Of a DNA stretch of 64,000 bases, positions 1 through 64,000 are shown piece by piece (positions within the stretch are counted from its first letter, which is position 1; each line of letters starts with the position of its first letter). This DNA comes from Marine Group III euryarchaeote CG-Epi1 (GTDB lineage Archaea > Thermoplasmatota > Poseidoniia > MGIII > CG-Epi1): assembly GCA_001875345.1 (NCBI GenBank), contig MIZA01000001.1, positions 67,340 to 131,339 on the forward strand, in the 5' to 3' direction. Under the pieces are notes generated by a model. The model did not search any database. It was not told the origin of the DNA and saw nothing but the letters and a program-made list of their open reading frames with translations. The translations under genes were made by a program, and so were the position numbers.

Positions 1-530
1 TGGTAAGTTTCGGTACTACCGCACCAAACCATCACTACTCTCTCTAAGTCATTTTCTTTTCTGAAACTATTAATATCCTTTCTAAGAGCTTTAATCCTAT
101 CACGGTGATTTGTCTCAGACTTTACATACTCACCATCTAACTTTTTGACAAAATTTTTGTCAAATACTGCTTTCATTGGTTTAATTTTTTCAAGTTCTTC
201 TTTGATGCTGTCCAATAATTCTTTTTCGAGAACTCCTGCATTAATTGCAGCTTCATAGCAATTATCCTCAAAAATATCCCAACCACCGAATACTAAATCG
301 TCTAAAGTACTCAACGGGGCAAAATCTTTGATTGGTACCTCACGCTTTTCATTTCTTTTACCCAAACGAATTGAGCCCATCTGCGTCAAAGATCCTATAG
401 GCGTAGATAACCCAGAACGAACTGCTAAGGTGCCTGCAATAAATGTAGTACTAACAGCTCCAAGACCTGGCATTAACACCCCTAATTTTCCTTCAGCTTT
501 CTTTATTGATGTTGGGCTTTCTATGGACAT
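1..530 (-). CDS. myo-inositol-1-phosphate (inositol-3-phosphate) synthase, 3'-truncated by window edge
   Basis: My own reverse-strand translation MSIESPTSIKKAEGKLGVLMPGLGAVSTTFIAGTLAVRSGLSTPIGSLTQMG...VVMVWCGSTETYQ; N-terminal Rossmann motif and VMVWCGSTE typical of inositol-phosphate synthase. Not in the supplied ORF track because it runs off the window. Confidence 0.85.
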   Translation of the reverse strand, partial: MSIESPTSIKKAEGKLGVLMPGLGAVSTTFIAGTLAVRSGLSTPIGSLTQMGSIRLGKRNEKREVPIKDFAPLSTLDDLVFGGWDIFEDNCYEAAINAGVLEKELLDSIKEELEKIKPMKAVFDKNFVKKLDGEYVKSETNHRDRIKALRKDINSFRKENDLERVVMVWCGSTETY

Positions 531-566
531 AATAGTACCCTAGACGTGATTATATTAGAAATTAAG

Positions 567-1331
567 TTAGTCATATAAAACTGATAAACACGTCAATGAA
601 CCATCTGCCTCTCTAAACTGAGACATCTCCATTTCATGCACGTCCAAATTCAAATTCTGCAATATTTTTAATGTTGAATGATAACCTTTAGCCATCATTA
701 CTTTATCTCCAAAAGGAAGAACATTTGCAGCGTATGCTTCTTCTTTAGGAACCCAAATAATTTCAGCTTCTGAGGGGAAATCTGATTCACTAAACCAGCC
801 CTCCGGTGCCAATAACTTCCCTGGAACTGGTGATGTACAAACTGAAATCAAGTGGAGAGATTCTGGAGGAACTTCAACTACATGTAATCCGTAATTTCTG
901 GAATTAAGAAATTTTTCTAAATCTTCAATACCCTTACGATTAGTTCTCTTGCTGTGCCCTACCAAAAACTTATCTCCAAATTTCAAAACATCCCCACCGT
1001 CCATCCTAGCTCCTTCACTCATGTATTCTAGATTTAAATCTACGCTAAGAGCATCTTCAATTTCCTTTCGTTCACCCAATCTGCTATCATGCCCTGCGTT
1101 TGTTAGCAATGCAGAGTCTCCTGCAACTATAGCGTGATCTTCCACAAAGCAACAATCGGGGTAATCTGAATGAGATGGAATCACTCTAACCGAAACTCCA
1201 AAGTCAATTAACTTACTCACATACGCGTCGTGTTGAGCTAAAGCTTCACTAAGATCAGTAGGACCTGAACCAAAAAATTTAGCTAATGCATTTTCAAAAG
1301 AAGATGATACTTTACGTACTATTGCTCTCAT
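567..1331 (-). CDS. dimethylarginine dimethylaminohydrolase (DDAH)-family amidinohydrolase
   Basis: PDCCFVEDHAIV motif, ESLHLISVCT histidine region and C-terminal DGSLTCLSVLY catalytic Cys region match DDAH family; ATGA overlap with upstream deoxyhypusine synthase. Confidence 0.85.
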   Translation of the reverse strand: MRAIVRKVSSSFENALAKFFGSGPTDLSEALAQHDAYVSKLIDFGVSVRVIPSHSDYPDCCFVEDHAIVAGDSALLTNAGHDSRLGERKEIEDALSVDLNLEYMSEGARMDGGDVLKFGDKFLVGHSKRTNRKGIEDLEKFLNSRNYGLHVVEVPPESLHLISVCTSPVPGKLLAPEGWFSESDFPSEAEIIWVPKEEAYAANVLPFGDKVMMAKGYHSTLKILQNLNLDVHEMEMSQFREADGSLTCLSVLYD

Positions 1332-2269
1332 AGTAAAGGACCGAAGATTAAAGGCAATAGAACTGTAGCATCACCTTCAACTGTAATTCTTCTTGCTTTA
1401 GAGCGCACTTTTCCCCAGGAAACTGCTTCTCTAACACGCGCACCGCTTAGTGAGCCATCCCATTCGGGAGCTGTAGTAACTTGGACCGCATAGTCTAACC
1501 CATCCCTGAATTGATTCCACCATATTGTATGATGCTTAGAAATTCCTCCACCAATCATGACTGCTCCTGTGGATTTGGCCTCATGCACGATATCTGATAA
1601 CTGGTGTTCTTCTCCGAATATATCTAGAGTAAAATCTTTATGAGATTGCCAAAAAAGCCATAACTGTGAACCAACGGATCCATCAGTTGGACCTGGAACA
1701 AAAACTTTGATTTCTTTCTTTGCGCATATGCCAAGAAATGATTCTGAGCCGCGTTCTTCTTCTAAAATCTTAAGTCCTAGCTCATGCCAAATTTCCCAAG
1801 GTGCCCAATGCTTTTTCTTACTATACAATTCTTCTAAAATCGGCTGTAGCCATCTCTCAATTGGAATTCCATAGGAATCATCTGGGACTAAAACATTTCC
1901 TAAACGATTAACTCCCTCCTCTCTTAAAAGTTCATCATCCATTGCAAAATCACCGTGGTAATAATCTGCTAAAACACGAGCAATATCATGATCTAAAGTG
2001 CCACAAGTAGTTACAACTACATCGGCCATATTATTCTCAACTATCTGATTCATCAGTCCCCTTGTTCCAGTGGCCATAATATCTGCTGGGAAAGAGACAA
2101 ATTTCGTGCAGTCTTCTAAAATCATATCATTAATTATTGAAGTTGCTGTTGAAACCTTGGAGGCTACAAAGCCTCCAGCTTCCCCAAATTGACTAATTAA
2201 GTCACTTAATTTAGTCTCTGAACTAATATGGATGTCTTTTACTGGATCTCTATTCATTACTCTCTTCAC
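1328..2269 (-). CDS. dys: deoxyhypusine synthase
   Basis: GGGISKHH active-site lysine region, [32 protein letters not shown]; overlaps gyrA 3' end by 20 bp. Confidence 0.92.
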
Positions 2270-4829
2270 TGGAATTTAAATCTGAATTTCCTTCTTCTTC
2301 ATCATCACTGGAATTTAAATCTGAATTTCTTTCTTCATCATCTTCGTTATGTAAAGCGACCGCCACTACTTTTTCTTTTTCATCTACAGACATTACTTTC
2401 ACGCCCCTTCCAACACGAGCTATCTCTCTTATTGAATCAATGTGCGTACGTATTACTTTACCTGATGATGTTGTAGCTAATATTTGGTTTGCATCTCCTG
2501 GAGTTAAAGCGACAACGACTTTACCACTTTTATTATCAACTTTAATGTTTTTAACTCCTTTAGCCCCTCGTTTAGTTAATCTGTAATTTCCTGCATTAGC
2601 TCTCTTACCATATCCCTTTTCTGTAATTGTTAGAAGAAGATCATCTTCGCTTACTAGGCACATGCTAATTACTTCATCTTTGTCTTTCAGACGCATCCCG
2701 ATTACTCCTTGACCATTACGCCCAACAATTCTTACTTCTCCTTCAGAGAATCTATTAGCCATACCTAACTTTGAAGCGAGCATAACTTGACTATCGCCTT
2801 CGGAAATTGCAACCCCAATTAATTCGTCCTTTTCTTTAAGAGTTATAGCTCTAAATCCTTGATCTCTAGCCCATGCCCTTTCTATTCTAGAAGAATATTC
2901 TTCTAATCTTGTTTTCTTAATAATGCCTTTCTTAGTTGAAAACAAGAAATAATGGCCATCACCACTAATATTTGCTACAGGTAACATACAAAGCACTTGC
3001 TCATCTTTTTCTTTACGGCCTTCATCTAATTTTTGAAGTAACTGAACCAAAGGTGTACCCTTTGAATATCTAGAGACATCAGGTATTTGCCACGCCTTAA
3101 GGAAATACATACTGCCTGCAGTAGTAAAGAATAGCAAGTGGTCGTGTGAGCCCATTGAATACAATTCTACCGGGAAATCTCCTTCCTTAGCTTTAATTCC
3201 AATTCTTCCCTTACCGCCCCTATTTTGAGCCTGATATTCATCAAGGTCAACTCGTTTTATGTATCCCTCTTGAGTTCTCATAACTACGACCTGTGATCTT
3301 GGAATCAAATCTTCTGTATTCAAATCTCCATCAAAATCTGAAATTAATGTTCTTCTCTCATCTCCATATTTTTCATTGAGAGATTCTAATTCTTCTTTTA
3401 TAATTGACATTATTTTAGAGGAATCGGCTAAAATTTCAGATAACTCAGCCATTGTAGCTTTCAACTCCTCTAACTCATTTTTCCGTTCTTCTGCGTCTTG
3501 GCGCGATAGTTGGTAAAGCCTCATATCTGCTATAGATTTGGCTTGAATTTTACTTAATTTGAACTTAGCTTGTAGGCCTTCGATAACTGCATCCCTTCCT
3601 GCAGCATCTCTGATAAATGCTATTACTTTATCCATTTGAGAAATTGCTAGTAATAATCCTTCAACAATATGAGCTCTCTCTTGAGCTTTTTTCAATCTGA
3701 ATTCGGTCCGGCGAGTTATTATCTCCTTCCGGTGATCGAGGTATACGTTCAATAAATCTATCAAATTCATTCGTCGAGGCTGACCCTTGACTAAAGCTAC
3801 ATTGTTTATTGAAAAACTGTTTTCAAGAGCTGAATGCTTATACAATTGATTTTCAACTATCATTGGAGACGCGTCTCGCTTTAATTCGAATACTACTCTC
3901 ATACCTTTTTGGTCAGATTCATCTCGTATGTCTCTTATGCCTTCTACTTTCTTATCACGAACTAATTTTGAAACTTCTTCTAATAATCTATTTTTCTGAA
4001 CCATAAAAGGGATCTCCGTTACAACCAAAAATTCATCTTTCGGAGTTGATTCGTGCTCAATTTTAGCTCTAATTTTTATGGAACCTTGTCCTTTGGAAAA
4101 TGCATCAAAAATTCCTTTGCGCCCCATTATAGTCCCTCCTGTTGGAAAGTCAGGACCTGGCATGACGCTCATTATCTCAGACAGATCTGTCGATGGATTG
4201 TCTATAAGCATGACAAGAGAACTTATCACTTCGGACAAGTTGTGAGGTGCCATATTCGTAGCCATTCCAACAGCAATACCTGATGAACCGTTAACCAATA
4301 AACCCGGAAGAAGACCTGGAAGAACTGAAGGTTCCTGTAAAGAACCATCGTAATTATCTGTGTAATCTACAGTCTCTTCGTCAATGCCAGATAAAACTGT
4401 ATCTGAAATTGTAGCCAATCGCGACTCTGTGTAACGCATGGCTGCAGCCCTATCTCCATCTATCGAACCAAAATTACCTTGACCATCTACCAAAGGATAA
4501 CGTAAAGAAAAACTTTGAGCCATACGAACTAAAGTATCGTATATCGCTTGATCACCATGTGGATGATATTTACCCATGGTGTCTCCAACAATACGGGCAG
4601 ATTTTTTGTAGGGCGAACGAGGGCCTGAACCCATCTCTTTCATTGCATAAAGAACTCTACGGTGAACTGGTTTTAATCCATCCCTAGCGTCTGGAAGTGC
4701 TCTGCCTACAATAACTGACATTGCATAATCCAGATAGGATTTACGCATCTCTTTCTCTAAACTAATTGGCAGTACTGTGTCTGTATTTTCTTCCGTCAAA
4801 TTTTTCACCAAATTATTACTAAAGCTCAT
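2250..4829 (-). CDS. gyrA: DNA gyrase subunit A
   Basis: [49 protein letters not shown] catalytic Tyr, GyrA-box-like NRGGKGRIG; 859 aa with acidic C-terminal tail. Confidence 0.97.
2267..2340. repeat. 39-bp tandem duplication in gyrA 3' end
   Basis: cactggaatttaaatctgaatttc at 2267-2290 and again at 2306-2329; encodes NSDLNSS...NSDLNSS in the acidic tail. Confidence 0.9.
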
Positions 4830-4831
4830 GA

Positions 4832-5392
4832 ATGTACCCCCTTAAAAGGGAGCCCCCTAGCCACATAGTGACACCTCCAGTAAACCTAGTTCTCATTAAT
4901 CCCAAAAAAAATAGTGAAGTCGATGAAGATAATAGACGATTAATAGCAAGAGTTGCCCCTGTTTGCTTAGCTTATAATTTACACTTGTGGCTAGTTGATT
5001 TTGGAATAAAGGAAACGCCTCTTGACTTCGCCAGAGAAATTGCCCCTTCCACTTCAATTGGGAAAGGCGGTGAAAATTTAATTAAATTGTGTGAAAAAGG
5101 AAAAGTAAAAATATCAAATTTACAGTTGCCGCAAAATATTGGATTGAAAATAATATGCACAAACCGGCCTGAGGGTGCTAGTGAGAAGGCTTTAGACGAT
5201 ATAATTGAGATATCCAGAGAAAAAACCATTTCTTTCATTTTTGGAACCAATAAAAGAACAAATAAAGTATTAAAAAAAATTAGAGATGAATCTTATGCAC
5301 AATTAGATATTACCAAGAAAAGAATTGAATTAAGTTTGGATTCTGAAATTGGAGCCGTGTGTCACTCTTTCTTTAATTCTAGAAAAGCTTGA
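4832..5392 (+). CDS. DUF531-like archaeal conserved protein
   Basis: LVLINPKKN..., Ser/Thr/Gly pattern [26 protein letters not shown] motif resembles archaeal DUF531 family. Start may be GTG at 4868 rather than ATG at 4832. Confidence 0.6.
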
Positions 5393-6056
5393 GAGCTTCT
5401 TCCATTCGGCCTAATTCAACACCTGTACTCTGACGGCCACATACTGCACCATTAGAATTAGCAACTATACCTGCTCCAACTAATGGAAGACCGAAATTAA
5501 CAGTTCCTTCCATCAATTCAATTTGGAACACCTCTTCCATTTTTTCTTTCTCAAATGAAGATATGTCTGGATGGTATAATCCACCTTTGTTAGTAATACA
5601 CCCAATCATACCTAAAGTGTCCATGTCATTAATAGATTGTGAAACCAAATTTACTTTCAATATATCTTCAGCTTTATCTTTAGCTCTTTTACCAAGTCTC
5701 TCGTTCGAGAAACCGCCTGAATCATTAACTAAAAAATTATTTCCAATCGCATTTGACCTATCGGGAAGAACTCCAAAATTAATATTATATGATTTGGAAA
5801 TTTTTGAAAATTTTTCCAATTCTAAATCTGTTACAATGTTAGAAACTAAAATACCACTGTTATTCATTGCAATTAAAGTTCCCAAAACTCTACTGCCGCC
5901 TAGAGTTATAATTTCTAATTTAGTACCAAGAGCCTCTGAAAGCTCTTCCATGTCGTCTTTAGGTATGCCAGGTGGCACTAATGTCAAATTATCATTAGTA
6001 GCACAAAAAACACCTGCATAAGGACTGTTGAAAAGATCCTTCTGAACTAAAGCCAT
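5379..6056 (-). CDS. eif6: translation initiation factor aIF6
   Basis: SPYAGVFCATNDNLTLVPPGIP, GGSRVLGTLIAMNNSGILVSN, LPDRSNAIGNNFLVND. Confidence 0.96.
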   Translation of the reverse strand: MALVQKDLFNSPYAGVFCATNDNLTLVPPGIPKDDMEELSEALGTKLEIITLGGSRVLGTLIAMNNSGILVSNIVTDLELEKFSKISKSYNINFGVLPDRSNAIGNNFLVNDSGGFSNERLGKRAKDKAEDILKVNLVSQSINDMDTLGMIGCITNKGGLYHPDISSFEKEKMEEVFQIELMEGTVNFGLPLVGAGIVANSNGAVCGRQSTGVELGRMEEALKLF

Positions 6057-6059
6057 TGC

Positions 6060-6386
6060 TTATTCTGCTAAATGGACTATAACACTACCATCTTCGAACT
6101 TTAAAGCCCTTACACGTACTTTAGAAGGAGGCTTTTCAATTCCTCTTGACCAGATGTATTGATTAACGGGAGGATCTATGAATAATTGTTTTTCTTCACC
6201 GCTTCCAGTTCGAGCTTCTTTTGAAGTCTTAAGAATTTCGCCTTCTCTCTCAGGCTTCATGTGTCTTACAATAAAATCTTCTACAATTCGCATGGCTACT
6301 GGTGCCCTACGTGTTCTTGTCACCTTGTGTAACTTACGTAGCGGAATCGTATACAATCTTTCTTGAATTAATTCATCGTCAGCCAT
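6060..6386 (-). CDS. rpl31e: ribosomal protein L31e
   Basis: YTIPLRKLHKVTRTRRAPVAMRIVEDFIVRHMK...DPPVNQYIWSRGIEKPPSKVRVRA. Confidence 0.95.
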   Translation of the reverse strand: MADDELIQERLYTIPLRKLHKVTRTRRAPVAMRIVEDFIVRHMKPEREGEILKTSKEARTGSGEEKQLFIDPPVNQYIWSRGIEKPPSKVRVRALKFEDGSVIVHLAE

Positions 6387-6391
6387 CTAAA

Positions 6392-6547
6392 TCACCTGTG
6401 TAACTTTCCTCTTCTCCAAAAATGACGTTTTGGATGATTGGTGAAACGTCTGTTTGTTCTTTGGATTACCCAAGCTGGAACCCTTCTGTTACGTTTAACT
6501 AACTTATTCAATCTTAACTTTTTACCAAAAACTTTTCTGCTGGACAT
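6392..6547 (-). CDS. rpl39e: ribosomal protein L39e (51 aa, absent from ORF track)
   Basis: Reverse-strand translation [51 protein letters not shown]; size and sequence typical of L39e, in the expected context next to L31e. Confidence 0.95.
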
Positions 6548-6551
6548 TTGA

Positions 6552-7004
6552 TTAATACTTACTTAACGAAGTAATCTCCTTTTGTAATACTTTTTTAACC
6601 TTGAAAGCGGTGTTATCTAGCATTGATTGGCCTTTAGGAGTTAAATTTCTACCACCTTTCTTTGCCTTTTCAAGAAAACCTGCAACCTCAAGTTGCTGCA
6701 TAATTAATCTAAGAACTTTACGGCTACCATTTTCACTTCGGTTAGGTTTGCCGCCGCGATCTCTTGCTCCTGAATAATGCCTTGACAAGCGCTCAGTGCC
6801 AATTGGGCCATTTACGCCGACTTTTCTCATAACTGAAGCTGTACGGAAATACCACCAGTCTGCCTGTGAAGGTGATTTCTCTTTATGGACAGCTGTTTTT
6901 GCAAATTCTGACCACTCTGGAGGTTGTATAGCGTCCTCGCTCTTAAGCGACTTTGCGAGGGCATTTACCAAGTGTTCGCCTGGAACGTCGTAGTGTGTTG
7001 TCAT
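6552..7004 (-). CDS. rps19e: ribosomal protein S19e
   Basis: [49 protein letters not shown] typical of S19e. Confidence 0.95.
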
Positions 7005-7067
7005 GTACGAAACCTCTTACAGGGATGAGGCGCCACACGGAGTGTATTATAAACTTAAGCCTAATTA

Positions 7068-7505
7068 ATGCAAATAATGAAAGAGATTAGTGAATTTATA
7101 GAAAAACACAATACTTTAACTTTAGCCACGGAAAAAAATCATGAAGTTTTTGCAGCAGCCCTATTCTATGTCCCAGTAGATAACGGAACATCGCTTCTAT
7201 TTGTAAGTAACCCAAAATCAGACCACATTGCGAACTTAGAACATAATCAAAAATGTGCAGCAACTATTCAAGAAAATAATCTAGACTGGGAAAATATAAA
7301 GGGAGTTCAAATTAAAGGAGAAATTGAAGTTGCTAATGATAGCCATTGGGAAAGTTATCTAGGTGAATTTGATTATATATCTAAGAGTGAAACTCTTACT
7401 AAGGCTATGAAAAAGGTTAAATTATATAGACTAAAAATTAATTGGGCAAGATTTATTGATAATGCAAAAGGGTTTGGAAATAAACTAGAGCAAAATTATA
7501 CTTAA
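7068..7505 (+). CDS. pyridoxamine 5'-phosphate oxidase-like FMN-binding protein
   Basis: FIEKHNTLTLATEKNHEVFAAALFYV...LLFVSNPKSDHIANLEHNQKCAATI: split-barrel PNPOx-like pattern. Confidence 0.75.
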   Translation: MQIMKEISEFIEKHNTLTLATEKNHEVFAAALFYVPVDNGTSLLFVSNPKSDHIANLEHNQKCAATIQENNLDWENIKGVQIKGEIEVANDSHWESYLGEFDYISKSETLTKAMKKVKLYRLKINWARFIDNAKGFGNKLEQNYT

Positions 7506-7729
7506 TCTGCAAACAAATTATTATTGTGGAAATACCACACTTGATAAACAAATAGGAAAATTAAAACGGCTATTATAACAAAACCTAAAGTATTACCTAG
7601 TAGAGGAAATAAAAATAAAACAAAAAGTCCAACTACTACAGTCCATAGAAGCAAATACATCAAATATGCATGAGGTGCAAGCTCAGGATCCCTAGCTGCC
7701 TTAAAGGATAGTAGACCGAGCCAATTCAT
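7502..7729 (-). CDS. small membrane protein (2-3 TM)
   Basis: 75-aa ORF with hydrophobic segments YLMYLLLWTVVVGLFVLFLFPLLGNTLGFVIIAVLIFLFVY. Confidence 0.6.
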   Translation of the reverse strand: MNWLGLLSFKAARDPELAPHAYLMYLLLWTVVVGLFVLFLFPLLGNTLGFVIIAVLIFLFVYQVWYFHNNNLFAD

Positions 7730-7750
7730 TAATCAATCATCACAAGTATA

Positions 7751-9037
7751 CTAATTATGCTTTGGGGAGCGTATAGATTCTACAAATCCTTCTGAAATTA
7801 ATCCTCTTCCAGTTAGTAGATTGTAATTAACAATCAAAAGAACTAAAATTCCACTTACCAGAACAATCATGTGTGCAATTCTAGAAACTCCCTTGATACC
7901 TCCAATTAATGAGGTGTCTGCTGTTGCTAGAAAGAAGTTACTTGCACCGTAAGCTATAGTAAAAGAAATTGAATAAAAAATAACATTATGTCTACTCATT
8001 AAACCTGTTGCTTTGCCTATGTAATGATTTGTTGGACTTAAGTGAGCCCTACGCGCTTCACCTCTTAGGACATTAGCTGATAGTGAGTAAATTACCAACA
8101 TGATTGTAATTATCATAAAAACTAAATCATAAAGAAAACTTGGATCATTATACATTGAGTAGAGAAAAACACCTGCGTGGTAAGATAAAAATCCCCAATA
8201 GCCTAAAGCAAAATATCCTGAAAATGCAGCTACCTTAGAATCGTACAAGAACTCTCTATGCATATTTTTTAGAAAATAGAATGTGACACTGCCCATTAAG
8301 CTCATCAAAAGAATCCAAAATAAAATAAAAACCGAATCAAAATTATCTGTGAAGCTTGCTATATTTTGAGAAACTAAGATGAAGCAAAGAACGCCGATTG
8401 CCATCCAAACTAAAGGTGACAAAAGATTAAGAATTATTCCGATTTTTGATGTACTATTTTCTTCTACTTTTGACATTTGCCTTAAAGCAATCTCTTTGAA
8501 TGGAACACGCATCCACCATGCTTGTGCAAATTGCCAAACTACAAAAATGAATATGTAGCCCCATGTGAGAAACCTTTCCATATTCTGTCCGTATGTTTCA
8601 TTGTTCAAAGCTGCCCAGAAGAAACTTGAAAATACTAATGAAAGAGATATAGGAAGAATTAAGCTTGTAAAGGATTTACTACGAGATAAATTTTTAACTT
8701 CCTCGAATCTGTTAAGTGCTGCAGTGAAAAAATAACCTAATGAGCTACCATATCCAAAGATTAAAATTAATGATGTAGCCAAGTCTGATTTAGTATAGCT
8801 AACTATTCCGAAGAAGGTTAACAAGAAAAAAAGTACAAGGACATGATAAAGTGTTTTTTTAGAAAATAAAATAGCAATTATCTCACGCTGTGAAACAAAA
8901 GTAGACTGATTTTTAATCTCTATTTTGTCTTCTTTTATATCCTGAAATTCTACATCATCTTCAGGTAAAATAACAATCTGATCTTCATCGGGTTCGTCCG
9001 AAATCTCTAATGACGATTTTTCATCTGAAGTAGACAT
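7751..9037 (-). CDS. polytopic membrane protein of unknown function with acidic N-terminal cytosolic segment
   Basis: 428 aa with roughly 10 hydrophobic segments; acidic first ~40 residues. Confidence 0.7.
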   Translation of the reverse strand: MSTSDEKSSLEISDEPDEDQIVILPEDDVEFQDIKEDKIEIKNQSTFVSQREIIAILFSKKTLYHVLVLFFLLTFFGIVSYTKSDLATSLILIFGYGSSLGYFFTAALNRFEEVKNLSRSKSFTSLILPISLSLVFSSFFWAALNNETYGQNMERFLTWGYIFIFVVWQFAQAWWMRVPFKEIALRQMSKVEENSTSKIGIILNLLSPLVWMAIGVLCFILVSQNIASFTDNFDSVFILFWILLMSLMGSVTFYFLKNMHREFLYDSKVAAFSGYFALGYWGFLSYHAGVFLYSMYNDPSFLYDLVFMIITIMLVIYSLSANVLRGEARRAHLSPTNHYIGKATGLMSRHNVIFYSISFTIAYGASNFFLATADTSLIGGIKGVSRIAHMIVLVSGILVLLIVNYNLLTGRGLISEGFVESIRSPKHN

Positions 9038-9657
9038 TACCTATTTCTCCTACTTAACTGGGAATTTGAGTACGACTTCTCTGTAACATACTTACAAGTT
9101 ATTCTTGCTATTTCAAAAGCAAAAGCGTTACTTACTGATTTTCCTCCATGCAAAGTTATACCAATCACTCGGGCTAAATTATCTTCTAATTTAACCTTCA
9201 TTCCTTTGTTGAATTCTACATCAATTTCAAATTCTTCCTTGTAAGAATGAGTTTCCTCTCCGTCGTGAACTGCAAAACGAATTTTGGAATGTGTTGCCTT
9301 TTTAGCCCAAACAATTGGATTTTCTTGTGAATAAACCTGATCCAAACGTTTGTGAGGCAATTCTATTCCTGTTATCAAAATCAATCCATCTGGATGAGGA
9401 CGAGTCTGGCCTACTTCAATGAGCACACCCCTATCTACGGTTAGCGTATCATTTACAGTTTCATTATCTATAGATATCCTCAACTTTAATGAGATGGGAG
9501 GCTCTTCATTGACTTCTTTTGAACTAGTCGTTTGACATTCCAAACACTTTACAACTCCTTGAAAGCTAAATCCTTTTTTCGCAGAAGTTCTACTCTTAAG
9601 AACCTCATGATTATTTTCTTCGTCGCATACCTCACAAAAAAGCCAGAGTTCTTCCAT
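9037..9657 (-). CDS. HVO_0476-family archaeal zinc finger protein
   Basis: N-terminal CEVCDEENNHEVLK...VVKCLECQTT zinc-ribbon Cys pairs and HVO_0476-like C-terminal domain. Confidence 0.75.
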   Translation of the reverse strand: MEELWLFCEVCDEENNHEVLKSRTSAKKGFSFQGVVKCLECQTTSSKEVNEEPPISLKLRISIDNETVNDTLTVDRGVLIEVGQTRPHPDGLILITGIELPHKRLDQVYSQENPIVWAKKATHSKIRFAVHDGEETHSYKEEFEIDVEFNKGMKVKLEDNLARVIGITLHGGKSVSNAFAFEIARITCKYVTEKSYSNSQLSRRNR

Positions 9658-11210
9658 TAATGTTTAAAGTGCCTCATGCCTGTAAACAACATGGCGATGT
9701 TATGCTCATCTGCAGCATCAATTACTTCTTGATCTCTAACTGAACCACCGGGTTGTATAACTGCAGTTATTCCAACTTTAGCAGCCTCATCTATTCCATC
9801 TCTAAATGGAAAAAAAGCATCTGAAGCCATGACCGTACCCTTTGAGTCCGGAATAGATTTGAAAGTAGCTATTTTTACTGAGTCAATTCTAGACATTTGC
9901 CCGGCACCTATACCTACCGTTCTCTTCCTATCTGCGAATAAAATGGCATTGCTTTTAACGTGCTTAACAACTTTCCATCCGAATTCTAATCCTTCCAATT
10001 CTTCGTTCGTAGGCTTTCTTTTTGATACCACTTTGCAATCTGAAATTGATATGCTAACCTCATCTGCCTCTTGCAATAACCACCCCCCATCCAGGGAACG
10101 CAGTGAAGGACTCCTATGATAAGACTCTAAATTACCAGTTTCCATTATTCTCAAATTCTCTTTTGAAGAAAAAATTTCCAAGGCTTCTTTTGAATAAGAG
10201 GGAGCAATTATACCTTCTTTAAATGAGGAAATTATTTCTTCTGCTAAGGAAGCATCTACCTCTCTATTGAATGAGATTATACCGCCAAAAGCACTTTGAG
10301 GATCTGTACTCATTGCACCATTAAAAGCATCTAATAAATTTGTTGAACTAGCTACACCGCAAGGATTATTGTGCTTAACAATAACTGCTGTGGGCTCATC
10401 AAACTCCATTACGATAGCTAGAGCTGCATCAAAATCTAAAAGATTATTATAACTTAATTGCTTTCCTTGCATTTGAGCTGAATTAGCTATAGATGGAGCT
10501 GAATGTAACAAATCTGAATAAAAAACAGAAGACTGATGAGGATTTTCTCCATACCTTAAAGGAGGGCTTCCGATTCCCGTTAGATGTAAGGAGGAGGGAA
10601 GATCTTCCTCGCCAAATCTTTGCCCGAGAACTGATTGTATAATTGAATCATATTCAGCAGTATGTCTAAATGATTTCAAAGCCAATTGTTGTCTTTGCTC
10701 AATTGTTAAACCACCTTTTGATACTTCATCTAATATCCAATTGTAATCTCCAGGATCAGTTACAACAGAAACACGTGAATGATTTTTGGAAGCTGCTCTG
10801 AGCAAACTGGGTCCTCCTATATCTATTTCCTCAATTAAGGAAGATAAATCAACTCCTTTGTCAGCTGCGGACTTAAAGGGATAAAGGTTACAGATTACCA
10901 TATCTATTGTAGCTATGCCGTGCTCTTGCATCTGTTCTTTATCTGAATCTCGGCCTAAAATCCCTCCAAAAATTAGAGGATGAAGTGTTTTTACACGACC
11001 ACCCATCATTTCTGGAAAATTCGTGACTTCTTCAACTGGACGAACTGAAATGCCTGAATCTGAAATTACTTTTGAAGTTCCGCCAGTTGAAATGATTTCA
11101 ATGCCATTTTCAGATAAACCTTTAGATAATTCTTCAATTCCAGATTTATCACTAACGCTAATCAATACTCTTGATATTGGGCGGCGAGATAAATTATCTT
11201 TTTCTTCCAC
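9657..11210 (-). CDS. purH: bifunctional AICAR transformylase / IMP cyclohydrolase
   Basis: RVLISVSDKSGIEELSKGL, GGRVKTLHPLIFGGILGRD, VKHNNPCGVA, MASDAFFPFRDGIDEAAKVGITAVIQPGGSVRD. Confidence 0.97.
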   Translation of the reverse strand: MEEKDNLSRRPISRVLISVSDKSGIEELSKGLSENGIEIISTGGTSKVISDSGISVRPVEEVTNFPEMMGGRVKTLHPLIFGGILGRDSDKEQMQEHGIATIDMVICNLYPFKSAADKGVDLSSLIEEIDIGGPSLLRAASKNHSRVSVVTDPGDYNWILDEVSKGGLTIEQRQQLALKSFRHTAEYDSIIQSVLGQRFGEEDLPSSLHLTGIGSPPLRYGENPHQSSVFYSDLLHSAPSIANSAQMQGKQLSYNNLLDFDAALAIVMEFDEPTAVIVKHNNPCGVASSTNLLDAFNGAMSTDPQSAFGGIISFNREVDASLAEEIISSFKEGIIAPSYSKEALEIFSSKENLRIMETGNLESYHRSPSLRSLDGGWLLQEADEVSISISDCKVVSKRKPTNEELEGLEFGWKVVKHVKSNAILFADRKRTVGIGAGQMSRIDSVKIATFKSIPDSKGTVMASDAFFPFRDGIDEAAKVGITAVIQPGGSVRDQEVIDAADEHNIAMLFTGMRHFKH

Positions 11211-11218
11211 GTTAAACT

Positions 11219-11887
11219 TTAGGTACTATCTGGAAGCTGTTTCAGATGTTCTCCAGATAACTCTTTTGAAAGATAAACCGTAGTTCCTGCTTTCATTATT
11301 TCATTACCGCCAGCTTCTGCTGATTTAACATCTACAAGTAATACTATTGGTTTTCCTATTATGTGTCTACCAGCTTCTAAAGCATTTAATCTTGTACTTG
11401 ATAGATGAACCATATTTCTATCACCAGGGTATAATCCATGTTCTAGATATTCTTCTGCATCTTCTTTAGAACATGCAAAATATAGATGTTCTGGATTGCT
11501 ATCTGTAGGTAAGTCTAGCTCAAGATCAAGAGTATGTGCATAAGTCGCTCTTAATCTACCATTCTTTAATTGATATCTACCTTTTGGATCTGTTTCAACT
11601 ACTGCTTGCAAATGTCTGGTTTCCAAATAGTGAAAATGTCTTCGTTGAGATTTAACTGCTTCAATAAATTCTGAAGCCTCAACCCAACCTTGCTTATCCA
11701 TCTCAAGATCAAATCGGTCCGGGAAGTGACGTAAAACTCCTGCCATCATCCTTCCAAACTGGTCCAAATGTCTTGGGGAAAGTACCAAAACGCCTTCTTC
11801 TCCACTGAGAGGGCACTTTTCACCTCTGAAAAAACCATGCCCATGCTTTACTTCTTCTTTTAATGGAACTGTTGGTTTTCTGCGCAT
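11219..11887 (-). CDS. kptA: RNA 2'-phosphotransferase (Tpt1/KptA family)
   Basis: MDKQGWVEASEF, HFHYLETRHLQAVVETDPKGRYQL, RATYAHTLDL, YFACSKEDAEEYLEHGLYPGDRNMVHLSST. Confidence 0.85.
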   Translation of the reverse strand: MRRKPTVPLKEEVKHGHGFFRGEKCPLSGEEGVLVLSPRHLDQFGRMMAGVLRHFPDRFDLEMDKQGWVEASEFIEAVKSQRRHFHYLETRHLQAVVETDPKGRYQLKNGRLRATYAHTLDLELDLPTDSNPEHLYFACSKEDAEEYLEHGLYPGDRNMVHLSSTRLNALEAGRHIIGKPIVLLVDVKSAEAGGNEIMKAGTTVYLSKELSGEHLKQLPDST

Positions 11888-11929
11888 AATTTTCGCAATA
11901 CGAAGGTGTGTATAATATTAGGGCTGAAA

Positions 11930-13528
11930 CTAATTTTTTCTGAACGTCGTCTGAACGCTCTCTCCGTTTTCTAGAAAATTTGAACCGGCTAATTCTTCGG
12001 TCGTAGGAACATCTATTTCTAACCTACCTGCTGCAAAAATATCTTGCATTTGCTGTTCTTTACCTCTACTACTCCAGAGTGCAGCCTCGTCTCGACTGCC
12101 TAGCGTAACAAAAATAAAAACTTCTCCTGGCCTATTTCTTCCTGTTCTTCCTCTCCTTTGAATTAGTCTGATTGCAGATGAAACAGGTTCATAAAAAATA
12201 ACTGCGTCTGTAGAAGGAATATCTAAACCTTCTTCGCCAACTGAAGTCGCAACTAAAATATTGTATTCTCCATTTCGAAACTGATCCAAGATTTCTTTCT
12301 GTTGCTTTTGAGTCATACCTTTATCACCTTCTCTTGAACCTTGACCGACGAAACGAACAGGGTGAGCTCCTTGAATTTTACTTAATTTTTCAACTATAAG
12401 AGATGCCGTATGCCTTATTTCTGAAAAGATAATGAATTTAGAAGTGCCTATTTCCAATTGTAATTCTACTAGTTCAACCAATCTAGACAATTTTGGATGA
12501 TTTGCTTTATTTACCTTAGCAATTTCATGAGCGACTTTCCAATCACTATTGGTTGACAGCCATTTATTGGCTCTATTACTCTTCTTTGCTTTTGCTTCAT
12601 CAATAATCCTACTACTATAATCTAAAAACTGGATTATTCCTTGAGTTTCAACTGTCAAAATTGCATGAGCTGTCTTCATTGCCATCGCTTGAGTTGTCAT
12701 TAAGTTGAAAATATTTGGAGGTGTAGATGGTTTCGTTTGGGCAAATCGTCTTTGTAATTTTTTACCAGCCTCAAGAATCATAGTTGTTGAAACCTTACGG
12801 GGTCTGTCCAAAAAACCCCCTTTGTACAACTTGCCACAGAGATAATCTTGTAATTTCCTTAACTGGTTCGCAATATCTTTGACTGCACCGGGCATGTCAA
12901 TCTTAACCCAGCGAGTCTTAATTGGCTGAATGTATTCAGAAACATCAGAGTCACTTTCATCTCTATTTTCTACTGCCGTAATACCCAAATCTCTGCACAA
13001 TCTAATAATTTCAGGCTTAGAGCTCCCTGGCGATGCAGTCATTCCCGTTGACAAGTGATTCTTTGCTACTTCCAAATAATGTCTACCAATCTCAACATAG
13101 GCATAATTTCCAACTGCTCTATGTGCTTCATCGAATATAACTAAAGAAAAATCCTCTAATGAGGCTCTATTTGCCTCAATGTCTTTGCTTATAACTTGAG
13201 GTGTCGATATAATTATCTGTGAACTAGACCAGAGAGGTACTCGCTCTGATGGTGAGATAGCGCCAGTGAATAAACTAACTTCAGCGTTCAAGAATTCGTT
13301 AAAAAAATCAAAATGTTGTTGAGCTAAAGGTTTTGTTGGAGCCATAAGGAGAATTTTTCCCGACTCCAAACGTTCGAGCATTATTCTCAAAGCCACTACT
13401 GTTTTCCCCATACCGGTTGGTAAAATCACCAATGTGGATTGCTCTAAACAAGCTTTAGATATATTTGATTGATATAATCTATCTTCTAAACCATCTACTT
13501 TTAAAAATTTATGAGTTATTGCACTCAT
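11930..13528 (-). CDS. Hef/FANCM-like SF2 helicase lacking the C-terminal nuclease domain
   Basis: LPTGMGKT Walker A, DEAH box (FDEAHRA), SVGEEGLDIP, QRRGRTGR; Hef-like insert; no ERCC4 nuclease after the helicase. Confidence 0.85.
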   Translation of the reverse strand: MSAITHKFLKVDGLEDRLYQSNISKACLEQSTLVILPTGMGKTVVALRIMLERLESGKILLMAPTKPLAQQHFDFFNEFLNAEVSLFTGAISPSERVPLWSSSQIIISTPQVISKDIEANRASLEDFSLVIFDEAHRAVGNYAYVEIGRHYLEVAKNHLSTGMTASPGSSKPEIIRLCRDLGITAVENRDESDSDVSEYIQPIKTRWVKIDMPGAVKDIANQLRKLQDYLCGKLYKGGFLDRPRKVSTTMILEAGKKLQRRFAQTKPSTPPNIFNLMTTQAMAMKTAHAILTVETQGIIQFLDYSSRIIDEAKAKKSNRANKWLSTNSDWKVAHEIAKVNKANHPKLSRLVELVELQLEIGTSKFIIFSEIRHTASLIVEKLSKIQGAHPVRFVGQGSREGDKGMTQKQQKEILDQFRNGEYNILVATSVGEEGLDIPSTDAVIFYEPVSSAIRLIQRRGRTGRNRPGEVFIFVTLGSRDEAALWSSRGKEQQMQDIFAAGRLEIDVPTTEELAGSNFLENGESVQTTFRKN

Positions 13529-15789
13529 TTCTTTTTAGGAGCCTTCTTTGGAACTTTCTTCTGAAGAATTGAGATTAATTTACTTGCTGTACCACTTCTT
13601 CCACCTGATAATTCCGAAAAAGCAGATACCTCTACTAATTTACATGCAGATTCTTCGTCTAATTCTGCTTTATTTGCTAAATTTTTAACAAAATTCATCT
13701 GCTTGACGCTGGTTGGCCTAGGCTTACTATCTGATAAATCTTTTAATTTACCAATTAATGTGCTTGCACTTCCTGATTTCCCGCCAGATAATTCTTCAAA
13801 GCTGGATATAGAAACGAGTTCACAGGCTTGAGATTCATTCATTTCTAAATTTTCAGCTAAACTCTTTATGAATGAAACCTGCTTTGCAGTTGGTGGGAGT
13901 GACATACCTTCTGTTTCCTTCATCAAAGAATCAATGAGCTCCCCCATCATTTCACTATTGTATTTTAGAGGATCATTGCCTTGTAACATTTCTTCAAGCC
14001 TTTCGGAAGAAACTAATGAAGCTAAACGCTCATAAAATTGTATTTGACGTTTGGTAGGGAATTCTTTTTTCTTTTTCAATGCATTATCGTGTAGCTCTCT
14101 AAAGTAGTTGAGGAAAGTTTCCCAAACTTCTGCTGCATCTCTTGAACCTGTTTCAATCTTATCTAAATCTGATTCCATTTCTGATGTAAAATCGGTAGAA
14201 AATAAATTTTTGTCGTCCTGTTTATAAAATGGACTTACCTCATCCCAAAGTGTAATGCCGTTAGAGGTCGCCTTTAATCTCCCCCTATCATCACTGCAAT
14301 ATTTTCGATCTAATAATTTTTTTATTGTTGCAGCATACGTAGATGGTCGGCCTATTCCTTCTGATTTCATTAATGCTACGAGACCGTGTTGAGTATACCT
14401 TGCAGGGGGCTTAGTCTCGTCTTCAATTAAATTAGGATTATTCTCTTTATCATCTAAGCTAAGAATTGAATTTTCCTTAATTTCAGGCTTTGGTGGAGAA
14501 GTCAAAGGTTTCTTGTCTATTTTTTCAAAGGCTGATTCCCAACCTGGAGAAGTCCTCCATTTAGTATCTCCATCAAAAGGTTTCGGAAAACCTTCAGTTA
14601 ATGCTTCAATCTTCATAGATGACCATTCCGAGTTAATCATTTGGCTACCAATAAATCGTGCCCAAATTAAACGATATAACTTAGCCTGAGAACTATCTAT
14701 TCCACTTGGAAGCTCTACGGAAGGATTTGTTGGACGTATCGCTTCGTGAGCATCCTGATCAGAAGACTTTTTGGCATAAACTACGCCTTTACCTATTTGA
14801 TCAGCACCCCAAATTTCGGTTATTTTCTCTTTGGCTACTTGCCTCGATGAAGAACTTGTTCTGGTTGAATCTGTTCGCATATATGTTATGTGCCCAGCTT
14901 CGTAAAGTCCCTGAGCAAGTCTCATCGTGTTACTTGGTTTCCAGCTATATCTACTTCCTGCAGTTTGTAATAGTGTATCTGTGGTAAAAGGGGCCTTCGG
15001 ACTCCTCTTGTATGATTTGACACTGACTTTACTTACTTTTATTGAACCATTTTTAGACAAAGATGAGAAACCTTGTGATGCTAAATCTGATACATTAGTT
15101 CTATGCGAATCAAACTTACCTTTTGAATCTCTCCAAGCATCATCATCATTCTTTTCGTGAAATTTTGCTCTAAAATCTATCCCTTGAGCTGTAGCCTGTA
15201 ATGCCCAATATGGCGTAGATATAAAATTTGCAATTTCATGTTCCTTTTTTACTACAAAACCTAGTGCTGGTGTTTGAACTCTTCCCATTGAACTCAAATT
15301 CCAAGATCTAGAAAAGCGAGAAGCTCGATACCCTATGATTCGGTCCATAAATCTGCGGACCTTGGCAGCATCGACCATTTTTGAATCAACTACTCCTGCA
15401 GAATTTAATGCTTGACGAATTGCATCTTTAGTGATTTCATTAAATGTAATGCGCTTTATTTCCCTAAATTCTGAGAAAAGTTCAGCTAATCTCCAAGCTA
15501 TAAATTCGCCCTCTCTATCTGGATCAGTAGCTATTAGCACTCTTTCAACTTTTTTGCGACGGGAATCAGATAATATACGTTTAATGTGATTTTCTGAGCG
15601 AGGAGTCCAACTCCAAGAAGGTTCAGGAAGCTGTGATTTTTTATTTGGCCATACCGCTTTACTGCCTTCTTTACCTGAATTTGGTAAATCTTGAACATGC
15701 CCGTTAGAAGCTCTTACAATTACATTTTTACCTAGATATTTCTGAATAGTTTTTGCTTTCGCTCCGGACTCTACTATCACCAAATCCAT
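13525..15789 (-). CDS. topA: DNA topoisomerase I (type IA)
   Basis: MDLVIVESGAKAKTIQKYLG, ATDPDREGEFIAW, GHITYMRTDSTR, EGIGRPSTYA. Confidence 0.96.
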   Translation of the reverse strand: MDLVIVESGAKAKTIQKYLGKNVIVRASNGHVQDLPNSGKEGSKAVWPNKKSQLPEPSWSWTPRSENHIKRILSDSRRKKVERVLIATDPDREGEFIAWRLAELFSEFREIKRITFNEITKDAIRQALNSAGVVDSKMVDAAKVRRFMDRIIGYRASRFSRSWNLSSMGRVQTPALGFVVKKEHEIANFISTPYWALQATAQGIDFRAKFHEKNDDDAWRDSKGKFDSHRTNVSDLASQGFSSLSKNGSIKVSKVSVKSYKRSPKAPFTTDTLLQTAGSRYSWKPSNTMRLAQGLYEAGHITYMRTDSTRTSSSSRQVAKEKITEIWGADQIGKGVVYAKKSSDQDAHEAIRPTNPSVELPSGIDSSQAKLYRLIWARFIGSQMINSEWSSMKIEALTEGFPKPFDGDTKWRTSPGWESAFEKIDKKPLTSPPKPEIKENSILSLDDKENNPNLIEDETKPPARYTQHGLVALMKSEGIGRPSTYAATIKKLLDRKYCSDDRGRLKATSNGITLWDEVSPFYKQDDKNLFSTDFTSEMESDLDKIETGSRDAAEVWETFLNYFRELHDNALKKKKEFPTKRQIQFYERLASLVSSERLEEMLQGNDPLKYNSEMMGELIDSLMKETEGMSLPPTAKQVSFIKSLAENLEMNESQACELVSISSFEELSGGKSGSASTLIGKLKDLSDSKPRPTSVKQMNFVKNLANKAELDEESACKLVEVSAFSELSGGRSGTASKLISILQKKVPKKAPKKK
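13540..14066 (-). repeat. C-terminal protein repeats in TopA (two clear, one degenerate)
   Basis: PTAKQVSFIKSLAENLEMNESQACELVSISSFEELSGGKSGSASTLIGKLKDL / PTSVKQMNFVKNLANKAELDEESACKLVEVSAFSELSGGRSGTASKLISILQKK, plus diverged PTKRQIQFYERLASLVSSERLEEML... Boundaries approximate. Confidence 0.8.
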
Positions 15790-15844
15790 TAAACCACCTT
15801 TTTGAAAGGCTCATTAAATATCTTTTTCTGAACCTTAAAATTTA

Positions 15845-15864
15845 CGGGGGACTATAGTCCCCCG
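15845..15864. promoter_or_regulatory. perfect 20-bp palindrome CGGGGGACTATAGTCCCCCG in the topA / CoA-binding protein divergent intergenic region
   Basis: Reverse complement equals itself; GC-rich in a strongly AT-rich intergenic region, about 56 bp upstream of topA start and about 87 bp upstream of the divergent ORF. Confidence 0.8.
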
Positions 15865-15950
15865 AGAAATATAACTTAAAAAAAAGGAAATATTCTGTGT
15901 GTAGAAACTAATCTCAAACAATAAAAACTAAAGCTCACATGTAAATTTAG

Positions 15951-16334
15951 ATGGTACTCGAAAAATTAAAAGAGGAAAATACGGTTATTGCCTTAATTGG
16001 AGCCTCAAATGATAAGCAAAAATATGGTAACAAAATATACTGTGACCTCAGAAGTAAAGGCTACAATGTTGTTCCGATAAACCCAAAAGAAAAGCTAATT
16101 GAAGGCGATAAAGCTTATGCTTCGATAGAGGAAATGGAAAGCTTACCAGATATTGCCAATTTTGTAGTGCCTCCTCCGGTTGCTATGAAAATTACTCCAC
16201 ATATTTCTGAACTAGGAATTAAACACCTCTGGTTTCAACCTGGTTCTGAAAGTAAGGAATTGGAAACATGGCTAAAAAATACTGAAGGAATTAAATATTT
16301 AATTAATTCTTGTATAATGGTTGAAACAAGATAG
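15951..16334 (+). CDS. CoA-binding domain protein (YccU-like)
   Basis: IALIGASNDKQKYGNKIYCDLRSKGYNVVPINPK...LGIKHLWFQPGSES. Confidence 0.88.
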   Translation: MVLEKLKEENTVIALIGASNDKQKYGNKIYCDLRSKGYNVVPINPKEKLIEGDKAYASIEEMESLPDIANFVVPPPVAMKITPHISELGIKHLWFQPGSESKELETWLKNTEGIKYLINSCIMVETR

Positions 16335-16336
16335 AA

Positions 16337-19051
16337 TTATACTATTAAATCCTTAATATTAGACAACACGGAAGATATTTTTTCTGAGCTGCAAGCACCT
16401 TGGGCGTATGAAGCTTTTCCGCCTCCACTACCTCCTGCTGAGTGTAAGGCCTCTTTCAGTACAGAACCGCAATCAATACCTAGAGAATTAGAGCTCGCCA
16501 AAATTATTGAACCTTTTGCCCCTTTAGAAAAACCAATTGCTGCTAGGTTGCCATCGGTTGATGTAATTTTCCGAACTAATTTTTGAACTTCTCCCATGTC
16601 TGCTTCGCCTAAATTATCCATGTAGAAATTGATATTTCCTAGTTTTTCAAATTCAACTTTTGATGACTTAAAGGAAGCCAACTCCTTTTCTAATGAAGAA
16701 ACTTTACTGCGCAAGTCTTTCCATTCTTTAACAAACTTATGTGCTGCATCTGGTGCCTGTTCTATTGAAACTCCGAGCTCTTTTGCAGTCTTTTCCAATA
16801 AAGCCCTTTCTCTTTGAGCAGCTTCAATTGCTGCAGGCCCGGCTGAGAATTCTATACGTTCCACTCCATCCTGTATCCGCTCGGTCCTCAAAACCTTAAC
16901 TGCTTCAACTTTTAATGTTGAAGACACATGAGTTCCTGCACAAGCTTGCGCATCTATACTAGGAATTTCGACTACTCTAACTTCCTTATATTTTGGAGCA
17001 CCGCCTTGGTAAAGTGAATTTCCATACTTTAGATCTGCCTCCTCTCTTGAATAAAACTCTGTGTGTACTTTATAATCTTCTAAAATTAATGAATTTACTC
17101 TAGATTCAATTAACTCTACAACTTCACGCGTTAGCCTTCTGTGGTGAGTTATATCTAATCTGGCTCTATCTGTTGACTTTGACGCTCCCGCTTGCCATAC
17201 GTGAGAGCCTAATATTTCTCGACAGGCAGCCCCAATCAAATGAGTGGCTGTATGATGTCTGCTTAAGCTTGAGCGCCTATCATCATCGACTAAACCTACG
17301 ATTTCTGTGCCTTCTGAAGGAACTTGACCTTCAAGCTGATGTAATACTACATCTCCTATTTTTTGAACATCAATGACTTTACTCTTTATCCCATTCCATT
17401 GAATAGAACCTACATCCCCCAATTGACCTCCACCTTCGGGATAAAATAGGGTCATATCAAAAGCAACCTTTGATTTTTCACAGTAAATGACTTTTGCAGA
17501 AAACTTACGTTTTTCCATATCTTGATAAAAAGATAACTTTGTAGGTGCTATAGGTATAATTTTTTGAGGTTCTTTTTTACTTTTGGAAGCACCTTCATGT
17601 CTATCTGCCACCATTGCTAAAAATCCATCGGGAACTTCAATTGAATGACCTTGCTCTTCAGAAAACTCGCTAACTACTGATGGAGGGAGGCCCTGTGAAT
17701 CATACAACTCAAGTAATTTCTCTTTGTCGATTCCGCCTGAATCTATTGCTCTTTTAACTGCCCTACGTCCTCTTTCCAATGTTTGTGTGAAGCGCTCAAT
17801 TTCCAGATTAACCATATCAAGTATATGTGATTCATTTTGCTTTAATTCGGGATAGGTCTCTGAAAAATTATCAATATGGTGTTTTACCATTTTAGGTAAA
17901 ATATTCGGAACATTGATATCTTTAGATAATAACACTGTTCTCCTCAATACCATCCTCGCCAAATATCCGGCTTTAACATTACTTGGAACAATACCATCTC
18001 CGAACATAAATGCTAGAGCTCTGGAATGGTCTACTATCGCAAATAATTTTTCTAGAGGTTCTATTGTTGAAATAAATTCAGGCAGAGATAAATCATATCC
18101 TTGAGAATTTAGTCTCTTTAGAACCATGTTTCGTAATTTTGTCAAATCTGAGCCATAATCTACAGATAATACTCCACATAATTTAGCATTTTCAGAAATT
18201 AACGCTCCAGATGATTTTAACTTTTCGACTAGATTAGCTTCTTTTGTTAAAAATGAAACTGCATCTGGAAAAACCGATTCATAAATAGTTGAAGTACCCT
18301 GAGAGGCCCACACTAATCGCTCTAAACCATAACCTGTGTCTACGATTGATCTAGGCATTCTCTTGAATTTGATACCCTTAAGCTCTATTTCTCCCTCTGG
18401 ATCTTCTTCAAGATCCATAAATACTAAAGTTGCTAATTCCAGACCGCCTGCTAAAACTTCAAGTGCTTCACCTCCATTTCCTCCTCCAACCCATGGATTT
18501 TCTTTGTAAGTTATTTTAGAACCGTCAAGACCTAATTCTGTATAAAATTCATGACAAAATCTGACAGTGTCATTTTGCCAATAGTATGTCTTTTCATCAT
18601 CGTTAAAGGCATGGTGAGCCATCATCTCAAAAGTAGTCAAATGTCTACCACTTCTACCTACTGATTCTAAATCATTTAAACGAATGCAAGGTTGAGAAAT
18701 GGTCAGAGGATTAGCTGGTGGATTTGAAGAGCCGCTTGTAACATGAGGTTGAAATACGGCGATTGAAGCTATTGAAAGATAAATGTCATTTCTCCAACGT
18801 GCAACTACTGAAGCCCTATCTACCCTCGTGTGTTTATTCTTTTCAAAGAACCTTAGAAAGGCTTCTCTGGCTTCATCTAAATTCATTGGTTTAGGAAATA
18901 AAGGCTTCCCGATGAACGAGTATTCTACGCAGGGTGCATCACCGCAAAGTTCGCTTTCAACTAAAGACCAAAAATGGCATTTACACTTTGAACAAGTTTG
19001 CCTAATGAAACCTGACTCTTGAAAGAATTTTAGAGTTATGCCTTCGCTCAC
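16337..19051 (-). CDS. alaS: alanyl-tRNA synthetase (archaeal type)
   Basis: N-terminal CSKCKCHFWSLVESELCGDAPCVEY archaeal AlaRS zinc module, HHTATHLIGAA, ACAGTHVSST. Confidence 0.97.
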   Translation of the reverse strand: MSEGITLKFFQESGFIRQTCSKCKCHFWSLVESELCGDAPCVEYSFIGKPLFPKPMNLDEAREAFLRFFEKNKHTRVDRASVVARWRNDIYLSIASIAVFQPHVTSGSSNPPANPLTISQPCIRLNDLESVGRSGRHLTTFEMMAHHAFNDDEKTYYWQNDTVRFCHEFYTELGLDGSKITYKENPWVGGGNGGEALEVLAGGLELATLVFMDLEEDPEGEIELKGIKFKRMPRSIVDTGYGLERLVWASQGTSTIYESVFPDAVSFLTKEANLVEKLKSSGALISENAKLCGVLSVDYGSDLTKLRNMVLKRLNSQGYDLSLPEFISTIEPLEKLFAIVDHSRALAFMFGDGIVPSNVKAGYLARMVLRRTVLLSKDINVPNILPKMVKHHIDNFSETYPELKQNESHILDMVNLEIERFTQTLERGRRAVKRAIDSGGIDKEKLLELYDSQGLPPSVVSEFSEEQGHSIEVPDGFLAMVADRHEGASKSKKEPQKIIPIAPTKLSFYQDMEKRKFSAKVIYCEKSKVAFDMTLFYPEGGGQLGDVGSIQWNGIKSKVIDVQKIGDVVLHQLEGQVPSEGTEIVGLVDDDRRSSLSRHHTATHLIGAACREILGSHVWQAGASKSTDRARLDITHHRRLTREVVELIESRVNSLILEDYKVHTEFYSREEADLKYGNSLYQGGAPKYKEVRVVEIPSIDAQACAGTHVSSTLKVEAVKVLRTERIQDGVERIEFSAGPAAIEAAQRERALLEKTAKELGVSIEQAPDAAHKFVKEWKDLRSKVSSLEKELASFKSSKVEFEKLGNINFYMDNLGEADMGEVQKLVRKITSTDGNLAAIGFSKGAKGSIILASSNSLGIDCGSVLKEALHSAGGSGGGKASYAQGACSSEKISSVLSNIKDLIV

Positions 19052-19130
19052 ATATTAGTTAAAGAGTAGGTGGTTAAAAAGTACGGAGGGGCATAAGCAT
19101 TAATGTTACTGCCAAACTTGGAATGTCGTT

Positions 19131-21434
19131 ATGCCTTCAAATGCTGAACACAAGCCATACATTTCAGCCAAAAAAATTCTTCCTGAAATAACAACTAAAG
19201 GAATCATTTTAGCTATACTTTTAGGTTTTCTACTAACTGCAGCAAATGTCTATCTGGGGCTTTATGTTGGTATGACTGTTAGTGCTTCAATACCTGCTGC
19301 AGTTATTTCTATGGCAGTACTCAGAAGCTTGGAAAAGGCTAATATTTCTAAAGGAACGAATATCTTAGAAAATAACTGGGTTCAAACCGCAGTTTCATCA
19401 GGTGAATCTTTAGCTGCCGGTGTAATTTTTACTTTACCTGCATTAATAATAATGAATAGCCAAAGTAATGGTGAAATTGGATGGGCTGAATTTCCTTATC
19501 TCAAGACTGCAGTTATCGCTCTTGTAGGTGGAACAATTGGAGTTTTATTTTCTATCAGTCTTCGAAGAATATTCGTAGTTAAAGAAAAATTGCCGTATCC
19601 TGAGGGTGTCGCATGTGCAGAAGTTTTAGTTGCAGGTGAGAAAGGTGGAACTCAAGTTATGCCCATTTTTATTGGAATTGCTTTCGGAGCGTTGTACAAA
19701 CTTTGCTCATCTGTGATTGCAAATGGAAAGCAAGTAAGTCTTGGATTATGGGAACACGGATGGGATGGATTTTACACACTAACTGGAAAATTAGATCAAT
19801 CCGTTGCTTATGCAAAATCTAAAACAACGTTCTACCTCGGTGCTGAATTATCGCCAGCACTTCTCGGAGTAGGGTATATCGTTGGACCTGGAATCGCAAG
19901 TTTTGTATTTTTCGGAGGGTTACTAGGTGCTATTTTCATAATGCCAGTGGCAAGTTCCATACTCAATCCTACTGATTTATTCATCAGCTATATTTCAAGC
20001 GAAGCTGCTAATGGAAATGTTGCAAATTATGGAGACTATGCTTCACATATGAATGAGCGCAGGCGAATGGCCGGAGTTGGCACAATGCTTGTTGGAGGTT
20101 TGTACACATTAGTGGTAATGCGTGAAGCTCTCATCAAAGGAATAACTGAGATGTTCGAAGCTACGAAACAAGCCGTGGATGAAAAAAAGATAGTTAGAAC
20201 AGACAGAGATTTACCTGCAAAATCTGTTGCAATTACTAGCCTTGCTATGGCAGTTCCAATGTTCTTCATGGTATGGCTAATTTCGGGGCTACTGCTGCCT
20301 GCTATTCTATCTCTTATTATTATTTTTACAGCTGGCTTTCTATTTTCTGCAGTTGCCGGGTACATGGCTGGTGTTGTAGGCAGTAGTAACAACCCTCTTT
20401 CTGGAGTAACCATTATCGTTGTAATATTAACTGCAACTACATTTGCCCTCCTCAACAGCTTTGTTTACAATGGAGAAAATACTGCTGATTTACAAGTTGC
20501 AGTCATCGGAGTTGCAGCGTTTGTAGCTTGTGCTGGTGCAATATCTGGGGATAATTTACAGGACTTGAAAACGGGATATATTTTGGGAGCTACACCTTGG
20601 AGACAACAGATAGGACAAATTGTAGGGATTACTGCAGGTGCACTAGCAATACCCTTGGTCCTAAATCTTCTTTCCGAACAGATATTAAACGGTGAACTTG
20701 CTGCACCTCAAGCATTTTTAATGTCGAGTATAACTACTGGGATTTTAGAAGGCGGTATGGACTGGGCTATGGTATTCATGGGTGCTGGTATTGCCTTTTG
20801 TCTAATAGCATTAAGGCATACTGAGAATTATGTCAACTTACTTGTTTGTTCGTATTTTATATTCATAATTGGCGGATTTCTTGAAGGATCGATACCTGCA
20901 TTCCTATTTGCTGGAAGTTTGCTAGTAGCTGCAACCCAATACTGGATTAAAGAAAATGGAGAGTTAGACATCTCAATAATGGCTGTAGCCGTAGGAATGT
21001 ATCTAAGTCTTAAAATGACAATTCCAATTTTCATAGGAGGATTAATCAAAATGTATGTTGATAAAAGATTTGAAAAATCATTGAAAAAAAATAATCCGGA
21101 TTTATTTGAGATCAAAAATAAAATGAAACTTGATGCAGTAAAAGAAAAGAGTCATGGACCTGGCATTCTCTTTGCTTCTGGATTAATCGCTGGAGAAGCT
21201 ATCATGGGTATAGGGCTTGCTGCGATGGCAGTCTCCGGCATTTATCTCGGAATCATAAACGAGCCGTCAATTTATCCAGGTATGGCTGTATTTGTTGGCT
21301 GTGCAATGTTAATGGCTAGGTTTAGCTTAAAAGGAACTGAAAATAACGATACATTGAAAACCGAAGAATGGAGCTTTGAAGAAGAGATACAAGAAGCTGA
21401 AATGGTAGAAAAGAAGTCTAAAAAGAAGAAATGA
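19131..21434 (+). CDS. OPT family oligopeptide transporter
   Basis: 767-aa polytopic protein; GLYVGMTVSASIPAAVISMAVLR, NNWVQTAVSSGESLAAGVIFTLPAL, LPYPEGVACAEVL, SGDNLQDLKTGYILGATPWRQQ. Confidence 0.95.
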   Translation: MPSNAEHKPYISAKKILPEITTKGIILAILLGFLLTAANVYLGLYVGMTVSASIPAAVISMAVLRSLEKANISKGTNILENNWVQTAVSSGESLAAGVIFTLPALIIMNSQSNGEIGWAEFPYLKTAVIALVGGTIGVLFSISLRRIFVVKEKLPYPEGVACAEVLVAGEKGGTQVMPIFIGIAFGALYKLCSSVIANGKQVSLGLWEHGWDGFYTLTGKLDQSVAYAKSKTTFYLGAELSPALLGVGYIVGPGIASFVFFGGLLGAIFIMPVASSILNPTDLFISYISSEAANGNVANYGDYASHMNERRRMAGVGTMLVGGLYTLVVMREALIKGITEMFEATKQAVDEKKIVRTDRDLPAKSVAITSLAMAVPMFFMVWLISGLLLPAILSLIIIFTAGFLFSAVAGYMAGVVGSSNNPLSGVTIIVVILTATTFALLNSFVYNGENTADLQVAVIGVAAFVACAGAISGDNLQDLKTGYILGATPWRQQIGQIVGITAGALAIPLVLNLLSEQILNGELAAPQAFLMSSITTGILEGGMDWAMVFMGAGIAFCLIALRHTENYVNLLVCSYFIFIIGGFLEGSIPAFLFAGSLLVAATQYWIKENGELDISIMAVAVGMYLSLKMTIPIFIGGLIKMYVDKRFEKSLKKNNPDLFEIKNKMKLDAVKEKSHGPGILFASGLIAGEAIMGIGLAAMAVSGIYLGIINEPSIYPGMAVFVGCAMLMARFSLKGTENNDTLKTEEWSFEEEIQEAEMVEKKSKKKK

Positions 21435-22000
21435 TGGCTAAACGAAATTTCCTTATTATTGGTCATAGAGCGCACACTGTAGCTGATTGGAAATTAGATG
21501 ATATTTGCGGAGGTGCTGGGAGATTAGATGTTTTAGTAAGATCAATAACTGCTTCATTATGGAAATCACACGGAATTAGAAGAGACACTGACGTATGGCT
21601 CTCATTAAGAGGAAAACCTAAACCTGACATTACCATTCACTTTTCTGGTAAAAATATAAAATATCTAAATCCCGATGAAAGGTCAACTGCTGCATTGATA
21701 CGTAATGGTTTAATTAAACTGAGTGAGAAGAAAGGCCCTCTGGAGACAAGTCCGGGCGTAACCATTCAAAGAGAAAGTTTTGAAGAACTAGTTAAAAAGC
21801 TACCAAAACCAGCTCTACTGAGTGAAAAAGGTGATAAAGAAGTTAAATCTAATTATGAAACATTTGTACTAGGCGATGACAGAGACCCTACTGATGATGA
21901 AATGGAAATACTCAAATCATTTGACAAGTTGAAAATCGGAGAAACTAGTCTATTAACTTCAGCCTGCATAACATTAATACATCACTTCTTAGATGAATAA
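21431..22000 (+). CDS. trmY: tRNA (pseudouridine(54)-N1)-methyltransferase TrmY
   Basis: FLIIGHRAHTVADWKLDDICGGAGRLDVLVRSITASLWKSHGIRRDTDVWL. Confidence 0.9.
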   Translation: MMAKRNFLIIGHRAHTVADWKLDDICGGAGRLDVLVRSITASLWKSHGIRRDTDVWLSLRGKPKPDITIHFSGKNIKYLNPDERSTAALIRNGLIKLSEKKGPLETSPGVTIQRESFEELVKKLPKPALLSEKGDKEVKSNYETFVLGDDRDPTDDEMEILKSFDKLKIGETSLLTSACITLIHHFLDE

Positions 22001-22005
22001 ATAAT

Positions 22006-22956
22006 ATGGAAGCTATAATCTTAGTTGGCGGTTTAGGTACAAGATTAAGACCTTTGACTAAAACTATCCCAAAACCCCTGCTACCTCTTGTCAATATTCC
22101 AATGGTCGAGAGAATGATACGAAATCTTCCCGAAAAAATAGATACTGTAATTTTAGCTGTAAGTTATGGCCTGGAACAAATGCTTGAATATTTCAAAAAA
22201 ACTAATGTAGGAAGAAAAGTCATAATTGTTCCAGAAAAAGAACCTCTTGGCACCGGAGGCGCTATGAAGAATTGTGAAAAATATATAACTGGAACTACCG
22301 CTGTTTTCAATGGAGATGTTGTAACTTCAATTAATTTAGACGAAATGATAGAATATCACAAATCAAAAAAAGCTAAAGGTACATTAGCTCTATGGGAAGT
22401 TGAGAATCCTAATAGATTTGGAGTTGTGAAGTTAGTAAAAGGTGAAATATTAAAATTCCAGGAAAAGCCTCCTAAGGGCGAGGAATTATCTAACCTAATA
22501 AATGCTGGAACTTATATTCTTGAGCCTGAGATAATTAGTATAATTCCCGAAAATGAAAAGATATCTATAGAGAGAGATATTTATCCTAAAATAGTAGGAA
22601 ATGGGCTATATGGAATACCATTTGAAGGATATTTTATAGATGCTGGAACTCCTGAATCTTACTTAGAAGCAAACTTCAAACTGTTAGATATCAATATCGA
22701 AAGTGAAAATAATGAATTAAAAAATAAAGTGCATATTCACGAAACAAGCAAAGTTGTAGATTCTATAATAGGGCCAAATGTAATAATTGGTCCAGATGTA
22801 TTCATAGAAAAATCTGTGATTTCAAATACAGTAATACTTTCAGACAGCAAGATTTATGGATCTACAATTAACAATTCTATTATTGGCCCTAATATTTCAT
22901 TAAATCATGATGTCGAAAATACCATAATTGCGCCTGAAGGAGAAAAGATTTTTTAA
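22006..22956 (+). CDS. nucleotide-sugar pyrophosphorylase (nucleotidyltransferase plus left-handed beta-helix)
   Basis: AIILVGGLGTRLRPLTKTIPKPLLPLVNIPM; C-terminal hexapeptide-type repeats SIIGPNVIIGPDVFIEKSVISNTVI. Confidence 0.93.
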   Translation: MEAIILVGGLGTRLRPLTKTIPKPLLPLVNIPMVERMIRNLPEKIDTVILAVSYGLEQMLEYFKKTNVGRKVIIVPEKEPLGTGGAMKNCEKYITGTTAVFNGDVVTSINLDEMIEYHKSKKAKGTLALWEVENPNRFGVVKLVKGEILKFQEKPPKGEELSNLINAGTYILEPEIISIIPENEKISIERDIYPKIVGNGLYGIPFEGYFIDAGTPESYLEANFKLLDINIESENNELKNKVHIHETSKVVDSIIGPNVIIGPDVFIEKSVISNTVILSDSKIYGSTINNSIIGPNISLNHDVENTIIAPEGEKIF

Positions 22957-22958
22957 TT

Positions 22959-23600
22959 ATGTCTTTAAAAATTTTGCAGATTCCAGTGGGGCCTCTAGAT
23001 ATGAATGCAACTTTGGTAATGGATGAAGAATCAAAAGAAACTATATTCTTTGATCCTGGTGATGAAATAGAAAAAATAATAAATTTAGCCGATTTAGAAG
23101 GAATGAACATTACTCGCCTTATTGCAACACACTGCCATATTGATCACATTGCTGGAAGCAATGAAGCTATGGAAAGACTAAAACTAAAATTAGAAATTTC
23201 ACCCCTAGGAGTTACTATGCTCGGCAACGTTGGGCCTATTGCTGCATCATTTGGATACAAAATCTCAAAGATAGAACATGGTGGATTTCTTAATGAAGGC
23301 GATAACGTAACAATAGGAAATACTACGTTTGAAATTTTACATTGCCCAGGCCACAGTCCCGATTCATTGTGCTTTTACACTAAAGGAGTACTAATTGGAG
23401 GTGATGTTGTTTTCAAAGGATCAGTAGGTAGAACTGATTTACCAGGAGGAAATCCTAATGAGCTTATGGAAAGTATAAAGCAAAAAATTTTACCGTTACC
23501 TGACAATACAACCATATATTCAGGACATGGACCTAAGACTATCCTTGGAGATGAAAAGAAAAAAAATCCTTTCATTACAGGAAAAGTCAATTTGATGTAA
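22959..23600 (+). CDS. MBL-fold metallohydrolase (glyoxalase II-like)
   Basis: THCHIDHIAGS metal-binding motif, HCPGHSPDSLCFY, YSGHGPKT. Confidence 0.92.
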   Translation: MSLKILQIPVGPLDMNATLVMDEESKETIFFDPGDEIEKIINLADLEGMNITRLIATHCHIDHIAGSNEAMERLKLKLEISPLGVTMLGNVGPIAASFGYKISKIEHGGFLNEGDNVTIGNTTFEILHCPGHSPDSLCFYTKGVLIGGDVVFKGSVGRTDLPGGNPNELMESIKQKILPLPDNTTIYSGHGPKTILGDEKKKNPFITGKVNLM

Positions 23601-23602
23601 GT

Positions 23603-25084
23603 ATGACATACAGGAACTATCACAAAAAAGTAGAAAAAATCTGTAAGATTATTGAAAAAAACAAGAATCTAATTACAACGAGTAGAAAAGGGCATAATCA
23701 TCGTGATTTACAATTCAAAATTAAGCAAACGAAAATTGAAACTGCACAACTTGATTCTATATTATCTATTGAAAAAGACTGGATAGATTGTGAAGCTTCA
23801 GTAAGCGTAGGGCAGATAAATAGAAAAACTATACCTAAAAAGAAAATGGTACCTTCATTACCTGAAGGTGATAATTTTACAGTAGGTGGATGTTTAGGTG
23901 GATTAGCTTTAGGCTCTAATTCTTATATCCATGGATTTTTCAATAATAATGTTATAGATTTCGATATTGTGCTCGGTAATGGAGATCTTGTTAGAAATGT
24001 CTCAAAAAAAAATCATTCAGACTTGTATTACGGTATTGGAGGAACATATGGAACAATGGGAATTATCACAAGAGTCAAAATGAAGCTAATAGATTGTGAA
24101 AATTATGTGAAAATAAATTATCTACACTATAAATCTTTCAATGAATTTTATTCAGATTTTTCACTAAGGATAAAAGAACAAAAAGATGATTTCATTGAAG
24201 CTTTTGTAAATAGTAAAAATGATTTCACTATTGTATGTGCTAATTTTGTTAAAGAGATTAGAAAAGAAGAAATATTAATCATAAAAGATAAAAGTATTCT
24301 AAAACAAAGGCACATGTGCATTTATGCCCAGATAGCAAATAAAAAAGATTTTAACTATTTGAGACTCGTAGATTATTTAGAAAGATACAGCTATTCTGCT
24401 TTTTGGGGCCATTATCTTTACACTCCATATAAGTTAAGAGATTATCTCTACGCAGGACTAGTTTATTCTTTAATTCCTAGAAAAATGATTCAAGGAGACG
24501 GACTAAATGTTGGTAAATATTTCTTAGCTGCTAATCAAATTGTAGGAGATTATGCGAGAGACGAGCACGTCCTTACTACAGACATCGGCGTACCGCTATC
24601 TAATTTGAGGAAAGCTTTGGAATTAGTTGATGAAATGACTGAAACGTATCCTCTATGGATTTGTCCGAGTAAAGATAATTACCACCCTGATAAGACATTC
24701 AGTACAAGAAGAAAAGATATTTGTGAAGATAACATGATCATAGACGTAGGAATTTATGGCATTAAAAATAGTAATATTGATTCAAAAATTATAAACCAGA
24801 CCTTTGAAAAGTTTTCTTTTGCTAATGGTGTGTTTAAAGGATTTTTTTCAACGTGCTATTTTGAGTACAACCAATTTTGGGAACACTTTGATAAAAATAA
24901 ATATGACCAATTAAGGAAAAAGTACCACGCTAGTAGTAATTTTATGGATATCTATGAAAAAATTACATATAGAAATGACTCAAAGAAAATCGCCAAAAAT
25001 ACACTAAGAAGTAAACTCTTTACATTTTTTGGAAAAGGATATCTAAGACAAATAAATATGAATAAGAAAAAATTAATAAAATAA
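23603..25084 (+). CDS. FAD-binding (PCMH-type) oxidoreductase, DHCR24-like
   Basis: LPEGDNFTVGGCLGGLALGSNSYIHGFFNNNVIDFDIVLGNGD, HSDLYYGIGGTYGTMGIITRVKMKL. Confidence 0.75.
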   Translation: MTYRNYHKKVEKICKIIEKNKNLITTSRKGHNHRDLQFKIKQTKIETAQLDSILSIEKDWIDCEASVSVGQINRKTIPKKKMVPSLPEGDNFTVGGCLGGLALGSNSYIHGFFNNNVIDFDIVLGNGDLVRNVSKKNHSDLYYGIGGTYGTMGIITRVKMKLIDCENYVKINYLHYKSFNEFYSDFSLRIKEQKDDFIEAFVNSKNDFTIVCANFVKEIRKEEILIIKDKSILKQRHMCIYAQIANKKDFNYLRLVDYLERYSYSAFWGHYLYTPYKLRDYLYAGLVYSLIPRKMIQGDGLNVGKYFLAANQIVGDYARDEHVLTTDIGVPLSNLRKALELVDEMTETYPLWICPSKDNYHPDKTFSTRRKDICEDNMIIDVGIYGIKNSNIDSKIINQTFEKFSFANGVFKGFFSTCYFEYNQFWEHFDKNKYDQLRKKYHASSNFMDIYEKITYRNDSKKIAKNTLRSKLFTFFGKGYLRQINMNKKKLIK

Positions 25085-25087
25085 ATT

Positions 25088-25696
25088 ATGGATGCACTAG
25101 TCGTAGGAAACAGGCCGCTGAGTAAAAGTATAATTGAATTGTCTAGGAATAAATTAATTGTTGCCGCTGACGGAGGCGCTGATAGACTTCTCGAGTATGA
25201 AATTTTGCCTGATAAAGTAATAGGTGATTTAGATTCGATTTCTGATAAAACGGCTACAAAGTTAGAAGATTGGTTAATATTAAACAAAGATATTCAAAAA
25301 ACCGATTTAGAGAAAGCTGTAGAATATGCTATTGAAAGAGGTTCAAAGAAAATTCAAATTGTTGGGTGGTCAGGAGGAAGAATTGATCACACAATTGCTG
25401 CTTTAGGTCTAGCTTTTGACTCCAGAATTGAACTTATTGATGATAAATTCACCGTAAAATGTATTTCAGATTTAGAAATCATAGAAGATGAAAAAGGCAC
25501 CTTATTTTCTCTAATTTCGGTCCCTGAAGCCAGAGTTAGTATCCAAGGGGCAAGATGGGAATTAGATCATGAAAAACTAAAAATGGGAGGAAGAGGAATT
25601 CATAATGAAATCGGCGAATCAGGAAAAGTAGAAATCCAATGTCACAGTGGAAATATACTCCTTATCCGCGGAAATTTTGTTTTATTTCACCAATAA
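25088..25696 (+). CDS. thiamine pyrophosphokinase
   Basis: LIVAADGGADRLLEYEILPDKVIGDLDSIS, DKTDLEKAVEYA, GWSGGRIDHTIA. Confidence 0.9.
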   Translation: MDALVVGNRPLSKSIIELSRNKLIVAADGGADRLLEYEILPDKVIGDLDSISDKTATKLEDWLILNKDIQKTDLEKAVEYAIERGSKKIQIVGWSGGRIDHTIAALGLAFDSRIELIDDKFTVKCISDLEIIEDEKGTLFSLISVPEARVSIQGARWELDHEKLKMGGRGIHNEIGESGKVEIQCHSGNILLIRGNFVLFHQ

Positions 25697-25705
25697 TAAG
25701 ATAGG

Positions 25706-26299
25706 CTATATCTTTGACAAATCAATCATTCTATCAGAAAAAAGCTTTGCTTCCTCTATGTTATGAGTTACTAATATTGCAGGACAGCTACGATCTTTAA
25801 GCAAAGCTCTCACGTCATTTATTAATTTGATTGACATGTCTAAATCTAATGCACTAAATGGCTCATCTAACAATAAGACATTTGGATTCGCAAGAAGAGC
25901 TCTAGCGAGAGCGACTCTCTGTCCCTCACCTCCTGACAAAGTATCTACATCTCTATCTTCAAAGTTAGGCAAACCTACTTCGACAAGAGCTTTATCATGA
26001 TTATTAAATGAAGCAAGTGAAAGATTTCCGGAAACTGTTAAATGAGGATAAAGAACCGGTTTCTGAAAAAGTAAACCAATACCACGCTCTTCTGCAGGAA
26101 TTTTAGTTATGTCATCACCATTCAACAATATTTTGCCCGAATCTAACTCTTCAAGGCCGCAAATGCATCTTAAAAGCGTAGTTTTACCACAGCCCGAAGG
26201 ACCTATTATTGCTAATATTTCTCCTTTTTCAAGATTTATGTTCAATTCATTAAAGAGAATTTTACCATATTTTTTAGACAAATTAAGACAGCTTAGCAT
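25706..26299 (-). CDS. ABC transporter ATP-binding protein, likely thiamine (ThiQ-like)
   Basis: GPSGCGKTTLLRCICGLE, LSGGEGQRVALARALL, LLLDEPFSALD; operon with ThiP/ThiB-like genes and ThiR-like regulator. Confidence 0.9.
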   Translation of the reverse strand: MLSCLNLSKKYGKILFNELNINLEKGEILAIIGPSGCGKTTLLRCICGLEELDSGKILLNGDDITKIPAEERGIGLLFQKPVLYPHLTVSGNLSLASFNNHDKALVEVGLPNFEDRDVDTLSGGEGQRVALARALLANPNVLLLDEPFSALDLDMSIKLINDVRALLKDRSCPAILVTHNIEEAKLFSDRMIDLSKI

Positions 26300-27969
26300 C
26301 AGAACATACCTCTGTCTTTAGTATTTCTAAATTTTTCAACTATCAAGAATAGAATCATTGTAATTAACATAAGAACCGTAGCAACTGCATTCGAAGATGG
26401 AACCGTAAGTGGATCTTTCATAGGTTTGCCTCTTAAAGAATCTATTAGTAAAGGAAGAGTTATCCATTCTGAATTACGAGCAACAATAAAGGAAGCTCCA
26501 AATTCACCCAAAGACATAGCTAATGTAAAAACCGTAGCAACTAGAATGGAACCTTTCATTAACGGCAATTTAATCTTAAAGAACCTGCTAAAATTACTCA
26601 TTCCCAAGACTTTGGCATTCTCATCGTAACTTAAATCAAAGGAACGCAAAGCTGGTAAGATAATTCGTACTACAAAAGGGACTGTGATTATAACATGAGC
26701 AAGAACTGGTAAAAAACGAAAATCATATGCTGCACTCGGATTAAGTTTGATTATACCTAACATGACACCTAATCCAATCATAGCCGCACTTAGAGCAAAA
26801 GGTAACATTGTGTATATTTCTAATATTCTAGATAAATTAGAATTGTTTTCTTCAAGCTGGTGTATCGTTGATGCTAAAATATATCCTAAGGGTAATGCAA
26901 TAATTAAGGTTCCAAATGAATAAATTAATGAGTTGAATAAAGCTTCCGAAAGCGGTGGGAATGAATATGATCCTTGGAATGCTTCATACCAGCCTTCTGT
27001 ACTCCATTTAAATGAAATTGAATTCTCACTCACGTCTCTAACTCTAAATGAACCCAGAATTACTGAAATAATAGGTAATTGCACGAAAAAAATAGCTGGT
27101 ACTAAAACAAACCAGCCTTTAGCATTTTTATTTTGAACAAATAATTCACTCGCTTGTTGCCATTTTGTTTGCCTCCTTTGCTGTAAAAAAGACATTAGCC
27201 AAAGAGATGCCAAAAGTACCAAAAATTGAATAAACGAGGCTCCAAGAACGATATCTGAAGATGACTCCATGTAGCCTTGAATTCCTGCTGAAGAAGATAC
27301 TTCAGCCATGGTACTTTCAAGTGTTTTATCTCTGACTGTAATCCACTTAACAAGTGCGAAAGAAGTAAATGAAAAAACGAAAGTCATGCATGATGCTGCA
27401 GCAATCGAAGGCGTCAAAATAGGTATCCATAAATTTTTTAACCTTGAAAAAAAAGTAATGCCATTAGGTAATAGCAATAATTGTTCTTCAAAATTAGGAT
27501 TTAAAGTCGATAAAACGGGTTCACAAAATCGAATTATTAAAGCAATATTAAACCAAGCATGAGAAAAAATCAAAGTCCACCACCAAGTAGATTCGTCAGT
27601 CCTAACGTCTAATCCATATGGTCCTGTAATGGTCAAAAAACCCATTGCTGCGATAATCGCTGGAATAACAAAAGGTAATGTTAGAATTGACCTCAAAAAA
27701 GCCTTGAATGGCCAACTGTATCTCCCTAAAACCCAAGCTACGGGAAAACCAATTAATACAGTTAGAATTGTTGAGAAAAAGGCCTGAACAAAAGTAAAAG
27801 TGATACTATTTTGTGATACGTAGTTTTGATCTAATGATTGAATCCATAATATAGGATTAAAGCCAGATACCAAAATTAGTCTATCTATGGCAAAAACAAT
27901 TGGAATAATTGTAATTGCAGAATATATGAAAACTGCTAAAATGCTAAAAAACTTTTGAGTATTATTCAC
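26299..27969 (-). CDS. ABC transporter permease, fused two-domain, likely thiamine (ThiP-like)
   Basis: 556 aa polytopic, two EAA-type loops (ILTPSIAAASCMTFVFSFTSFALVKW and KLPLMKGSILVATVFTLAMSLGEFGASFIV). Confidence 0.9.
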   Translation of the reverse strand: MNNTQKFFSILAVFIYSAITIIPIVFAIDRLILVSGFNPILWIQSLDQNYVSQNSITFTFVQAFFSTILTVLIGFPVAWVLGRYSWPFKAFLRSILTLPFVIPAIIAAMGFLTITGPYGLDVRTDESTWWWTLIFSHAWFNIALIIRFCEPVLSTLNPNFEEQLLLLPNGITFFSRLKNLWIPILTPSIAAASCMTFVFSFTSFALVKWITVRDKTLESTMAEVSSSAGIQGYMESSSDIVLGASFIQFLVLLASLWLMSFLQQRRQTKWQQASELFVQNKNAKGWFVLVPAIFFVQLPIISVILGSFRVRDVSENSISFKWSTEGWYEAFQGSYSFPPLSEALFNSLIYSFGTLIIALPLGYILASTIHQLEENNSNLSRILEIYTMLPFALSAAMIGLGVMLGIIKLNPSAAYDFRFLPVLAHVIITVPFVVRIILPALRSFDLSYDENAKVLGMSNFSRFFKIKLPLMKGSILVATVFTLAMSLGEFGASFIVARNSEWITLPLLIDSLRGKPMKDPLTVPSSNAVATVLMLITMILFLIVEKFRNTKDRGMF

Positions 27970-29071
27970 TTTTAATCATTGCTTCATTCCATTCTTCAAG
28001 CCAAATCTCCATATTTTTACCAATATCTACGTTAGATATGACTGCTGGATTAGACGGAATTATTGAATTAAAGCGGTAACCATTTTCTTCTGGTAAATTT
28101 TGTCCTTCTAAAACTGAATACATTAAATTTTCAACCGGCATTTGTGAATTAACTTCTGAAGAAATGAGATATTCAATAAACTTTTCTGCATTTTCTGAGT
28201 TTCCTCCCTTGATTGCTGAGGCGTACTCCACTTGGAAGAAAGCTGTCTTGTCAATATCAAGTGAGGCTGATTTTGTCCAGTTACCATTGTACCATGACTC
28301 AACGCCTGGAGAGTGACAATAAGATACTGTAATGTGTGCATCCCCGATATAACCTTCAGTATATTCTCCATAACCTCCAGTATAATGTGTCTCATAAGCT
28401 TCTGACCAACCTGAGGTTATGATTGCATCATTGTCTTTCATGGCAGTCCACCAATTACTAAAATCATCGTCATTATTTTGCCAGTCAAAATAATCAAGAG
28501 TCGCAAGCATAAATCCTCGTCCAGGACTACTTGTAATTGGCGACGGAAGTGCTACTTTTCCTTTCCATTCTGGCTCAGTAAGGTTCCACAAGCTTGTGGG
28601 TATTGTAAAGTTTAATCCATCAACAATGCTTGAATCATAATTAAGGCAGATAAACCCCATATCAAATGGAGTCGCTAAATTTCCATCATAGGGGCCCAGA
28701 GCTGGCATTTGACTAGATGAATTTCTTCCTGAAATTGAATCTTGTACAATGCTGACCTCTTCAAGAAGGTCCAATTCAATAGCTGTTGGAAGATATGTAT
28801 TGTCTAGGCCAATAGCCAAATCGACATTACCTACTCCTTTATTCTGAATCAAATAACTAAGGATAGATCCTGAATCTTCAACCTTAATCATCTTAACTTC
28901 TAAACCTGTACTATTTTCAAACTTAGAGATCATGCTGTCAGATAAAGCATTAACATCATAAGTTAAGATAACTAACTCGTTATCACTCTTATCCTCTGAA
29001 ATACAACCTGTAAAAGAAGGAAATAAAATTAAACAGGCAACCATTAACTTACTAAAATGTGGAAAATTCAT
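27962..29071 (-). CDS. ABC transporter substrate-binding lipoprotein, likely thiamine (ThiB/TbpA-like)
   Basis: Start at MNFPHFSKLMVACLILFPSFTGCISE (signal peptide plus lipobox Cys) fits better than the upstream ORF-track start 29116; ATGA overlap with upstream regulator gene; LTYDVNALSDSMISKFENSTGLEVKMIKVEDSGSIL typical TbpA-like. Confidence 0.87.
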   Translation of the reverse strand: MNFPHFSKLMVACLILFPSFTGCISEDKSDNELVILTYDVNALSDSMISKFENSTGLEVKMIKVEDSGSILSYLIQNKGVGNVDLAIGLDNTYLPTAIELDLLEEVSIVQDSISGRNSSSQMPALGPYDGNLATPFDMGFICLNYDSSIVDGLNFTIPTSLWNLTEPEWKGKVALPSPITSSPGRGFMLATLDYFDWQNNDDDFSNWWTAMKDNDAIITSGWSEAYETHYTGGYGEYTEGYIGDAHITVSYCHSPGVESWYNGNWTKSASLDIDKTAFFQVEYASAIKGGNSENAEKFIEYLISSEVNSQMPVENLMYSVLEGQNLPEENGYRFNSIIPSNPAVISNVDIGKNMEIWLEEWNEAMIKSE

Positions 29072-29883
29072 GCCATCACCCTCATTGAAGATGCTATATT
29101 TTCCACAATCTGACAAACTGTATCAGATTCTGAGCTAAAAATGTATAATGATGGTTCAAAACCATATCCACCTTCGTCTATCATAGCATTTGATTTTAAA
29201 ACATTCTTACTAATTACTAAATCCTCATCATTTCTTTTTAGTTTAACGATTTTTAAATCTAGTTTCTCAAGTACTTCTGATATCATAGGATCCCATCTAA
29301 GATTTATTATTGTAGATATTTTAGAATCCAGTTTCCTTAACTCTAGCAACAAATCCGATAAGTGAGAAGAACCTCCAAATTTTGGAGATGAAATAGGCCG
29401 TGCTTTGTTTCCAATCGGTGTTAAACGACCTGGGAATGCAGCAATATCGGATTTACTCACCGCATCATTAGAGGCCATTGCTATGTTAACACGCACCTGA
29501 GGAGAAAGTAAAGGTAAAGCAGATTCCAAACGCCGGCGCACTGCTGTTAATTGATTAAGAATTTGCTCTTTGTCATCTTGTAAAGGAAAATTAATACTGA
29601 TTACTTGTTCGTCTACATTAATATTTAATGACCATTTAGATACTTCTTGAGATTTTAAAATATCTGCTAATGATACAGAGGCTTCTTGCAAATTACTTTC
29701 TATTGGCTCGCTATATTTTTTAGGTAAAGTATGCAAATAGTTACCAGCCATTACCTGACTAACGCCTAAGGCTTTACCTAAGTTGGATTGAGTCCAGCCT
29801 TCATTTGACAAAATTCTACAAGTCCTTCCTCTCAACTCTTTAATCAAAGTTCCGTTTAATTCCACAGGCATCATATTAATCAT
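29068..29883 (-). CDS. ThiR-like transcriptional regulator (HTH plus C-terminal ThiN thiamine-phosphate synthase-like domain)
   Basis: N-terminal HTH EGWTQSNLGKALGVSQVMAGNYLHTLPKKY; C-terminal ThiN-like DLLLELRKLDSKISTIINLRWD...DEGGYGFEPSLYIFSSES. Confidence 0.85.
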   Translation of the reverse strand: MINMMPVELNGTLIKELRGRTCRILSNEGWTQSNLGKALGVSQVMAGNYLHTLPKKYSEPIESNLQEASVSLADILKSQEVSKWSLNINVDEQVISINFPLQDDKEQILNQLTAVRRRLESALPLLSPQVRVNIAMASNDAVSKSDIAAFPGRLTPIGNKARPISSPKFGGSSHLSDLLLELRKLDSKISTIINLRWDPMISEVLEKLDLKIVKLKRNDEDLVISKNVLKSNAMIDEGGYGFEPSLYIFSSESDTVCQIVENIASSMRVMA

Positions 29884-29944
29884 TTATATTAATTAATAAC
29901 TTATTTATAAAATTATGTAAAGCTTTTTCAAAGGGCTGGCTTAA

Positions 29945-31279
29945 ATGAGAAATAGGAGAAAAAAATTGGCTGAAAATATTCCTTTAGAAAAACAACATTT
30001 AGATGATATTTTTAATGAAACTGGATTTAATTCAAAAAACTTATCTATTAGAGAAACTAATAGACTAGCTACAATAATTAACAATAAACATAACATAGAA
30101 TTTGTTAGGATGGAGATGGGAATTCCTAATATCCCTACTTCTGATATTGCTAAAGAAGCCGAAAAAGAAGCAATCGATAAAGGATTACAAGGATTCTATC
30201 CTCCATTCGATGGAATTCCTGAGTTGAAGAAGGCAGGATGTGAATTTGCAAAAGCTTTCTTAGATTTAGACTTAGAAAATAAGCATATCATCCCTACATG
30301 CGGTTCACTACAAGGTGGATACATTTCTCAGGCGCTGGCAGGGAATATGATAAAGGGCAAAAAAACCATTCTTTACTTAGATCCTACATTCCCTGTAACA
30401 AGATACCAAGCTAAATTTTTGGGACTTGAGGCTATTGGAATTGATTTATATGACTACAGAGGCGAAAAACTAATTAATGAGATAAAAAAGCATGTTGTAA
30501 ATGGACAAATTGGTGGAATATTATGGTCATCGCCTAATAATCCTAGCTGGTCATGCCTTAATGATTTTGAACTAAAAGAAATTGCAGATATTTGCGATAC
30601 TAACGAAATTCTTGCAATTGAAGATTTAGCTTATATCGGAATGGATTTCAGAAAGGACTACTCTGTCCCATTTTCTGAGCCATTTATTCCAACAATTGGA
30701 AAATACGGTAAGAATTGGATTACGTTGATATCTGCATCTAAAGCATTTTCATTTCCTGGACCAAGATGTGCTATAGCAATAATTTCTCCTCATATCAACG
30801 AAAAAAAATATACTAACTTAAAAAAATTTTGCGACAGAGAACAATTTGGACATGCATTCTCCTTAGGCGGATTGTATGTTACTACCTCAGGAACAAGTCA
30901 TACTGCTCAATATGGACTAGCTAAAATGCTAGAGGCTGCAACAAGTGGAGAATTTAATTTCATAGAAATTACAAGCGAATACGGAAGAAGAGCGGAAAAA
31001 GTAAAGGAAATATTCTTAAAATACGGATTCGAACAAGTTTACAAAAAAGATATGGATGAAACTGTTGGAAATGGTTTCTACTTGACAATGTCATATCCGG
31101 GATATGGAGGTAACGATCTTATGCTCGAATTATTAAGATATGGAATATCCACTATCACTCTAAAATCAACAGGTTCAGTTAGACACGAAGGGCTGCGCGT
31201 GTGTATTTCTTTTATAGGGCTAGACGAGATGCCAACATTAGAAAATAAATTACAAAAATTTATGGAAGACCACAAATGA
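29945..31279 (+). CDS. class I/II PLP-dependent aminotransferase
   Basis: RMEMGIPNIPTSDIAKEAEKEAIDKGLQGFYPPFDGIPELKKA, WSSPNNPSWSC, ISASKAFSFPGPRCA (PLP lysine). Confidence 0.88.
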   Translation: MRNRRKKLAENIPLEKQHLDDIFNETGFNSKNLSIRETNRLATIINNKHNIEFVRMEMGIPNIPTSDIAKEAEKEAIDKGLQGFYPPFDGIPELKKAGCEFAKAFLDLDLENKHIIPTCGSLQGGYISQALAGNMIKGKKTILYLDPTFPVTRYQAKFLGLEAIGIDLYDYRGEKLINEIKKHVVNGQIGGILWSSPNNPSWSCLNDFELKEIADICDTNEILAIEDLAYIGMDFRKDYSVPFSEPFIPTIGKYGKNWITLISASKAFSFPGPRCAIAIISPHINEKKYTNLKKFCDREQFGHAFSLGGLYVTTSGTSHTAQYGLAKMLEAATSGEFNFIEITSEYGRRAEKVKEIFLKYGFEQVYKKDMDETVGNGFYLTMSYPGYGGNDLMLELLRYGISTITLKSTGSVRHEGLRVCISFIGLDEMPTLENKLQKFMEDHK

Positions 31280-32295
31280 AACCTGATGAAATTGATTATG
31301 ATAATTTGACGTTTTCGTTCACCGAAACAAAATCAATGTATGTTTCAAAATGTAAACTTGGCGAAGATTGGAAAAAAGGACAGTTAATCCCTTTTAATGA
31401 CATTAAAATTTCACCTGCTGCTACAATTCTAAATTATGGTCAAGGCCTCTTTGAGGGTATGAAAGCTTACCGAACCAAAAACAATGAAATCATTATGTTC
31501 CGTCCTGAGGAAAATGCCAAAAGAGCTGCAAATGGATGTCTAAGATTATCAATGCCTGAAATTTCTGAAAGCGTATTCTTAGACGGGGTTACAAATGTCG
31601 TAAAAGATAACATTGATTATATTCCTAGTACGGAAAAGGGTGCACTCTATGTAAGACCAATTATATTCGGTTCTGGAGAAGGCCTCGGAGTTGCCCCTTC
31701 TTCGGATTACACATTCATGGTATACTGTTCCCCCGTTGGACCTTATTTCAAAGGAGGATTAACTCCGATTAAACTTATAGTAACTAATGATTACCATCGT
31801 GCACCTTTGAAAGGAACTGGAGGTGTGAAGGCTGTGGGAAACTACGTTCCTGGAATGCTCCCAAGTGGAGTTGCTAAGAAACAAGGATATGCTGAAGTAA
31901 TTTACCTAGATGCTGCAGAAGAAAAATATATTGAAGAAGTTGGAGCTGCAAACTTTTTTGCAATATTTGGAAATAAATTAGTCACGCCAAACTTAACCGG
32001 TTCTATATTACCTGGAATAACAAGAGATTCAGTTCTATTTTTAGCTAAAAACGAACTAAATATGGATGTGGAGGAAAGAAGAATTAGTATTGATGAAGTT
32101 ATGAAAGCAGATGAAATCTTCTGTGCAGGTACTGCAGCAATCATCTCACCAATTGGATCAATAAGATATAAAGACAATAAGTACAATTTTTCTAATGGGG
32201 AAGTTGGTAAAATAACTAATAAACTATATAATTTTTTAACAGACATACAATTTGGAAACAGAAACGACGACTATGGATGGATTAAAAAATTATGA
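31276..32295 (+). CDS. ilvE: branched-chain amino acid aminotransferase (class IV)
   Basis: ILNYGQGLFEGMKAYRTKNNEIIMFRPEENAKRAANGCLRL, LKGTGGVKAVGNYVPGMLP, GTAAIISPIGSI. Confidence 0.93.
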   Translation: MKPDEIDYDNLTFSFTETKSMYVSKCKLGEDWKKGQLIPFNDIKISPAATILNYGQGLFEGMKAYRTKNNEIIMFRPEENAKRAANGCLRLSMPEISESVFLDGVTNVVKDNIDYIPSTEKGALYVRPIIFGSGEGLGVAPSSDYTFMVYCSPVGPYFKGGLTPIKLIVTNDYHRAPLKGTGGVKAVGNYVPGMLPSGVAKKQGYAEVIYLDAAEEKYIEEVGAANFFAIFGNKLVTPNLTGSILPGITRDSVLFLAKNELNMDVEERRISIDEVMKADEIFCAGTAAIISPIGSIRYKDNKYNFSNGEVGKITNKLYNFLTDIQFGNRNDDYGWIKKL

Positions 32296-33587
32296 AAGAA
32301 AATGTTCTTACTAAAAAAATAACTGATAAAAAAGCTATAATTGGAATAATTGGAATGGGGTATGTAGGAATTCCTTTGGGCATTGAATTTGCTCAAAATG
32401 GATTTGAGGTGTTGGGCTTCGATACCGATGAAGATAAGGTAAATGACATTAATTCGGGCAAACAAATAATGAAACATATATCTACAAAAAAGATGAAAGG
32501 TTTCATTGAAAACGGAAGTAGGGCGACCTCAGAATTTAATGAACTGGAAACTGTTGACTGTATCTTAATGTGCGTTCCAACGCCACTAGATATCTACGAA
32601 CAACCAGACATGTCGTTTGTTGAAAAAGCAACTACTACTATTTCTCAAAATCTTAAAAAAGGACAACTAATAATTTTAGAATCTACCACTTATCCTGGAA
32701 CAACGAAGGAAATTATTAAACCTATTTTAGAAACATCTGGTTTAGTTGCAGGCAAAGATTTCTTTTTAGCATATTCTCCTGAACGTGAAGATCCTGGAAA
32801 TAAAGATTTTTCAGTTTCTAGAATTCCAAAAGTAATTGGAGGATTAACGTCAAAGTGTCTTAATGTTGCAAACGCCCTATATTCACAAATAATTGACAAA
32901 ACCATTAACGTTAGCTCGCCTGAAACCGCGGAAGCTACGAAATTAATGGAAAACATATTTCGTGCTGTGAACATAGCAATGGTAAACGAGCTAAAATTAA
33001 TTTTTGAAAGAATGAATATTAATATTTGGGAGGTCATTGATGCTGCAGATAGTAAGCCATTTGGATTTATGCCATTTTATCCAGGGCCGGGAATGGGAGG
33101 GCATTGTATCCCAATAGATCCTTTTTATCTTTCTTGGAAGGCAAAAGAATACAATACAGAGGCAAAATTTATAGAACTAGCTGGCGAAATAAATCGTAAA
33201 ATGACTGAAAATGTAGCTCACAGAGTTGGAAAAGCTTTGAATGACCATTCTAAAAGTATACGAGATAGTAAAATATTGGTATTAGGACTAGCTTACAAAA
33301 AAGATATTGATGATATGAGGGAATCGCCTGCATTAAAAATAATAGAGTTACTGAAATTTAAAGGTGCAAAAATATGCTATCATGATCCTTACATTAAAAA
33401 TGCAACTAAAATCGAATATGCTGATTTAAGTAAAGATAATTTAGCCAAAGCTGATGCTGTTTTAATCACTACGGATCACTCAAATGTAGATTATGAAAAG
33501 GTAGGGAAATACGCTAAGCTAGTTATTGATACAAGAAATGTAATGGCTAGTGTAAAAAATCCAAAGGCTCATATCTTAAGAGCATGA
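32292..33587 (+). CDS. nucleotide-sugar dehydrogenase (UDP-Glc/UDP-ManNAc dehydrogenase family)
   Basis: GIIGMGYVGIPLGIEFAQNGFEVLGFDTD, LESTTYPGTT, GPGMGGHCIPIDPFYLSWKA, LGLAYKKDIDDMRESPALKIIELL. Confidence 0.95.
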   Translation: MKENVLTKKITDKKAIIGIIGMGYVGIPLGIEFAQNGFEVLGFDTDEDKVNDINSGKQIMKHISTKKMKGFIENGSRATSEFNELETVDCILMCVPTPLDIYEQPDMSFVEKATTTISQNLKKGQLIILESTTYPGTTKEIIKPILETSGLVAGKDFFLAYSPEREDPGNKDFSVSRIPKVIGGLTSKCLNVANALYSQIIDKTINVSSPETAEATKLMENIFRAVNIAMVNELKLIFERMNINIWEVIDAADSKPFGFMPFYPGPGMGGHCIPIDPFYLSWKAKEYNTEAKFIELAGEINRKMTENVAHRVGKALNDHSKSIRDSKILVLGLAYKKDIDDMRESPALKIIELLKFKGAKICYHDPYIKNATKIEYADLSKDNLAKADAVLITTDHSNVDYEKVGKYAKLVIDTRNVMASVKNPKAHILRA

Positions 33588-34510
33588 ATAAACAAAAGCA
33601 AATTACTTTGCAAACAAGAATTGCTGAACGTTATGCCAGAATAGTCGACAATAAAGACGAGTTTTCTAGAAGCATAAATCAACCCCTGAAACAATCATTT
33701 AGGATAAATTCTTTGAAAGGAGATACTGAAAAAATACTAGAAAGTCTAAGAAAATATGATAATTCTATTTCTCCTACAAATTGGTACGAGAATGGATTCA
33801 CAACAAATTTAGATAATTTAGGAAGCAGTATAGAGCATTTTTCTGGCCAAATTTATATACAAGAACTAACGTCAATGATGCCTGCGTTATCAATCGCTGA
33901 CGTCAATGAATCTAAAAGGATAATAGATTGTTGTGCTGCACCTGGATCAAAAACTACACAACTTGCTGAAATGATGAAAAATAAAGGGGAAATTATAGCA
34001 AATGATAACAAACATTCACGGTTGAAGGCATTAAGAGGTAATTTAGACCGATTAGGAATAGTAAATACAACAGTCACCCTAAGAGATTTTAGGTCATTCC
34101 CGAATACCGAAGCTGACATTTATCTTGTTGATGCGCCCTGCAGTTCTGAAGGAACGATTCGTAAAAAAAATACAATCAAAAGAAATCTCAAAGAAAAAGA
34201 CTATGAAAGATTTTCAAAAATACAAAAAGGTATACTCAACAGAGCCTGTGAAATGGCTGAAAGAGGAGATCAGATAGTCTATTCAACCTGTACTTTTGCT
34301 CCAGAGGAAAATGAACATGTTGTAAATTCAATATTAGAAGAACATTCTGTAAAATTAAATAATATAAACATAAAAAATCTAAAAATGGGAAAAGGAATTA
34401 AGAATTGGAAAGATGAAAAATTTGATAGTGAAATAGAAAAATGTAGAAGAGTCTGGCCACATCACAATGACACAGACGGCTTTTTCATAGCGAGGATTGA
34501 AAAATGTTAG
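33584..34510 (+). CDS. RsmB/NOP2/Sun-family RNA m5C methyltransferase
   Basis: IYIQELTSMMPALSIADV, DCCAAPGSKTTQLAEMM, VDAPCSSEGTIRK, YSTCTFAPEENEHVV. Confidence 0.93.
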   Translation: MNKQKQITLQTRIAERYARIVDNKDEFSRSINQPLKQSFRINSLKGDTEKILESLRKYDNSISPTNWYENGFTTNLDNLGSSIEHFSGQIYIQELTSMMPALSIADVNESKRIIDCCAAPGSKTTQLAEMMKNKGEIIANDNKHSRLKALRGNLDRLGIVNTTVTLRDFRSFPNTEADIYLVDAPCSSEGTIRKKNTIKRNLKEKDYERFSKIQKGILNRACEMAERGDQIVYSTCTFAPEENEHVVNSILEEHSVKLNNINIKNLKMGKGIKNWKDEKFDSEIEKCRRVWPHHNDTDGFFIARIEKC

Positions 34511-34959
34511 TTTTACTAAAAAAAGAAAAAAAAGAAATGCTAATTGAATACTGTGTAGAAAGATTCGGAATTTCTAAAGTGATATTTGAAAATTATCAAT
34601 TGTATGAAGGAAGCAAGAACAAAATATACTTAATCAAAGAATTACTTGAATTAAGATTTATACCAGAAAGCTCTGGATTGTGTATATTTAGATTCGATAA
34701 AACTCCAAAACCTACTACTAATTTTCTCCAATTATTTAGCGCAGATATATCTAAAAATGTTTTAGATATAGGTGAAAAAGATTTAATAAATTACTGTAAA
34801 GGAAATGATTTACAAGTGCATTCTGGCTCTAACAAAATAGAGCCTGGATTTATTGCAATTAGATATAACAACAGTATTGTTGGATGTGCACATTGGAACA
34901 AAATTACCGTAAGAAATCAATTGCCTAAATCTAGAAGATGCAAAATAAACTATTACTAA
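34504..34959 (+). CDS. PUA-like protein resembling the C-terminal domain of RsmF-type rRNA methylases
   Basis: LQVHSGSNKIEPGFIAIRYNNSIVGCAHWNKITVRNQLPKSRRCKIN; 7-bp overlap with NSUN-type methyltransferase gene. Confidence 0.6.
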   Translation: MLVLLKKEKKEMLIEYCVERFGISKVIFENYQLYEGSKNKIYLIKELLELRFIPESSGLCIFRFDKTPKPTTNFLQLFSADISKNVLDIGEKDLINYCKGNDLQVHSGSNKIEPGFIAIRYNNSIVGCAHWNKITVRNQLPKSRRCKINYY

Positions 34960-34999
34960 TCAGGCATCTAATTTAATTATTGGTCTTTATAGGCTATTA

Positions 35000-37129
35000 A
35001 TGGGTCAAATGACCTTTAATTTTGAAACTGAAGAAAAAAAGCCTGAAAAAAAACAGGACGTTGAGATTAAAGAAGAGAAGAAAATTAAAAATAAAGAGAA
35101 AGCTAATCATAACTCTAATGAAATTATAGAAAAGAAAGTTAAATCTAAAAGTGTAAAAAATAAGAAAAATAAAAAAACTAAAGCCCACCAAATGGCAAAA
35201 GAACAAAGAGACATACCTGTATCTGAGTTTTTTGAACAAAATAGACATATTTTAGGATTTGATAACCCCACACACTCTCTAATTACTGCAGTTAAAGAAG
35301 GAGTAGACAATAGTTTAGATGCATGCGAACAAGCCGGAATTCTTCCTGATTTAATTATCAAAATTAGAAATCAAGGAAAAGATGAATTAAGTATCTCAAT
35401 TGAAGACAACGGCCCGGGAATTATAGAAGAAAATGTACCTAACGTCTTTGGTAGGCTCCTATATGGTTCTAGGTTTGGTAGCGGAAAGCAATCTCGAGGA
35501 CAGCAAGGTATTGGTATTTCTGCTGCAATAATGTATGGTCAACTAACAACTGGACGTTCTGCAGTTATTTGCACTAGAATTTCTAAAGACCATTTAGCTA
35601 CGAAAATAACCATGAAATTAGATACTCGTAATAATCGAGGAAATGTTGAAAGAAAAGAAGATTTCATTTGGAAAGATGAATTGCAAGAAGCTAATGAAGA
35701 TGGAATTTATCCTGAGAAAGAGCACGGAACTAAGGTTTCATTTTCAATTAAAGGTAGATATCGTGAAGCAAGACCCTCTGTTCTTGAATATATCAAATCA
35801 ACTTCAATCGTCAACCCACATGCTAAAGTTGTTTTCGTCAATCCTGATGAGAAAGTTTTCACTTTTGATCGTGCAATTTCAAAATTACCTAAGCTGCCTA
35901 CAGAGGGCGTAAAACCTCATCCGCACGGAGTCGAGCTTGGCCAAGTAATGAGAATGGCGCAGCATAGCTCTGAACATCAGATGGTGAAATTTCTTCGTAA
36001 AGATTTTTCTTCTATGGGTACAAAAAGTATAAGCGATGTTCTTAAAAAATCTAGAATTGCAAACATTGTAAGGCCTCAAGATTTAACTCGCATAGAAGCT
36101 AAGGCCTTAATTGAATCTTTCAAAAGTACAAGTATTCGTACTCCTACTAGTGGCATTTTAGTACCTATTGGACCAAAACTGATTAAAATGGGTTTAAAGC
36201 AGGTTTTGGAAGAATATAGGCCTGATTTTTACACTCTACCAATTAGTCGTACACCATCTGTTTTCTCTGGGACTCCGTTTTTAGTTGAAGTAGGCATGGT
36301 TTATGGAGGAAATTTACCTAAAGACCAACCTGTACAAATGCTAAGATTTGCAAATAGAGTGCCACTTCTCTATCAAGCTGGAGGTTGTGCGATAACAAAG
36401 GCAGTACAGAGCATAAATTGGAGACTTTACGGTCTAGAACAAAAGGGTGGAAAGGGGACTCCAAGTGGACCAGCCATTATCTTAATTCATGTGGCATCAA
36501 CGAATATACCCTTTACTTCAGAAGCTAAGGAAGCTATAGCTGATATTACTGAAATTAAAAAAGAAATTGTACTAGGATTAAGGAATAACGCAAAGACACT
36601 TGCCAGGCATTTGAAAAAGCAAAAAAAGAGAGCTAAGGTAAGTGAAAAATTTGATTTAGTTCAAAAAGTATTACCCGCAATTGCAGAGAAAACTTCTAGT
36701 GTAGTTGGAAAGCCTGTTCCAAATTTAGACAAAGTAGTTGCTGCAATAATGGACGTAGTGTGGATTGAAGAAAGCATAGATTACGATAAAGAAGGAATTA
36801 ATATTGAAGTTCAGATAACAAACTACAGGCTAAGATCTGCCAATTTCAAGCTTCGCGCAGAGGTGCCTGGACATCAAATTAAGAATGCTGAACCCAGACC
36901 TGGAAAGCGTGTTGGAAACCAGGTAATATGGTCTGTTGGCCTACCAACTACTGAATCAACAAAGTACAAATTAAATATACCCGGAGGAACGCGAAGCAGC
37001 TTTGAAGGGCTTGAATTATGGATTGAAGGAATGGATTCTACCAATATAATCGGGGCCGAAGCATGGACTGGCGTCTCCGATCCTGGAATAAGCGAGGCAA
37101 TGGAAGCTGAAAAACAAGGCCTTACCTAA
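35000..37129 (+). CDS. top6B: DNA topoisomerase VI subunit B
   Basis: FFEQNRHILGFDNPTHSLITAVKEGVDNSLDACEQAGILPDL, EDNGPGI, QSRGQQGIGISAAIMYGQLTTG. Confidence 0.96.
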   Translation: MGQMTFNFETEEKKPEKKQDVEIKEEKKIKNKEKANHNSNEIIEKKVKSKSVKNKKNKKTKAHQMAKEQRDIPVSEFFEQNRHILGFDNPTHSLITAVKEGVDNSLDACEQAGILPDLIIKIRNQGKDELSISIEDNGPGIIEENVPNVFGRLLYGSRFGSGKQSRGQQGIGISAAIMYGQLTTGRSAVICTRISKDHLATKITMKLDTRNNRGNVERKEDFIWKDELQEANEDGIYPEKEHGTKVSFSIKGRYREARPSVLEYIKSTSIVNPHAKVVFVNPDEKVFTFDRAISKLPKLPTEGVKPHPHGVELGQVMRMAQHSSEHQMVKFLRKDFSSMGTKSISDVLKKSRIANIVRPQDLTRIEAKALIESFKSTSIRTPTSGILVPIGPKLIKMGLKQVLEEYRPDFYTLPISRTPSVFSGTPFLVEVGMVYGGNLPKDQPVQMLRFANRVPLLYQAGGCAITKAVQSINWRLYGLEQKGGKGTPSGPAIILIHVASTNIPFTSEAKEAIADITEIKKEIVLGLRNNAKTLARHLKKQKKRAKVSEKFDLVQKVLPAIAEKTSSVVGKPVPNLDKVVAAIMDVVWIEESIDYDKEGINIEVQITNYRLRSANFKLRAEVPGHQIKNAEPRPGKRVGNQVIWSVGLPTTESTKYKLNIPGGTRSSFEGLELWIEGMDSTNIIGAEAWTGVSDPGISEAMEAEKQGLT

Positions 37130-37713
37130 TGAATCTACCTAACTACCTTAGAAAAAAAAGAGGCTTATTACAAATACGTAAGGATGGTGGATGGGATGTT
37201 TGGAATCCTTACCATTCCAAACTATCTGCCTATCTAGTTGCAGGTGGTAAAAATTGGCCATTTAAGAAAAACAGTAAAATACTATATTTAGGTTCTGCAG
37301 AAGGCAATACAATTAGTTATTTGAGTGAGATTTGTAAGACTAATAGCATCACTGCAGTTGAAATTTCACCTGTAGCTATGGCCGAACTATTAGTTTTGGC
37401 TAAAAAAAAAGATAACATTATTCCATGCTTGTGTGATGCTCATTTTCCTGAAAAATATAGAATTCAAGCAAATAATCCTGAAATAATTTATCAAGATATT
37501 GCGCAAAATGATCAAGTAGATATTTTTATTCGAAATTGTGAATATTTCAAACCAAAACAGGCCTTTTTGATGCTTAAAACGCAGTCAATAGCCAAGAGAG
37601 ATTTTGATATTTTTAAAAATACCGAAAAAAGATTAAGTGAAATATTTGAAAAAGTGGAAAGTGTCAACATAAATAAGTGGGCTAAAGGACATTCCGCATA
37701 TTTCATGGAATAA
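37129..37713 (+). CDS. flpA: fibrillarin (C/D-box RNP 2'-O-methyltransferase)
   Basis: WDVWNPYHSKLSAYLVAGGKNWPFKKNSKILYLGSAEGNTISYLSEI, MLKTQSIAKRDFD. Typical archaeal fibrillarin. Confidence 0.92.
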   Translation: MNLPNYLRKKRGLLQIRKDGGWDVWNPYHSKLSAYLVAGGKNWPFKKNSKILYLGSAEGNTISYLSEICKTNSITAVEISPVAMAELLVLAKKKDNIIPCLCDAHFPEKYRIQANNPEIIYQDIAQNDQVDIFIRNCEYFKPKQAFLMLKTQSIAKRDFDIFKNTEKRLSEIFEKVESVNINKWAKGHSAYFME

Positions 37714-37788
37714 TGGAGCCATCGGTGGGAATCGAACCCACGACCTGCGCATTACCAATGCACCGCTATACCCCTTAGCCACGATGGC
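37714..37788 (-). tRNA. tRNA-Thr (anticodon GGT), CCA encoded
   Basis: Reverse strand GCCATCG-TG-GCTA-AGGGGTA-TAGC-G-GTGCA-TTGGTAA-TGCGC-AGGTC-GTGGG-TTCGATT-CCCAC-CGATGGC-T-CCA folds into a complete cloverleaf. Confidence 0.95.
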
Positions 37789-37894
37789 TCGAATTTAGAC
37801 TAGAGGATGTCCTAAAAAGAGTTTATCATAAGCTTCTGTACAAAATCCACCCAAAGATTATTAGCCCCCATGCTAATGTCATGCAAATATTCTA

Positions 37895-40800
37895 ATGAAA
37901 AACATGGTAAAATACATTAAAGATAGAAAAAGTAAAGGAGAAATACTCAAAACTTTTGAACCAATAGTAAGGAAATGGTTTAATGAAAGATTTAACGACT
38001 TAACTCCTCCTCAGGCAATGGCCGTTCCTCTGATTAAAAATAAAGAAAATGTCCTTGTTTCAAGCCCTACTGGCTCAGGAAAAACTCTCACTGCTTTTCT
38101 AAGTATTCTAAATGATTTCTTTAAAAAATACAGAGAAGGAAATTTTGAAGAAGGCGTACATGCGATATATATTTCTCCTTTAAAGGCTCTTGCAAATGAT
38201 ATAGATAGGAATCTTAAACAACCTTTAGAAGAAATGATGTCATTAGCTGAAAAGCTGGAAATGGATGTTCCAGACATTAAAGTAGCTGTAAGATCCGGAG
38301 ACACCTCCTTAAAGGAAAGGGCAAGGATGGTTAGAAAGCCACCTCACATTCTAATAACTACACCTGAAAGTTTAGGACTCTTACTTTCCTCGAAAAAATT
38401 TCGCGATCATTTTAGAAAAACAAGATATATTATTTTAGACGAAATACACGATTTAGCAAATAACAAAAGAGGAACTCATCTTTCGCTATCAGTTGAAAGG
38501 CTAGCCGAGATTATAGAAGAGGAACCTGTGCGGATTGGCCTCTCTGCTACCCAAGCCCCAATTGAAGACATAGCGGGCTTTCTAGGTGGATACGAGAAAA
38601 ATAAACCAAGGCCCGTAAATATCGTAGACGTAAAGGAAAGAAAACATTTAGATTTGAAAGTATTGTGCCCTGTGGATGACTTGACTTTACACTCCACTGA
38701 AATCATTAATAGCAAAATGTACGACATGTTAGTTGATTTAGTTAAAGATCATAGGACCACTTTAATCTTCACCAATACAAGAGCTGGGACTGAGTCCATT
38801 GCCATGCAGCTTAAAGAAAGAGGAATTGAAAAATTAGCAGCTCATCACGGATCATTGTCTAAGGAAATGAGATTTGACGTTGAAACAAAATTAAAAGCTG
38901 GTGAAATGGATGTAGTAATTTCATCGACTAGTTTAGAATTGGGAATAGATATAGGATATGTTGATTTAGTTGTCCAAATAGGCTCACCAAAATCAATAGC
39001 AAAAGGATTACAGCGAATTGGAAGAGCTGGACATGCCTTAAGAGCGATTTCAAAAGGTAGGTTAGTCGTTTTTGATTCCGATGATTTAATTGAATGTGCT
39101 GTCTTAGTTAAATCTGCATATGAAGGCCAAATTGACCGCGTTTCTATACCTGAAAAGGCAACAGATGTACTGGCTCAGTCAATCATTGGAATGTCCCTAG
39201 ACAAACAATGGGAAACCGATGAAATGTATAAATTAATTTCATCTGCTTATCCTTATCGAAACTTAACAAAGAATGAATTTTTAGATGTTCTAGATTTCCT
39301 CGGAGGTGATGCTTTAGAAAAACACGGAGTTTACCCTAAAATATGGTATGATAAAAATAAAAAAGAAATAGGAATAAAAAGAGGTTCTAGACAAATTTAC
39401 AACATGAACATTGGAACTATACCTCAGGAAATTAACTACGCTGTTGTTTTAGAAGGTAGAGGCATTCAATTAGGAAACCTATCTGAGAAATTCGTTGAAA
39501 ATCTATCCAAAAATGATATTTTTGTACTTGGTGGAAGAACTTACCAGTACATAGAATCAGACAGATCTACTGTTGTAGTAAAAGATGGACTTGGTAGAAA
39601 ACCAACCGTGCCCTCTTGGTCTGGAGAAATGTTGCCTCGCTCTTTTGACTTATCTGAATCTGTGGGCAAATTTAGAAATGAACTTGAAGAAAAATTAAAG
39701 AATAAAGATAACGATATTGAGGAATGGTTAAATGAAGTTTACAAATTAGATAGAGGGGCTGCGAGAACAGTGATTTCTCATTTAGATGAACAGCGTAAAC
39801 TTTGCGGATTCATACCTTCCGATACTAATTTACTCGTCGAAGGTTACATAGATAATAGAGGACGAAATGGAGCAATATTTCATTTTCCGTTTGGAAGGAG
39901 AGTTAACGATGCACTTTCAAGAGCTTTTGCATTTGAACTAGGTAAAGAAATTGGAAGCAGTGTAAGAATTTCTTTGAGCGATGACGCCTTTTTACTTACC
40001 TTTCCAACTAGATTAGCAATAGAAGGACTCGCTGAAAGGTTAATGCCTGAAAACTTAGAACCACTTCTAAGAAAAGCCATTACAAACACTGAAATTTTTG
40101 CTCAGAGGTTCCGTCACTGTGCAAATAGATCCTTTATGGTCTTAAGAAATTATAAAGGTAGAGAAATTTCACTACCAAGGCAACAATTAAGAACTTCCCA
40201 AGTACTTGAAGCTATTAATGAAGTCGAAACTTTCCCAATGCTTGAAGAAGCTTATCGTGAAGTTCTTTTTGATGCATTCGATTTAAAAAACGCACAACTT
40301 GTTCTGGATGAAGTAAGAAGTAAAAGACGTAAAATTAATTATCGAACTTATTCTCCAATTCCTTCCCCATTAGCACACGGACTGATTCTTTCAGGGCTGA
40401 GTGATATTGTGCTTATGGAAGATAGATCTGCGTTATTGCGGGAACTTCACTCACAAGTCCTTGGGAAAGTTTTAGAAGAAGATGGAGGAGATAAACCTAG
40501 ATTTGAAAAAGAACTTATTGACAGTTATTTTAATGAAAAAAGACCGATAATTGGTGATGAGGAAAGTTTACTAGAGGCTGTAAAGCAAATTGGTGGATTA
40601 TATTTATTAGATGACAAAGAAAAATCTGTTTACAGGATGTCAGACAGAGCGTCTTCTGAAATTCAAGAGTTAGCAAAAAGATTGATTGAGGATGGATCTG
40701 TAGAGTCTGTGTGGACTGGAACAAAAGAAACCTTGTATTCACTGCCTGAACTAGTTCCTTACTATAAAGCCACATACGGTAAAGATGAAAAATTGAGTGC

Positions 40801-43240
40801 TTCAGCAAAGAAAACATATTCTAAAATAAAAGAGAATACAAAAATAACTAGCAAAAAGGTAGCTGACGAATTACACTCAAATTACTTAGTTTCTAAAAAA
40901 GTGGAAACTTTCGCAAAAAGAAATGTTGAAAAGACTCTAAATTATGAAAAATCATTAGATTGGATTATCAAAAAACACATCGGTTTTGTAGGACCTAGAG
41001 CTTCAGAAGAACTAGCCGTTGAATTAAATTTGCCTGAAGAAATAATTAACCAAACACTATACGAATTAGAAGAACAAGGTATTGTTCAGGGAGGTAATTT
41101 TTCTCTCGGAAGGAAAATGCCCCAATATTTATTGGCTGAAGATGTAATTTATCTTGAAGCTCAATCTCATGGAGGATTAGAGGTTGTTTCTGAAGTTACT
41201 CTACGTGAGTACATTGATAAAAAATTATTCCGAAAATTTGACTCTTTACAGACTTTATTTGAACAATATACTGATGTTTCATCTCCTAGAATTGTTTTCC
41301 ACAGATTAAAAAATCCTAATTTAGAGGAATGGTGGGAATGGAGAGATTCAGATGCGATATTACAGGGGCGGTTCTTCGCAGGAAGACTAAGATATGTACC
41401 TGCAAATAAAATTGGAATGTACCAAGCCTTGTTCAAAAGGGAAGTAAAAGGAAAAGTCCAGAATCTAATTATCGATATGCTTAGAAGAAGCCCACCTATG
41501 ACAAAAAGTGAGATTGCAAAAGAATTAGAAATAAAGACTGAAATTATTGATGGAGCTCTGAGGAGTTTGGAGGAAGGTTTAATCATCCATAGATACAATC
41601 GACATCGAAATCCATGGACTACGCATAACAGGTATAGACTATTAAGTGAATATGATCCTCCTGAAAATGTAATTAGAAGCTTAATGGTTGATGTTTTGAG
41701 AAGCTCAGGGCCTTTGACCTTTGCCGAACTTCGCCGGGAATGCGGATTACCTTTGGATTCAGCTAGAAATATAATCAATCAACTTCAAGAAGAAGAAATT
41801 ATCTCTAGGATTATTGTAGTAGGAGCTACACGATTATTTACCTACTGTCTTACCGAAGAATTAGAAGAGATAAAAAACACTGAGGAAAAAAATGTAACAC
41901 GCGTTATCTCATGGAGAGATCCTATGCTCACGCACATTAGAAGAGAAATGTATTCAAGTTATGGAGAGGCTTGGACAAATCCGGTTATCAAAGGAGGAAT
42001 GGTCTCAGGATATCTCGAATCATGGGCCATGTCAGGGCTACTAGATGTAAGGGAAATTATTCTCGATGAAAATGTATCCATTAGCGAATTCTTAGAAGGC
42101 TTAGATGAATTTTCACAGTACCAAGAAAACTTTCACAGCAATATAATTAGAATTAAAGTATTTGATGGTACGAAAGTACCTGATTTGGATGAAAAAATAA
42201 TTGAACAGTTTATAAAATGTGGATATCAAAGAATAAGAGATTGGCTTGTGAAAGGACCGGTATTAGATTTATCTTATCAAGAAAGAGACATTTCGGGATA
42301 TCTACTTTGGAGGCAAAGAATACATCCCGAAAGAAGATTCAGAAATGCCCACGAAGCGTTTAGAGAAATGGGAGGAATAAGATCCGAATACGAATTATCA
42401 TTAAGAGTACAAGGAAGATTTTTCCATCCTAAAGATTACGGAAATGAAATGGAACTAGTGCAAGGAGTTATGATACCAGGATACTCAACTTATTGTAATG
42501 TAAGAGATGCAATAGTTTACAGAGATGCAAGAAATGAACCTCCAAATCCTGATGATAGGAGGTTGCTTGCTTTAGCGATTGATTCAAAGGGATTACCACG
42601 TGAGGAACTCTACAGGAGAAGTGGAATGGATCCCGACTCGTTTAAGCAATCACTTGCAAGGCTTTACCAATCTTTGCACCTTGTTCGAACAACAAGAGGA
42701 AATTACAGAACTCTTCCTGTTAACAGACTCTATGAAGCTGAGAAAGCAAGATTTGTTGTCGTAAAAAGGTTAATTGAATCATTTGGAATAGTCTCTGCTG
42801 AGGGGCTAGGAATGCTACTAAAAGGAGAAATTCCTATGGCTGAATTAAGAAAAATACTCTACGAACTTGAAGAGGATGAAGTATTAGTTAAAGGCTTTTT
42901 CAAGGAAGGAAGCGAAACACTTTACTGGCTTTTGAAAGACGACATAGATCTGGTAAAAGGCCATTTATTCCAAGGAAGTTTTGTTCTAAATCAAGCTGAC
43001 AGATTGGCTCACTACCTTAATGAAGAAGTTAAACAAAAATTTGGACTCGGTGCATGTAATGTGATTTTTAACTCTACACGTATGACTGGTGCATTCAAAA
43101 TGTCAAAAAGGGGAAAAGATGTCATTATTACTGAATTTGTTGGAACAAATCATGAAAGGCACGTCATAGAAGCTTGGTGCAGGCAGTGGAGATTATCTAT
43201 TGATTGGGAATTAAAGTCTGATGAAAAAGTTGAAGTCTAA
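37895..43240 (+). CDS. lhr: very large Lhr-family SF2 helicase (1781 aa)
   Basis: SSPTGSGKTLTAFL, LDEIHDLANNKRG, STSLELGIDIG, QRIGRAGH; very long C-terminal region with several winged-helix-like segments. Confidence 0.9.
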   Translation: MKNMVKYIKDRKSKGEILKTFEPIVRKWFNERFNDLTPPQAMAVPLIKNKENVLVSSPTGSGKTLTAFLSILNDFFKKYREGNFEEGVHAIYISPLKALANDIDRNLKQPLEEMMSLAEKLEMDVPDIKVAVRSGDTSLKERARMVRKPPHILITTPESLGLLLSSKKFRDHFRKTRYIILDEIHDLANNKRGTHLSLSVERLAEIIEEEPVRIGLSATQAPIEDIAGFLGGYEKNKPRPVNIVDVKERKHLDLKVLCPVDDLTLHSTEIINSKMYDMLVDLVKDHRTTLIFTNTRAGTESIAMQLKERGIEKLAAHHGSLSKEMRFDVETKLKAGEMDVVISSTSLELGIDIGYVDLVVQIGSPKSIAKGLQRIGRAGHALRAISKGRLVVFDSDDLIECAVLVKSAYEGQIDRVSIPEKATDVLAQSIIGMSLDKQWETDEMYKLISSAYPYRNLTKNEFLDVLDFLGGDALEKHGVYPKIWYDKNKKEIGIKRGSRQIYNMNIGTIPQEINYAVVLEGRGIQLGNLSEKFVENLSKNDIFVLGGRTYQYIESDRSTVVVKDGLGRKPTVPSWSGEMLPRSFDLSESVGKFRNELEEKLKNKDNDIEEWLNEVYKLDRGAARTVISHLDEQRKLCGFIPSDTNLLVEGYIDNRGRNGAIFHFPFGRRVNDALSRAFAFELGKEIGSSVRISLSDDAFLLTFPTRLAIEGLAERLMPENLEPLLRKAITNTEIFAQRFRHCANRSFMVLRNYKGREISLPRQQLRTSQVLEAINEVETFPMLEEAYREVLFDAFDLKNAQLVLDEVRSKRRKINYRTYSPIPSPLAHGLILSGLSDIVLMEDRSALLRELHSQVLGKVLEEDGGDKPRFEKELIDSYFNEKRPIIGDEESLLEAVKQIGGLYLLDDKEKSVYRMSDRASSEIQELAKRLIEDGSVESVWTGTKETLYSLPELVPYYKATYGKDEKLSASAKKTYSKIKENTKITSKKVADELHSNYLVSKKVETFAKRNVEKTLNYEKSLDWIIKKHIGFVGPRASEELAVELNLPEEIINQTLYELEEQGIVQGGNFSLGRKMPQYLLAEDVIYLEAQSHGGLEVVSEVTLREYIDKKLFRKFDSLQTLFEQYTDVSSPRIVFHRLKNPNLEEWWEWRDSDAILQGRFFAGRLRYVPANKIGMYQALFKREVKGKVQNLIIDMLRRSPPMTKSEIAKELEIKTEIIDGALRSLEEGLIIHRYNRHRNPWTTHNRYRLLSEYDPPENVIRSLMVDVLRSSGPLTFAELRRECGLPLDSARNIINQLQEEEIISRIIVVGATRLFTYCLTEELEEIKNTEEKNVTRVISWRDPMLTHIRREMYSSYGEAWTNPVIKGGMVSGYLESWAMSGLLDVREIILDENVSISEFLEGLDEFSQYQENFHSNIIRIKVFDGTKVPDLDEKIIEQFIKCGYQRIRDWLVKGPVLDLSYQERDISGYLLWRQRIHPERRFRNAHEAFREMGGIRSEYELSLRVQGRFFHPKDYGNEMELVQGVMIPGYSTYCNVRDAIVYRDARNEPPNPDDRRLLALAIDSKGLPREELYRRSGMDPDSFKQSLARLYQSLHLVRTTRGNYRTLPVNRLYEAEKARFVVVKRLIESFGIVSAEGLGMLLKGEIPMAELRKILYELEEDEVLVKGFFKEGSETLYWLLKDDIDLVKGHLFQGSFVLNQADRLAHYLNEEVKQKFGLGACNVIFNSTRMTGAFKMSKRGKDVIITEFVGTNHERHVIEAWCRQWRLSIDWELKSDEKVEV

Positions 43241-44058
43241 ATAAATTCCTTGTAGATAAAATCCGGTAAATCTGTATGTATCTTAGAAAATTGCTCCTCA
43301 TCTATAATTCCTTCTTCAAAGGATTTCAATGTTTTTCTAGGTACTGTTTTTGGGCCTAAAACTGCTCCAGGTCTATTAGGGTCATCTAGGTAATCTGTTT
43401 CCAACATGTGGGAATGATTATGCTTAGATGCAAAAGCTATATTTTCATTAGATGCTAGAAGAGACACTGTAATTCCATGACTGTTTTTTATTGAACCTAT
43501 ACCTCCATAATGCTTGACTAAACGAGATTTTGGAAAACTGGCTTTACTTGCGACATTAGCCAGATCTGCCATAACTTCAGGAGTTCCTGTTTCGGTATGT
43601 AGAATTACAGAGGCATCAACTTCTTTAGCTCTTTTTAACGACTCTTGAAGAATGCTATTAGACAAATTCCAGATCTCTTCATCTACTTCAAAGTGAGGGC
43701 GCCCTAGCTCTCCAAGCCCAACTATCTTTCTTTCTTCAACTAAGTTTGTACAGAAATCAACTGCTTCTAGATATATTTCAGAAGCTTTTTTAGAATCATA
43801 ATAATCCAATAATTTGATCAATTGAACAGGATGAGGTGAAGAAACGACTGCTACTTTTGCACCTTCCTTTCTTGCCTTTTCGGAAAGATTCAATGTAGTC
43901 TTGACTTGATCCTTAAATTGTCCTATCTTTTTCCATGGTGAATATGGTTTGTGAACCAGAACTAAGCGAGTACCGCCCGAGTTCAAGAAAGCCTTCACTG
44001 CTTTCTCTTTTTGACCTGAGGGGTCCAAATGAAAATGATTATCTGTTATGTCCACCAC
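43237..44058 (-). CDS. TatD-like metal-dependent hydrolase
   Basis: DNHFHLDPSG N-terminal HxH, VGLGELGRPHFEV, VILHTETGTPE, FASKHNHSHMLETDYLDDPNRPGAVLGP. Confidence 0.88.
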   Translation of the reverse strand: MVDITDNHFHLDPSGQKEKAVKAFLNSGGTRLVLVHKPYSPWKKIGQFKDQVKTTLNLSEKARKEGAKVAVVSSPHPVQLIKLLDYYDSKKASEIYLEAVDFCTNLVEERKIVGLGELGRPHFEVDEEIWNLSNSILQESLKRAKEVDASVILHTETGTPEVMADLANVASKASFPKSRLVKHYGGIGSIKNSHGITVSLLASNENIAFASKHNHSHMLETDYLDDPNRPGAVLGPKTVPRKTLKSFEEGIIDEEQFSKIHTDLPDFIYKEFI

Positions 44059-44138
44059 GTTATAGTTAGAAACCCAATGTAATACTTTTGTCTTTGAGCA
44101 TAAAATTTATATCAACTGCCGGTTAGAAGTATTTCTGT

Positions 44139-46160
44139 ATGAGCTACGTTAGGAATTTAATTCTATTCGCAACTTTCATTTTTATTGGTATTTCTGCCTC
44201 CAATGCTTCTGCAGATGCTGATGATTTTAACTTAGATTATGATGATCCGGCAAATGGAGAGTCTAATGTTGACCCTGAAAATATTATCGAAATGAAAGTA
44301 CAAATCGAAAATGTAGTAAATCAGCCTATGTCTTTTGAAATGAAAATTTTAAATGATGACGATTTACAAAGTTCAGGTATAGATGTATGGTGGAGCCATA
44401 ATGGAGATGATACTTTAACTTCAAAATCTGACACTATACCTAAAGTAGATGTTTCTGATAATTCCGTAAAAAATGGAATAACAGTCTCAGTTGAAGCTAC
44501 TGAAAATGCCGTTTATGGTGATTATCAAATTGAGTTAAGATGTAAAGACAAAGATTCGAATGAATTAGAAGAACTAAGTTTATCTTTAACAGTCAATGAA
44601 AAAGCTGCTGTTTCACTTCAATTAACTGAAGGTGGAGATGCATTAGGATCCGTAGATATCGATAATCAAACCACTTACGAAATACAAGTTAATAATGATG
44701 GAAATAAGCTAGATACTTTCTCACTGAGTGTAAATGGAAATGACTGGGAAACGGAATTTGAAGATTCTGAAGTTACCATTGAAGCTTTCACAAGCCAAAT
44801 CATAATTCTAACTATTACGACTGATGATGATGTTAATTTTGGAGATGACGATAGTGTAACTATAACTGCAGTTTCTCAGAATGATCCTAGTATAGATGAT
44901 GACCTTAGTTTAACCACTCAAGTAAGAGTGAAATATGGTTTATTGTTTGATACTGCATCAAGCTCTAACAGCGTCAGCGGGGAGCCTGGAGCAACGGTTT
45001 CTTTTAATTTTAATCTTGTAAACAAATGGTCTGAAAGTATAAACTACGAGGTCAAGAAGAAAGATTGGTATCGAGGTACTGAAGGAAATCGACCTGAAGG
45101 CTGGAGTGATTCTACAGGTACTGGAACGCTCGATGGATTTCAAGAAACTAATTCGGCAAGATTCTCAGTTACTATTTCATCAGGTGCAGATGCTGGCGAA
45201 GTTGTCACAATTATTGTAGAAGCAATAGCAAGTGATGACCAAGGAAAAGGGGAATCTGTTGTGATGGAAGTAGAGGTACGTGTTGAAGGCGACTATAACG
45301 TACAATTGCTAATGCCCGGCTCAAATGAAATTAGCGTAAATGCTGAACAACTTGTGCCTATTTCATCTTATATCAAGGTTAAGAATCTTGCTAAGGTCAA
45401 CGATTTGATTTATGTAACTGCTGAATGGGAACTTGGCGGAAATGATTGGACTTTGGAGACGCCTCAGCCTATTAGCTTAGCTTCAAATGCTGAAAAATCA
45501 CTTTTTATAAGTGTTAAAGCTCCAAAAGCTGATGCTGGTGGCCAAGCTACATTGAAAATACGTGTTGAATCTGGAGGAGATAGCTCAAAGTACGATGAAC
45601 AAAACATAATTTTTAGAGTTAATACTGCCCAAGATTCAAGTGGACCTCAAACCGAAGAATTGGGAGAAGAAAGTGACTTTCCAGTCGATCCCATTTGGAT
45701 TGTTTCTATTGTTTTAATAATTGGCCTTGGAAGCTCAGCTGCATTTATGCTAAACCAGAGATCTAAAGGTGCATTCGGAGGTTCAGGAGAAAAAACCGAA
45801 GACTTTAGTGATGAATGGGCTGGAATGGAAGGTGCAGCAGCACCTCCAATGACACCCGCTCAAACCCCTCCTGCTGCAGCTCCACCAGTTACACCTCCTC
45901 CACAACCTCAAGCCCCTCCTGCCGCAGCTCCTCCACCTCCTCCACAACCTCAAGCTCCTCCTGCCGCAGCTCCTCCACCTCCTCAACCGGAAGTGCCTCC
46001 TGCTGCAGCTCCAGCTGCTCCTACCGTTCTAACTATCACTGTACCAGAAGGAGTAATGGCCGGCCAGCAAATCCAAATTAAGGCTCCAACTGGTCAATTA
46101 GTTAACGTTAAAGTTCCTGAAGGATGTGGTCCTGGATCACAATTTAAGATTCAAATTTAA
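44139..46160 (+). CDS. large secreted, C-terminally anchored surface protein with Pro/Ala-rich linker and terminal VPEGV-type domain
   Basis: Signal peptide NLILFATFIFIGISASNASA, repeated beta-sandwich-like NEW-type segments, TM helix PIWIVSIVLIIGLGSSAAFML, then Pro-rich repeats and TITVPEGVMAGQQIQIKAPTGQLVNVKVPEGCGPGSQFKIQI. Confidence 0.8.
   Translation: MSYVRNLILFATFIFIGISASNASADADDFNLDYDDPANGESNVDPENIIEMKVQIENVVNQPMSFEMKILNDDDLQSSGIDVWWSHNGDDTLTSKSDTIPKVDVSDNSVKNGITVSVEATENAVYGDYQIELRCKDKDSNELEELSLSLTVNEKAAVSLQLTEGGDALGSVDIDNQTTYEIQVNNDGNKLDTFSLSVNGNDWETEFEDSEVTIEAFTSQIIILTITTDDDVNFGDDDSVTITAVSQNDPSIDDDLSLTTQVRVKYGLLFDTASSSNSVSGEPGATVSFNFNLVNKWSESINYEVKKKDWYRGTEGNRPEGWSDSTGTGTLDGFQETNSARFSVTISSGADAGEVVTIIVEAIASDDQGKGESVVMEVEVRVEGDYNVQLLMPGSNEISVNAEQLVPISSYIKVKNLAKVNDLIYVTAEWELGGNDWTLETPQPISLASNAEKSLFISVKAPKADAGGQATLKIRVESGGDSSKYDEQNIIFRVNTAQDSSGPQTEELGEESDFPVDPIWIVSIVLIIGLGSSAAFMLNQRSKGAFGGSGEKTEDFSDEWAGMEGAAAPPMTPAQTPPAAAPPVTPPPQPQAPPAAAPPPPPQPQAPPAAAPPPPQPEVPPAAAPAAPTVLTITVPEGVMAGQQIQIKAPTGQLVNVKVPEGCGPGSQFKIQI
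45855..46020 (+). repeat. Pro/Ala-rich tandem repeat, 42-bp period in its core
   Basis: cctcctgccgcagctcctccacctcctc at 45915 and again at 45957 (period 42 bp = 14 aa, APPAAAPPPPPQPQ). Confidence 0.85.
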
Positions 46161-46236
46161 GCAGGCGTGGTCTAGTCTGGTATGACTAGGGGTTTCCAAC
46201 CCCTCAACCTGGGTTCAAATCCCGGCGCCTGCACCA
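46161..46236 (+). tRNA. tRNA-Gly (anticodon TCC), CCA encoded
   Basis: GCAGGCG-TG-...-AGGGG-TTTCCAA-CCCCT-CAAC-CTGGG-TTCAAAT-CCCGG-CGCCTGC-A-CCA cloverleaf. Confidence 0.94.
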
Positions 46237-46281
46237 CCTCCTTTGCACAATTCATTTATAATAGGCATTAAATTTAGTAAT

Positions 46282-47340
46282 ATGAAATACATTTCATTAA
46301 TAATTACAGGTTTAATGATTTCTTCGGGATGTCTGGACTTTTTAGATGAGGAAACTACAAACGGACCACCCGTTGCTGTAGCTGGCTTTGTTGGTAACGG
46401 ACCTTTTGAACCTGATGAAATTATTACCTTCACTGGAAAAGACAGTAGTGACCCCGATGGAGATACTCTTGAATTTTATTGGGATTTTAACAGTAATGAT
46501 GGAAACGATGAAAGTGTTAGGGGAGACATCTCAAATAATGGGAAAATAACTCACTCCTATACATCTGAAGGAACCTATACCGTAACATTGACAGTAACTG
46601 ATGGAGAAAACACAAATTCAGCAACTGTAAAAGTTAAAGTTGAGAAGGAAAGTAGTGAAATTCGTGCTATCGTAACTACTGAAGATGAGTTAAACTCTGA
46701 AGTAGACAACTCTGGAAAAATAGAATATTCTTTTTCAGCATCTGAATCTATCTCAGAAAGTAGAATTACAAAATATGAATGGGATTTTTCATACGATTCT
46801 AGCGAAGGATTTCAGGTAGATGGAGAATCTAATGAGGCTGAAATTTCATTTGAATTTAATTCAGGAATATATACGGTCAAAGTTCGAATAACTAATGAAA
46901 TGGGAGAAACAGATGAAGCTAGCTATTCTGATGATGTTGAATTAAAAATCAATTATAAATATACAGATACAAGAAATATTGATTCTGGAAATCAAGAACA
47001 TTTACTACAGGTATATGGTATTCCTGCAAGGTACATTAAAGCTACACTAGAATATGAAAGTAATTCAGTTCACACTAAAGATTTAGATTTATATATTTAC
47101 AATCACAGCCAGCAGAGAAATCCTGATGATGGGGATAGTGAATATGTGGCAGTAAATGATACACATGATAACGGAAATATAGAACAAATAAATTACATAG
47201 AATTGGATTACTATAATAGTACAGATAGGGCTTGGTTTGATGAAATACACGAACTTGGTGAATGGGGAGTAGTTGTAGATCATGAAAGAACTGGAAGCAA
47301 TGAATATACAGTAAAAATTGAAGTAATATATTGGGAATAA
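46282..47340 (+). CDS. PKD-domain surface lipoprotein
   Basis: Start MKYISLIITGLMISSGCLDFLDEE (lipobox Cys) preferred over ORF-track start 46243; PKD motif DPDGDTLEFYWDFNSNDG...HSYTSEGTYTVTLTVTDGE. Confidence 0.85.
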   Translation: MKYISLIITGLMISSGCLDFLDEETTNGPPVAVAGFVGNGPFEPDEIITFTGKDSSDPDGDTLEFYWDFNSNDGNDESVRGDISNNGKITHSYTSEGTYTVTLTVTDGENTNSATVKVKVEKESSEIRAIVTTEDELNSEVDNSGKIEYSFSASESISESRITKYEWDFSYDSSEGFQVDGESNEAEISFEFNSGIYTVKVRITNEMGETDEASYSDDVELKINYKYTDTRNIDSGNQEHLLQVYGIPARYIKATLEYESNSVHTKDLDLYIYNHSQQRNPDDGDSEYVAVNDTHDNGNIEQINYIELDYYNSTDRAWFDEIHELGEWGVVVDHERTGSNEYTVKIEVIYWE

Positions 47341-47613
47341 GTGTTTGAACTAGTAAAGCCTTGCCAAAATTGTAAATCTTATATTCTTAAACCAAAGAAT
47401 AAATCAACTTTTGAACTAGATGAAATTGTAAAAAAAATAGAAAACTTTTCGTTTGAAATTTTAGCTTTCACGGGCTCTATGCTCTCTTTAAAAAAAGATT
47501 GTAAAATAAACATTTATGCTTCTGGTAAAATAGCAATTATAACTAAAGACTTAAATCAAGTTAAGGAGTTAGCCTCTGACCTAGAAAATGTTTTAAACAT
47601 TAAAAAAAAATAA
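47341..47613 (+). CDS. small protein resembling a single TATA-binding-protein (TBP) half-repeat
   Basis: 90 aa, GTG start; FELDEIVKKIENFSFEILAFTG...CKINIYASGKIAIITKDLNQVKELASDLENVL resembles one TBP lobe including the IF.SGKI signature; N-terminal CQNC. Confidence 0.5.
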   Translation: MFELVKPCQNCKSYILKPKNKSTFELDEIVKKIENFSFEILAFTGSMLSLKKDCKINIYASGKIAIITKDLNQVKELASDLENVLNIKKK

Positions 47614-48636
47614 TTGGTGATAAAATTGGAAAGTATACCCTTTGTATCTATAGTAATTCCTACAACAGGTAATGTGAAATTCATCAAGGGTCTAGTTGAA
47701 AGTGTTAGCAAATTAGATTACCCAAAAGACAAATTTGAATTAATTTTAATTGGGGATGAAGAAACCGAATTATTGAGTCTGAATTCCAAAAGGGCTAAAG
47801 AATACGGAATAAAGACTACCGTAAAATATGAACCCTTCGCAGCAGGTAAAAAACGCAACATTGGGGTAGAATTGGCCAAAGGAGAGATTATCGCATTTAC
47901 GGATGATGATACAATTCTAAAAGAAGATTGGATAAGTAACGCGGTTAGACATCTAAACGACAACAATGAATACGTAGGTGTTGGAGGGCCTAATTTTACA
48001 CCTAGAGAAGGGCTACCTTTCGCTAAGGCTGTAGGTAGAATCTTCGGTTCAAAATTTCTTTTTTCATTTAGATATACTATTGGACATGCAAAACCAAAAG
48101 AAATCGAACATAATCCTACTTGTAATTATATTATAAAAAAAGAAGTATTCAAAACTGTCCAATTTCATGATACTCTATGGCCCGGAGAAGATGCTGAATT
48201 TGATATTCGACTCATAAAAAATGGATTTAAAATTCTATATGCACCGGATGTTATTGTATGGCATCATAGAAGATCTAGACCTATTCCATTTCTAAAACAG
48301 ATGTTCAATTATGGTAAAACTCGAGCTCAAGTAACAAGGATGCATCCTGACAGCTTTGATATTCGATATTTTGCATTCATTAGTGCTTTTATTTTCTTGA
48401 TGGCTTTATATTCTATTTCACTATCTGAAATTGAATTGCCTGTAATAGGAAAATTAGATTTAATGATACCTATAATCCTAAATTTAGCATATTTCACTGT
48501 TATTAGCATTGCTGGTATTCTAGTGGGCATTCAAACTGGTAAAGTAAAACAAGGCCTTTATGCACCATTAGTTTTATTCATACAACATTTTGGATTTTCA
48601 ATCGGTTTACTTTATGGATTCATCAGAAAACCATAA
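47614..48636 (+). CDS. family 2 glycosyltransferase, membrane-anchored
   Basis: VSIVIPTTGNVKFIKGLVESVSKLDYPKDKFELILIGDE, GEIIAFTDDDTILKEDW, WPGEDAEFDIRL; C-terminal TM helices. TTG start. Confidence 0.93.
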   Translation: MVIKLESIPFVSIVIPTTGNVKFIKGLVESVSKLDYPKDKFELILIGDEETELLSLNSKRAKEYGIKTTVKYEPFAAGKKRNIGVELAKGEIIAFTDDDTILKEDWISNAVRHLNDNNEYVGVGGPNFTPREGLPFAKAVGRIFGSKFLFSFRYTIGHAKPKEIEHNPTCNYIIKKEVFKTVQFHDTLWPGEDAEFDIRLIKNGFKILYAPDVIVWHHRRSRPIPFLKQMFNYGKTRAQVTRMHPDSFDIRYFAFISAFIFLMALYSISLSEIELPVIGKLDLMIPIILNLAYFTVISIAGILVGIQTGKVKQGLYAPLVLFIQHFGFSIGLLYGFIRKP

Positions 48637-49093
48637 GGAAAGTTTTTACAAGGGCTCGATTTGGGATGATGTGGATTTAGACTACGAAAAACTATTGGAA
48701 AGGGCAAGAGAAGGCTTGGAAGATGTAATGGAAAACTCTGAAAGATTTACTCCGCCTGTCCCTGAAGTATTACACGAAGGAAGTAAAAAAACAATAATAC
48801 GTAACTTTACAGAAATTCTGGACATTTTGAGAAGAGAAGAAAATCATTTGTATAAATTTCTACTACAGGAACTAGGAACTGCAGGATCTATTGACAATAG
48901 AAGATTAGTCCTCCAGGGTAGAGTTCCTGAAAAGAAAATCAAAGAACGCGTTAAATTGTACATAGACACTTTTGTTATTTGCCAAGAATGCAACAGACCT
49001 GATACGGATTTTATTAAAAGAGGTAGAACCTTATTTTTAGATTGTCAAGCATGTGGAGGAAAGAGACCAATAAGAACTAAACTTATTGCTTGA
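48614..49093 (+). CDS. translation initiation factor aIF2 subunit beta
   Basis: YEKLLERAREGL, FLLQELGTAGSIDNRRLVLQGR, CQECNRPDT...CQACGGKRPI zinc ribbon. ATG at 48614 likelier than ORF-track start 48590. Confidence 0.92.
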   Translation: MDSSENHKESFYKGSIWDDVDLDYEKLLERAREGLEDVMENSERFTPPVPEVLHEGSKKTIIRNFTEILDILRREENHLYKFLLQELGTAGSIDNRRLVLQGRVPEKKIKERVKLYIDTFVICQECNRPDTDFIKRGRTLFLDCQACGGKRPIRTKLIA

Positions 49094-49120
49094 TAATTGA
49101 AAATATCTTACGTTAAAAAT

Positions 49121-50665
49121 ATGAAAAAAATTCAAAATATCTGTATTGCTCTAGCTATTGTAGCCATATGCTTTAGTGGATGTCTTGGAGAGAATGAAGA
49201 TTCTGATAAAAATACTGCACCTGAGGCATTAATTATGATGCCTAGACAGGCTGACATTGTTGAAGCTGGAAAACCTTTCACTATAGACGGGTCCGCTTCT
49301 AAAGATGCAGACGGAGATGAATTACAATACAAATGGACACTTTCTGGACTAGGGAGCCCTATTGATTTGAGTAATAAAGTATCTGACACAGTTATCATAG
49401 ATAACGCTGGAAAAGATTTGGTACTAACTTTGCTTGTTCAAGACCCAGGAGGATTAACTAGTCAAGATATAGTTGTAATTACTGTAGAACCTGGCAATAG
49501 ACCCCCTACTGCGATAATTACAACCCCAACTAATGGAGGTGCCTATTCCGAAGGAAACGAAATTGTATTCAGCGGATTGGCAAGTAGTGACCCTGATAAT
49601 GATTTCTTGACTTATACGTGGGATCTATCGGAAGCTGGGGGACCAAGCTATACTGCATCAAAGCAGAGCAAATTTTCATTAGACTTGAGTGAAGGTCAAT
49701 ACTCGATTAGTTTAACCGTGGAAGATCCTGATGGAGAAAGCAGTACAGCTACTCACTCGTTCACTGTTACTAATTTACCGCCAGTATCAAAGATTACAAG
49801 TGACGTAAATTCCCTATTTGTGGGTGAAAACATACAACTTTCTGGAGAGGACTCGTATGATCCTGAGGGCGGAGCCTTAGATTTTCTTTGGAATTTTGGT
49901 GATAATAAAACCTCATCACTTAAATCTCCAGAATATAGTTGGAATTCTCCAGGAACGTTTACAGTATCACTTACCGTTGAAGATGGTGAGGGACAGGAAA
50001 CTACCTCAACAAAAGATATTGAGGTTAAATCCTTAGGGCCTGTTGCCAGCTTTACTTTTTCATCTGGTGAAAAGATAAGAACCGATGATAATGTAACACT
50101 GGATGCGAGCGATTCATCAGCGCTTGGAGCTCCAATCAAAGAATACAAGTGGAACTTTGGCAATGGAGATGAATTAACTACAAATGAATCTAGTGCTGAA
50201 TATTCATGGAATTTAGGAGGATACTACAATGTAACTCTTACAGTAATTGATGATGATGGAGAAACTGGAGAAGTTACTAAAATGTTGCAAGTAGTTCCAG
50301 AGGATTATGTGGATGAAGGGCAAGGAAATGAGCTAGTTGATGGAAATGAGGATACAGTGAGTTACAATCTACCAGTTCAAATTTTTGTTTCATCTCTACA
50401 GATAGAGTTCACAGATATAGGGTGTGTAGGATTAGGTGGAGCTCTAAGCTACGTTATTACACTTCAAGATTCAGACGGAAATCAAATAGCTGAAGAAAAT
50501 GGAAATGTAGCTTGTGGGGAAAGTGCAAGTTGGAACGAAATTATATCCAATGATGATAATTCAATGGTTCTAGGAGATTACCAAGTTGCTATAGAGCTAA
50601 CTAACGGAGGAACTCCAGTTCAAGCAAACTGGAATTACCGTTTTGAAATAATTTATAATTTTTAA
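49121..50665 (+). CDS. multi-PKD-domain surface lipoprotein
   Basis: MKKIQNICIALAIVAICFSGCLGENED signal/lipobox; repeated PKD motifs (SKDADGDELQYKWTLSG, SSDPDNDFLTYTWDLS, SYDPEGGALDFLWNFGD, APIKEYKWNFGNG). Confidence 0.88.
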   Translation: MKKIQNICIALAIVAICFSGCLGENEDSDKNTAPEALIMMPRQADIVEAGKPFTIDGSASKDADGDELQYKWTLSGLGSPIDLSNKVSDTVIIDNAGKDLVLTLLVQDPGGLTSQDIVVITVEPGNRPPTAIITTPTNGGAYSEGNEIVFSGLASSDPDNDFLTYTWDLSEAGGPSYTASKQSKFSLDLSEGQYSISLTVEDPDGESSTATHSFTVTNLPPVSKITSDVNSLFVGENIQLSGEDSYDPEGGALDFLWNFGDNKTSSLKSPEYSWNSPGTFTVSLTVEDGEGQETTSTKDIEVKSLGPVASFTFSSGEKIRTDDNVTLDASDSSALGAPIKEYKWNFGNGDELTTNESSAEYSWNLGGYYNVTLTVIDDDGETGEVTKMLQVVPEDYVDEGQGNELVDGNEDTVSYNLPVQIFVSSLQIEFTDIGCVGLGGALSYVITLQDSDGNQIAEENGNVACGESASWNEIISNDDNSMVLGDYQVAIELTNGGTPVQANWNYRFEIIYNF

Positions 50666-51360
50666 ACCTTAATTGAAAAAGATACTGTACTATTATTTAT
50701 AGAAAGTAAATCTTTGAGCCTAACTATTTTTGGATTAAGAGAGGAAAGTTTTGATTTCATACCGTCAACATGTCCTTCTCCTACTATTGCGACTATTCGA
50801 CTATCATGATTATTCCTCAATATTTTAACCAAATTCTTTGACATATAAGTATCTCTTCTGTCTATTAAATGAGATTTAATAGAAGGATAATTGACTGAAA
50901 ACTCCCTTAATTCTTTAGTAAAATCACCTGATACCATACTGTCTCCAAAATTTGTATCACTTCTACCTACGAAAGAAAAAATAATATCTTTAATTATTCT
51001 CCACAATTCAATCCAAGGCATATTTTTCCAAGCGTCTCTTATTGTGGCTAATATCGGTTTATCTATCAATTTTATATCTGCACCTAAAGTTCTTGCAATC
51101 TTACCTGCAACAAGCATTTCCGAACCTGGGGAACTACCGAAAGACTCACCTAAATGCTTCTGGATTCGAGATAAAATCCTCAAAAAAAAAGGACCTCCTG
51201 AACTTTGAGAATTAGTTTGTAAAGCTATCCACCTTTCCCGGTCTAATTCCAAAGCAATACAGGTCGGACTAAAGTCTCTTATGTATACTTCAAGAGGTGA
51301 TGATAAATCTATTACATGGGCAGTTCCGATTATCATTAATGAAGACATAATTAGTGTCAA
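50662..51360 (-). CDS. TraB/PrgY-domain protein
   Basis: IIGTAHV, IALELDRERW, RDTYMSKNL, IVAIVGEGHVDGM. Confidence 0.85.
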   Translation of the reverse strand: MTLIMSSLMIIGTAHVIDLSSPLEVYIRDFSPTCIALELDRERWIALQTNSQSSGGPFFLRILSRIQKHLGESFGSSPGSEMLVAGKIARTLGADIKLIDKPILATIRDAWKNMPWIELWRIIKDIIFSFVGRSDTNFGDSMVSGDFTKELREFSVNYPSIKSHLIDRRDTYMSKNLVKILRNNHDSRIVAIVGEGHVDGMKSKLSSLNPKIVRLKDLLSINNSTVSFSIKV

Positions 51361-51402
51361 TTATGTAGAGACATATTAAATAACAATGCTCATTAGTAAT
51401 TT

Positions 51403-51603
51403 ATGTTCAGTTCAAAGGAAGATCCTGATGCACCTTCGAAATGTCCCTACTGCAATAAAGATATTGGAGTAGACGGTAATACTTACAGATTTCAAGTCGT
51501 AGATTTTACTGCTGAAACCTCAGGAAATCAGAGAAATGCGGGAAGAGTTATTGCAGTATCTTGTTCAAATTGCAAAAAAGTCTTAGGATTTGTGAATCAA
51601 TAA
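51403..51603 (+). CDS. small zinc-ribbon protein
   Basis: 66 aa with CPYC ... CSNC pairs. Confidence 0.65.
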   Translation: MFSSKEDPDAPSKCPYCNKDIGVDGNTYRFQVVDFTAETSGNQRNAGRVIAVSCSNCKKVLGFVNQ

Positions 51604-51605
51604 AA

Positions 51606-52517
51606 TTATCTCAAAAATATAATTAAAAACATCAAAGTTGCTGCGGCTTCAAAAGTTGCCAGAATTATGGAACCCTTTGCAACTGTATTGTATGTAGGCT
51701 GAGGGGAAATTGGCAAATAGATGTAATGAACTAAGATTTCTAGTATTAAGAGCCACCCAGTCCAGATGAATAATTCATAGTTCCAAGGGAAAATTTCAAA
51801 GTAGCCTGAAAATAATAGAAGAAATACTCCACAAATTGTAAAGAACCACGATAATTTCATAGTAAACTCTGCACCAAATTTAGTTGCAAATGTTTCTATT
51901 CCGAAACTTCTGTCAAACTCCACATCAATTGCCATAGTTGGACAGTAAAGTGCTAAAAGATAACAAATAGTAGATAAGAAAAAAAGTCTTGGAAAATCAA
52001 GAAGAGGCTGCTCTATTGACCATGCAGCTAAAGGAATTAGAAAACCTAAACTGATTCCGTTACTCAGCAAGTCTAAGCCAGGTCGGGACTTAAATCTAAA
52101 AGGTTCCATATTATAAACAAAAGATATAGCAGTTAAACCCAATATGCAATATACAAACTCTAAGTTGTACCTTAATGATAATAATACGCAAGATATTTGC
52201 AAAAACCAGAACAAAATCCAAGATTGCTTTAAACTAACTGTACCACGAACAAGTAAACTAAATTCTTTTCGAGGATTTTTCTTATCTAAGTCAATATCAC
52301 AAATATGATTCAAAACAAAAGTGGAAGAAGTAAGTAGAGCTATTATCAGAAATCCATAAAATAAATCAAAACTGTATAATTCTCTAGAAGAAATTACATA
52401 ACCAATGAAAAAAGGAGTAAAACCAACCATCCAAAACTCAAACCCAATGAATCTTAGCCAAGTAAGTCTTGTAAATATTTTATTATTAATTAGACGTTCA
52501 AAAGTTAAATTTGCCAT
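51606..52517 (-). CDS. UbiA-family prenyltransferase
   Basis: Polytopic; NHICDIDLDKKNP first Asp-rich motif and AIDVEFDRSFGIETFATKFG second motif. Confidence 0.85.
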   Translation of the reverse strand: MANLTFERLINNKIFTRLTWLRFIGFEFWMVGFTPFFIGYVISSRELYSFDLFYGFLIIALLTSSTFVLNHICDIDLDKKNPRKEFSLLVRGTVSLKQSWILFWFLQISCVLLSLRYNLEFVYCILGLTAISFVYNMEPFRFKSRPGLDLLSNGISLGFLIPLAAWSIEQPLLDFPRLFFLSTICYLLALYCPTMAIDVEFDRSFGIETFATKFGAEFTMKLSWFFTICGVFLLLFSGYFEIFPWNYELFIWTGWLLILEILVHYIYLPISPQPTYNTVAKGSIILATFEAAATLMFLIIFLR

Positions 52518-52574
52518 TTTTGTATATTTGTGTTAGGAGCCCAACCTTAATATCTTTAGGCTGTATAATAAAAT

Positions 52575-55609
<3,035 letters not shown>

Positions 55610-55641
55610 TGTACCTCACAAATACTCAATATATTTGCAAT

Positions 55642-56205
55642 TTACAGCGTTTTCCGACCTGGACGCCAACCAGCAGGACAAGACTTCCCAGATTGCAGTG
55701 CTTGTAACGTTCTTACTGTTTCATCAACACTGCGCCCAATCCAAGCTGGATTTACTGCCATTGACATCAAAATTCCTTCATCATTGATTATGAAAGTTCC
55801 CCTTAATGCTTGGCCTAAAGAACGCTGAAGAACTCCATAAGAAGTAGAAATTCTAAGAGAGGGATCAGCCATTAAAGGATATGATAATTTATCAATTCCT
55901 CCTTTTGTTCGTGGCTTTTCCATCCAAGCCTTATGTGAGTTTTTTGAATCTGTAGAACATCCTATCAAAACGCAATTGGCCCTTTCAAAATCCTTTATCC
56001 TACGATTAAATGAGTGAATTTCAGTAGGGCATAAATCAGAAAAATCTCTTGCATAGAAAAAAATAACTGCCCACTTTTTTTCTTCAATTATTTTATTTAG
56101 AGAAATTTTGTCAAAGAATATTTGTTTTTTACGAGAATCAAATCTTACAACATCAGCTTCAAAGAGTGGAGCTGGTTTACCTAATCTGGGGAATGAATTT
56201 GACAA
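55642..56205 (-). CDS. peroxiredoxin (AhpC/TSA, 2-Cys type)
   Basis: VIFFYARDFSDLCPTEIHSF peroxidatic Cys motif and C-terminal SGKSCPAGWRPG resolving-Cys motif. Confidence 0.92.
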   Translation of the reverse strand: MSNSFPRLGKPAPLFEADVVRFDSRKKQIFFDKISLNKIIEEKKWAVIFFYARDFSDLCPTEIHSFNRRIKDFERANCVLIGCSTDSKNSHKAWMEKPRTKGGIDKLSYPLMADPSLRISTSYGVLQRSLGQALRGTFIINDEGILMSMAVNPAWIGRSVDETVRTLQALQSGKSCPAGWRPGRKTL

Positions 56206-56302
56206 AAATACGACCTCAGGAATAACATTTGAACAAAATGTATAAAGTTATGCCCAAAAATACGAACCTATAGTTCTAAATTTAATTAATTATCGGAAAA
56301 AA

Positions 56303-57364
56303 TTAATCAAAAAAAGCTTTTATTGAGGAAATTACTTCAAAAACATCTGAATCTGAAAGGGCTGGATGTACTGGTAAACTCAACACTTCTTTAACCAAAA
56401 TTTCCGCATTAGGGCAACTTGATTGGTACTCTTTCATGGAAGGGTAGGTATACAGTAAGCTAGGATAATATATTCCAGTATTTATCTTTCTTTCCAATAA
56501 AAATTCTCTTAATTCATCCCTCTTATCAGAACGAATAGTATATTGATGAAAAACATGTCCTCTCCTATTTTTTGGAGTAATCACTAAGTCTGAAAGTTCA
56601 GAATTATATCTTTCAGCTATTTCTCTGCGTCTAGCATTAAAATTTGGTAACTTTTTAAGTTGCTCACGTCCAATTGCTGCTGAAATATCAGTCATACGAT
56701 AATTATATCCAAACTCAGTATGCTGATATTGTGCAGACATACCGTGCGCACGAATTATTTTACATTTATTAGCAAAATCTTCATCATTTGTTGTTATGAT
56801 TCCACCTTCTGAGGTAGTCATATTTTTTGTTGGATAAAAACTAAACCAACCGGCTTTTCCAAAGCTGCCGGCATTTCCATCCCAAGAATTTGCACAATGA
56901 GCCTGAGCTGAATCTTCAATTAAAAGCAAATTATTTCTTTTAGTAATTTCCATAAATGAGGGCATATCTGCCAACTCTCCGTAAAGGTGAACTGGATGAA
57001 TGGCTTTTGTTTTATCCGTAATTGCAGCTTCAACTTTACTAGGATCTAGACAAAAACCGTCTTCTTCAACATCTACAAAAACAGGTTTGGCCCCAGCCAT
57101 TATGACTACTGAGGCTGTGGCAAAAAAAGTAAAAGGAGTTGTGATTACTTCATCACCAGGCCCTATGCCGCTTGCTAACATTACTAGATGGCCAGCTGTT
57201 GTTCCGTTACACGCTGCTACTGCATATTTGACTCCACAAAGCTTTGCAAATTCTTTTTCAAATTTAGCTACTTCCGGACCTTGTGCAATAATGCCTGAAC
57301 GTAAAACTCTATCCACTGCCTCTCTCTCTTCTTTACCTATCTGTGGACTAGCTATCTGAATCAT
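56303..57364 (-). CDS. DegT/DnrJ/EryC1/StrS-family sugar aminotransferase
   Basis: [66 protein letters not shown]. Confidence 0.95.
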   Translation of the reverse strand: [353 protein letters not shown]

Positions 57365-57421
57365 ATCTTCTTAGTCACAAGTAGGTATTAAAAGCAAGAC
57401 CCAATGAAGATATGAGATTAT

Positions 57422-58039
57422 ATGTTTGAAAATACAAATTGGAAAGCTGTAAGCGCCGAAATAATGGGAACTTTTTTCTTAGTTTTTTTCGGAGTTTCAT
57501 CGTTAACAAATAATGCAGGCGTTGTAAGTGAAGGCGATGGAACATTACATATTTTAATTGGATTAACTACTCTTACTTTGACTCTTTTTGTTCTAGTACA
57601 TATTCTTGGACCTGTCTCTGGATGTCATCTTAATCCAGTAATAACTATTCCAACGTATCTTTCAGATAAAATGGATAGAGATACTACTGTTGCTTACATT
57701 GGAGGTCAGATTATTGGTGCATGTCTTGGATTTTATTTGTTTGATTTAATTAATCCTGGAACAAGTAATTCTATTCTAGATGGAGATTCAGCATTATTAT
57801 TGGCTGCAATGGTAGGAACAACATTCTTTGTAACTTCTCTTTTAACTTCACAAGATCCTGGCTCAATAGCTGCAACGCTGTTCATTGTTTCAAGTACTGC
57901 ATTTGGGGATGTTAATCCCGGTGTTTCACTAGGCAATATGATAGCTACTGATGTAGAATTCATGTTCTTTGGAATTGTTGGGTCTTTAATTGGATGTATT
58001 GTTGGCTGGGGAATTAAAGAAAATATTATTGATCAGTAA
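57422..58039 (+). CDS. divergent aquaporin/MIP-family channel
   Basis: Six hydrophobic segments; AEIMGTFFLVFFGV, GPVSGCHLNPVIT (NPA-1 position), GDVNPGVSLGNMI (NPA-2 position). Confidence 0.85.
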   Translation: MFENTNWKAVSAEIMGTFFLVFFGVSSLTNNAGVVSEGDGTLHILIGLTTLTLTLFVLVHILGPVSGCHLNPVITIPTYLSDKMDRDTTVAYIGGQIIGACLGFYLFDLINPGTSNSILDGDSALLLAAMVGTTFFVTSLLTSQDPGSIAATLFIVSSTAFGDVNPGVSLGNMIATDVEFMFFGIVGSLIGCIVGWGIKENIIDQ

Positions 58040-58450
58040 TTACAGAAGCTGTGTGACTTCTTCTACTGAACGGAGTTCTTGGAAGTAAATTTGTTCAATA
58101 GAGTCGTACATTTCTTCATCATCTTTAATCAAAGCGAGAACTTGTTCATATCCTTCAGCAGCTTTTTGCTCCGTTTTTAGAGATTCTTCCAGCATTACCT
58201 TGTAATCTGTTGTGTGAACTATCTCTGTTGGATCTCTGTCCGTAACTGCAGTACCTCCGAGTTTAACAATTGCAGATCTAACCATTTCAGCATGAGTATG
58301 AGATTCAGTGGCTTCTTCATCAAAGAAAGGTTTGAGATGTAGTCTGTGAATTCCCTTAACATACGCGGAATAATGCGAATAAAGGGCAGCTGCACGTAAT
58401 TCCCAGCCTAGCCCACCGTTCAACTTTTCTATTAATTCAGTGCTTGACAT
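58040..58450 (-). CDS. ferritin-like / bacterioferritin-type protein
   Basis: ELRAAALYSHYSAYVKG..., FFDEEATESHTHAEMVRSAIVKLGG, TEQKAAEGYEQVLAL. Confidence 0.8.
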   Translation of the reverse strand: MSSTELIEKLNGGLGWELRAAALYSHYSAYVKGIHRLHLKPFFDEEATESHTHAEMVRSAIVKLGGTAVTDRDPTEIVHTTDYKVMLEESLKTEQKAAEGYEQVLALIKDDEEMYDSIEQIYFQELRSVEEVTQLL

Positions 58451-58509
58451 AGATTAACATTGATGGTTGGGATAAAAAAACTTAGCCAATGCCCAAAAAG
58501 AATATTGCT

Positions 58510-58971
58510 TCACCGCGGTTGAACTGGTAAAATGGCAGTTCGCGTCATAATTATCTTTTGCTTGATATTATCATCAAGACTAATATCAATATCCTTAGCT
58601 AAAGTAGAAAAATCATAATTTTTAATTGAAATAACTGAATCATCTTCGGAAATAATTTCTGATAAATCTGGAGAAGGCTCGCCAAAATAGACCCACCCTA
58701 CAGCTTTTGTATCTTTATTAATTCCGGCCAATTTTAATGCTTTTGATATTTGCCTGAGTGAAGTTAAGTATAGTAAAACTTCTGTAGATTTATCTTTTGA
58801 TAGATTAAAACCATTATCGTGAGATGATAGAGAAAGAGTTGCAGCTTGATACAAATGTTCAATTCCGCAAACACTTTTTGAGTCTACAATGGTTAAATTT
58901 GAAGTTACAAAAGATAAAATTTTATCCAAATCATTCGTTCTCAAATTACCGCAGCCTACAGTTAATTTCAC
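58510..58971 (-). CDS. cgi121: KEOPS complex subunit Cgi121
   Basis: VDSKSVCGIEHLYQAATLSLSS...STEVLLYLTSLRQISKALKLAGINKDTKAVGWVYFG. Confidence 0.82.
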   Translation of the reverse strand: MKLTVGCGNLRTNDLDKILSFVTSNLTIVDSKSVCGIEHLYQAATLSLSSHDNGFNLSKDKSTEVLLYLTSLRQISKALKLAGINKDTKAVGWVYFGEPSPDLSEIISEDDSVISIKNYDFSTLAKDIDISLDDNIKQKIIMTRTAILPVQPR

Positions 58972-59033
58972 AAAATCTAATCGACAGAGGAGATTATATA
59001 ATAGGTAGCGCGGTCTGAAACATAGAGTTTAGT

Positions 59034-59738
59034 ATGAGCGCTGAGTTAGAAGAACAAATTGCACAGCTTGAAAACAGCTTGGGTCAAGAACAACAGAGAC
59101 TTGAAAAGTTATGGGATGCTTATGAACAACAGGAAAAAGATTTGAATGCATCTTTGGACAGAATTAATTACTTAGAATCTGATATTGAAACCAGGCAAAC
59201 AATGATAACTTCTTTACAAGAATTACTTACTGAAAGAGATGCAAAGCTCCGCGACCTTGAAATTCAGAGACAAAGGCAAAGTAAAATTGCTGCCGAATAT
59301 GAACCTAAGATTAAAGAAATGCAAGGAATAATAGAAGATCAAACCGAAAAATATGAACGATTATTATCCATTACTCAGGAAATGGAAGATGAACTTGATT
59401 TAGCAAGACAATCTTTGCATGCAAGAGATGGTTGGTTTAACGCCAACATTAGTAGTTTAGAATCAGTTTCTGAAATTATTAAAGAATGGAGAAACATACA
59501 AGGTGGAAAATTCCCTGAAGTTAAGGAATCAAGTGGACCTGGTGGAGGAAAAAGTGCATTCGTTTCTTCTGTTGCAAAAATAAAAGGTTTAGGAGCTGTA
59601 AAAGCTGAAAATCTATATGATGCTGGATTCCATACTGTTAATGATTTGAAAAGTGCATCTACAGAAGATATTGCAAGTGTAGTTGGATTTACAAATCTAA
59701 GCGCAAGTAAAGTAGTAAAAGGCGCTAAAGAACTTTAG
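59034..59738 (+). CDS. coiled-coil protein with C-terminal helix-hairpin-helix domain
   Basis: About 140 residues of heptad-rich coiled coil then VAKIKGLGAVKAENLYDAGFHTVNDLKSASTEDIASVVGFTNLSASKVVKGA (HhH). Confidence 0.82.
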   Translation: MSAELEEQIAQLENSLGQEQQRLEKLWDAYEQQEKDLNASLDRINYLESDIETRQTMITSLQELLTERDAKLRDLEIQRQRQSKIAAEYEPKIKEMQGIIEDQTEKYERLLSITQEMEDELDLARQSLHARDGWFNANISSLESVSEIIKEWRNIQGGKFPEVKESSGPGGGKSAFVSSVAKIKGLGAVKAENLYDAGFHTVNDLKSASTEDIASVVGFTNLSASKVVKGAKEL

Positions 59739-60271
59739 ATTAGTAGAAAATTAGTAATTATTTCCTGATTTCTTACCTCTGGATGAAAAGAGACTCCAAA
59801 AACATTAATCTTTTTGTGGGATATCATTTGTATTGTATTTTCACTTTTAGCTAGAACATTGAAAGAAGTGACTTCATCTACCGAAAAATTATGCATATTA
59901 TATGCCTGAAAATTTCCACTTGCTAAGGGATTCTTAATCTGTGTCTCAACATTTATCATGCCTATTTCTTCTTGAACTATAATTTCCTCATCAAACATGC
60001 TGCATATTATTTGAAAGCCTGAACATATCCCCAATATCTCTTTTCCGTGATTTTTTAATCTATTAAAATCGAATAAATAATTCAAATAATCATTATCTTG
60101 AAGAGAGGTTCCACAAATTATTACCTTATCATATATTTGAAAATCCAAAGTTTCTAAGTTTCTGTAGTTAATAATATCATAATCAAAAGATTTAATTATT
60201 TCAATAATTGGCTTAACAAATTCATATTCACTCAATTTCTCTTTGCAAGTTGATATTAACAATATTTTCAT
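59735..60271 (-). CDS. class I glutamine amidotransferase (GATase) domain protein
   Basis: Nucleophile elbow ILGICSGFQII and FHPEV His-x-Glu: intact Cys-His-Glu triad; ATGA overlap with Dph6-like gene. Confidence 0.85.
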   Translation of the reverse strand: MKILLISTCKEKLSEYEFVKPIIEIIKSFDYDIINYRNLETLDFQIYDKVIICGTSLQDNDYLNYLFDFNRLKNHGKEILGICSGFQIICSMFDEEIIVQEEIGMINVETQIKNPLASGNFQAYNMHNFSVDEVTSFNVLAKSENTIQMISHKKINVFGVSFHPEVRNQEIITNFLLI

Positions 60272-60942
60272 TTGAGTTTAGCCTCTTTTATTTCTAGACG
60301 ACCTGAAAAATTAGAATAGTGAATTTTTGAAGATAGTACCTCTAACTTTTTTGAAAACATAGGTGCATTAATTACTAAAGATTCAAATTCTCCTCCTTCA
60401 CCAGCAGGATTAATTCTATACTTTTTTGAATATAATAATAACTCATTAATTGTAGAAGAATCAATCTCTTTTCCCAACCAGGATTCATCAAATGGTTCCG
60501 CTGCGATTCCTGTAATAATTGAACTAATATTGTAAGTTTTAAGTTTCTCTAATAATTTTTCTTGAGATAATTGCCATATTGGATTGAAGCACCATAAATC
60601 CAATCTATTGCAAATCTTTTGTATTCTCGTTGATTGGTATGTTGATGCTAATGCTCCTGTAACTATTCCTTCAATTGAGTATTCTTTTTTTGCCTTTTTG
60701 ATTAAAGTAATTAAATCGTCTAATTCATCGTCTTGAATCCCTTCAGTTTCTTGAATAACTTGTGGAATACCCAGAGATTCTGCTTGTAATTTTGTCCATG
60801 TAATTGCTGGAGTGTGAAACATCCAGCTGTCTTGGTTTGAAGAGTTAATTGTTAGCAAACATGATATTTCGTGGTCTTCTGAAGCTAAATGCATTGCAAG
60901 ATATGAATCCTTGCCGCCTGAGAATAATATTCCTAATTTCAT
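60268..60942 (-). CDS. dph6: diphthine-ammonia ligase (Dph6-family N-type ATP pyrophosphatase)
   Basis: LFSGGKDSYLAMHLA PP-loop, GIVTGALASTYQSTRIQKICNRLDLWCFNPIWQ, EPFDESWLGKEID, NPAGEGGEFESLV. Confidence 0.9.
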   Translation of the reverse strand: MKLGILFSGGKDSYLAMHLASEDHEISCLLTINSSNQDSWMFHTPAITWTKLQAESLGIPQVIQETEGIQDDELDDLITLIKKAKKEYSIEGIVTGALASTYQSTRIQKICNRLDLWCFNPIWQLSQEKLLEKLKTYNISSIITGIAAEPFDESWLGKEIDSSTINELLLYSKKYRINPAGEGGEFESLVINAPMFSKKLEVLSSKIHYSNFSGRLEIKEAKLK

Positions 60943-61529
60943 CGACGTTTCCGCTTAGCTATCAAGTATACTTCGCTAGATTGTTTACGTGATGCTTCAG
61001 GCGATAATGTTCTTACAGAACCAAATTCATCAATTACTGCCTTTCTGTATTCTTGGAAATCTGCACCTTCAAAAACCTTGACAACAAATGCTGAAGCTTT
61101 CCTTTCGGCCGCAATCTCTAACGCTAATGATGATAATTCAACCGAACGCGCTTGATCTACCGAATAATTTCCTGATAAATTAGGGCTCATATCTGATATC
61201 ACTACATCTGCCTTGGGCATCAATTCCTGTAATTGCTCTCTTGTCTCCGACTCACGTAAATCTCCCTGGATGAAAATAGCACCAGCCAACGGCAATATAT
61301 GTTGTAAATCCACTCCAACAAGTTTGCCTTCTTCTCCTATAAATTCTAATGCAACCTGTGACCAGCCACCAGGTGCGGCTCCTAAATCTAAAACTTTATC
61401 CCCATTCTTAAAAATCTTACTTCTCTTTTGTATATCTTTCAACTTATAAGTTGATCTTGCCCTATAGCCCTCACGACGAGCTTTCCGTTGAAAAGCGTCA
61501 CTCCGGCCCTGACGGCCTTGTCCTGGCAT
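60939..61529 (-). CDS. rlmE: 23S rRNA 2'-O-methyltransferase (RrmJ/FtsJ family)
   Basis: YRARSTYKLKDIQKRSKIFKNGDKVLDLGAAPGGWSQVA, VISDMSPNLSGNYSVDQARSVEL, KVFEGADFQEY. Confidence 0.95.
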   Translation of the reverse strand: MPGQGRQGRSDAFQRKARREGYRARSTYKLKDIQKRSKIFKNGDKVLDLGAAPGGWSQVALEFIGEEGKLVGVDLQHILPLAGAIFIQGDLRESETREQLQELMPKADVVISDMSPNLSGNYSVDQARSVELSSLALEIAAERKASAFVVKVFEGADFQEYRKAVIDEFGSVRTLSPEASRKQSSEVYLIAKRKRR

Positions 61530-62585
61530 TTATTTTCCGCCAGCCTTTTTGTAAGCCCATTCTGCAGCTTGACAAATATTTCTATCTGCACCAGTAGTTG
61601 TTCTGTTCTTAATAATTGGTAAATGGGGCTTGACCAAAGTAGGCTTGTTTGATCCAATGTAGCCTAAAGCTTTGACAACTTCAGTATGTACATACCAATC
61701 ATCATTTTTCAGTACTTTAGCTAATTTAGGAACTGCATGGAAAACAACCATTGCATCTTTACTACCTATTCTTCCTACTGCCTTAGCTGCCGCTTTACGT
61801 AATTCAGAAGATTTACTTTCGATTCCTTTAATCAATCCTGGAACTGCACCCTTGACTGAATGGGGATCTGCTAATCCCAACATTCCTAGACAATCTGCAG
61901 CTCTTTCCTTCAGCTTTTCACCTGAATTAAAAGCCGAAACTACCTCTGGAGCCAAAGCTACTGATGGCTTTGGATATTTTTTAGCAAACTCTGTTAGAAG
62001 CACGATTGAATGGTAAACTACCCTCCAATCGTCATCTCGAAGTGCTTGTTTCAAAGCTGGAAGTGCTGCTTTAGGAATCGTATTCATAATCTTTGATAAT
62101 GACTCCTGAGTTTGGTATCTCACATCTTTATCATCATCACTAAGCATTTCAAATAAATCTGCTATGGTATCACTATTCTTTGCTTTGGATTTTAATGAAA
62201 AAGTTGTCCAAATATCTATTACTCTTGAACGAACTGACGGATAAGGGCTATCTAAAGCGGATTGCATGCCTTCAAAAATCTCTTTTGCTCTTTTGGGCCT
62301 TACTTTTCTCAGTTCCATCAACCCTTCTATCAAGGCTTCTTGTGGAGATTCCATTTGATCTGGTAAAACTCGAAGAAATGAATCTATAATGGGGTCAAGC
62401 CATTTCTCTTCAGTCTGTGCTTGAATAACTAGGGCCTTAATTGCAGCAGTTCTTTGAATCTCAGTACCTGCTGACATTTCGGTAAGGTTTTTTTCTATTT
62501 TATTGTCCTGAGAACCTCCGGCAGCACCATCTGCCCACTGACCTACGGAATCCTTCAAATTCTGTAATCTGTCTCTGAAACCCAC
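61530..62585 (-). CDS. HEAT-repeat protein
   Basis: Repeated helical pairs: DDDKDVRYQTQESLSKI, DDDWRVVYHSIVLLTEFAKKYP, SKSSELRKAAAKAVGRIGSKDA, NDDWYVHTEVVKALGYIGS. Confidence 0.85.
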   Translation of the reverse strand: MGFRDRLQNLKDSVGQWADGAAGGSQDNKIEKNLTEMSAGTEIQRTAAIKALVIQAQTEEKWLDPIIDSFLRVLPDQMESPQEALIEGLMELRKVRPKRAKEIFEGMQSALDSPYPSVRSRVIDIWTTFSLKSKAKNSDTIADLFEMLSDDDKDVRYQTQESLSKIMNTIPKAALPALKQALRDDDWRVVYHSIVLLTEFAKKYPKPSVALAPEVVSAFNSGEKLKERAADCLGMLGLADPHSVKGAVPGLIKGIESKSSELRKAAAKAVGRIGSKDAMVVFHAVPKLAKVLKNDDWYVHTEVVKALGYIGSNKPTLVKPHLPIIKNRTTTGADRNICQAAEWAYKKAGGK

Positions 62586-62634
62586 ACTTAGCTTACGGGG
62601 ATGATAGTAATAAACCTCACCTCAGTGTAGGACT

Positions 62635-63900
62635 ATGCCTAAGTTGGCCGAGAAATTTATTAGTGATAATGGCGCAAACATTTATGATAAAGTAAAGATT
62701 ACAAATAAAGACCAAACTTTCGAAGGAATTATCATGCCAAGAAATAATTTTTCTGGAGAACATATTGTTGTCATAAAACTCGATAATGGATATAATATTG
62801 GAGTCTCTACCGAAGATGCTGAAATGAATGTTATTGAGAAAGCAAAAGAAAAACCAAAGAAAGAACTTAAAAACAAAAAAAATAAAAATCTAAAAGATAT
62901 CACCATATTAGGAACTGGTGGAACTATTGCCTCATTTGTAGATTACAAAACTGGTGCCGTAAGTCCAGCGATTACTGCTGAACAGCTTGTAAATTCGGTC
63001 AGTTCATTAAAAGAAATAGCTAATATTGAAGCTGAACCTCTATTATCTTTAGCATCTGAAGACATGGAGCCAAAGCATTGGGAACAAATGGCTGTAAAAG
63101 TAGAAGAAATACATTCAAAGAAAGACCATGGAATAATAGTGGGTCATGGGACTGACACTATGGGATATTCTGCCGCTGCTCTTTCATTCCAATTACCTGA
63201 ATTGTCTAATCCAGTTATCTTCACAGGATCTCAAAGAAGCCCTGATAGACCTTCAAGTGACGCACATCTAAATTTGGAAGGGGCTGCAAAAGCTGCTATG
63301 ACAGACTTAGGAGAAGTATCCATAGCTATGCATGAAACAACAGATGACGTGGGCGTAGCTATCTGGCGAGGAACTCGAACTAGGAAAAATCATTCATCAA
63401 AAAGAAATGCTTTCACTTCATTGAACGATGAACCTATAGGAATTGTAAACGAAAAGATTGAATGGAAAGGAAAATACAAACCTATTTGTGATAAAACTAC
63501 TATAAAACCGGGATTTGACGAGAATATAGCTATGGTTTGGGCACATCCTGGATTTAAAGCTGAGGATTGGGAAAACACAATTACTTCAAAAAAAGGAGTC
63601 GTGATTGCTGGAACTGGACTGGGACACATAAATTCAAACTTACTAGATTCAATAGGTAAAACGGCAAAGGATATCCCTGTTGCAATGTCTACACAATGTT
63701 TAGCTGGAACTACCAATCTTAATGTTTACAGAAACGGAAGAGAATTAATAGAAAAAGGGGTTGTGGAAACTCACGATACATTACCTGAAACTTCACTAGT
63801 AAAAATGATGTGGCTGACAAAACATGAGCCAAATAAAGTCGGTGAGTTAATGGGCGTAAACCTTGTTGGTGAACTGTCGAATTCAAGAAAATTAATTTGA
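62635..63900 (+). CDS. gatD: Glu-tRNA(Gln) amidotransferase subunit D
   Basis: N-terminal AD-type domain, ILGTGGTIASFVDYKTGAVSPAITAEQLV, VGHGTDTMGYSAAAL, FTGSQRSPDRPSSDAHLNL. Confidence 0.95.
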   Translation: MPKLAEKFISDNGANIYDKVKITNKDQTFEGIIMPRNNFSGEHIVVIKLDNGYNIGVSTEDAEMNVIEKAKEKPKKELKNKKNKNLKDITILGTGGTIASFVDYKTGAVSPAITAEQLVNSVSSLKEIANIEAEPLLSLASEDMEPKHWEQMAVKVEEIHSKKDHGIIVGHGTDTMGYSAAALSFQLPELSNPVIFTGSQRSPDRPSSDAHLNLEGAAKAAMTDLGEVSIAMHETTDDVGVAIWRGTRTRKNHSSKRNAFTSLNDEPIGIVNEKIEWKGKYKPICDKTTIKPGFDENIAMVWAHPGFKAEDWENTITSKKGVVIAGTGLGHINSNLLDSIGKTAKDIPVAMSTQCLAGTTNLNVYRNGRELIEKGVVETHDTLPETSLVKMMWLTKHEPNKVGELMGVNLVGELSNSRKLI

Positions 63901-63936
63901 GAAAAGCTCTTTAGACTACTGCTCAATTGTGTTAAT

Positions 63937-64000
63937 ATGATTCATTCACAATTTGAAAAATTAGCTGATTTGCTAATCAACCATTCTTGCACATTAGGCA
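63937..64000 (+). CDS. start of a CDS truncated by window end, possibly M29-type aminopeptidase
   Basis: MIHSQFEKLADLLINHSCTLG resembles the N-terminus of M29 metallopeptidases (LADLLVNYS...); only 21 codons visible. Confidence 0.4.
   Translation, partial: MIHSQFEKLADLLINHSCTLG

Follow-up and report, generated by a model that had tools for sequence, protein, structure and literature searches.

A class-I glutamine amidotransferase encoded beside dph6 in two archaeal phyla: a probable glutaminase subunit for diphthamide synthesis

Diphthamide is an unusual modification of EF2 that is completed by Dph6, and in Marine Group III euryarchaeote CG-Epi1 the dph6 gene is directly followed, and overlapped, by a gene for a class-I glutamine amidotransferase (GATase). 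The GATase is probably a dedicated glutaminase subunit of Dph6, with the pair making up a two-subunit, glutamine-dependent diphthamide synthetase. From gene linkage and from analogy we infer a physical complex of the two proteins, a transfer or channelling of ammonia between them and the use of glutamine as the nitrogen donor in vivo. The analogy is with GMP synthetase, whose PP-loop enzyme adenylates the substrate and receives NH3 from a class-I GATase. Glutamine would be bound by the GATase and its side-chain amide attacked by Cys83, aided by His163 and Glu165; the freed ammonia would then be handed to the active site of Dph6, where the carboxylate of diphthine on EF2 would be adenylated with ATP, yielding diphthamide, glutamate and AMP.

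The stretch of DNA analysed, referred to here as the window, comprises 64,000 nucleotides and contains the following features.

60939..61529, minus strand: rlmE/FtsJ-like RNA methyltransferase, at the head of the run of overlapping genes
60268..60942, minus strand: dph6, diphthine--ammonia ligase, 224 aa (TIGR03679, motifs)
60904-60921, minus strand: PP-loop SGGKDS of dph6, residues 8-13
60382-60399, minus strand: EGGEFE motif of dph6, residues 182-187
60268..60271, minus strand: ATGA overlap of 4 nt, in which the start codon of the GATase meets the stop codon of dph6
59735..60271, minus strand: class-I GATase, 178 aa (reading of the open frame, triad, Pfam)
60023-60025, minus strand: codon TGT of GATase Cys83
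59783-59785, minus strand: codon CAT of GATase His163
59777-59779, minus strand: codon GAG of GATase Glu165

The three genes form a minus-strand run in the order rlmE/FtsJ-like, dph6 and GATase, in which both neighbouring pairs share 4 nt, and the rlmE/FtsJ-like gene is probably co-transcribed with the other two. An earlier note on this DNA had described the ATGA overlap and a full triad in the GATase, and both descriptions hold, with the two reading frames in place, 4 nt common to them, and Cys83, His163 and Glu165 read straight from the sequence. The context that the same note drew from rlmE stands only in part; the gene does overlap dph6 by 4 nt, but no rlmE accompanies the pair outside the window's family at the loci examined, and the point adds little. 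Further genes in the surroundings include gatD, for subunit D of the Glu-tRNA(Gln) amidotransferase (62635-63900, plus strand), the KEOPS subunit Cgi121 (58510-58971, minus strand) and a coiled-coil/helix-hairpin-helix protein (59034-59738, plus strand), whose gene lies tail to tail with that of the GATase and shares 4 nt with it at its 3' end.

Judged by its sequence, the gene at 60268-60942 is a bona fide dph6. Its product scores 268.5 bits against a TIGR03679 equivalog cut-off of 197.3, aligns over its full length with PF0828 of P. furiosus (3RJZ and related entries) and, in a Pfam scan, exceeds the cut-off of PF01902 alone. The SGGKDS and EGGE/DxE motifs are invariant in the Dph6 alignment, and the window protein is devoid of the ENGEF/YH motif of DUF71-B12; the EGGExE motif is what separates Dph6 from the B12-type DUF71 proteins, which carry ENGEF/YH (PMC3541065). 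The 1.18-Mb assembly to which the window belongs (87% complete) encodes this single Dph6 together with one Dph2, one Dph5 and an EF2 with the diphthamide-histidine loop LHEDAIHRGPAQ, all checked by family search, so that, by sequence, no part of the diphthamide pathway is missing. Across GATase-bearing genomes, Dph2 was present in 20/20 and Dph5 in 18/20, with the diphthamide loop found in all 19 full-length EF2 proteins. As side observations, dph5 and carA of the window's genome are same-strand neighbours (G000:C15:18112-19934, L001), and of eight Nanoarchaeota-type genomes sampled, seven (G396, G414, G442, G458, G527, G651 and G674) encode Dph2 in two pieces that cover about 60 and 230 positions of the profile, a split DPH2 having already been reported for Nst1 (PMC3655853).

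The GATase matches Pfam PF00117 with 57.7 bits (cut-off 22.8). In an alignment of 98 GATase family sequences the Cys, His and Glu of the triad are each conserved at 100%, and six further positions, E17, F18 and P21 along with G54, T55 and D59, are near-invariant and particular to the linked family. We infer from this conservation that these residues are candidates for a partner interface and the oxyanion region. The GATase was also modelled with AlphaFold2 from the window sequence and one relative, at a pLDDT of 50, which is too low for the model to be of use.

Conservation of the dph6-GATase adjacency was followed through two archaeal phyla, that of the window and a Nanoarchaeota-type phylum, the latter being the phylum of Nanoarchaeota assembly L039, where the pair was first found beyond the window's phylum, with other genomes assigned by group codes. 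The window's family comprises 23 genomes, of which 16 hold both genes in full, four hold neither and three have dph6 truncated in the assembly; the GATase gene lies directly after dph6 in 16/16, with the 4-nt overlap kept in 15. Identity to the window copies within the family is 38-53% for the GATase and 49-73% for Dph6, so gene order and overlap have persisted while the sequences diverged considerably. A GATase profile search of 296 genomes of the window's phylum gave at least 147 bits for true family members and below 80 for the GuaA-like background, and the true GATases of other families were directly downstream of dph6 in ten of ten cases, mostly with ATGA or GTGA overlaps. Within the Nanoarchaeota-type phylum, 78 of 380 genomes match the GATase profile at about 100 bits or above. 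Among the 77 members examined, the gene is directly downstream of dph6 in 55 (46 of these with ATGA), and in 16 more it shares the strand of dph6 at a distance of up to 3.1 kb, with an insertion between the two; the stretch examined held no dph6 in the remaining six, three of which have the GATase at a contig end. These genome counts are not counts of independent events, and transfer lowers the number of independent associations further.

The genes flanking the pair vary between groups, with dph6 being the common neighbour over the two phyla. That the same adjacency recurs in both implies more than chance, and in this respect the conservation that the earlier note had asked about is evident, unlike that of other neighbours. 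Natural Dph6-GATase fusions, which it had also raised, were absent from the loci searched for them. In three related genomes (G442, G577 and G414, loci L155, L157 and L158), the EF2 gene stands divergently beside a run of three genes, namely one for a 190-aa protein that matches no Pfam family and overlaps dph6, then dph6 itself and the GATase gene.

The tree of Dph6 places the linked proteins of the window's phylum among those of the Nanoarchaeota-type, while the usual Dph6 of the window's phylum forms a separate group (SH-aLRT 99), although two of these outgroup rows are placed elsewhere in a larger tree. This grouping suggests that the dph6-GATase pair was transferred between phyla as a unit, in either direction. 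The two proteins also correlate in their tree distances, with GATase and Dph6 over 57 pairs giving r = 0.80 and none of 999 permutations as high; shuffling within groups also gave 0/999, and the Nanoarchaeota-type rows alone gave r = 0.83.

The pairing might instead be a gene order that became frozen and says nothing about function, given that compact genomes often have short gene overlaps and that spread of the pair partly by horizontal transfer leaves fewer independent associations than genomes. We regard this as improbable, as order and overlap remain unchanged at the low GATase identities inside the window's family, the 16 genomes of the other phylum with an insertion still keep the two genes near and on one strand, and the triad is never lost in the 98 family sequences.

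Dph6 is also found with a glutaminase module of a different class. Among the 380 Nanoarchaeota-type genomes, many Dph6 domains lie in frames of 477-1045 aa, often in the order class-II GATase, Asn-synthase PP-loop domain and Dph6 (PF13537, PF00733 and PF01902), and these AsnB-type modules sit on a sister Dph6 clade. In the Dph6 architecture table, which lists 150 of 352 genomes, the linked class-I GATase occurs in 0/29 genomes with an AsnB-type fusion versus 70/121 without; the Fisher p of 9e-10 is not independent evidence, however, because a single change on the Dph6 tree accounts for the AsnB-type fusions together with the Asn-synthase neighbours, and the exclusion therefore counts as one evolutionary event. 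Related Dph6 proteins with neither a nearby class-I GATase nor a fused module also occur, which makes the GATase dispensable for Dph6 function, and it appears to have been lost repeatedly. Individual loci with Dph6 fused behind or adjoining an Asn-synthase-like PP-loop domain are L169-L176, L249-L268, L274, L278, L280, L282 and L286. The class-II GATase domain is absent from about a third of the Asn-synthase-Dph6 fusions. One frame of 1037 aa (L176:40-3150) joins an OBG/DRG-type GTPase (MMR_HSR1 plus C-terminal extension) to class-II GATase, Asn-synthase and Dph6 domains, and may be either a genuine gene or a product of assembly.

Free-standing gamma-glutamyl hydrolases exist among the class-I GATase-like proteins, and the GATase shows a weak Peptidase_C26 match of 23.6 bits, both of which would suit a hydrolase that removes, for example, the diphthamide amide or a gamma-glutamyl group and so forms a counterpart to Dph6 instead of a subunit of it. 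This is quite unlikely, considering that the best GATase matches are synthetase subunits and that a sister Dph6 clade bears a different class of glutaminase, which agrees with a supply of ammonia but not with its removal.

The comparison with GuaAa concerns the identity of the GATase itself. Among curated families it comes closest to models of GMP synthase subunit A, but it scores 51 bits where the cut-off is 198 (51.4 bits for the GuaAa equivalog NF001975) and 45 bits where it is 172; the nearest solved structures are likewise GMP synthase subunit A (1WL8, 2LXN). In the tree, the linked GATases form a group of their own (SH-aLRT 92), separate from the GuaAa group (SH-aLRT 100), and identities as GuaAa, CarA, PyrG or PurQ are excluded by the NCBIfam cut-offs together with this tree. 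A profile search of the window's genome returned six class-I GATase matches, the five others being CarA, PyrG, PurQ, a GATase-like protein without family assignment and a true GuaAa (215.6 bits, cut-off 198), the presence of which means that the linked GATase is not this genome's GMP synthase subunit. At E <= 0.001, the GATase profile matches nothing in Nanoarchaeota assembly G313 other than the GATase linked to dph6. That the GATase serves another synthetase, such as GMP synthetase, and only shares an operon with dph6 is thus highly unlikely, its nearest solved and curated relatives notwithstanding, in view of the GuaAa score, the separate clade, the GuaAa, CarA, PyrG and PurQ encoded elsewhere and dph6 as the common neighbour over two phyla. 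The view of the earlier note that the GATase is unlike the usual archaeal GuaA subunit is upheld by these results, and its wider idea of a glutamine-dependent Dph6 has come through the genomic tests unrefuted, there being no grouping with GuaAa and a conserved linkage to dph6.

Reading the GATase as a glutaminase subunit of Dph6 opens a broader picture, which we consider reasonably likely: large groups of uncultivated archaea may make diphthamide from glutamine by way of an undescribed class-I GATase subunit, with at least two unrelated kinds of glutaminase recruited to Dph6 (class-I in trans, class-II/AsnB in cis) and the pair passed between phyla as a unit. If true, class-I GATases would gain a new partner and the maturation of a translation factor would be tied to glutamine status. 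A class-I GATase partner of Dph6 was not found reported in the open-access literature searched, and nothing there came closer than the 2012 proposal on class-II/AsnB-Dph6 fusions (PMC3541065). No NCBIfam equivalog covers the linked-GATase family, and naming it in annotation would become possible. As a conserved two-gene system free of an extra PP-loop domain, the pair brings the glutamine question within reach of work on EF2 and the two proteins in purified form.

RidA-like domains belong to the deaminases and have no relation to GATases. Those at the C-terminus of yeast Dph6 have been suggested as an ammonia source (PMC3585130; PMC3541065), so that the yeast enzyme resembles the GATase-Dph6 pair in having an accessory module suggested for ammonia, but carries it fused to Dph6 whereas the GATase here is a separate protein. 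Closer are the GAT-II/Asn-synthase-Dph6 fusions of some archaea, for which NH3 from glutamine was proposed in 2012 (de Crecy-Lagard et al., PMC3541065), with a reviewer remarking in the same paper that the extra PP-loop domain leaves the NH3 recipient uncertain. Here too Dph6 is given a glutaminase module, yet the fusions have a class-II GATase in cis and an additional Asn-synthase PP-loop domain, while in the window the GATase is of class I and in trans, a second PP-loop enzyme is lacking, and the Dph6 of 224 aa is without the N-terminal class-II GATase and Asn-synthase domains. The class-I pair is easier to interpret than the AsnB fusion because Dph6 is its only PP-loop enzyme. In its organisation the pair would follow the two-subunit archaeal GMP synthetase (GuaAa plus GuaAb), where a separate class-I GATase is likewise joined by a PP-loop ATP pyrophosphatase. 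It differs from that system in that the linked GATase falls below the GuaAa cut-off, forms a separate clade and is without the GGAP/GGP motif, and in that the partner of the GATase is Dph6 and the substrate a protein.
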